From: Acidobacteriaceae bacterium
Lineage (GTDB): Bacteria; Acidobacteriota; Terriglobia; Bryobacterales; Bryobacteraceae
Direction of reading: 5' to 3'
DNA length: 33,672 nucleotides
Assembly (NCBI GenBank): GCA_019233375.1
Contig: JAFAMM010000131.1
Location: 1-33,672 of the forward strand
Shown here piece by piece: positions 1 to 33,672 of this stretch. The notes under the pieces are model-generated. The model made no database searches. It was given only the letters and a program-made list of their open reading frames with translations, and was not told where the DNA came from. Position numbers and translations under genes: made by a program. Each line of letters begins with the position of its first letter. Within the stretch, counting starts at the first letter, position 1.

Positions 1-610
1 CCGGCACGCCCACAGCGGCGTAATCCGCAGTGCTCGGTAGCGGATACAAAGCCCAAGCGAGCCAATAGCCGAAAAGAATCGCGGCAAACGCGCCCCACTG
101 CCAGCGCGGGGAACGGAAGCCGAGCAGGAAGAGAAAGGGATAGCCGAGACCGATCTGTGTAAGGGTGTCTTCGAAAGTGAAGTAGGTCTGCGTACTGTGC
201 ATGGAACGCAGAAAGATGCCGAGCGCGATTAGCAGAAATGACCGCCACAGGGCATGCGCGAACATCGGCCAGAACGTCGCACCCTTGCGCATCCGGCTCG
301 CGATCGAGTAGGGCAGCGCCACACCGACCAGGAAAGAGAAGCCGGGCTGGATGGTGTCGTGCAGCGAGCATCCAAACCACTGGACATGCGTTTGGTTGAA
401 CCCCAGAAAGCCCCAGAACCAGTTTCCCGGATACGCGCGCGCGACGCGAGCCAGCTCGAGAACCTCGGCCATCATCAGCACCATCACGAGCCCGCGATAG
501 GCATCGACCGCAACGTTACGTGCCGCTGCAAGTGGCGCGACCGGCGTTTCGACCGGCGCGATAATCGCAACATCCGCCGCGCGCGGTGGTTCCGTGAGCG
601 TTTCTCTCAT
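1..610 (-). CDS. DUF5009 / heparan-alpha-glucosaminide N-acetyltransferase-like membrane protein (partial, C-terminus off window)
   Basis: This gene is absent from the ORF track because the frame is open at the left edge; I translated it from the minus strand. It begins with ATG at 610 and reads [14 protein letters not shown]..., then the family-like motif [18 protein letters not shown] near residues 33-50. Later hydrophobic stretches include [10 protein letters not shown] and YPFLFLLGF. The VDAYRG-plus-membrane-helix start is typical of the DUF5009/DUF1624 group related to lysosomal HGSNAT, multi-pass proteins thought to move acyl groups onto sugars across the membrane. About 203 residues are visible of a protein usually near 350-400. 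It starts 9 nt after the TonB receptor stop, so it is probably the last gene of that operon. An acyl or sugar-modifying role is family inference; no substrate can be read. Confidence 0.8.
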
Positions 611-619
611 TCACTAACC

Positions 620-3600
620 CTACCAGTAGAGTTTCAGGGCGAATTGAATCTCGCGCTGATCGTTCTGGCCGTCGCGCGTGGAATTAATGACTCCGAAGCT
701 GTTTGAAAGATAGTTCAACGATCCGGGAGCTGCGGTTACGCCGTTACCGCCAAAACCGGGCGGCGAAAAGTTCGGTGTATTCGTGAGATTAAAGAATTCC
801 GAACGGAACTCGAGCCGGAATCTCTCGGTAAGCGTGAATGTTTTGAACAACGAAAAATCGAGGCGGTGGTAACCAGGACCCAAGAACTGCGAAGGAGCCC
901 CGCCGAGAGGCGAGTAATCTGATTGGCCGATGGTCGTCGCCACGGGTGGGCTGGTAAAGGCATTGGGGTTCAACCACTGGTTCACGTTGTGCGGCCCCCC
1001 GTATATGTTCTGGCCGGGAACCATGAGTGCGTAACAGCCAAAGCCTGTAGTAGTGGTAATGGCGCAAGGCACAGTGCCGGGTTGGCCATTCTGGAGCGTG
1101 AGGATCCAGTTTGTACTCCAACCGCCGAGCACGGAATCCACGAACTTTCCACTGTTACTCAAGAACTGCCTGCCACGGCCCACCGGGAGATCATAAGAAC
1201 CGCTGAAGTGAAACACGTTGGGAATATCAAAGTCGCACAGGCCGTAATCACCTTGGATACCGAAGCCCGGCAGCAGGGCCCCGCGGTAGCCAGTGTTGCC
1301 AAAATTTCCAATAGCAGTGCTATTGAGCACGTCGATCGCATCGGTTCGGCACTTTGACCAGGTATAATTGGCCAGCACGCTCAAACCTTTACTAAATCTG
1401 TGCTCGTAGTTGAGTTGCAGCCCGTTGTAGTAGCTGTCGCCGGCGAAGCTTGTATCGGTAAAGCTCGTCTGAAAATTATTCCCGTAGGGCGTGTATTGGT
1501 ATACGTTGAGGCCGGGAGGGAGTATCTCACCCGGGGAATTTCCATTTGTGTAAACTCCTAAGTGCCGCACGGTATTGCCGACATAACCGGCCTGGAACGT
1601 ATCGTTCGCGCTAAGCTGGTATTGAAAAGTCAAGTTATAGCCCTGCGTGTAGGGCGTCTTCATGTGATAGTCTTCCCCGGTAAATGAGACGCCCGCCGGT
1701 TGTACCGCCGAGGGTGTTACCGGTATTGCGGAAATTCCCGTCTCAAGAGTGCCGATCTGACCATTCGGGTAAGTGATTGGGGCGTTCGGGACCAAAATGG
1801 GATAATTCAAACTATATTGGAACGGGAAATCCACATAAGTTTCGACAACTGAGTTTTCAAACCCGCCATAGAAAATGCCGTATCCACCGCGCACAACGAA
1901 TTTTGGCGTGATCTGGTACGCGAACCCTACACGCGGAGAGAAGTTCGCTAACTGCGAATGGCCAAGCCCAGGCACGCTGGAGCAGACAATGTAGATGTTG
2001 TCCTGTGCAGCGGCCGCGTAGAACTCCGGCGAAAGCGGCGTATTACAGCGGCTCTTGGTGATCAGGAATTTCGAGGCATTACTGGAACCTGATGGCAGGA
2101 AGTTTGATTGCGCACCAAATACTTCGATTAGCGGACCGAAGTACTCCCAACGCAGGCCCAGATTAACCGTCAATTTCGAGTTGACTTTGAAATCGTCTTG
2201 GAAATACACGCCGTTATAATTGTGTTTCTGGTCGGTATTAGCGATATTAGAAGCTGAAACACTATCTGCGCCGCCTACATAATCGGCGGCACCGGGAACG
2301 GTGCCCGGGATCGGTGTTAGCAGGAGCTGGGCTAACCCCGTGTTGCCAAAGTTATCAGTGGGAACTTCCGTATACAAACCGGTAAATTGAAACTCCCCTC
2401 GGCCTTGAGGTGGTTGCAAAATAGAAAACTGCAGCCGCTGGTATTCGTATCCAGCCTTTATGGAATGTCTGCCGAATTGTTTACTTAGATTTTCAGTCAG
2501 TTGATACGTGTTGCTGTACTCAACGGACGGCAAGAAGTTGTTGCCTCCGATTTGATTCAGACCAGTGATATCCGTTTGCGGGAGGCCACCATTGTAGGGA
2601 ACTTGAGGGACACCCGCTATGCCAAACTGGGCGGGAATGCCGAAAGTATTGGCATAGGGCTGGAGTCGCGTGGTTGCAATCCGATTGAATCCCAAACGGA
2701 ACTCGTTCACGAGCGTGGGCGAGAAAAGGTGCGTTTCACTCACGGCCACATTCGTGGTATTCGCCGTCTGATAGCCCTGAGAGAAGGATCCGCCATCAGC
2801 AATTCCGGGGAACGGGCCGGGGAAGTACGCAGGATTTTGCGAATAACTCACACGCGCAAAAATGCTGTCCTTCTCGCTGATGTTGTAATCGCCGCGAATA
2901 TCACCTTGGTTCACATTGTTTTGCAGTACTGGATTCGCGGCGTAGTTGTTGAAGAGGCTGGTGCCGTTCGGCGCCGGATACTGGTTCAGCAAATTGATTG
3001 CGTTCGGGTCTAGGCGGTTTGCCGGAAGAATGTTACCCGGAAACGGGCTGCGCACATATCCAACCTGTGTTCCCGACGTCATTCCGTTGCATGGAGCGGT
3101 TACGCCTGTAACCGTGTCGGGAACTCCGCAGTAAACGGCGCGGGTTGTCGATGGATCGAAGACCTGCCCCAAGGCATACGTATTACCAAGTACATCGGTT
3201 TCCGTACCGCCCTGTGTAAGCAGTTGGGAAAGGTTGGTGTACCCGCTGTTACGTTCCAGAGCGGTTGGAACCGTGTTGACGGAGGGTGTTGCCTGACGAA
3301 TTCGCGTTCCTTCATAATCGGCGAAAAAGAACAGCTTGTCCCTGATGATCGGGCCACCCATCGTGGCGCCAAATTGATTCAGCCGGAATTCTCCTTTTGG
3401 AATGCCTCCAGAGTTTTCAAAGAAGTTAGCCGCATCTAAGGCGTCGTTGCGCAAAAACTCCCAAGCATCGCCATGAAATTGATTTGTCCCTGACTTGATC
3501 GTGGCGTTCAGGATTGCGCCAGCCGAACGGCCGAACTCGGCGCTGTAGTTATCGGTTTCCATTTTGAACTCTTGAATGGCGTCCACCGGTGGTTTCACCG

Positions 3601-4228
3601 CGTAAGCTGTACCATTCAGAAAGTCGACTAGGTTTGCATTGTTATCTACCCCATCCAGCAGATAATTATTCTGAGCGGGTCTGAGCCCGTTGGCTGCGAA
3701 GCTGCCGCTCGCTCCGAGGCCTCGCGTATCCTGCTGATCCTGTGTTACTCCAGGGGCTAGCTGCGCAAGGAAAGTGAAGTTACGTCCGTTCAGTGGAAGA
3801 TTGTTCACGGTGCGCTGATTGATGACTTGGCCAACCGAGGCATCCTGCGTCTGCAAAGCAGGCGGCGCGCCCGTGACCTCCACGGTCTGGGTTGTTTGTC
3901 CTGGCGGCAGGGAGAAATCAACTACGACTCTCTGCTGCACATCAACCGTTACGTTCGTGTGCTCGACGCGCTGGAATCCCTTGATCTCGGCCACCACTGC
4001 ATAGTGGCCCAGTTTCACGGGAGTGAAGGTATATTCGCCGACCGAGCCGCTGGTTGCCGACTGCACGATCCCGGTATCCTGATTGGTCAACGTTACCTTT
4101 GCTCCCGGTATAACCGCACCGGTGCTATCCCTCACGGTTCCTAAAATTGAACCTGTATCCACCTGCGCTGCTGCCACCAAGGCCAAGCCCAGTAGTCCCG
4201 CAACAAGCACACTCAAACGCGAACACAT
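620..4228 (-). CDS. TonB-dependent receptor, Oar-like, with N-terminal carboxypeptidase-regulatory-like domain
   Basis: A 1202-residue outer-membrane protein. The start is placed at ATG 4228 (MCSRLSVLVAGLL), not the track start at 4252, because GAGGAG lies 7 nt upstream and the product then begins directly with a signal peptide ending near VAAAQ. Residues ~25-105 form a carboxypeptidase-regulatory (CarboxypepD_reg) fold, GSILGTVRDSTGAVIPGAKV. A plug region follows (INQRTVNNLPLNGRNF), then a long beta-barrel with many aromatic-ended strands, ending in KLYW. This architecture is typical of the large Oar/SusC-like receptor expansions in Acidobacteria. It probably imports a large or scarce substrate, perhaps a glycan or peptide, using TonB energy. 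No clear TonB box is seen. It lies 16 nt after the flavoprotein gene and just before a DUF5009 gene, on one strand, so co-transcription is likely. Confidence 0.93.
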   Translation of the reverse strand: MCSRLSVLVAGLLGLALVAAAQVDTGSILGTVRDSTGAVIPGAKVTLTNQDTGIVQSATSGSVGEYTFTPVKLGHYAVVAEIKGFQRVEHTNVTVDVQQRVVVDFSLPPGQTTQTVEVTGAPPALQTQDASVGQVINQRTVNNLPLNGRNFTFLAQLAPGVTQDQQDTRGLGASGSFAANGLRPAQNNYLLDGVDNNANLVDFLNGTAYAVKPPVDAIQEFKMETDNYSAEFGRSAGAILNATIKSGTNQFHGDAWEFLRNDALDAANFFENSGGIPKGEFRLNQFGATMGGPIIRDKLFFFADYEGTRIRQATPSVNTVPTALERNSGYTNLSQLLTQGGTETDVLGNTYALGQVFDPSTTRAVYCGVPDTVTGVTAPCNGMTSGTQVGYVRSPFPGNILPANRLDPNAINLLNQYPAPNGTSLFNNYAANPVLQNNVNQGDIRGDYNISEKDSIFARVSYSQNPAYFPGPFPGIADGGSFSQGYQTANTTNVAVSETHLFSPTLVNEFRLGFNRIATTRLQPYANTFGIPAQFGIAGVPQVPYNGGLPQTDITGLNQIGGNNFLPSVEYSNTYQLTENLSKQFGRHSIKAGYEYQRLQFSILQPPQGRGEFQFTGLYTEVPTDNFGNTGLAQLLLTPIPGTVPGAADYVGGADSVSASNIANTDQKHNYNGVYFQDDFKVNSKLTVNLGLRWEYFGPLIEVFGAQSNFLPSGSSNASKFLITKSRCNTPLSPEFYAAAAQDNIYIVCSSVPGLGHSQLANFSPRVGFAYQITPKFVVRGGYGIFYGGFENSVVETYVDFPFQYSLNYPILVPNAPITYPNGQIGTLETGISAIPVTPSAVQPAGVSFTGEDYHMKTPYTQGYNLTFQYQLSANDTFQAGYVGNTVRHLGVYTNGNSPGEILPPGLNVYQYTPYGNNFQTSFTDTSFAGDSYYNGLQLNYEHRFSKGLSVLANYTWSKCRTDAIDVLNSTAIGNFGNTGYRGALLPGFGIQGDYGLCDFDIPNVFHFSGSYDLPVGRGRQFLSNSGKFVDSVLGGWSTNWILTLQNGQPGTVPCAITTTTGFGCYALMVPGQNIYGGPHNVNQWLNPNAFTSPPVATTIGQSDYSPLGGAPSQFLGPGYHRLDFSLFKTFTLTERFRLEFRSEFFNLTNTPNFSPPGFGGNGVTAAPGSLNYLSNSFGVINSTRDGQNDQREIQFALKLYW

Positions 4229-4244
4229 AGCAACACTCCTCTCC

Positions 4245-6167
4245 TCACACAAAAACCTGATTCAAAAGCTGCCCCACCGCCCGGTTCGATTCCATAAACG
4301 CATTCCGGTGGTCCATCGCCCCCGCGAGGTCAGAATGCGAGAACGCAATCCTGCCGAACGGCGCATTACGCAGCGCGTCTCTGGGCGCGGGCTTCCCGTT
4401 CGTACCAAAAAAGAATCCAGGCTGGGGATTAACGAACGCGTGTCCCCAGCGATTCAGAACAATTCCCGCAATATCGCGATTGGCATCGAAGCCGGACGCC
4501 CCAAACATCTCGGTCATCTGCTCGCGAATCCTCCGTTCATATTCGCGGTATGGAGTGGACAGCAGTTCTGTCCGACCCACATGGCCCTGTTCCGCCGCCG
4601 GAAGGCCAGGTTTGGTGAAATCGATGAAGAACGTAAGTACTGTCGGAAGATCCGGCCCGGCGTAGGGCGTATCGACGCCAAACTTAGCCATTTTCCGGAC
4701 TTCAACCCACCCCCCGAAGCCTTCAAACCACTGCCCGCCCGAAATGCCCAGCTTGTAGAGAAAACGCCAGTTGCGAACCGCCACGTTCGCCACCATATAC
4801 GGGGAATACAGGAAGTGCGAGTAAGCCTCGCGGCGCTCCGCATCCAGGTCTCGCACGACATGCTTCGTCATCCAGCCGCCGCCCGCCATCACGGCGGTCT
4901 TCGCTTTCAGCCGGTAAAGCTTGCCATCGCGGCTATAAGTGATCCAGACAAATTCCGATTTAGTCGGCTCGGCATTGTGCTCGACCCGCACGACCGTCGA
5001 CCGAAGCCGGATGCGGGTCCGCTGTCCTGGCTGATCGAGCGCCTGAAAGTTAATCGGATTCTTCCAGACCGCTGCCATACTTCGAGGGCCGTCGATCGCC
5101 TCCGGTATCAGCGTCTTGACAATCATCCGGTTCATGCCCGAATTGCCGCCAGGAAACATGTTCCAGCCGGTCTCTGCGGAATCGTCCGTTGTCGGGATGG
5201 AACTCCAGGCGTAGACGCAAAAGCCGGAGAGAGCGTCCGGCCCCAGCCCCAGCCCGCCGGCAGTATCCTTTGTATACAGCAAGCGAACGCTCTCGCGACT
5301 GAGCCCAAGCGTCCGAATGTAGTACTCCTCCATCGTGATGCTGTCGATCCGCCGCGAAACCTCATCGCCCGGATACTCATACACCCACGCCGGCTCCGCG
5401 CGCTTCCCCTGCCGCCACGCCAACAACTCCTGCCGCTGGGCATCCGGGAATGGGCACCCTTCCAGGTTTTTCCCCCAGGGATCGACAACCCAGACGCCAG
5501 GGCTCTTCCCGAACTTCGCACCGAAGTAGAAGCCGTACGTCTTGCGGTCCATTTCGAGCACCCGGTATGGACTGCGAGTGAGATCGATCGACGGCGACGG
5601 ACCCTGCCAGGTCTGATACTCCTTGAAGGCATTGAAATCCATGCCGAAAGAGTCGTAAACACTCTTCAAAAAACTGTGCGGGTAGGGCGGTTGGAAATGA
5701 ACTGACGCCTGAGGCGCATACAGGCGATGACCGTCTACCTCGAACTCATTTCGTTTGGCGACGCCGCCGAAAACCGCGGCGTTGTCCAGCACGATGCACG
5801 TCGCCCCGGATCCCGCTTTTTGAGAGAAAAAGAGCGCGGCCGAGAGGCCCGCAAATCCCCCGCCGACAATGACGCAATCGACGAACTCGCCCGTATCGAT
5901 TACAGCGGACGGCGGCGAGTCGTACTTGCCGTCGCGAACACTGTGTGCGGACTGAACAACGGACTCCATATTGCCCGCCGAGAGACGGTAATCGCCCTCG
6001 CCGGTGTAGCCGGTCCATTCACTTTCTTGCAACATGCTCTGAGCCGGCGCAGACGCGCTGAGCAACAGGCCGCCTGAGGCGAGCAAAGCACCGTCTAGAA
6101 AATCGCGCCGGGAAATCCGGCCGCCAGTTTCCAAACCTTTATCCAGGTGAGGACATGAACCCCGCAT
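4245..6167 (-). CDS. Tat-exported FAD/NAD(P)-binding oxidoreductase, spermidine-dehydrogenase-like
   Basis: A 640-residue flavoprotein. The track start at 6197 is a TTG inside a palindromic operator; I prefer ATG 6167 with GGAG nine nt upstream. The N-terminus carries a twin-arginine signal, ISRRDFLDGALLASGG (RR at 20-21), so it is likely exported folded with its cofactor. A Rossmann motif for FAD, VDCVIVGGGFAGLSAA, lies near residues 96-111, followed by LDNAAVFGGVAKRNEF, the pattern seen in the spermidine dehydrogenase (SpdH) group of periplasmic flavoproteins. Many Acidobacteria and Proteobacteria proteins with this layout carry that name without biochemical proof, so the polyamine substrate is uncertain. 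It is the first gene of a minus-strand operon with a TonB receptor and a DUF5009 protein, and a promoter and a LacI-type palindrome lie upstream. Confidence 0.87.
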   Translation of the reverse strand: MRGSCPHLDKGLETGGRISRRDFLDGALLASGGLLLSASAPAQSMLQESEWTGYTGEGDYRLSAGNMESVVQSAHSVRDGKYDSPPSAVIDTGEFVDCVIVGGGFAGLSAALFFSQKAGSGATCIVLDNAAVFGGVAKRNEFEVDGHRLYAPQASVHFQPPYPHSFLKSVYDSFGMDFNAFKEYQTWQGPSPSIDLTRSPYRVLEMDRKTYGFYFGAKFGKSPGVWVVDPWGKNLEGCPFPDAQRQELLAWRQGKRAEPAWVYEYPGDEVSRRIDSITMEEYYIRTLGLSRESVRLLYTKDTAGGLGLGPDALSGFCVYAWSSIPTTDDSAETGWNMFPGGNSGMNRMIVKTLIPEAIDGPRSMAAVWKNPINFQALDQPGQRTRIRLRSTVVRVEHNAEPTKSEFVWITYSRDGKLYRLKAKTAVMAGGGWMTKHVVRDLDAERREAYSHFLYSPYMVANVAVRNWRFLYKLGISGGQWFEGFGGWVEVRKMAKFGVDTPYAGPDLPTVLTFFIDFTKPGLPAAEQGHVGRTELLSTPYREYERRIREQMTEMFGASGFDANRDIAGIVLNRWGHAFVNPQPGFFFGTNGKPAPRDALRNAPFGRIAFSHSDLAGAMDHRNAFMESNRAVGQLLNQVFV

Positions 6168-6191
6168 AGCTTCCCACTCCACGGCTGCGTT

Positions 6192-6207
6192 ACGCAACCG
6201 TTTGCGT
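6192..6207. promoter_or_regulatory. LacI/PurR-family-type operator palindrome
   Basis: The 16-bp sequence ACGCAACCGTTTGCGT is palindromic at 7 of 8 positions around a central CG. It differs by one base from the perfect palindrome ACGCAAACGTTTGCGT recognised by E. coli PurR, a LacI-family repressor. It lies about 10-25 nt downstream of the predicted start of transcription of the flavoprotein/TonB operon, a place where a repressor would block transcription. No LacI-family regulator gene is in the window, so the cognate protein is unknown. Confidence 0.5.
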
Positions 6208-6223
6208 TACCCACTTTCCATGG

Positions 6224-6252
6224 ATACTATTCGAAACCGGCGTTCATTGCAA
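6224..6252 (-). promoter_or_regulatory. Putative sigma70-type promoter of the flavoprotein-TonB operon
   Basis: Read on the minus strand, TTGCAA (6252-6247) is followed after exactly 17 nt by TAGTAT (6229-6224). Each hexamer matches the sigma70 consensus at 4 of 6 positions. It lies about 57 nt upstream of ATG 6167 and just upstream of the LacI-type palindrome. This is a by-eye match only. Confidence 0.4.
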
Positions 6253-6309
6253 GGTAATTCTCGCGCGCGCCGATTTGGTACTGGCAAGTTGTAACGCTGT
6301 CGCCCTTGT

Positions 6310-8685
6310 CTATGGCAGAGCAACTACCCTGTCGGGCATTGGAGCTGTTCGTCCCATCAAAGCGAGGAGCGTGTTGGCGAAGTTAAGACTGTCGTACGGC
6401 TCAGCCACGTGCTCAACAGGCAGGCCGGCGCCGGCAAGCATCCAGACGGAGTGCGTGGAGATACGCAACAAGCCGCCGTGATTGCCGCCGGGATTCGGAA
6501 ACCGGACGTTGAAGTTCCAGTGATCTGCCGCGAACACCTCGATGTCGGGCTGCACCAGCTCGCGCCGGCGACGCTCAAAACGTAGAAGCACCGGACTGAT
6601 GCCGGCCGGTCCTGGTACATTGGCGCCGACAGGCGAGAAGTCCTCTACGATGCCGATTACTCCATTGGAGTACCGTGTCTCATGGATGGCTTCGAACCAC
6701 TCACGCTCGGTATGCCAGCAGCTTAGCCATTGGCCGCGGTCTTCATGTGCCGGAATCTGAAGATCGGAATCTTCAAAAAGGTGTAACGGCAGGCCCGCTC
6801 TCCACGCCTGCGGCATCCAACGCACGTTGCCGGATTCATCCTGCCGCGTCTGTTTCACTGGGAGAACCAGGAGGCGGCCGCCGGCATCCGTAACGATCAT
6901 GATCTCGTTCGAGGCGCCCGCATCGAGGAGGTACGCGCGTTCTTCTTTCGCCGAGGGCGCTGTGTAGGCGCCGGGCGGCAAAGCCAGCGCGACGAAATCG
7001 ATGGGGTTATTTGACAGCTCAGGCTGCGGATTGTTCCGGGCCGTCTGATGCGCGAGCATCTCCAGATAGTCAACGGTGCGGAAAGAGCGCTCCTCGTCGA
7101 GGCTGCCGTCCGCACCTGCCGCGAGGCCCGCGTCCGACAAACCGACCACGTAATTCCGGAGCTCTCGCAGGCTGTTCCTTTCGCCGAGCGACAATTCGGG
7201 CACCAATCTAGGGATGGCAACGCCCGGAGGTTTCGTTGCGCTGACCTGTAAGTTCAAAAGCCCTTGAAGGGTAGCCGCGTAGGCAGTGTAGGCCGCTTCT
7301 TCGTGCTCCCAATGTTCGAGTTCCTCCGAGAGCCGTCTGGCGGCCTTGTCCGCGCCAGCCGCATAATCATCGTGGTTCCACTTCTTGGGAAGGTCCGCTA
7401 TTATCTTTTTCCGTTCCTCGATTCGGCCTCTCAGCGCCTGCATTTCCTCATGTACTTGCTCCACTGTCTGCCGCCATCCGTCGCGGTGACGCTCAATAAC
7501 GGCACACAGCGTGGCTGCCGCAGCGGATCGTAACTTCGGGTCCAGGCTTGACCCTTGCAGGCGCTCGAGAAGGATTTGTATCTCATTCAGATCGCTATTA
7601 CGCAGACCAACGGACGCACGCTCATTCCCATCCATATCAATCCATGCGGTCGGATACCGGTCGGCCTGGCCCTTGAGGTAATACGAAGCGGTGCTGGGAG
7701 TGATGCTGCGATGGACGAGTGGGTCGAGTCCCCGGATCTTGTAATCGCTCATCTGTACGCGGTCGGTAACGACGTGATGACCTCCACCGGCCGCGCTATT
7801 GAAGAGGTCGGGAAGGCTGAAAGTCTCGCTTACAATTCCTGGTACATTGTTCAAGCCGTGATCTGAGACGACGGCAAACAACGTCTGCGCTGCGAGCGGA
7901 CTCTTTCGAATCGCACTCCAAATTTTGCCCGCTACCGCATCTATGCCTTTCAGAGTCTCGAGGAGCGCCGTGGGATCGTTTGTCTGGTGCCCTTCATGAT
8001 CCACTTCGCTCGTGAAGTAATCGAGGTAAATAATCCCCGGATTCGCCAGATTCAGCTCCAATTCGGCTTCCTGCTGTTCGAGCAGTGATGCGCTGAGCGT
8101 AGGAGCGCCGCCGCTGTTGACATCAAGCCACAGCGATTTTCCGGAAAATCTTCGCTTTAATGCCTGTTCGAGGGTCATCCAGCGAACCCCTTGTTGAAAG
8201 AGCTGAAAGCTTTGATACGAGTGACCGAACCCGAAGCAATCGATCAACAGCGGAATGCCGGCCCGCGTGAGCACTTCGACCCCGGGCATGTCGATGGTCC
8301 GGTTGCGTGCATAACCAAGATATAGGGGAAAAAAATTCAGATAATCGTAAATTTCTCCGGTGAATCGGTCATACTCCACATTGCCGCGAATGATGCCGTG
8401 CCGGCCTGTATCGAGCATCGACCAGGACGGTGCCGACAGGCTGATGCCGCGCGTGTAGAAGTTGTCGAACACCGTGCCGTGTTCACCGAATATGTATTCA
8501 AACCACGGCAGCTCAGGTTTTCCGGTCGCGGGATCGACCTGTCCCATGCTGCGATACAGCAGGTCTGCGTTCAAGCCATCGATTTCGAGAATAACCAGCC
8601 GCTTGGCGGTCAGGGCTTGAGGAAACGCGACAGCGGCAGTGCTGAACCAGAAGCTCAGTACGCACAAAACGACTCGCCTGCTCAC
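6310..8685 (-). CDS. Alkaline-phosphatase-superfamily protein (type I phosphodiesterase/nucleotide pyrophosphatase-like) with coiled-coil insert
   Basis: A 791-residue protein starting at GTG 8685, which overlaps the upstream stop as GTGA, so translation is probably coupled. Residues 1-22 look like a signal peptide (VVLCVLSFWFSTAAVA). The metal and nucleophile motifs of the alkaline phosphatase superfamily are visible in order: EIDG (D36), ISLSAPSWSMLDTGRHG (probable nucleophile S84), SEVDHEGH (D229/H233), VSDHGLN (D275/H276) and GGGHHV (H303/304). The catalytic core appears intact and resembles type I phosphodiesterase/NPP enzymes, which cut phospho- or sulfo-esters outside the cytoplasm. 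Residues ~390-480 are charged and helical, probably a coiled coil, and are not part of the usual fold. A further ~310 residues follow, containing LLVLPVKQTR and a late GGNHGGLLR stretch. The substrate cannot be told. Confidence 0.8.
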   Translation of the reverse strand: MSRRVVLCVLSFWFSTAAVAFPQALTAKRLVILEIDGLNADLLYRSMGQVDPATGKPELPWFEYIFGEHGTVFDNFYTRGISLSAPSWSMLDTGRHGIIRGNVEYDRFTGEIYDYLNFFPLYLGYARNRTIDMPGVEVLTRAGIPLLIDCFGFGHSYQSFQLFQQGVRWMTLEQALKRRFSGKSLWLDVNSGGAPTLSASLLEQQEAELELNLANPGIIYLDYFTSEVDHEGHQTNDPTALLETLKGIDAVAGKIWSAIRKSPLAAQTLFAVVSDHGLNNVPGIVSETFSLPDLFNSAAGGGHHVVTDRVQMSDYKIRGLDPLVHRSITPSTASYYLKGQADRYPTAWIDMDGNERASVGLRNSDLNEIQILLERLQGSSLDPKLRSAAAATLCAVIERHRDGWRQTVEQVHEEMQALRGRIEERKKIIADLPKKWNHDDYAAGADKAARRLSEELEHWEHEEAAYTAYAATLQGLLNLQVSATKPPGVAIPRLVPELSLGERNSLRELRNYVVGLSDAGLAAGADGSLDEERSFRTVDYLEMLAHQTARNNPQPELSNNPIDFVALALPPGAYTAPSAKEERAYLLDAGASNEIMIVTDAGGRLLVLPVKQTRQDESGNVRWMPQAWRAGLPLHLFEDSDLQIPAHEDRGQWLSCWHTEREWFEAIHETRYSNGVIGIVEDFSPVGANVPGPAGISPVLLRFERRRRELVQPDIEVFAADHWNFNVRFPNPGGNHGGLLRISTHSVWMLAGAGLPVEHVAEPYDSLNFANTLLALMGRTAPMPDRVVALP

Positions 8686-10616
8686 TGGGTATGCAACATC
8701 TTCGACTTGGACATCTCGAATGACATGCCCAGAGCGTCTCCACCGCCACTTGCAGCGGTATCGGGATACGGCTGCCGGATGGAGGCCATGGCCTGCGAAC
8801 AGTCAGCCCGCAGATCCGTGTCGAGCGACAGTTCGCGGAGCCTCTCGAAAGTGGCGGTTGCACGGGCCCGCATCACCGGTGAAGGAACATCCGAGATCAG
8901 CGCGCTGACTTCCGCGACCGAGTTCCGTATCCGTGCGCTTTCATAGGACACCTCAGGCGGCGTACCGGAATTCACAAGCGAGTCGAGAAAAGCCAACTGA
9001 TACTGTATCCGGCGGTACCGGTCGAGAGCCTCGAGATCCTGAGGAGCGGGCTTTGCGCGGTGCGTGTATGCCCCGAACGTAAGCTCGTGAATCATCTGAT
9101 CAAACGCGATATGCTTCCCCGTTTCAGTATCCAGCACCAGCTCGTGCCGGCGGTCATTTTCAATGCGGGCCTCCAAGGGGCCGTTCGGCCGCGCCTCCTC
9201 CTGAAGCTGGGCGTATCGCTTCTGAGCCGAGGCGATTTCCCGGCTCGGATTGGACTCGAGTGGATTGATCGCCAACGCTTCCATACGCTGCCGCAGCTCT
9301 GCCCGCAATTCCGGATCAAGGTGCGTATCGATCGATAGCTCGACACGGAACTGCGAGTAGCAATCGCGCCTCGCCGATTGATTCATTGCCGCTCCATGGC
9401 GGCCGGCATAGAAATTGTAAATGTCCGCCGCAACAAAGTAGTACCAATTGGTGAAATGGGAAATCCCGAGAACGCCTGCCGTCACTTCATTGATAGAGCG
9501 CTGAGTCATTTCGCGGAGGCGAAGGTGTTCCGTATTTGAGAAATCAACAAGCAGTAATGGGGCTCGCGAGTAATTGAGACTGTAAACAGCGAGCGGAACG
9601 AGTCGCGACTCGCCTCCGCAGAGATTACGTGCGGACGTACAAGCCCTTTGGTACGTGGCCTGCACACGCGAATTGCGCCAAGGATCTCGTATATCCAGAA
9701 GCTTCCATACGGGTTTCAGAGACGTGCCGGATTTCAGTGCCGGTTCGCCGAGCGGGAAGCTGAGCATGGCGTATTCGCCTGAGGTCGCGCCAACGTTCAA
9801 TGGCTGAAACACCAGGCCCGTTTTGTCCGCACACTGCCGGAGCTGCTCCCAATTGCGTATACGCGTCTCCTCCTGCTGAAAACTCGTATGCCGGCCGAGG
9901 CGAGCCGCCTGCCTCTCGCTGACGAGCCCACCCAGCAGCTTTTTGCGCAGCTCGAGCCGCGCGACAACCGTTTCGATTTGCTTGCGGGTGAGTCCTTCCT
10001 CGCCGGTCGAAGCGGGCGACTGCCGAAGATAGCTGACCGATTCTTCCAGATGCAAGCGTTCTTCGTCGACTTCATTTGTTCGGAAGGTACGCGAAACTGC
10101 TCGAATCGGAACGGTGCTCGGATCCAGGGCCGCCCACTGCATCAGATCGCGGCGAAACTCCGCGACTGTGGCATGTTCCGGTTCAGCGAGATTCAATAGC
10201 GGGCGTGTGTCGCGCTGATGATCGCTGCTCGGGCCCTCATCCGGATGCCAGTAGAAAAACGGGATAGCTGATAGTAAGCGCTGATCGACCGATGGGCGTT
10301 CATAAGTCAGCAGCCAAACGTACGTTAAGCGGTCGTTCTCCGGATTAGCGTCGCCAAGGGTATCGCGGAGTACCGCGATGACGGGAATATCCGCGGGACG
10401 CGCACGCGTCGCAGAGATGCCGCCTTCGTTTTGGCTCTTTCGCCAAAAAAGTGTACAGATCTCGGCCGTACCGCCGATGTTCAGGTCACGCCAGTAGTAC
10501 CGGGCGGTATCCGAGCCGCGCCCCGCGACGCCGGACGAACTCTCACCATATAACGGCGTGGACGCTAGCGATAGGACAACTATGAACCACACCGTGAAAT
10601 GTCGAAACAAACTCAT
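8682..10616 (-). CDS. Secreted protein of unknown function, partner of the phosphatase-like gene
   Basis: A 644-residue protein that I do not recognise. The track start is GTG 10670, but ATG 10616 begins a good signal peptide, MSLFRHFTVWFIVVLSLAS...LYG, and the longer version would run through an inverted repeat in the intergenic region, so I use 10616. The mature part has no clear membrane segment. It shows mixed charged and hydrophobic regions, a helical stretch with LTRKQIETVVARLELRKKLL in the first half, and a charged C-terminal half rich in Arg and Glu. A few Cys residues (CADKTG, ACTSARNLC) could form disulfides. Its stop overlaps the GTG of the phosphatase-like gene by four bases, which argues for linked function, perhaps a shared envelope complex or substrate. 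No catalytic motif stands out. Confidence 0.75.
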   Translation of the reverse strand: MSLFRHFTVWFIVVLSLASTPLYGESSSGVAGRGSDTARYYWRDLNIGGTAEICTLFWRKSQNEGGISATRARPADIPVIAVLRDTLGDANPENDRLTYVWLLTYERPSVDQRLLSAIPFFYWHPDEGPSSDHQRDTRPLLNLAEPEHATVAEFRRDLMQWAALDPSTVPIRAVSRTFRTNEVDEERLHLEESVSYLRQSPASTGEEGLTRKQIETVVARLELRKKLLGGLVSERQAARLGRHTSFQQEETRIRNWEQLRQCADKTGLVFQPLNVGATSGEYAMLSFPLGEPALKSGTSLKPVWKLLDIRDPWRNSRVQATYQRACTSARNLCGGESRLVPLAVYSLNYSRAPLLLVDFSNTEHLRLREMTQRSINEVTAGVLGISHFTNWYYFVAADIYNFYAGRHGAAMNQSARRDCYSQFRVELSIDTHLDPELRAELRQRMEALAINPLESNPSREIASAQKRYAQLQEEARPNGPLEARIENDRRHELVLDTETGKHIAFDQMIHELTFGAYTHRAKPAPQDLEALDRYRRIQYQLAFLDSLVNSGTPPEVSYESARIRNSVAEVSALISDVPSPVMRARATATFERLRELSLDTDLRADCSQAMASIRQPYPDTAASGGGDALGMSFEMSKSKMLHTQ

Positions 10617-10644
10617 AGATGACCCAGACCGCACGACACAGCAA

Positions 10645-10667
10645 TTCGCGATCCAAAGCATCGCGAA
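10645..10667. repeat. Perfect 8-bp inverted repeat, 7-nt spacer, in divergent intergenic region
   Basis: TTCGCGAT, a 7-nt spacer and ATCGCGAA form a perfect inverted repeat 29 bp upstream of the ATG of the minus-strand secreted-protein gene. It could be a dimeric-regulator site or a stem-loop in the 5' leader. No cognate regulator is in the window. Confidence 0.5.
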
Positions 10668-10673
10668 CACAAC

Positions 10674-10687
10674 CCGGCGATCGCCGG
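10674..10687. repeat. Perfect 14-bp palindrome between divergent operons
   Basis: CCGGCGATCGCCGG is a perfect palindrome, flanked after one mismatch by AA on the left and TT on the right. It lies 6 bp from the neighbouring inverted repeat and 77 bp before the start of the plus-strand metal-efflux operon. An operator serving both directions is possible; GC-rich chance palindromes are the alternative. Confidence 0.4.
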
Positions 10688-10764
10688 TTTGATGTTACTG
10701 ATGCACCACGGGCCCTTATTTTCTCTTTATTCAACGAAGAAATTGCCATGGTAGGTTAGGACCA

Positions 10765-11187
10765 ATGGCGTTCGACACGGCGCTAAACGCGCTTTGGCTA
10801 CTGCTGGGGGCGCTGGCCCTTGTCGGCACCTTACGTGCGTGCTATCGAACCGCCCAGGACCGTTCTGTAGGACAAATTTCATTGGACGTCATCCGGCTCG
10901 CGCTCGTGCTGGCCGCGCTTTTCCCATACGTCTCGGCTACCGACGATGTCCTCAGGATCCAGACACTGAATGACCAGCAGCATCAAAGCCACTCTGGCAA
11001 GCAGAACCAAGATCACAACCTGATCCGGCTTTATGAAACCATGGACACCCCGCTGGTGTGTCGCATACAAGAGATCACGCTCGTGCTTTTCTTTGTGGCC
11101 CTGGTAGTCGCGCCCGCAACGTACTGCCACGGACGCAAAGAACCAACAGCAAGTGGCCGCCCGCCACCGGCGGTTTCGCTGGCTTAG
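10765..11187 (+). CDS. Small three-helix membrane protein with His-containing loop, first gene of metal-efflux operon
   Basis: A 140-residue protein of unknown family. Three hydrophobic segments are visible, at about residues 8-24, 42-56 and 103-119. The segment after helix 2 holds the motif FPYVSATDD and a hydrophilic stretch with three histidines, DQQHQSHSGKQNQDH (H73, H76, H84). The start ATG 10765 has a modest AGGA upstream. The gene ends 34 nt before the TolC start and runs the same way as the TolC, adaptor and RND pump genes, so it is probably the first gene of the operon. Histidines in a loop next to a metal pump suggest metal binding or sensing, but this is inference. It could also be a membrane accessory with no direct metal contact. 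Confidence 0.7.
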   Translation: MAFDTALNALWLLLGALALVGTLRACYRTAQDRSVGQISLDVIRLALVLAALFPYVSATDDVLRIQTLNDQQHQSHSGKQNQDHNLIRLYETMDTPLVCRIQEITLVLFFVALVVAPATYCHGRKEPTASGRPPPAVSLA

Positions 11188-11221
11188 CCGTCAGGACACT
11201 CATTTTCAGCGAGGAGGACAG

Positions 11222-12484
11222 ATGCAGCGCCTATCATGGCGTCTTTGCACAGGTCTCCTGTTCGCCGCCGGTTGTCTGGCTCAATCGAACCTTCCGGCGC
11301 GGGTTTTGACATGGCAGGAGGCCGAAGACGTATTTCGAGCGAACAACCCCAATCTGCTGGCAGGCAAGGAGACTATAGACGAATCCAAAGCAGATGAGAT
11401 TACTGCTTACTTGCGTCCGAACCCCAACATCACGCTGGGTTGGGATCAGATAACCCTGTTCAGCTCAAATCCGTACCGGCCTTTTTGGCAATCCTATATT
11501 TACGGCAACGTCGACTATCTGCATGAACGGCGTCATAAACGCGAACTGCGGCTCGCGAGCGCGCGGCAGGCGACCGAAATTGCCGTGTCCGCCCAGTCAG
11601 ATCTGGAACGTAACCTGATTTTCAATCTGCGGGATGCCTTCAACCGCGTACTGCTCGCCAAGGCCGTGGTGGGAGTGACAAAAGAGAACCTCGAGTACAT
11701 CGATAAGGAGATCGCGATCAACAAAGAGCGGCTGAGAGTAGGTGACATGGCGCGCGTGGACTACCAACGCATCGATATCCAGCGTGTACAGTACGAATCT
11801 GACTTTCAAACCGCACAGGTGAATCTGCGAACCGCCAAGATCGATCTGCAGGCGCTGCTTGCCGACAAAACGCCCACTGACAGTTTCGATGTGAAAGGCG
11901 AGTTCGACTACACCGATACTACTATTGCCCTTCCGGATCTCGAGAAGATCGCGCTGAGCGCCCGGCCGGATTTGAAGGAAGCGGAACAATCGCTTGAAAA
12001 GTCCCGCACGGATCACCAATTGTCAGTTGCGAATGGTTCCACGGATCCGACCTTCGGCATGGACGGTTCGCATCAGCCGGCCCCACTGAACACCTATATC
12101 GGGTTTTCCGTGACCTTCCCCTTGCGAGTCTTCGACAGGAATCAGGGCGACAAGCTGCACACGCTGATTGATATCGACCGCAACCGCAAGCTGCGGAACG
12201 CGGCGGATATTTCAGTGCTGCACGATGTAGATTCCGCGTTCGCCACGCTCGAAAGCACCGTAGAGCTGCTAAAGCCCTACAAATCCAAATACCTGGAAGA
12301 GGCACGCCAGATCCGCGATACGATCTCGTTCTCCTACGCCCATGGAGCTGCCTCGCTCCTTGATTATCTCGATGCGCAGAAGGAGTATCGCGACACAGAA
12401 CTCAATTACGTGAATCTGGTGGGCTCTTATCTGGCGGCCGTGAATCAGGTGAATTACTCGGTAGGACGCGAGGTGATTCAATGA
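11222..12484 (+). CDS. TolC-family outer membrane efflux protein (CzcC-like)
   Basis: A 420-residue outer-membrane factor. The track start at 11153 is a GTG; ATG 11222 is chosen because GAGGAGG lies just upstream and a signal peptide follows, MQRLSWRLCTGLLFAAGCLAQ. The AAGC could be a weak lipobox (C18). The body shows two repeats of long coiled helices typical of TolC: LTWQEAEDVFRANNPNLLAG at the start, INKERLRVGDMARVDYQRID in the first repeat and IRDTISFSYAHGAASLLDYL in the second. It would form the trimeric exit channel for the RND pump downstream. The stop overlaps the next ATG as ATGA, so translation of channel and adaptor is coupled. Family assignment is firm; exclusivity for metals rests on its neighbours. 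Confidence 0.92.
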   Translation: MQRLSWRLCTGLLFAAGCLAQSNLPARVLTWQEAEDVFRANNPNLLAGKETIDESKADEITAYLRPNPNITLGWDQITLFSSNPYRPFWQSYIYGNVDYLHERRHKRELRLASARQATEIAVSAQSDLERNLIFNLRDAFNRVLLAKAVVGVTKENLEYIDKEIAINKERLRVGDMARVDYQRIDIQRVQYESDFQTAQVNLRTAKIDLQALLADKTPTDSFDVKGEFDYTDTTIALPDLEKIALSARPDLKEAEQSLEKSRTDHQLSVANGSTDPTFGMDGSHQPAPLNTYIGFSVTFPLRVFDRNQGDKLHTLIDIDRNRKLRNAADISVLHDVDSAFATLESTVELLKPYKSKYLEEARQIRDTISFSYAHGAASLLDYLDAQKEYRDTELNYVNLVGSYLAAVNQVNYSVGREVIQ

Positions 12485-13617
12485 AACTCCGGGTTTTGAT
12501 CGCGTGCGCCGCAACCGCTCCCGCTCTTTTCGTTCTCTGCTCATGCGGCTCTCGCGAAGCAGTGAACGCGCAAAACGCGGCGCCGCCGTCGGCCCAGGTG
12601 GTCACCGAGCCGGACCTTAACTTAGTTAAAGTGGATCGCCCCGAGCGCTTCCGTCTCGTCAAGGCCGGCTCTCGGGATGAAGTTCCGGAGCTGCAGGCCA
12701 CCGGCGTTATCAGTCCGGACGTGGAGAAATCGATTCCCGTAATCTCGCTCGCGGCGGGCCGCGTAGTCGGCATTTATGTGAAGCTGGGCGACGATGTCAC
12801 CAAGGGTCAACTGCTGCTGAAAGTCATGAGCAATGACATCGCGAACGCCTTCCAGACATATCAGCAGGCGGTTGCCGATGAAGAACTCGCGCACAAGCAA
12901 CTTGAGCGGGCAGAAACCCTGTACGACCATGGCGCGATTTCCTTGAACGACCTGCAAGTGGCTCAAAACACGGAGAACAAGGCCGCCGTTGCGGTGAAGG
13001 CGGGACTCGAAATGCTGCGCAACCTCGGCGCCGACCCGGCTCATCCTGATCCGGTCGTCAGTATCTATGCGCCTGCCTCGGGAACCATCGTTGAACAGAA
13101 TGTTGTCAGCTCCGCCATCATTCGCACACCCGACAATCAGACGAACCTGTTCACTATCGCGAACCTTTCCACAGTGTGGGTGATCTGCAACATCTACGAA
13201 AACGATCTGCCGGAAGTGCGCCTGGGCGACCCGGCTCAAATCCGGCTGAACGCATACGACAACCGCAGCTTCACTGGCCGGATCGTCAATATAGGCAAGG
13301 TGCTCGACCCTAATACTCGAACGGCGCCGGTGCGTATTGTTCTGGCTAATCCGGGCATGATGCGGTCCGGCATGTTCGTGACAGCGACCCTGTACGGGCA
13401 ACACCATCGCACGTATGCGGCTGTTCCGGCACAGGCGGTCCTACATCTGCACGATCGAAACTGGGTCTTCGTGCCTTCGGGTAACGGAGAATTTCGCCGC
13501 TCGGAGGTAGCCGTCGGAAAAATCGTCGACGGTGAGCAGATCATCCTCTCCGGTATCACGCCCGGTACAGAAGTCGTGAACGATTCGCTGGCGTTGTCGG
13601 CCGAATCTCAGCAATAA
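12481..13617 (+). CDS. RND efflux periplasmic adaptor subunit (CzcB/CusB-type membrane fusion protein)
   Basis: A 378-residue membrane fusion protein. The N-terminus is a lipoprotein-like signal, ALFVLCSCGSRE, with probable lipidated C22. The order is the usual one: a barrel-sandwich half (SLAAGRVVGIYVKLGDDVTKGQLL), a helical hairpin (residues ~120-180, ELAHKQLERAETLYDHGAIS), the second lipoyl half (VSIYAPASGTIVEQNVV), then beta-barrel and membrane-proximal domains (VWVICNIYENDLPEVRLGD). It bridges pump and TolC in the periplasm and in metal systems may hand over ions. No His-rich N-terminal extension or Met cluster is evident. It overlaps the TolC gene by four bases and lies 14 nt before the pump gene. 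Confidence 0.92.
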   Translation: MKLRVLIACAATAPALFVLCSCGSREAVNAQNAAPPSAQVVTEPDLNLVKVDRPERFRLVKAGSRDEVPELQATGVISPDVEKSIPVISLAAGRVVGIYVKLGDDVTKGQLLLKVMSNDIANAFQTYQQAVADEELAHKQLERAETLYDHGAISLNDLQVAQNTENKAAVAVKAGLEMLRNLGADPAHPDPVVSIYAPASGTIVEQNVVSSAIIRTPDNQTNLFTIANLSTVWVICNIYENDLPEVRLGDPAQIRLNAYDNRSFTGRIVNIGKVLDPNTRTAPVRIVLANPGMMRSGMFVTATLYGQHHRTYAAVPAQAVLHLHDRNWVFVPSGNGEFRRSEVAVGKIVDGEQIILSGITPGTEVVNDSLALSAESQQ

Positions 13618-13631
13618 CCGGAACCAAGGCA

Positions 13632-16600
13632 ATGATTCGAGCACTGGTCAATTTTGCCCTCAGCAATCGCTTACTGATAATCGGCATGGCGGTTATTCTC
13701 CTGGTCTGGGGCGGCATAGCGTTCCATAATCTGCCGATCGAGGCATATCCGGACGTCGCCAATAACTACGTACAGGTGATCACGCAGTGGCCTGGCCAGG
13801 CAGCGGAGGAGGTCGAGCAGCAGGTAACGATTCCGATTGAGACCGTGATGAATGGCATTCCGCATTTGCAGAGCCTGCGTTCGACGTCTTTATTCGGGCT
13901 TTCGAGCGTGATGATGATCTTCGACGACGATTCCGTCAACGATTGGAATCGCGAGAAGGTACTTGAAAGGCTCTCACAGGCGACGCTCCCCGCGGGGCTA
14001 TCACCGCAGATGGGTACCGATTGGAGTCCGGTCGGCCAAATCTACTGGTACACGCTGAAGAGCACCAATCCCGAGTACGACCTCATGGAGCAGAAATCCA
14101 TCGAGGACTGGGTGCTGGAAAAGCAGCTCAAGTCGGTGGCGAATGTCGTCGACGTATCCAGCTTCGGTGGGCCCACGCGCGAGTACCAGGTCCGCGTCGA
14201 CCCGCAAAAGTTGATTGAGTATGGCTTGAGCATCAGCCAGGTGGAACAGCAGCTCACGAACAACAACATGAACGGGGGCGGCAGTTTCATTCAGGAAGGC
14301 ACGCAGCAGATCAATGTGCGCGAAGTCGGGCTGATCGACCACACGCAGGACATCGCGAACACCGTGCTCACTTCTCAGAACGGCACCCCCATTCGGATGA
14401 AAAACATCGCCGTGGTCGAGCAGGGTCCAAAGATTCGTCTCGGTCAGATCGGCAAAGCGATTCATCTCAGAAACGGCACAATTCTTGACTCGCCCGATGT
14501 GGTGGAGGGCATCGTCCTGCTACGCAAAGGAGCGGAGTCCGAACCGACGCTGGTGGGTATTCATGACAAAGTCAAGGAACTGAACACACGTCTGCTGCCG
14601 CGCGGCGTTCAGGTGGTCCCGTTTCTGGATCGGAGCGATCTGGTCCACTACACCACGCATACGGTACTGCACAACCTGACCGAAGGCATCATTCTGGTAG
14701 CCATTGTTCTGTTCCTGTTCCTTGGGAATGTGAGGGGCGCTCTGATCGTAGCCCTGACCATCCCGTTCTCGCTGCTCTTTGCGTCCATCTGCCTGGACCT
14801 GAATCATGTTCCCGCGAACCTCTTGTCGCTGGGAGCTCTCGATTTCGGAATGGTCGTTGATGGCGCGGTGGTCATGGTGGAGAACATCGTTCGCCACATG
14901 GGCCGCCACCAGGCGGCCGAGAAGACACCGATGATGATGATCCGCGAAGCGGCGCATGAAGTGCAGCGGCCGGTGTTCTACGCGATAGCCATCATCATTA
15001 CGGCGTACTTGCCTATCTTCACGCTGCAGTCGGTGGAAGGGCGTCTGTTCCGCCCGATGGCGCTGACGGTAGCGTTTGCGCTCTTGGGCGCGCTGCTATT
15101 TTCTATTCTGATTGCTCCGGTATTGTCCAGCCTGCTTTTCCGCACAAATGCCAGAGAGTGGCACAACCCGGTGCTTGAATTTCTGATCCGGACTTACCGG
15201 CGGGCCCTGCATGCCGCGCTCCGCGTCAAGTGGCTCGTTGTAACGCCTGTGGCGATTCTGTTCGTCGCTGCCATGTGGCTTTTCATCGGCGATTACATCG
15301 GCTCCGAGTTCCTTCCGCATTTGGATGAAGGAGCAATCTGGGCGCGCGGCACCCTGGCCCCAAGCACGGGGCCTACTGAGGGAGCCGACCTTATGCGCCG
15401 GGCGCGGCTCGTGTTTGCTTCGTTTCCTGAAGTCACACAGGTGGTATCCCAAGTCGGTCGGCCGGACGACGGCACCGATACGACCGGTTTCTTCAATACC
15501 GAATACTTTGTCGACCTGAAGCCGAAGGATCAATGGCGCTCCGTTTTTCATGAGGACAAAGAGGAACTGATCGGCGCGATGGATCGCGAAGTGGAGAAGT
15601 TTCCCGGCGTGATCTGGAATTTCTCGCAGCCCATCTCGGATAACGTCGAAGAAGCGGTCAGCGGCGTAAAAGGCGAGCTTGCCGTTAAGGTCTACGGGAC
15701 AGATCTTCACGTTCTCGAGCAGAAGGGCGAGGAGATCGTACGCGTGATGAGCAAGATACCAGGCGTCGAGGACCTCGGGCTGTTCCGCGTCTTAGGCCAG
15801 CCGAACTTGAACTTTATCGTGAACCGCGAGAAATGTGCCCGCTATCAGATCAACGTGGCAGACGTTCAGGATGCCATTCAAACCGCGGTCGGCGGGAAGA
15901 CGGTCAGCGAAGTGCTCCGGGGCGAGCGAGTCTATGACCTCGTGGCACGCTATGAGCGGCCGTATCGCGAATCGCAGTACGCGATCGAAAACATACGCTT
16001 GCTCGCGCCAACGAATGAGCGCGTGTCGCTTGCCCAGCTGTGCGACGTAAAAGTCCTGGATGGCGCTTCAGAAATCTATCGCGAGGCGAACTCGCGCTAT
16101 GTCGCCATAAAATACAGCGTCCGCGGCCGCGATTTGGGCAGCACAGTCGAAGAAGCAATCCGTGATGTCGATCAGAAAGTAACACTCCCTCAGGGCTACA
16201 GCATTAACTGGGCCGGCGAATACGCGAGCGAACAGCGTGCCAACAAACGGCTCGAATTGATCGTGCCCGTCACAATCCTGTTGATCTTTGTACTTCTCTA
16301 CTCGATGTTTAAGTCGTTCAAGTGGGCAGGAATTGTGATGATCACGGTGCTGTTGGCGCCCATCGGGGGGCTCTTCGCGCTCTATCTCACTCATACGCAT
16401 TTCAGCGTGTCGTCCGGAATCGGGATGCTCGCTTTGTTCGGCGTGTCGGTTCAAACGGGCGTCATCATGATCGAATACATCAACCAGCTAAGAGCGCGCG
16501 GCCACTCAATTGAAGACTCCGCGGTAGAGGGCGCGGTGCTTCGGCTGAGGCCGATCATGATGACGATGCTGGTCGCGACCCTCGGCTTATTGCCCGCGGC

Positions 16601-16769
16601 TATCTCGCGCGGCATCGGCTCCGATTCACAGCGGCCCTTCGCAATCGTCATTGTCGGCGGATTAAGCGCAACGCTGATCATGAGCATCTTCGTGCTGCCG
16701 ACCGTGTACACATGGGTCGCCCGCGACGGAGATGTGTTGCCCGCGCCCGAACCGGGCTTTGAAGAATGA
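13632..16769 (+). CDS. Heavy-metal efflux RND permease, CzcA/CnrA-like
   Basis: A 1045-residue inner-membrane pump, the normal length for the HME-RND family. It starts MIRALVNFALSNRLLIIGMAV and shows the two large periplasmic loops and twelve-helix pattern. The TM4 signature DFGMVVDGAVVMVEN (residues ~404-418) is the DFGxxxDG form found in CzcA/CnrA-type divalent cation pumps rather than the form typical of copper/silver CusA pumps. A second hallmark is SGIGMLALFGVSVQTGVIMIEY in the C-terminal half. It exports metal ions by proton antiport through the adaptor and TolC genes just upstream. Zn, Co, Ni or Cd is the best guess, but the exact metal cannot be fixed from the motif. No metal-responsive regulator is present in the window. 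Confidence 0.94.
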   Translation: MIRALVNFALSNRLLIIGMAVILLVWGGIAFHNLPIEAYPDVANNYVQVITQWPGQAAEEVEQQVTIPIETVMNGIPHLQSLRSTSLFGLSSVMMIFDDDSVNDWNREKVLERLSQATLPAGLSPQMGTDWSPVGQIYWYTLKSTNPEYDLMEQKSIEDWVLEKQLKSVANVVDVSSFGGPTREYQVRVDPQKLIEYGLSISQVEQQLTNNNMNGGGSFIQEGTQQINVREVGLIDHTQDIANTVLTSQNGTPIRMKNIAVVEQGPKIRLGQIGKAIHLRNGTILDSPDVVEGIVLLRKGAESEPTLVGIHDKVKELNTRLLPRGVQVVPFLDRSDLVHYTTHTVLHNLTEGIILVAIVLFLFLGNVRGALIVALTIPFSLLFASICLDLNHVPANLLSLGALDFGMVVDGAVVMVENIVRHMGRHQAAEKTPMMMIREAAHEVQRPVFYAIAIIITAYLPIFTLQSVEGRLFRPMALTVAFALLGALLFSILIAPVLSSLLFRTNAREWHNPVLEFLIRTYRRALHAALRVKWLVVTPVAILFVAAMWLFIGDYIGSEFLPHLDEGAIWARGTLAPSTGPTEGADLMRRARLVFASFPEVTQVVSQVGRPDDGTDTTGFFNTEYFVDLKPKDQWRSVFHEDKEELIGAMDREVEKFPGVIWNFSQPISDNVEEAVSGVKGELAVKVYGTDLHVLEQKGEEIVRVMSKIPGVEDLGLFRVLGQPNLNFIVNREKCARYQINVADVQDAIQTAVGGKTVSEVLRGERVYDLVARYERPYRESQYAIENIRLLAPTNERVSLAQLCDVKVLDGASEIYREANSRYVAIKYSVRGRDLGSTVEEAIRDVDQKVTLPQGYSINWAGEYASEQRANKRLELIVPVTILLIFVLLYSMFKSFKWAGIVMITVLLAPIGGLFALYLTHTHFSVSSGIGMLALFGVSVQTGVIMIEYINQLRARGHSIEDSAVEGAVLRLRPIMMTMLVATLGLLPAAISRGIGSDSQRPFAIVIVGGLSATLIMSIFVLPTVYTWVARDGDVLPAPEPGFEE

Positions 16770-16793
16770 TCGCGTTCGAGCAGCGCGCCGCGC

Positions 16794-17273
16794 TCAGCTC
16801 TTGCCGCCACCGAACAGGCGCTGGAAAAACTGCTTCCAGTGCCATTGCGGCTCCTGACACTCGGGCGCGGGAGCGAACATCAGCGTCTTGCTCCCGCGCT
16901 CCACGCCAAGAGACTGCAATTGCGTCCCCCCGGCCTGTACGTTGATCGTGACAAAGCTCTTGCAGCCGTCCACGTTTACGATCTTCCAATCGGACGTGGT
17001 CTTTACGCCCCAGTCATCCATGAATCGGTGAAAATCATAATTCGGGCAGGGCTTTGCTTCTGTGCAGCCCCATTGTTCGTAGGCCTGTGGGTAGTGATGT
17101 GCATTGACCTGAGCCAGAAACTGTTTCACGGTTTGCTTCGCGGGGTAATTGTGAAAAATCAGGTAGAGCACCCACCACAGAATGAGCACCGCTACGATCG
17201 ACAGAATGATGTTCCGGATAACGCGGTTGCGGCGCTCTTCGCCCGCCCCATACTGCTGCAGATAGGTGCCCAT
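16794..17273 (-). CDS. Small single-pass membrane protein, unknown function
   Basis: A 159-residue protein. The track start at 17306 is replaced by ATG 17273, which has AAGGAG six nt upstream. Residues ~19-40 form one membrane helix, IRNIILSIVAVLILWWVLYLIF, after a charged cytoplasmic N-terminus. The rest, presumably periplasmic, includes the pattern VKQFLAQVNAHHYPQAYEQWG seen in NTF2/DUF4878-like accessory domains, four Cys residues (GCTEAKPC, GCK, EC) that may form disulfides, and a C-terminal amphipathic end FFQRLFGGGKS. It follows the Skp-like gene by about 60 nt on the same strand, and its stop faces the end of the RND pump gene. I cannot name a function. Confidence 0.75.
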   Translation of the reverse strand: MGTYLQQYGAGEERRNRVIRNIILSIVAVLILWWVLYLIFHNYPAKQTVKQFLAQVNAHHYPQAYEQWGCTEAKPCPNYDFHRFMDDWGVKTTSDWKIVNVDGCKSFVTINVQAGGTQLQSLGVERGSKTLMFAPAPECQEPQWHWKQFFQRLFGGGKS

Positions 17274-17332
17274 GGTAGCTCCTTCCGATGACCCGCCCTC
17301 GGGCAATGGCTGTCCTCAGAACCGCCGGACGG

Positions 17333-17860
17333 TTACTTCGCCGGGTAAGCCTTGTCGTATTCCACTGTCGCCTCGGCTGTAATGTCCAGTGCCGGCCGGT
17401 AGTAGATTGTATTGGTGATATCGATGACGACATCAAGTCCGCGCTGCTCGGCGATCTTCTTCACAACGTCCGCCATTTGACGGCCTGCCCGGCCCAGGAT
17501 ATCCTGGCGCTCGTTGTTCACGTCACTTTGTAGATCTTCGGTGAGTCTCTGTAGTTGCTTCTGTTTTTCAGTGCCGGTTTGACGAAGCTGCGCTTCCCTG
17601 TCCGGGGTCAGATTCTGGCCTCCCAACTGCTGTTGAATGCTGTTGAGCTCATTCTGGAGCGACTGAATCTGCTGCTGCCGGGGATTATACTTGGCCTGCA
17701 AAGTGGCTTGCGCTTTTTGGATCTCCTTGGTATCAGCGACGGCCTTCTGGGCGTTGATGATGGCCACCTTGGCGGGCGTTATCGGCGCCTGCGCATAAAG
17801 CGTCCCAGACACGGCTGCGATAGCGGCGAGGAGCATCATGCTCCGGACTTTCACAAACAT
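17333..17860 (-). CDS. OmpH/Skp-family periplasmic chaperone-like protein
   Basis: A 175-residue protein with signal peptide MFVKVRSMMLLAAIAAVSGTLYAQ. The start at ATG 17860 is chosen over the track's 17926 because it opens the signal sequence; an AGGAG lies rather far (13 nt) upstream. After VAIINAQKAVADTKEIQKAQ comes a long charged coiled coil (~residues 40-125, QQQIQSLQNELNSIQQQLGG) and a C-terminal part, GLDVVIDITNTIYYRPALDITAE, matching the OmpH/Skp layout. Such proteins are periplasmic chaperones holding unfolded outer-membrane proteins. It is a stand-alone copy downstream of hpnI, not beside bamA or lpxD, where skp usually sits, so it may be a paralogue. Confidence 0.87.
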   Translation of the reverse strand: MFVKVRSMMLLAAIAAVSGTLYAQAPITPAKVAIINAQKAVADTKEIQKAQATLQAKYNPRQQQIQSLQNELNSIQQQLGGQNLTPDREAQLRQTGTEKQKQLQRLTEDLQSDVNNERQDILGRAGRQMADVVKKIAEQRGLDVVIDITNTIYYRPALDITAEATVEYDKAYPAK

Positions 17861-17961
17861 TCGGTACTTTGATCTCCTATGGATTGTAGGTGCGGAGCAG
17901 TAACGCGTGAGGCGGGCTCCGGCCAATGGAAGACATTAGCCTACCACGCGAACTCGCAGCA

Positions 17962-19092
17962 TCAGCCATTCTGCTGCTCGATTTGGGAGCAGGACTGAAT
18001 GCGACCCTGTGCGTCGAGGACCATGATGCTGTCGCGCCACCGGACCTCCCAGCCAGCATAGGATGCAGCCCAAACCGCAAACGAGTACAGATCCCATGCT
18101 GGCGCCAACCAGCAAAATGCGGCCATTCGGCTCCGCGTTACGAATGCGGACGCAATAAAGGCCGCTAGCATGCGCGTGGCGGCAAGAACCGCCGCCGGAA
18201 CCCACGCCCCCATAGTGAGAGCAAGAAGCAGCCAGACACCGGCATGAGCAATCGGCAGACCCGCGTGGCCGCCAGGCTTCGAGGCCCGAATCGTACGTGC
18301 CCAGCGAAGTTGGTGCATCCATACCCCGGACCAGGAGTCCTGCCCAAGTGAGGTTTCGACCGTATATGTTGAAAGCAGGGCTCGCTTGCCCAGGCTCGTG
18401 AGCCGCTTCGCGAGCTGATAGTCATCGGCAATGTACGCGGCCACCGAGCGGAAGCCGCCGGCCCGTACGAGGTCCGCGGCACGGAACGCGAGTGTCGAGC
18501 CGAAGCCGAATTCGCGAACACCCAGCAACTGTGCCACCAGCGCACTCGGGATAAAATCTGTGGCAATTCCAAGCGACTCCCATGCCGCCGGAGCGGTATG
18601 CGCCATCGCGCGATACGGGCACGTGACCACGCCGATCGAGGAGTGCTCGAGCGGAGAAACAACCTGCGTCAAGTACTCCGGCGTCACTTTGATATCGCTG
18701 TCGTTCACGACCCATACCGGATAGCGCGCATGTTCGCTCAGCCGCATCAGCACTCCCACTTTGCCGTTAGCGGCGGCGTCGGCTCCGGTGATCAGACGAA
18801 CAGGTGCTTCTGGATGCGCGGCACGCAGGCGGTGAATTTCAGCCGCTGCCGGATCACTCTCGTCACGAACACCGAACAGGATTTCAAATTCAGGATATTG
18901 CTGCGCGATCTGCGACGCGAACGCTTCGCGGATGTTAGGATCCATGCCGCGGACCGGCTTGAGAACGGAAACGCCGGGACGGAAATTGGAGGGCCGGTAG
19001 GTCGCCCAACGCGTAAGGTGCCGCAGACCGGCAACAATCGCCAGCAACTGATAGGCAATCGCCGGTGCAAAAATGAGCCAAAACAAGCGCAC
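17962..19092 (-). CDS. hpnI: Hopanoid glycosyltransferase HpnI (GT21, ceramide-glucosyltransferase-like)
   Basis: A 376-residue family-21 glycosyltransferase, starting at GTG 19092, 11 nt after the upstream EamA stop. It has an N-terminal membrane helix (LFWLIFAPAIAYQLLAIVAG), the start of the catalytic domain VSVLKPVRGMDPNI, the DxD-like VVNDSD (D131, D133), a further acidic pair IADDYQLAKR (D223/D224) and the QLRWARTIR form of the (Q/R)xxRW signature (Q261-W264). C-terminal hydrophobic helices follow. In characterised hopanoid producers HpnI adds N-acetylglucosamine to bacteriohopanetetrol. The call is strengthened by hpnJ in the same minus-strand array. A ceramide glucosyltransferase is the alternative, but the context favours HpnI. 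The cytoplasmic face of the inner membrane is the expected site. Confidence 0.85.
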   Translation of the reverse strand: MRLFWLIFAPAIAYQLLAIVAGLRHLTRWATYRPSNFRPGVSVLKPVRGMDPNIREAFASQIAQQYPEFEILFGVRDESDPAAAEIHRLRAAHPEAPVRLITGADAAANGKVGVLMRLSEHARYPVWVVNDSDIKVTPEYLTQVVSPLEHSSIGVVTCPYRAMAHTAPAAWESLGIATDFIPSALVAQLLGVREFGFGSTLAFRAADLVRAGGFRSVAAYIADDYQLAKRLTSLGKRALLSTYTVETSLGQDSWSGVWMHQLRWARTIRASKPGGHAGLPIAHAGVWLLLALTMGAWVPAAVLAATRMLAAFIASAFVTRSRMAAFCWLAPAWDLYSFAVWAASYAGWEVRWRDSIMVLDAQGRIQSCSQIEQQNG

Positions 19093-19103
19093 GCTGCGCC
19101 GGA

Positions 19104-19463
19104 TCAGTGGGCAAGCAGCAGAACGCCGCCAAGAACGAGCAGCGCGCCGAAAGCCCGCCGTTTCCCTACCGCTTCTTTCAACACCAGTTTCGCCAGCAAC
19201 GTTTCGAGCACAAAAGTTGCGGCTGACGCCGGCACAGCGAAGCTCAAAGGCGCAATCTGCACGAGCGCCATAAACGCGAAGAAAGAGAATGCCATGCAGA
19301 TCACGGCAAGAATGAGATAGCGGCGGCTCACCAGCATGCGAAGAAGGCGGCCAAGACCCCGTGCATCCACGCTCTGCTCTCCGCTGAGTTTCATTTCATG
19401 ACTCTGCAGCACATCGGCCAGCACAGTCGCGACAACGATGATGGCCAGCAATACCCACTTCAT
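19104..19463 (-). CDS. EamA/SMR-like four-helix membrane protein (second of pair)
   Basis: A 119-residue protein with about four hydrophobic helices: MKWVLLAIIVVATVLADVLQ, a middle pair around YLILAVICMAFSFFAFMALV and SFAVPASAATFVLETLLAKL, and a last one, GALLVLGGVLLLAH. This is the half-size EamA/small-multidrug-resistance layout, which works as a dimer, often a heterodimer. The ATG overlaps the stop of the preceding EamA gene by one base (TAATG), so both halves are probably made together. The pair lies between hpnJ and hpnI, which suggests lipid head-group or sugar-lipid translocation by analogy with ArnE/ArnF-type flippases; that role is inference. Confidence 0.85.
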   Translation of the reverse strand: MKWVLLAIIVVATVLADVLQSHEMKLSGEQSVDARGLGRLLRMLVSRRYLILAVICMAFSFFAFMALVQIAPLSFAVPASAATFVLETLLAKLVLKEAVGKRRAFGALLVLGGVLLLAH

Positions 19464-19915
19464 TAGCAGGACTCCTGCGTCTTAAATTTCGTGCTTCCCA
19501 CCAAGGCGGTTCCGGCAAAGATCAGAAAAATGCCTGACCAGTGAACAGCGCTGATGGTTTCGTGCAGGAACATCTTGCCGAGAACCGCAGCCATGACGTA
19601 CGCCGTCCCAGTAACAGGCAAAACGAAACTCAGATCTGCCCAGCTTAAAAGCGCCATGCGAGTCAGCATCCACAAAACGAGCAGCACGATCCCGAGTTCG
19701 ACAAAAGGATTCGCCATGGCAGCCAAATACTCGAGCGGGTTCGTTCGGACCGTTGAGCTGTGCCGCATGCCCCAGGCGAGCGCCAGGTCGCCGAACGAAT
19801 TCAGCGACACGACCACCAACACCAAAACCAACGTTTTCAGCCTTGCGGCCCGTTCGCACAACGGCGAGCCAGGCTCGCCGACCAGGCCGGCGGCGAGGTC
19901 CGCGTGAACCGGCAA
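19463..19915 (-). CDS. EamA/SMR-like four-helix membrane protein (first of pair)
   Basis: A protein of up to 150 residues with four helices: TLVLVLVVVSLNSFGDLALAW, then PFVELGIVLLVLWMLTRMAL, LSFVLPVTGTAYVMAAVLGK and HWSGIFLIFAGTALVGS. The start is uncertain. The track start is TTG 19915, directly after the hpnJ stop. Other in-frame TTGs (19861, 19831) would put the start nearer the first helix and leave a palindrome in the leader. No ATG is available before the first helix. The conserved Glu in FLHETISAVHW is typical of EamA halves. It is coupled to the second half-size gene by a one-base overlap. Probably one half of a heterodimeric transporter for a hopanoid intermediate, or else a generic small transporter. 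Confidence 0.82.
   Translation of the reverse strand: MPVHADLAAGLVGEPGSPLCERAARLKTLVLVLVVVSLNSFGDLALAWGMRHSSTVRTNPLEYLAAMANPFVELGIVLLVLWMLTRMALLSWADLSFVLPVTGTAYVMAAVLGKMFLHETISAVHWSGIFLIFAGTALVGSTKFKTQESC
19862..19880. repeat. 19-bp perfect palindrome between hpnJ and the first EamA gene
   Basis: CGGCGAGCC, a single A and GGCTCGCCG form a perfect inverted repeat with 9-bp arms. It lies within the disputed 5' part of the first EamA gene, about 33 bp after the hpnJ stop. It may be a REP-like element or a stem that tunes expression inside the operon. No second copy was noticed in the window. Confidence 0.4.
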
Positions 19916-21388
19916 TTAGTCTCCCGAACTCAGCACGGCCGGCTGCTGGCTCTTCTGATCTTTTTGTTCCCTTACGAACTGCTTGCGTTTCGAGCGGAGG
20001 GAAAGATACTCGCGCGCCTCTTTATAGAGCCGCCGGCGCTCGCTGTTATCAAACATTGCCTTACCGATCAGGCGAAGAGCGACCTTCGGACGGAAATAAA
20101 ACTCGCCATAGAAACGCTCAACCCAGTCGACGAGCTCGGCCCGGTCCAGCCCCGGATACTGATAGTTCGGAAGCTGGTGCCCGGCCTCGTCGGTCATGAT
20201 CTCATCTATGGTGATCAGACCGTTCTTTTTGACATGGTCATAGAATTCCGTACCCGGGAACGGATGTCCGATGGAGACCTGTATCGTTTCGACGTCAAGT
20301 TCCTTGGCAAAATCAATGCTCTTGCGAATGGTTTCGCGTGTCTCGCCGGGAAGGCCGACGATGAAGTCGCCGTGAATCGTCAAACCTAGCTTCTTGCAGT
20401 TGGCGGTGAAACGGCGCGCCATGTCGATCGTGGCGCCTTTCTTGATGTTCTTGAGGATCTGCTGATCGCCTGATTCGTAGCCGACAATGAGCAGGCGGCA
20501 ACCGGCATCCTTCATCGCCTTCAACGTGTCATAGTCGGTAGTGACGCGCGACGTACAGCTCCAGGTGAAGTTCAGCTTTTTGAGCTTCGCGCAAAGCTCA
20601 ATGGTACGGGCTTTCTGATAATTGAACGTATCGTCGTCGAAAAAGATTTCTTTGAGACCGGAAAAATTCTCTAGCGCCCAACGGCATTCGTTTACTATGT
20701 CGTCCGATGAACGAAGGCGCCAGCGATGCCCGGAATGGGTCTGCGGCCAGAGACAGAACGTGCATTGCGCCGGGCATCCGCGCGTCGTGTAGAAAGCAAT
20801 ATACGGATTCAGCAGAAACGGCACGTTGTAGCGGCGAAAATCCAGATCTCGCTTATAGACTTTCGTCACCCACGGCAGAGCGTCCAGATCCTCAATCACA
20901 GGCGCTTCCGGATTGTGCTGGAAGCCGCCGTTCTTGCGGAACACAACGCTCGGCACCTCTTCAAGCGGTTTCCCCATAGCGAAGTCACGGATCGAATAAT
21001 CGAACTCGCGTTTCACCACGAAATCGATCGCTGATGATGCGCGCAGGCTTTTTTCCGGCTCAATCGTGACCGGCGGACCCACAAACGCCACCTTCAGTTT
21101 TGGGTTTACGTCCTTCATCATCTCGGCGATTTTCACGTCAACATTGAAACCGGGCGTTGATGTGAAGAGCACGAGCAGTTCAAAATCGGACGCCATCGCC
21201 ACCGTTTGCTCGATGGAAATCTTGTGCGGCGGCGCGTCTACGACTTTGCTATCAGGGATGAGCCCGGCAGGATAGCAAATCCAGACCGGGTACCAATAAG
21301 ATTCGATCTCGCGAGCGGCCGGCCAGCGCGAACCGGCTCCGCCGTCAAACCCCTCAAAAGAAGGGGGATTTAAAAAAAGCGTTCTCAT
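19916..21388 (-). CDS. hpnJ: Hopanoid-associated radical SAM protein HpnJ
   Basis: A 490-residue radical SAM enzyme. The opening MRTLFLNPPSFEGFDGGAGS is a hallmark of HpnJ. The [4Fe-4S] motif TRGCPAQCTFC gives C205, C209 and C212, and a SAM-binding GYESGD segment follows. An N-terminal domain (residues ~1-190) resembles the cobalamin-binding-like region of this class. In characterised systems HpnJ converts bacteriohopanetetrol glucosamine into the cyclitol-ether form by ring contraction. The start ATG 21388 has GGGAG close upstream. It heads the minus-strand array hpnJ, EamA, EamA, hpnI. The deacetylase HpnK that normally supplies the glucosamine substrate is not in the window. The family call is strong. 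Confidence 0.93.
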   Translation of the reverse strand: MRTLFLNPPSFEGFDGGAGSRWPAAREIESYWYPVWICYPAGLIPDSKVVDAPPHKISIEQTVAMASDFELLVLFTSTPGFNVDVKIAEMMKDVNPKLKVAFVGPPVTIEPEKSLRASSAIDFVVKREFDYSIRDFAMGKPLEEVPSVVFRKNGGFQHNPEAPVIEDLDALPWVTKVYKRDLDFRRYNVPFLLNPYIAFYTTRGCPAQCTFCLWPQTHSGHRWRLRSSDDIVNECRWALENFSGLKEIFFDDDTFNYQKARTIELCAKLKKLNFTWSCTSRVTTDYDTLKAMKDAGCRLLIVGYESGDQQILKNIKKGATIDMARRFTANCKKLGLTIHGDFIVGLPGETRETIRKSIDFAKELDVETIQVSIGHPFPGTEFYDHVKKNGLITIDEIMTDEAGHQLPNYQYPGLDRAELVDWVERFYGEFYFRPKVALRLIGKAMFDNSERRRLYKEAREYLSLRSKRKQFVREQKDQKSQQPAVLSSGD

Positions 21389-21510
21389 GGACTCCCTTGG
21401 GCTTTAACTTCTAGGTTACTTTGTTACACTCACCGCACTCAAGCGCGTGGGGCCGGGCGGAATCCAGCGGGATTGTGAAGCGGGCAGATGCACTCAGTGG
21501 ATGCGGGCCC

Positions 21511-22332
21511 TTACTCAGAGGCTTCGGCTACAGTTGCCGGCGCGCTCTTTCCCGTGTCTTCATCAGAGCCAGGTGCAAAATTTGAGTATTCTACGCTGAG
21601 TTCGACCCTGCCAACAATACGGGCTTCTATCGTGCTGGTTAGATATTCGGGTACGGACATGCCCTGCTCGATATTGTAGCCACGCTCGAAATTCACTCTC
21701 TTCATGACGAGGCTCGGGCTCTTCACGAGTCGCCCTTTTTCGAGGATGGGCAGGCACGTCTCTGCATCGAGCCAAAGTTCGCCTTTGAATAAGCCAACAC
21801 GCTTCTTCCTGGGCGTAACCTCAAACACATAAACACTCGGACCCATGTTCGCGTCGCGTTGTCCTTTGAATCTGAACTTGTAATTCGCGGGAACAATAGC
21901 CATCTGGTCCTCCTGGCGGACGCCTTGGTCCATTTGCAGGTAACGGGCGATCACCTCGCGCTTAACCGTATCGTCACCCTGGAATGAGAGAACGCGATAT
22001 GTGCTGTGGCCTACTCTGGATATCTGTTTGAGCACCCGCATATGGCCTCGCTTTTGAAGTCTCGGAAGCGAGGCACTGATATCCATTTGCACGGATCCGC
22101 TGGAAGTCCGGGCGTCCGGGTTTCGAGCAGCGGCGACGTATTTATCAAGAATGCTGGCCGCGAACTCTGGCGAAGCGCTATACCCGTTAATCCCGTTTTC
22201 GCAGAATGCAACCGAAGACAGAGATAACGTAAGCGCAATAAGCAGTGAAAATAAAGTTTTCAAGTGAATTTGAGACAAACGGCGACATTCCTGACGAAAG
22301 CACATATCCGGAAGCGGCGTTACGAATCGCAT
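21511..22332 (-). CDS. LolA-like secreted protein (outer-membrane lipoprotein-sorting-like)
   Basis: A protein of about 270 residues. A hydrophobic signal segment, LKTLFSLLIALTLSLSSVAF, follows a basic N-terminus. ATG 22332 and ATG 22305 are both possible starts and neither has a Shine-Dalgarno sequence. The mature part looks like a LolA/LolB-type half-barrel: alternating beta strands such as GHMRVLKQISRVGHSTYRVL, YKFRFKGQRD and a late GELWLDAETCLPILEKGRLV, the 'stored-residue' strand common in acidobacterial lipoprotein-sorting-like proteins. It probably binds a lipid or lipoprotein in the periplasm. It is divergent from the amidoligase operon (179-bp gap) and 122 bp after hpnJ begins, so a link to either is unproven. 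The fold call is by pattern and moderate. Confidence 0.6.
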   Translation of the reverse strand: MRFVTPLPDMCFRQECRRLSQIHLKTLFSLLIALTLSLSSVAFCENGINGYSASPEFAASILDKYVAAARNPDARTSSGSVQMDISASLPRLQKRGHMRVLKQISRVGHSTYRVLSFQGDDTVKREVIARYLQMDQGVRQEDQMAIVPANYKFRFKGQRDANMGPSVYVFEVTPRKKRVGLFKGELWLDAETCLPILEKGRLVKSPSLVMKRVNFERGYNIEQGMSVPEYLTSTIEARIVGRVELSVEYSNFAPGSDEDTGKSAPATVAEASE

Positions 22333-22511
22333 CGCAGATTACACGCGTTTCGTACTTGGCTTCCCTTGAACTTCCAATGGCTTAGATGTTCGGGAGGCCG
22401 CTCAAAGTTGCAAACTCGCCTGCGGCTGCGGCCATGAGCGCCGAGGCCGGTGCAATAGTATGGATTGATGCACTGAGCCGGGCTGCAATTGAGCGCCGGA
22501 ACTGAACTCCT

Positions 22512-23222
22512 ATGCGCCGCGATTACCACAACTGGTACAGCACCCGGCTGGGTCACAACATGGAAATGCTCGTCCATGGGCACGCCGGAACTCCCGTGCT
22601 TGTCTTCCCGTCCTCCCGCGGAAAGTTTTTCGAATACGAAAACACGGGCATGGTTCACGCGGTCTCGGGGAAAATCGATGCCGGACAACTGCAGCTGTTT
22701 TGTGTCGACAGCATCGATGGCGAAAGCTGGTACAACCGCAGCATCCATCCTCATGATCGCGTGATGCGGCACATAGCTTTCGAGAACTACATTCTTTATG
22801 AAGTCATTCCGCTCATTAAAGGCGTGAATGGGGCGCAGCAGATTACGACGACGGGCTGCAGCTTGGGCGCATACCATGCGTTCAACTTTGCACTTCGCCA
22901 TCCAGACGTCGTCTGGGCCTGTATCGCAATGAGCGGCTCCTTCGACATGCGCTCCTTTATGAATGGCTACTACGACCAGGACTTCTACTTCAATAACCCG
23001 GTGGATTACATTCCGAACATCAATGATCCGTGGTTTCTGGATCGCTACCGCCAGATGAAAATTGTGCTGGCTGCCGGTGATTGGGATATCTGCCTCGGAG
23101 ACAACTTCAACATGGCTCACCTTCTCGGCAGCAAGGGAATACCACACTGGCTGGATGTCTGGACCGGAGGAGAACGCCACGACTGGCCGTTATGGCAGAG
23201 GATGGCGGTAAAATTCTTCTAA
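22512..23222 (+). CDS. Esterase-family alpha/beta hydrolase, first gene of amidoligase operon
   Basis: A 236-residue alpha/beta hydrolase of the putative esterase (PF00756, esterase D) kind. The nucleophile elbow is GCSLG (S117), with a probable acid in GDWDICLGDN (D192) and the catalytic His in GGERHDW (H223). The order and spacing fit the family. There is no signal peptide, so a cytoplasmic enzyme is likely. The start ATG 22512 has only a weak upstream purine stretch. It is followed after 62 nt by an ATP-grasp gene and then by GCS2 and M29 peptidase genes, so it may cleave an ester, thioester or amide in the metabolite made by those ligases. It could also be an independent esterase. Confidence 0.87.
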   Translation: MRRDYHNWYSTRLGHNMEMLVHGHAGTPVLVFPSSRGKFFEYENTGMVHAVSGKIDAGQLQLFCVDSIDGESWYNRSIHPHDRVMRHIAFENYILYEVIPLIKGVNGAQQITTTGCSLGAYHAFNFALRHPDVVWACIAMSGSFDMRSFMNGYYDQDFYFNNPVDYIPNINDPWFLDRYRQMKIVLAAGDWDICLGDNFNMAHLLGSKGIPHWLDVWTGGERHDWPLWQRMAVKFF

Positions 23223-23284
23223 CCCTGCGCGGGGAAATTTCTAGCGGCGCAACGGCGCACCTGGCCGTTCAAGAAGGAGAGCGG

Positions 23285-24247
23285 ATGAAGAAAATCGGGG
23301 TGATCTATGGGATGGAGAATACGTTCCCATCCGCCCTGGTGGAGCGAATCAATAACAAGAAGCTCCCGGACGTGACGGCCGAGCACATCCGCATCGGGGC
23401 CGTGAAGATGGCCGAGCCGAGTGGTTACAAGGTAATCGTCGATCGGATTTCACACGATATCGATTTCTATCGCGCCTATCTGAAAAACGCAGTCCTGACG
23501 GGAACGTTTGTTATCAACAATCCTTTCTGGTGGTCGGCCGACGACAAATTCTTCAACTACTCGCTGGCGAGCAAAATCGGTGTGGCGGTACCGAAGACTG
23601 TGGTCCTACCCCACAAAATGCATCCGCCCGGAACCAGCGTGCAGTCGATGCGCAACCTGGCATTCCCTCTTAATTGGGACGAAGTGTTCGACTACATCGG
23701 ATTCCCCGCCTTCCTGAAGCCCTTCAGTGGCGGCGGCTGGAAGCATGTCTTCAAGGTAAATAGCCGTGATGAATTCTTCGAGGCTTATGATCAGACCGGC
23801 ATGCTCTGCATGACTCTGCAGTCGGCCGTCGAATTCACGGACTACTTCCGCTGCTACGTGGTAGGGCAGGAGAAGGTTCGGGTGATGAAGTACGATCCGA
23901 AACAGCCCCACCATTTGCGCTACGTGCGCGACGAAGATCCGAGCGCTCATCATCTTTACCAGCGCGTGGTAAAGGACTGCGTTACGTTATGCCGGGCGCT
24001 TGGCTATGACTTCAACACGGTTGAGTTTGCGGTTCAAGACGGAATTCCGTACGCGATTGACTTCTTGAATCCGGCCCCTGACGCCGACGTTCACTCCGTT
24101 GGAGAGGCGAATTTTGAGTGGGTGGTGGAAAACGTGGCGCAGCTCGCGATCGAAAAGGCGCGCAGCGAGGAGCAGCCGCGAACAGAATACCGCTGGAATT
24201 CCTTCTTGAACGGAGCGCGCGAGCACGCCGCCATGGCGGTGCGGTAG
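23285..24247 (+). CDS. ATP-grasp ligase, amidoligase operon
   Basis: A 320-residue protein starting at ATG 23285, with AGGAG upstream; the track start at 23081 lies inside the esterase gene. The ATP-grasp lysine lies in FPAFLKPFSGGGWKHVF, and the metal-binding C-terminal motif is NTVEFAVQDGIPYAIDFLNP, with Glu, Asp and Asn ligands. A glycine-rich loop sits between them. ATP-grasp enzymes activate a carboxylate as acyl-phosphate and join it to an amine, thiol or similar group. It is cytoplasmic, lying between the esterase and a GCS2-type ligase, which predicts a role in building a peptide-like or amide-linked compound. It has not been matched to a named enzyme such as D-Ala-D-Ala ligase, RimK or glutathione synthetase. 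Confidence 0.85.
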   Translation: MKKIGVIYGMENTFPSALVERINNKKLPDVTAEHIRIGAVKMAEPSGYKVIVDRISHDIDFYRAYLKNAVLTGTFVINNPFWWSADDKFFNYSLASKIGVAVPKTVVLPHKMHPPGTSVQSMRNLAFPLNWDEVFDYIGFPAFLKPFSGGGWKHVFKVNSRDEFFEAYDQTGMLCMTLQSAVEFTDYFRCYVVGQEKVRVMKYDPKQPHHLRYVRDEDPSAHHLYQRVVKDCVTLCRALGYDFNTVEFAVQDGIPYAIDFLNPAPDADVHSVGEANFEWVVENVAQLAIEKARSEEQPRTEYRWNSFLNGAREHAAMAVR

Positions 24248-24287
24248 CCGTGTTGAAGCAATCGGGGCGAAACGTAGAGGTGATGCC

Positions 24288-25427
24288 ATGAGACCTAGCC
24301 TGACGTTAGGGATCGAAGAAGAGTATCAGGTTGTCGATCCTGTCACGCGCGATCTGCGCTCTCACATTGATGCGGAGATCATCTCGAAAGGAAAAACGCT
24401 GCTAAAGGAAGCAGTGAAAGCCGAGATGCACCAATCGGTTGTAGAGGTGGGCACGGGCATCTGCCAGGACATTGGCGAGGCCGGACGGCAGATCAAGTGT
24501 CTTAGACTACAGATCTGCGATTTGGCGAAACAGAATGGCCTGCGTCTTGCGGCTGCGGGTACGCACCCGTTCGCGGACTGGCGCAAGCAGGACATTTATC
24601 CCGACGAGCGCTATCAAATCATCGTTCAGGATTTGAAGATCGTCGCCAGGGCAAATCTCATCTTCGGCCTACACGTGCATGTTGGAGTGGAAGATCGCGA
24701 GACCGCGATTCATTTGATGAATGCCGCCCGCTACTTCCTGCCCCACATTCTCGCGCTCTCGACCAACTCGCCGTTCTGGCTCGGGATGGACACGGGACTG
24801 AAATCGTATCGCTGCAAAGTGTTCGACAAATTTCCGCGAACGAATATTCCAGACTACTTCCCCAGCTACGGCGAGTATCAGAATTTCGTTAACCTGTTGG
24901 TGAAAACTAACTGCATCGATAATGCCAAGAAGATCTGGTGGGATATCCGGCCGCACCCGAACTTCCCGACGCTCGAGTTCCGAATCTGCGATGTTCCCAT
25001 GCGGGCGGACGAGACGATCGCGATTACCGCTCTGATTCAAGCCACCATTGCGAAACTCTACAAGCTGCACGCCGCGAATCAGGGATTCCGGCTGTACCGG
25101 CGAGCTTTAATCATGGAAAACAAGTGGCGTGCGGCGCGCTACGGAATTGACGGCAAAATCATTGATTTCGGTAAGCAGACGGAAGTGCCCGTCCGCGATT
25201 TGATCTACGAGTACCTGGATTTCGTCGAAGACGTAGTGGATGAGCTGGGGTCGCGCAACGAAATCAACTACATACACCGTATCCTGGAGCATGGCACGGG
25301 AGCCGACCGGCAATTAAGAATCTTCCAGGAGACGGGAGATCTAACAAAAGTGGTGGATTACATAGTCTATGAGACAGAGGCCGGCCTCTCGAGGGAACTC
25401 GTCGAAGCCGGCGCAGCCCGACAATGA
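24288..25427 (+). CDS. Carboxylate-amine ligase, GCS2 family (YbdK-like)
   Basis: A 379-residue protein of the glutamate-cysteine ligase type 2 family. The family motifs are all visible: LGIEEEYQVVDP at the start, HQSVVEVGTG, AAGTHPFADW, GLHVHVGV, NSPFWLGMDTGLKSYR and WDIRPHPNFPTLEFRICD. The E/H metal and ATP sites thus appear intact. Members such as E. coli YbdK join amino acids, often weakly; the natural acceptor is unknown for most. The start ATG 24288 lies 40 nt after the ATP-grasp gene, and the stop overlaps the M29 peptidase ATG as ATGA, so they are probably translated together. In this context it likely joins an amino acid to a small carboxylate. Confidence 0.9.
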   Translation: MRPSLTLGIEEEYQVVDPVTRDLRSHIDAEIISKGKTLLKEAVKAEMHQSVVEVGTGICQDIGEAGRQIKCLRLQICDLAKQNGLRLAAAGTHPFADWRKQDIYPDERYQIIVQDLKIVARANLIFGLHVHVGVEDRETAIHLMNAARYFLPHILALSTNSPFWLGMDTGLKSYRCKVFDKFPRTNIPDYFPSYGEYQNFVNLLVKTNCIDNAKKIWWDIRPHPNFPTLEFRICDVPMRADETIAITALIQATIAKLYKLHAANQGFRLYRRALIMENKWRAARYGIDGKIIDFGKQTEVPVRDLIYEYLDFVEDVVDELGSRNEINYIHRILEHGTGADRQLRIFQETGDLTKVVDYIVYETEAGLSRELVEAGAARQ

Positions 25428-26446
25428 CATCCAATTCGACTAACAGTAGATCGTTCGATCCCGAACTTATCCCAGGCGCGCATAACGCCATTTTTGTGTG
25501 CCTTAAGGTGCAACCGGCCGAGAAGGTGACCCTGATCACAGATCATGCCTGTGAGGAGATCGCAGCCAGTCTGGCGGACCAGCTCGACCGTACCGGCTGC
25601 CGGTATGGCGTTTATGTGCTGGAAAATCTTGCGCCGCGTCCGCTGACGAATATGCCCCGGGAGATCCTCGACGACATGGAATCGAGCCAGGTCAGCATCT
25701 TCGCCGTGCAGGCGCAGCCCGATGAACTGAAGACGCGCATGCAGATGTGCGAGGTGGTGAACCGCAAGAAGCTGCGCCACGCTCACATGGTCAACATCGA
25801 GAAGCGAATCATGCTGAACGGCATGCGGGCGGATTTCAATGAGGTCGACGAGTTGACGCTGCGCGTAATGAACATCGTCAACAAGGCCAAGCGTATTCGA
25901 GCGGTAACTCCGGCCGGAACAGATATAGTTGCTGAACTCTCGCCCGAGTACAACTGGATCAAAACCAGCGGCATCATCAGCCGCGATAAATGGGGCAATC
26001 TGCCGGGCGGCGAGACTTTCACGGCGCCGCTCGAAGTAAATGGCACCTTCGTAGTGGATGGCGTGGTCGGCGATTACCTCTGCGCGAAATTCGGAGATCT
26101 GAAGAACAATCCGCTGATGTTGAAAGTGGAACGAAACCGCCTGACCGGAGTCTCTTGCTCCAATCAGGATCTTCGGGACGAGTTCTGGAACTACACCCAT
26201 CGCGATGCGAACAGCGACCGTGTGGGCGAATTCGCGATCGGAACCAATATCGCTTGCACCGAGGTGGTCGGCAACATTCTGCAGGACGAGAAGATTCCAG
26301 GCGTACACATGGCATTTGGCGACCCCTACGGCGCGCACACGGGGGCGCCCTGGAGTTCGACCACTCACATCGACGTGGTCGGCAGAAATTTTGATATCTG
26401 GGCCGACGAGCGCCAGATTATGCGAAGCGGCCACTTCATCGTATAA
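25424..26446 (+). CDS. Aminopeptidase, M29 (thermophilic metallopeptidase) family
   Basis: A 340-residue metallo-aminopeptidase without a signal peptide. The M29 signature segments are present: LPGGETFTAP (E197), GEFAIGTN (E269), LQDEKIPGVHMAFGDPYG (E289, H295) and STTHIDVV (H315, D317), matching the metal ligands of the family in order and spacing. M29 enzymes are cobalt- or zinc-dependent exopeptidases acting on short peptides. The gene overlaps the GCS2 ligase by four bases and is followed 11 nt later by the second ATP-grasp-like gene. Being locked into a ligase operon suggests that it trims, recycles or matures the amide product rather than serving general peptide turnover. That role is inference; the family call is not in doubt. 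Confidence 0.92.
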   Translation: MTSNSTNSRSFDPELIPGAHNAIFVCLKVQPAEKVTLITDHACEEIAASLADQLDRTGCRYGVYVLENLAPRPLTNMPREILDDMESSQVSIFAVQAQPDELKTRMQMCEVVNRKKLRHAHMVNIEKRIMLNGMRADFNEVDELTLRVMNIVNKAKRIRAVTPAGTDIVAELSPEYNWIKTSGIISRDKWGNLPGGETFTAPLEVNGTFVVDGVVGDYLCAKFGDLKNNPLMLKVERNRLTGVSCSNQDLRDEFWNYTHRDANSDRVGEFAIGTNIACTEVVGNILQDEKIPGVHMAFGDPYGAHTGAPWSSTTHIDVVGRNFDIWADERQIMRSGHFIV

Positions 26447-26457
26447 AGAACCGCCGC

Positions 26458-27651
26458 GTGATACCCCAATTACGCCGGCAGTTCAACGAAAGCTACACAC
26501 CAGAGCTATATGCCCGCTTCTTGAGCCGGCTCGACGAAGCCGCCGGAACTCATGTCGAGTTCCGCTGCAGCGAAACACCCGTGTTTTTGCCTCCGGCGCT
26601 GCTGAACAAAATGGTGCGTTATGGCCAGGAACTGTATCAGCAGTTAGCCGATAACCCGGATTACCGGCGCGCCTCCGATGCAGCCATTCCAAATGACTTC
26701 CGGGTGCCGGGCGAATCGGACCATCCGCTTTTTCTTCAGGTGGATTTTGGCCTGGTTCGCGAACCCGGCGGCGGATTGGAGCCGAAACTTGTAGAAATTC
26801 AGGGCTTCCCCTCCATCTATGCTTTCCAGGTCGAGATGGCGCACGAATACCAGCGCGCGTATCGCCTGCGCGAGTTCGATGCGAACCTTACGCCATTTCT
26901 CGGCAGCCTCGATGACGAGAGCTTTCGCAATCTGCTGAAACGCACGATCCTCGGAGCGCACGAACCGCAGGAAGTCGTGCTGCTCGAGATTGACCCCTAC
27001 CACCAGAAAACGCTGCCCGACTTTCTCGCGACGGAAAGACTTCTCGGGATCAAAATCATCAACATCTCCGAAGTGAAGAAGCGCGGGCGCGAGCTTTACA
27101 CGCCAAACGGTAAACCGATTCGCCGGATATATAACCGGGTGATCGTGGATGAACTAATCAGGAAGTCCGTACGATCGGAATTTAAGCTAACCGACGATGT
27201 GGATGTCGAGTGGGCGGGGCATCCGAACTGGTTTTTTCGCATCAGCAAGTTCTCGCTTCCCTGGTTTCGTCATGAATGCGTTCCGGAAACCACTTTTCTC
27301 GCCAACTTGAAATCATTGCCTGACAATCTGGACGACTACGTTCTGAAACCGCTTTACTCGTTCGCCGGATTGGGTGTGAAGATTGCGCCTTCGAGAGAAG
27401 AAGTCGAGCAGATCCCGCACGGCCGGCGAGCAGAGTTCATTCTGCAGCGCAGAATGGATTTCGTGCCCACAATCGAAACGCCTGTGGGATTGACAAAAGT
27501 GGAAGTTCGCATCATGTATATCTGGGATCGCGGATTGCAGCCGGTGACGACCGTGATACGCACAGGCCGGGGCAAGATGATGGGAGTAGACTTCAACAAG
27601 GACCTCACGTGGGTGGGTGCATCCGCCGGGTTCACTGTGCGCGATTCTTAA
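26458..27651 (+). CDS. Divergent ATP-grasp-like protein, unknown substrate
   Basis: A 397-residue cytoplasmic protein starting at GTG 26458, without a clear Shine-Dalgarno sequence. I could not assign a named family. The C-terminal half has ATP-grasp features in an arrangement recalling glutathionylspermidine-synthase or circularly permuted members: YVLKPLYSFAGLGVKIAPSR (candidate ATP lysine and Gly loop), EFILQRRMDFVPTIETP and VEVRIMYIWD, where acidic residues could bind metal. The N-terminal half contains LEPKLVEIQGFPSIYAFQ, which resembles the EIN.DGFPS-like substrate pocket of such enzymes. It follows the M29 peptidase by 11 nt and precedes phosphoglucomutase. Together with the first ATP-grasp and the GCS2 it would give three ligase-like enzymes in one operon. 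Confidence 0.7.
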   Translation: MIPQLRRQFNESYTPELYARFLSRLDEAAGTHVEFRCSETPVFLPPALLNKMVRYGQELYQQLADNPDYRRASDAAIPNDFRVPGESDHPLFLQVDFGLVREPGGGLEPKLVEIQGFPSIYAFQVEMAHEYQRAYRLREFDANLTPFLGSLDDESFRNLLKRTILGAHEPQEVVLLEIDPYHQKTLPDFLATERLLGIKIINISEVKKRGRELYTPNGKPIRRIYNRVIVDELIRKSVRSEFKLTDDVDVEWAGHPNWFFRISKFSLPWFRHECVPETTFLANLKSLPDNLDDYVLKPLYSFAGLGVKIAPSREEVEQIPHGRRAEFILQRRMDFVPTIETPVGLTKVEVRIMYIWDRGLQPVTTVIRTGRGKMMGVDFNKDLTWVGASAGFTVRDS

Positions 27652-27657
27652 AGCTTT

Positions 27658-27687
27658 GGTCCGCTCCGTTTCAGATGGAAGCGGGCC
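27658..27687 (+). other. Imperfect hairpin between ATP-grasp-like gene and phosphoglucomutase
   Basis: GGTCCGCT and AGCGGGCC pair over eight positions (one G-U) across a 14-nt loop. An A-run, not a U-run, follows, so it does not look like a standard intrinsic terminator on the plus strand. It could partially separate expression of phosphoglucomutase from the ligase genes or be a processing site. Confidence 0.3.
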
Positions 27688-27714
27688 TTCAAAAAAGAAC
27701 GTAGAGGAGGTCGC

Positions 27715-29376
27715 ATGCCTATCGACAAGAATGCGGGCAAACCCGCAAACCCCTCACAGCTCATCAACGTTCCGCGCCTTATCGCGAGCTACTATTCGCT
27801 GAAGCCTGATCCGCACGAAGTGTCGCAGCGCGTGTCGTTCGGCACCTCTGGCCACAGAGGGTCATCTTACACGGCAAGCTTCAACGAGAACCACATACTC
27901 GCCATCACCCAGGCGATCTGCAGATATCGCGAGCGGCAGGGCACAACCGGACCCTTATTTCTCGGCATGGATACGCACGCGCTCTCCGAGCCCGCGTTCA
28001 TGAGCGCGCTGGAAGTGCTCGCCGCCCACCATATCGAGGTAATGATTGACGAGGCTGGCGGATACACTCCCACGCCTTCTCTTTCGCACGCGATTCTCAA
28101 GCACAATCGGCATCGCAAAGCTGGTCTAGCGGACGGAATCGTCATCACGCCGTCGCACAATCCTCCCGAAGATGGCGGTTTCAAGTACAACCCGCCTTCT
28201 GGCGGCCCGGCGGATACGGGCGCCACAAAGTGGATTGAGAACCATGCAAACGAACTGCTCGCGAACCACATGCGCGACGTCGTCCGCGTCCCGTTTGAAA
28301 GAGCGGTCCGTGCGTCTTCCACCAAGCGTTACGACTATGTTTCGCATTATGTGAACGAGCTGAACTCTGTCGTGAACCTGGATGTTGTGAAGCAGGCTGG
28401 CCTGAAGCTGGCGGTCGACCCGCTGGGAGGTGCGGGGGTGGCCTACTGGCCGCGGATTGCCGAACGTTTTGGGCTCAACCTGACCGTTGTGAATACAACG
28501 GTCGATCCTACGTTTCGCTTCATGACGCTCGACTGGGACGGCAAGATTCGGATGGACTGTTCATCGCCCTACGCTATGGCAAGTCTGATCGCGCTGAAAG
28601 ACCGCTTCGACATCGCGTTTGCGTGCGACACCGACCATGACCGCCACGGAATCGTGACGCGCACAGGCGGATTGTTGAACCCCAATCATTACCTTGCGGT
28701 CGCGATCGAGTACCTCTACCAGAACCGCCCGCACTGGAAAAAGGACGCCGGAGTGGGCAAGACGCTGGTTAGCAGCAGCATCATCGACCGCGTGGTGAAG
28801 GATTTGGGCCGGAAGCTCGTTGAGGTGCCGGTCGGGTTCAAGTGGTTCGTCGATGGCTTGCTCGATGGCTCACTCGGTTTCGGCGGGGAAGAGAGTGCCG
28901 GCGCCTCATTTCTGCGCCATGATTGCGCCGCATGGAGCACGGATAAGGACGGTCTCATCATGGGATTGCTCTCGGCAGAGATCACCGCCATCACGAAAAA
29001 AGATCCCGGCGAGCTATATGTTGACATGACCAAAAAGTACGGTAATCCGGTATACGAACGCATCGATGCGCGGGCCACCACGGAAGAGAAGGCGATTCTG
29101 AGCAAGCTTTCGCCGGAACAGGTCGCCGCAACCGAATTGGCCGGAGAGAAGATCGAAGCCATGCTGACAACCGCGCCCGGCAACGGCGCGCCCCTCGGAG
29201 GACTGAAGGTCGTTACGAAAAACGGCTGGTTCGCAGCCCGGCCGTCCGGTACTGAGGAGGTTTACAAGATTTACGCTGAAAGCTTCCTCGGCGAAGACCA
29301 TCTTAAACGGATCCAGCAGGAAGCGCAGAAGCTGATTTCGCGCACATTTGAAAGCGCGGGGGCCGCGAAGGCCTGA
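27715..29376 (+). CDS. pgm: Phosphoglucomutase (alpha-D-glucose phosphate-specific)
   Basis: A 553-residue phosphohexomutase, the normal length for alpha-D-glucose phosphate-specific Pgm. The active-site serine is in [20 protein letters not shown] (S147), the magnesium loop is DTDHDRHG (D305, D307, D309), the sugar loop is [10 protein letters not shown] and the phosphate loop is [12 protein letters not shown]. The enzyme interconverts glucose-1-phosphate and glucose-6-phosphate for glycogen, trehalose and nucleotide-sugar supply. ATG 27715 has an excellent GAGGAGG eight nt upstream. It runs in the same direction as the ligase operon with a 63-nt gap holding a hairpin, so it may be co-transcribed or only adjacent. 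The call is firm; linkage to the ligases is not established. Confidence 0.95.
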
Positions 29377-29430
29377 CCGAAGCCTGCTGCATCAGCTTGT
29401 GTGCGCAGCAGGGTTCTCGCCGCGCTTCGG
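29377..29430. terminator. Possible bidirectional terminator hairpin between convergent genes
   Basis: Immediately after the pgm stop, CCGAAGC pairs with GCTTCGG and, nested inside, CTGCTGC pairs with GCAGCAG, with a 12-nt bulge on the right side. It lies between convergent genes (pgm and the VWA protein). A U-tract is missing on both strands, so termination efficiency is doubtful. Confidence 0.35.
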
Positions 29431-29435
29431 CCCCG

Positions 29436-30419
29436 TTACGTTTCCGCATAATACCGGTCTGTCGCTTGCACAAGTAGCCCTTTCCGCACTGTCTTCAACG
29501 ACAATTTTCTAAATCCGGAAGAGCGAACCGGCTGATCGGAAACAAATCCAAGACTGTACTGGCTGCGCAGTTCGTCCTCGATCTCCTGATAAATTTGCGC
29601 TACACTCTGGCCCCGCTTGACTTCAAAATAGCCGCCGCCGGTTTCGCCAGCCAGGCGCTTCAGAACGCCCTTGCCGCTTGGCCCGATCGACAGATGCCCG
29701 CCATAGTAAGATTCGTCGGAAAACAGTATGCAATAGACCAGGGTTCCGGCACGTTGCGCCGCCTCAATCGCATCGGTCAGGCTGATTTGACTCCCAAAAT
29801 CCACACCGTCCGTCAGAACGATAAACGCTTTACGGCCGTTTTGGGAGCGCATGATTTTGATGGAAGTCTCGCGAACCGCATCATAAAGAAGCGTGCCGCT
29901 CCCGTTCCGCGCCTGCTCCGCGCTCGGTGTATCGAGCAGCGACAGCGTATCCTGCAGATCCTTGTGCGAACCGGTGAGCCCCTGCCGGATCACAACCGCC
30001 TGGTCGAATTGCACGATGACGGCCTGGTCTTTGTTTTCGCGCAGAACCTGATCCAGAAAACGGTAGCTGGCGCCGCGCTCTTCTTCGAGCACCCGGCCTT
30101 GGCTCAGGCTCGTATCGACCAGCAGACCAATCGTGAGCGGAAGATCTGAATCGCGCGAAAAATACCGAATTTCTTGCGGTCTCCCATTCTCCAGCAACAC
30201 AAAATCATCCTTCGTGAGATTCCGGATAATCTCGCCGGTTTTCGTACGAACTGTCGCGAATACATTGACTACCTTGACCTCGGTCGAGAAAGTCGGCTGA
30301 TCCTGCGCGGCCGGTGCGCGAACGGCTGTTGCACCCGCCGCAAGCAATGCCAGCCACTCCCGCCGGGAGTGCACCCGGCGCCAGGAGGGCGGGCCGCCCG
30401 GCGCTGCTCCTGCCGACAC
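29436..30419 (-). CDS. VWA-domain protein (VWFA-related Acidobacterial domain type), Tat-like signal
   Basis: A 327-residue exported protein. The N-terminus contains a twin-arginine-like signal, HSRREWLALLAAGATAVRAPAAQ. The middle is a von Willebrand A fold with a MIDAS metal site, LLVDTSLSQGR (D102, S104, S106) and VLTDGVDFG. A preceding segment, VNVFATVRTKTGEIIRNLTKDDFVLLENGR, is the characteristic lead-in of the TIGR03436 family, common in Acidobacteria and of unknown role, probably protein-protein binding. The track start is GTG 30419 with no Shine-Dalgarno sequence. A good AGGAG lies further upstream, seven nt before an in-frame ATC, so the true start may be longer by 11 codons. It lies alone, convergent with pgm. 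Confidence 0.88.
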   Translation of the reverse strand: MSAGAAPGGPPSWRRVHSRREWLALLAAGATAVRAPAAQDQPTFSTEVKVVNVFATVRTKTGEIIRNLTKDDFVLLENGRPQEIRYFSRDSDLPLTIGLLVDTSLSQGRVLEEERGASYRFLDQVLRENKDQAVIVQFDQAVVIRQGLTGSHKDLQDTLSLLDTPSAEQARNGSGTLLYDAVRETSIKIMRSQNGRKAFIVLTDGVDFGSQISLTDAIEAAQRAGTLVYCILFSDESYYGGHLSIGPSGKGVLKRLAGETGGGYFEVKRGQSVAQIYQEIEDELRSQYSLGFVSDQPVRSSGFRKLSLKTVRKGLLVQATDRYYAET

Positions 30420-30459
30420 GACGCGTGAACCGATTCCAACAATCAGCGTGATTTGAGTT

Positions 30460-30464
30460 CTCCT
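30460..30464 (-). promoter_or_regulatory. Shine-Dalgarno AGGAG facing a non-standard ATC start for the VWA gene
   Basis: On the minus strand, AGGAG (30464-30460) is followed after seven nt by ATC (30452-30450) in frame with the VWA protein, then ACG CTG ATT. The spacing is ideal for a start codon but ATC is very rare as one. CTG six bases further on is another candidate. Confidence 0.4.
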
Positions 30465-30729
30465 ACGTAATTTTGAATAACACGACGGCGTTACAGACGA
30501 GAAGTCTTCTGTTGTCAGCGGCGCCTCCGTACCTTGAAAAAGGTCCGTCGCGTGCTACAAGCGATGTCACTTCGTGAGTGTCAGGGACTGGCGGTTCGAT
30601 CACCCAAGCTTCGTTAGCGCGTGCTCGCATGCTTGTGGGCGTTAGACCATAAGTTTCTGCTTGTGATCATATTCGGAGGAGGAATGCGGGGGCGCTCGCG
30701 GCGCCTCCGCTCCCCTATTCCCTAAGACC
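30465..30729. other. Non-coding stretch between the VWA gene leader and the flavoprotein end
   Basis: About 265 bp, or 310 bp if the VWA gene starts at GTG 30419, separate the upstream side of the VWA gene from the stop of the minus-strand flavoprotein gene. No supported ORF was found. It should contain the VWA promoter, but no convincing -35/-10 pair stood out. The only strong structure is the GC-rich hairpin at 30686-30710. Confidence 0.6.
30686..30710 (-). terminator. GC-rich hairpin after the flavoprotein gene, weak terminator candidate
   Basis: GCGGGGGCGC pairs with GCGCCTCCGC (one G-U) around the loop TCGCG. It lies 19 nt past the stop of the minus-strand flavoprotein gene. Following sequence on that strand is ATTCCTCCTCC, so there is no proper U-tract. 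Confidence 0.35.
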
Positions 30730-31974
30730 TCATTGGCCGCTCAACGCATCCGCGGCCCGGATCCCAGAGGCAATTGCTCCCTCAATAGACGCAATGCCCG
30801 TGTGATCGCCGCAGATAAACAGGCGCTCACCGAGTTTCACCGGCTTGTGCACGGGTGTCAACAGCGGCGCCTCCTGCAGCGGAATCGCGTTCGGAATTCG
30901 GTATGTCCGCAGATGCCGCCAGTTCAAGACAGCGTCGCCGTACCATTCGGCGAGTTGCGAGCGTACCGCTTCCTCCAGGTCCGGCCTTTCTTGATACAGC
31001 GGGTCCAATATCGTCACAGAGATGAGTGAGTTGCCTTCCGGACCAGCATAGGAATTCTGTACTTGGCTCGGAACACACAGGTTATTAATGGGGCCGGATT
31101 CTTCGCCGTTCAACACCAGCCATGGCCCCGCAACGGGCGAAGCCGATGCTGCGAAATACATACACGTAACCGAGGCGCTCGGATCGTTTGCATTCTGCCC
31201 AAGCAGGCGCAATGCCTCCGTATGCTCGGTAGCAATCACCACCTGCTGCGCCGTGATCGGGTCGCCCGCGGCCGGATAAACCGTTGCACCGTCCACCTGC
31301 TTCACGCGCGAATTCAAGCGCAACATATCGGGCCTTAAGCGCAGAGCCATTTGTTCCGGAATCGCTTGCATACCGAACTCCGGCAACGCCGCATGCCCGA
31401 GTGAGAACATGCGAAACACAAATTCGAATTTGCGGCTCGAAGTCGTCAGTTGTGTTTCGAGAAAAATGCCTGCCAAAAACGGCTTAAAGAAACCCGCAAT
31501 GAACCGTGCGGAAAACCCCATTTTTTTCAGCTCGACGAGCGTACTCGTTTCGGGCCGCTCGAGTACCTCCTGCAGCGGCGGCCCGCACACGCGGTCGCGC
31601 AGGCGAAGTACGCGCCACTTGTCCCCAAGTGTCCCAACCTGCGCCAATAGCGTGGGGAGAGCGCTCGCCGGGTGGCGGATCGGATCTGCAAGCGTGTGGA
31701 AGCGTCCGCGGAAACGGATAAGCGCACCGGGCAGGAATCTCCTCAGCTTAAGCGTCCCGTAATCGATGACATGCTGGGTTCGCGGATAGGCGGTTAGCAG
31801 AACCTGAAAACCGCGGTCGAGGCGGAATCCATCAATCAGATCGGTACGTACGCGCCCGCCGGGCGCGTCGGAGGCCTCCAGAAGTACGCATTCTATTCGT
31901 CTTTCCTGCAATCTGAGCGCGCACGACAATCCGGCGAGCCCGGCTCCGATAATCACCACCGGACAAGGAGGCAT
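30730..31974 (-). CDS. FAD-dependent amine-oxidase-like oxidoreductase (phytoene desaturase/protoporphyrinogen oxidase group)
   Basis: A 414-residue flavoprotein without a signal peptide. It opens with the FAD-binding dinucleotide fold VVIIGAGLAGLSCALRLQ (residues ~6-23), then LLEASDAPGGRVRTD, the GG-R signature after the first beta-alpha-beta unit, and DRGFQVLLTAYP. The end carries the second FAD contact, LFICGDHTGIASIEGAIASG. This is the amine oxidase/phytoene desaturase/protoporphyrinogen oxidase superfamily, and it is shorter than true phytoene desaturases (~490). No carotenoid or heme genes are nearby, so the substrate is unknown. The start ATG 31974 has no obvious Shine-Dalgarno sequence. 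It is divergent from the aldo/keto reductase gene across only 59 bp, so the two may share control. Confidence 0.88.
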   Translation of the reverse strand: MPPCPVVIIGAGLAGLSCALRLQERRIECVLLEASDAPGGRVRTDLIDGFRLDRGFQVLLTAYPRTQHVIDYGTLKLRRFLPGALIRFRGRFHTLADPIRHPASALPTLLAQVGTLGDKWRVLRLRDRVCGPPLQEVLERPETSTLVELKKMGFSARFIAGFFKPFLAGIFLETQLTTSSRKFEFVFRMFSLGHAALPEFGMQAIPEQMALRLRPDMLRLNSRVKQVDGATVYPAAGDPITAQQVVIATEHTEALRLLGQNANDPSASVTCMYFAASASPVAGPWLVLNGEESGPINNLCVPSQVQNSYAGPEGNSLISVTILDPLYQERPDLEEAVRSQLAEWYGDAVLNWRHLRTYRIPNAIPLQEAPLLTPVHKPVKLGERLFICGDHTGIASIEGAIASGIRAADALSGQ

Positions 31975-32033
31975 TGACTCAGTTTAGGAGACCCGGTCAG
32001 GACTCCTGTGATAGCGTGGGCCCAGGAGCGTCT

Positions 32034-32927
32034 ATGCACCATTGGAGTCGACGTGATTTCCTGAAATCGAGTGCCGCGGCCGGCGCTTTTGCCTTGGCCG
32101 GTGGCAAACTGATTGGCTCGCCAACGAAATCGGCCGCAACTGACTGGGTCACGCTCGGGAAGTCCAACGTCCAGGTCACCAGGCTGGCTTTCGGTACAGG
32201 CACATTCAGCGGCCGCGTCCAGCGCGAACTTGGACAGGCGGAGTTCACGCGCCTGGTTCGGTACGCCTACGACCGGGGCATTCGCTTTTTCGAAACGGCA
32301 GATTCTTACGCGGGAATGCCGCAGATGCTGGCCGTGGCACTGAAGGGGCTGCCGCGCGATTCGTATCGTCTGATGACGAAATACAACACACACGATACAG
32401 AGAATCCGCAGCAGACCATCGACCGCCTGCGCAGCGATCTCAACACCGAGTACGTAGACGTTCTCCTGCTGCATTGCGTGCGGAATCCGAAGTGGCCCGA
32501 GAATGACAAGAAACTCGAAGACGCGTTTTCCGAGGCGAAGCAGAAGAAAGTTATTCTCTCGCATGGTGCCTCTGTTCACGGCCTGCCGGCGTTACGTGCA
32601 TTCCCTGGAACCGAATGGCTCGACGTCGCGATGATTCGCATGAATCAAAAGGGCGTGCGAATGGACACCCCGAGCACGCAGGATGTCGACGAGATTGGTA
32701 ACGTAAGCGAGGTGGTTCAGCACGTCAAACAGGTTCACTCAGAGGGCAAGGGCGTGATCAGCATGAAGCTGGCCGGCGAAGGCCGTTTCACGAAGCGTGA
32801 AGACCGGCAGGCGGCGGTGCGTTATGCTTTCCGCGTTGCCGGCGTGGACGCCGTGACCATTGGCTACAAGAACACGGCCGAGATCGACGAAGCCATCGAG
32901 AATATCAATCAGGCGTTCTCAGCGTAG
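32034..32927 (+). CDS. Tat-exported aldo/keto reductase
   Basis: A 297-residue protein. The track start 31974 is replaced by ATG 32034, with AGGAG five nt upstream. A twin-arginine signal, SRRDFLKSSAAAGAFALAGG, starts at residue 5, so export of a folded, cofactor-loaded enzyme is predicted. The AKR barrel follows, WVTLGKSNVQVTRLAFGTGT. The catalytic set is visible as FETADSYAG (Y92), LMTKYN (K116) and LLLHCV (H147). By my alignment the usual catalytic Asp of FDTA is Glu here (E87), although D90 is nearby. The family normally reduces carbonyls with NADPH. An exported AKR is unusual because NADPH is cytoplasmic, but such proteins are recurrent in environmental bacteria. Divergent from a flavoprotein gene. 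Confidence 0.9.
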   Translation: MHHWSRRDFLKSSAAAGAFALAGGKLIGSPTKSAATDWVTLGKSNVQVTRLAFGTGTFSGRVQRELGQAEFTRLVRYAYDRGIRFFETADSYAGMPQMLAVALKGLPRDSYRLMTKYNTHDTENPQQTIDRLRSDLNTEYVDVLLLHCVRNPKWPENDKKLEDAFSEAKQKKVILSHGASVHGLPALRAFPGTEWLDVAMIRMNQKGVRMDTPSTQDVDEIGNVSEVVQHVKQVHSEGKGVISMKLAGEGRFTKREDRQAAVRYAFRVAGVDAVTIGYKNTAEIDEAIENINQAFSA

Positions 32928-32988
32928 CGGGGCAATCGCGCCGACAGAGCGCTGCAAATTGCCAGCACGCGCTTCGGCACCGTCACCT

Positions 32989-33672
32989 TTACATTACTTT
33001 CATCAAGATGAAAGTTAAATCATCGAATTGCACCGCATCCGCCATCCAGACTTTCAGCGCCTGCATGATGTTTGAGGCCATGTCGTTGATGGGCAGGTGA
33101 GCTGTCCGGCGTAGAAGCTCTTTGAGCCGCTCTTCCCCGAACTCTTCGTCATCGGGATTGTGAGCCTCGGTGACACCATCGCTGAAGGCAATCAATACAT
33201 CTCCTGTGTGCAGGTCAACGTGGGCTTCTTCATAAGAAGACTGTGCGAACATTCCGATTATCGTTCCGCCCGCCGCCAGTTCCTCTATGGGCGCCGCCGA
33301 AGCTACGAACGAAACGATGCCGTTCGCGTTGCAGGCCCGCAGCAGAAAAGGAGGGTTATGGCCGGCGTTCACATAGCGAAGGCGGCGCCGCTCTTCATCA
33401 AACTGTGCATAGAAGAACGTGGCATAGCTGTTCGAGCCCGTTGATCGATGCAGCAGCCGGTTCATCTTTCCGGCAAGATCAGCAAGCGATGCACCGTCAC
33501 CGGCTGCCAGGCTTCGCAGCGACGCCTGAACAACCGACATTATGAGCGCCGCGGCGATTCCCTTGCCTGCAACGTCCGCCAGCGCAATGCCGATCTGGTG
33601 TTTGCCGAGGTCGAGAAAATCGTAATAATCTCCTCCGACGCCGCGCGCTGGCAGACACATCCCCGCAAGCCG
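32989..33672 (-). CDS. SpoIIE/RsbU-type PP2C serine phosphatase domain (partial, N-terminus off window)
   Basis: This is the C-terminal 227 residues of a larger protein; the frame stays open to the right edge (RLAG before the track's Met), so the track start at 33660 is not a real start. The SpoIIE/RsbU PP2C motifs are clear: PARGVGGDYYDFLDL, GIALADVAGKGIAAALIMS with the metal-binding Asp, YVNAGHNPPFLL, and DVLIAFSDGVTEAHN. A short C-terminal stretch, FDDLTFILMKVM, ends the domain. Such phosphatases usually carry N-terminal sensor domains (PAS, GAF, HAMP or response receiver) and act in partner-switching control of sigma factors or cyclic regulation. The sensor part is off the window. Convergent with the aldo/keto reductase gene; 61 bp between them, no clear terminator. 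Confidence 0.92.
   Translation of the reverse strand, partial: RLAGMCLPARGVGGDYYDFLDLGKHQIGIALADVAGKGIAAALIMSVVQASLRSLAAGDGASLADLAGKMNRLLHRSTGSNSYATFFYAQFDEERRRLRYVNAGHNPPFLLRACNANGIVSFVASAAPIEELAAGGTIIGMFAQSSYEEAHVDLHTGDVLIAFSDGVTEAHNPDDEEFGEERLKELLRRTAHLPINDMASNIMQALKVWMADAVQFDDLTFILMKVM

Follow-up and report, generated by a model that had tools for sequence, protein, structure and literature searches.

The question raised by this locus is why two half-size EamA/SMR genes, here named smrA and smrB, should lie between hpnJ and hpnI in a genome of the Bryobacterales (SD3-like Acidobacteriota) in which shc and hpnH are also present. Within the window, by which we mean the whole stretch of 33,672 nucleotides analysed, hpnJ, smrA, smrB and hpnI are tightly arrayed at 21388-17962(-) (Table 1). 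The four genes proved real, on the minus strand and at the position given for them by an initial sequence-only reading. Their identities are established. The hpnJ product belongs to the HpnJ family, with a whole-protein score of 771.8 bits against TIGR03471 (cut-off 577.6), and carries the radical-SAM motif RGCPAQCTFC. The hpnI product scores 138.8 bits against PF13506 and passes the TIGR03472 cut-off of 310 bits marginally, at 310.1 bits (309.5 in the genome scan). There is no spacing between hpnJ and smrA, smrA and smrB overlap by 1 nt (TAATG), and 11 nt separate smrB from hpnI; the start of smrA is ambiguous, either TTG 19915 or the in-frame TTG 19861, which gives the N-terminus seen in relatives. 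An Rfam scan of the window returned zero matches, and promoter and terminator scans gave nothing above chance level.

Table 1. Genes of the hpnJ-hpnI region and its flanks, with positions numbered from the first letter of the window.
Feature	Position	Strand	Description
putative LolA-fold periplasmic/outer-membrane protein	21511..22332	(-)	upstream of hpnJ, 122 nt gap
hpnJ	19916..21388	(-)	radical SAM bacteriohopanetetrol cyclitol ether synthase, 490 aa; TIGR03471; B12-binding and radical SAM domains
smrA	19463..19915	(-)	half-size EamA/SMR protein, 4 predicted TM, predicted N-in
smrB	19104..19463	(-)	half-size EamA/SMR protein, 4 predicted TM, predicted N-out
hpnI	17962..19092	(-)	GT21-type glycosyltransferase, 376 aa; TIGR03472, PF13506
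OmpH/Skp-like protein	17333..17926	(-)	downstream of hpnI; PF03938 78.5 bits

It is clear that this arrangement is more than chance, since this gene order turns up repeatedly in different families and phyla. The smrAB pair directly follows hpnJ in 53 of 61 loci from relatives, and each of the eight exceptions (G006, G061, G063, G064, G068, G070, G074 and G077) keeps a pair elsewhere in its genome, in G077 immediately before hpnI. The same placement after hpnJ was found in 70/83 further loci, some of them shared with the first set and with proteobacterial controls and truncated contigs among them. Complete operons of the form hpnJ-hpnK-smrA-smrB-hpnI occur in a member of the Blastocatellia (L205), another acidobacterium (L204) and a Myxococcota MAG (L208), the order hpnJ-smrA-smrB-hpnI-hpnK in G096, and hpnI-smrA-smrB in cyanobacteria (Rhizonema/Scytonema MAGs). 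The objection that the sequence-only reading had set against itself, a pair not conserved beside hpnI and hpnJ, clearly fails: the pair is kept with hpnJ and/or hpnI across Acidobacteriota, the Myxococcota MAG and cyanobacteria. No pair was found in 10 genomes without HpnJ and HpnH; as these pair-less genomes are without any hopanoid synthesis, the profile of the pair is not specific to the cyclitol-ether branch. In many organisms that make hopanoids (Mycetohabitans, Methylobacterium) hpnIJK stands without a pair next to it, the majority of pairs in one family (f3) are unlinked to hpn genes, and the source genome contains another, diverged pair on contig C126, where the context is unrelated. 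Apparent natural fusions of smrA and smrB, a 319 aa frame in L168 and further long ORFs, were rejected, since they owed their length to an extended start or an out-of-frame overlap. Literature searches found no paper tying an EamA/SMR pair to hopanoids.

The two proteins have the marks of a paired SMR transporter. Their similarity to the EamA/ArnE type is significant though weak. SmrB scores 31.5 bits against EamA (PF00892), over the gathering threshold of 28.2, and SmrA falls slightly under it at 27.4. Both lie below the 92 bits required by the curated ArnE/ArnF models (NF011625/NF002816), with 30.5 bits for SmrB and 17.9 for SmrA, and the ArnF model matched neither; among ArnE, ArnF and EmrE, the best alignment of the SmrA and SmrB profiles was to ArnE. 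In the pair tree SmrA and SmrB fall into two separate, ancient clades, each pair having one member of each. The K+R bias of SmrA averages +2.4 and is positive in 42/51 relatives, and that of SmrB averages -8.3 and is negative in all 52, compared with +3/-7 for E. coli ArnF/ArnE counted alike. Opposite charge bias is a mark of paired SMRs (PMC9574504), and SmrA and SmrB combine it with adjacency and four predicted TM segments apiece; from two clades of opposite positive-charge bias an antiparallel heterodimer is predicted. By Foldseek, the AlphaFold model of SmrB (pLDDT 78) has the EmrE/Gdx fold with probability 1.00 and a TM-score of about 0.6-0.7 normalised to the query, with E-values of only 0.02-0.1, and a PDB sequence search gave distant DMT/NIPA/SLC35 matches only. 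The position of EmrE Glu14 is acidic in SmrB (51/52) and Asn in SmrA (43/51), and Asn often replaces the acidic residue at this position in lipid SMRs (PMC9574504).

In soil Acidobacteriota the pair is kept so consistently with hopanoid-decorating enzymes that it is probably the missing inner-membrane hopanoid flippase. In our reading, to which we give a probability of roughly two in three and which argues from sequence by guilt by association, SmrA and SmrB are the two halves of an SMR/EamA-type heterodimer with antiparallel subunits. This would be a glycolipid flippase like ArnEF, dedicated to hopanoids, that delivers the finished amine-bearing product to the periplasmic leaflet. HpnI would place GlcNAc on bacteriohopanetetrol, a YdjC-type deacetylase would free the amine, and HpnJ would form the cyclitol ether, all in the cytoplasm, a location that we assign because HpnI draws on a nucleotide sugar, HpnJ works by radical-SAM chemistry and the candidate for HpnK lacks a signal peptide. 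SmrAB would then flip the bacteriohopanetetrol glycoside or cyclitol ether. The sequence-only reading had proposed a heterodimeric flippase for a head-group intermediate; the predicted heterodimer gains support from the opposite bias and from separate A and B clades, as in ArnE/ArnF, but with all three enzymes expected in the cytoplasm the cargo is likely a finished glucosamine or cyclitol-ether hopanoid and not an intermediate handed from one enzyme to another.

Deacetylation is the step with no gene in the array, hpnK being missing from the window as had been claimed. A search of the whole genome for hpnK, shc and hpnH recovered the latter two, and hpnK only in the form of a YdjC protein encoded on contig C270 that scores below threshold, the sole match to TIGR03473. 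Its score of 173.9 bits, against a cut-off of 232.6, leaves it outside HpnK as defined by that model, with the ChbG model close behind at 159; it belongs to the YdjC deacetylase fold family (PF04794, 219.4 bits against a gathering threshold of 29.7). The gene sits behind mlaF-mlaD and is unlinked to hpn genes. It is probably the deacetylase of the source genome, and the earlier suggestion that an unlinked or different enzyme removes the acetyl group has acquired a concrete, mlaF-mlaD-linked candidate. HpnK matches over the cut-off in G045 and G049 were considered as the missing HpnK of the group and rejected, as neither groups with the acidobacterial set and that of G049 sits in an ArnT-type amino-sugar cluster. 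The association of HpnK with HpnJ (Fisher p about 5e-9) ignores phylogeny and is weakened in the same way as the profile of the pair, by negative genomes that lack hopanoid synthesis as a whole.

Beyond the inner membrane, the hopanoid may be passed on towards the outer membrane by a lineage-specific periplasmic carrier or exporter, here the LolA-fold protein and in other families a system of the MacAB-TolC type. The putative LolA-fold gene upstream of hpnJ is co-conserved in 32 loci; 23/28 relatives match PF17131 (LolA_like) at E<=1 (best 3.7e-7) and the window's own copy gives no match. The AlphaFold model of the latter (mean pLDDT 85.5) gave 13 PDB matches at E<=0.001, to LolA/LolB, MucB and related DUF1329 structures, with TM-scores of only 0.2-0.4. 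In other families hpnJ is preceded by genes for MFP, MacB and/or TolC, amounting to all or part of a MacAB-TolC-type exporter. The transport activity of SmrAB, its substrate and direction, and the downstream carrier step are inferred. The OmpH/Skp-like gene beside hpnI is kept in this genus only (L049, L054, L057, L062, L066 and L067) and is probably outside the hopanoid module.

The pair might instead flip GlcNAc- or glucosamine-bearing lipids generally, with hopanoids as one client and an HpnI-type glycosyltransferase as the common partner, which we consider unlikely. A genome with hpnI and the pair in which hpnJ and hpnH are both missing (G086) indicates that some other GlcNAc-type lipid can be a client of the pair, a second hpnI lies elsewhere in most genomes, and G049 has a row of an HpnI-like glycosyltransferase, a YdjC deacetylase, one SMR protein, a DegT-like aminotransferase, an epimerase and an ArnT-like transferase that resembles a lipid A amino-sugar route. 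However, the lone G049 SMR protein is a very long branch (1.61) in the pair tree, and in several acidobacterial lineages where hpnI lies elsewhere the pair stays by hpnJ (L188, L189, L192, L202 and L215). That SmrAB is an ordinary SMR exporter of a small soluble cation or metabolite, travelling with the hpn genes by chance, seems to us quite improbable. It draws on the fold matches to EmrE and Gdx and on the acidic residue of SmrB where lipid SMRs often have Asn (PMC9574504), but that residue also fits a hopanoid cargo because the product has a free amine, and linkage to hpnJ and/or hpnI in three phyla, compact overlapping genes and absence from the ten genomes without HpnJ and HpnH all speak against it. 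The tight coupling of the genes to hpnJ would suit a membrane chaperone or scaffold for HpnI/HpnJ with no transport role, an explanation made very unlikely by the conserved 4-TM SMR fold, the conserved membrane residues and an opposite charge bias, as is typical of working paired transporters.

Comparison of the proposed hopanoid flippase with known systems is instructive. Like SmrAB, ArnE/ArnF, the undecaprenyl-phosphate-L-Ara4N flippase, is encoded by a pair of neighbouring half-size SMR genes whose products are oppositely biased in charge, in an operon that loads a lipid with an amino sugar and strips off an N-acyl group ahead of flipping, and the SmrA and SmrB profiles align over the full length of ArnE; the model score of SmrB is nevertheless well short of the family, its TM1 has Asp/Glu where ArnE has Gln, and the presumed cargo is a hopanoid and not undecaprenyl phosphate. 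EbrAB/MdtIJ and EmrE/Gdx share the four TM segments, the antiparallel assembly (predicted for SmrAB), one subunit with an acidic TM1 residue and the fold, whereas the context of SmrAB is a lipid pathway and no conserved drug or guanidinium context was seen. Amino-sugar routes such as that of G049, which we take to be of the NaxD/ArnT-like kind, follow the same logic of glycosyltransferase, YdjC deacetylase and SMR flippase, but end in an ArnT-like transferase and not in HpnJ. In the proteobacterial hpnIJKL arrangement a membrane protein, HpnL, comes right after hpnIJK (Mycetohabitans), a position held here by the pair, which may have displaced it, although HpnL belongs to an unrelated lysyl-PG-synthase-like family; no HpnL (TIGR03476) was over the cut-off in 100 relatives, and no HpnN in 30. 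A recent survey describes the RND transporter HpnN as carrying hopanoids towards the outer membrane, names it as the sole transporter and lists HpnL, HpnM, HpnA and HpnB as unresolved (PMC12583986); here LolA-fold or MacAB-TolC-type genes adjoin hpnJ instead.

A conserved, compact flippase candidate makes the passage of composite hopanoids across the inner membrane directly testable. We suggest, tentatively and with the balance somewhat against it, that the hopanoid route of Acidobacteriota is unlike the proteobacterial one, with a dedicated SMR heterodimer as flippase of the finished aminated hopanoid, HpnL/HpnN replaced by a LolA-fold carrier in Bryobacteraceae and by a MacAB-TolC-type exporter in other families, and a diverged, Mla-operon-linked HpnK. 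A 2017 survey scored the SD3-like group as being without hpnK, and SD1/SD3 Acidobacteria have been held unable to make bacteriohopanetetrol (BHT) cyclitol ether because they lack it (PMC5462960). The unlinked YdjC candidate bears on that inference, and whether SD1/SD3 organisms make BHT cyclitol ether matters for its interpretation as a biomarker in soils and sediments.

It is clear that the array proposed by the sequence-only reading, in which hpnJ and hpnI enclose two half-size EamA/SMR genes (smrA and smrB), is real, with all of its genes on the minus strand and HpnK, as had been claimed, absent from the window. The end of hpnJ abuts smrA and the smrA stop overlaps the smrB start, the usual look of translational coupling. 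On its contig C382 the organism's draft assembly (4.79 Mb, 492 contigs, 93.6% complete) carries both squalene-hopene cyclase and HpnH, and with this gene content it should make hopanoids; the named records nearest to it are Acidobacteriota of Bryobacterales/Solibacter type. The opposite strand carries, at 22512-29376, a possible cluster for making a small peptide or amide: a row of genes for an esterase, a possible ATP-grasp-like protein, a GCS2-type carboxylate-amine ligase, an M29-like peptidase and a further ligase-like protein.

Features of the hpnJ-hpnI array and of the operon encoding the candidate HpnK
Feature	Location	Strand	Remark
273-aa protein	22332-21511	-	first in transcription order, upstream of hpnJ
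hpnJ	21388-19916	-	score far above NCBIfam cut-off
smrA	19915-19463	-	half-size EamA/SMR, weak ArnE similarity
smrB	19463-19104	-	half-size EamA/SMR, weak ArnE similarity
hpnI	19092-17962	-	score exactly at NCBIfam cut-off
mlaF-mlaD-ydjC (HpnK-like) operon	L001 1-2271 (G000:C270)		conserved in Bryobacterales

The placing of the pair beside hpnJ and hpnI, to which the sequence-only reading had attached significance, is kept among relatives and recurs in other phyla. Among 61 hpnJ regions (the window and 60 from relatives) the pair is immediately downstream of hpnJ in 53, usually with hpnI next, a count that includes one locus (L024) whose contig stops after smrA. Eight regions are exceptions, those of G006 and of seven members of f3, a family most of whose pairs are unlinked to hpn genes; all eight genomes have an adjacent A/B pair at another site, in G077 directly before hpnI. 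The native pair of G006 is gone from between hpnJ and hpnI, and a pair near a second hpnI (L234 6408-8830, G006:C34), resembling in type those of other acidobacterial families and grouping with them, may represent gene replacement or a contaminant contig or bin contamination. No pair match was found in ten genomes that have no HpnJ and no HpnH. In a second set, partly repeating the first (80 named loci from a GTDB scan and a few added ones), the pair follows hpnJ at 70 of 83 loci, the misses being mainly contig ends, f3-type loci, cyanobacteria and two proteobacterial controls; at L152 it is lost from between hpnJ and hpnI and another pair is kept elsewhere in the genome. The order hpnJ-hpnK-smrA-smrB-hpnI occurs in Blastocatellia AA13 (L205), an acidobacterial MAG (L204) and a Myxococcota MAG (L208), and hpnJ-smrA-smrB-hpnI-hpnK in G096. 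Two cyanobacterial MAGs have an hpnI homologue and then the pair, and one of the two (L203/L250) has an hpnJ-hpnK-hpnI cluster on that contig as well. Because such genomes hold only one or two such pairs each, the linkage to hpn genes is far beyond chance.

Several further loci were encountered in these comparisons. The cyanobacterial MAG loci L198 and L203 hold hpnJ, two hpnK-like genes and hpnI; in the Scytonema MAG hpnI-smrA-smrB, followed by an Mntp/TauE-like membrane protein, is about 10 kb from the hpnJ/hpnK/hpnI locus. The window's own genome has a second, long-branched pair (L230 5103-5899, G000:C126), related to that of G001 and adjoining a full-length EamA-like protein. On Lawsonia intracellularis plasmid 1 (L219 9001-10464) a radical SAM protein resembling HpnJ (35% identity) is encoded among glycosyltransferases and methyltransferases, in a cluster of glycan type rather than a hopanoid one.

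SmrA and SmrB are most probably an ArnEF-like heterodimeric flippase, although the curated ArnE and ArnF models do not take them in as members. A tree of 134 A and B proteins separates the two kinds, each forming one half (97/87), and every pair, including those of hpnK-containing operons and of f3, contributes one of each, a consistent split in a tree of few columns and weak deep branches. The even-minus-odd K+R bias averages +2.4 in A (positive in 42/51) and -8.3 in B (negative in 52/52), the same opposite signs as E. coli ArnF and ArnE by this count (+3/-7), and opposite charge bias is the published hallmark of paired SMRs that assemble antiparallel (PMC9574504). The predicted SmrB model (pLDDT 78) matches EmrE and Gdx with probability 1.00 and modest E-values. 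At the position of EmrE Glu14, SmrB has Asp or Glu in 51 of 52 proteins; Asn stands there in 43 of 51 SmrA proteins, the SmrA of the window having Asp. Asn is frequent here in lipid SMRs, whose cargo is non-cationic (PMC9574504), and a pair that combines Asn with an acid would be suited to a lipid that bears an amine and lacks phosphate.

Some neighbouring genes may also have a part in transport. The 273-aa protein is encoded upstream of hpnJ in 32/61 loci; it has no Pfam match of its own, LolA_like was matched at E<=1 in 23 of 28 relatives, and the best PDB matches of its predicted model belong to the LolA superfamily, at low TM values. Elsewhere in the phylum, other families have a membrane-fusion protein, MacB-type permease, TPR protein and TolC upstream of hpnJ, the set being incomplete in some of the 14 loci (L056, L068, L082, L089, L132, L188, L190, L192, L195, L202, L210, L212, L215, L216). 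No match over cut-off was obtained for HpnL among 100 relatives or for HpnN among 30. In Mycetohabitans HpnL comes after hpnIJK; we hypothesize that HpnL and HpnN are displaced in this group.

In a survey of cultivated Acidobacteria, subdivisions 1 and 3 were reported to have hpnI and hpnJ without hpnK (PMC5462960). The sole match to the HpnK model TIGR03473 in the window's genome is a YdjC protein of 257 aa, encoded immediately after mlaF-mlaD; it scores below cut-off and is almost equally close to the ChbG model. Its orthologues are in most relatives, often with the mlaF-mlaD linkage, and a midpoint-rooted tree places the G096 protein encoded beside hpnI in the same large clade as the mla-linked ones (100/99). 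Some YdjC match is present in each of the 63 hpnJ-positive genomes of good quality, a strong one in 60, in a comparison that ignores phylogeny and in which ten of the negative genomes are without hopanoid synthesis altogether. The mla-linked protein is slightly more likely than not to be the working HpnK.

The HpnI family requires a nucleotide sugar, HpnJ belongs to the radical-SAM enzymes and the HpnK candidate, which lacks a signal peptide, runs from its N-terminus straight into the catalytic motif (MKQLIVNADDFG), so all three should act in the cytoplasm and the putative cargo of the pair should be the finished product, bacteriohopanetetrol-glucosamine or the bacteriohopanetetrol cyclitol ether. 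One genome (G086) has hpnI and the pair with neither hpnJ nor hpnH, by which the specificity of the pair may be broader. A parallel design is found in G049, where an HpnI-like glycosyltransferase, a YdjC deacetylase and one SMR protein precede amino-sugar genes; this row (L134 4611-10938, G049:C23), continuing with a DegT-like aminotransferase, an epimerase and an ArnT-like transferase, is probably an acidobacterial example of an amino-sugar lipid A route. The pair represents a subfamily of SMR pairs bound to the synthesis of hopanoid head groups, of which we found no description in the papers searched, and the mlaF-mlaD-ydjC operon ties the candidate hopanoid deacetylase to an Mla lipid-transport system.
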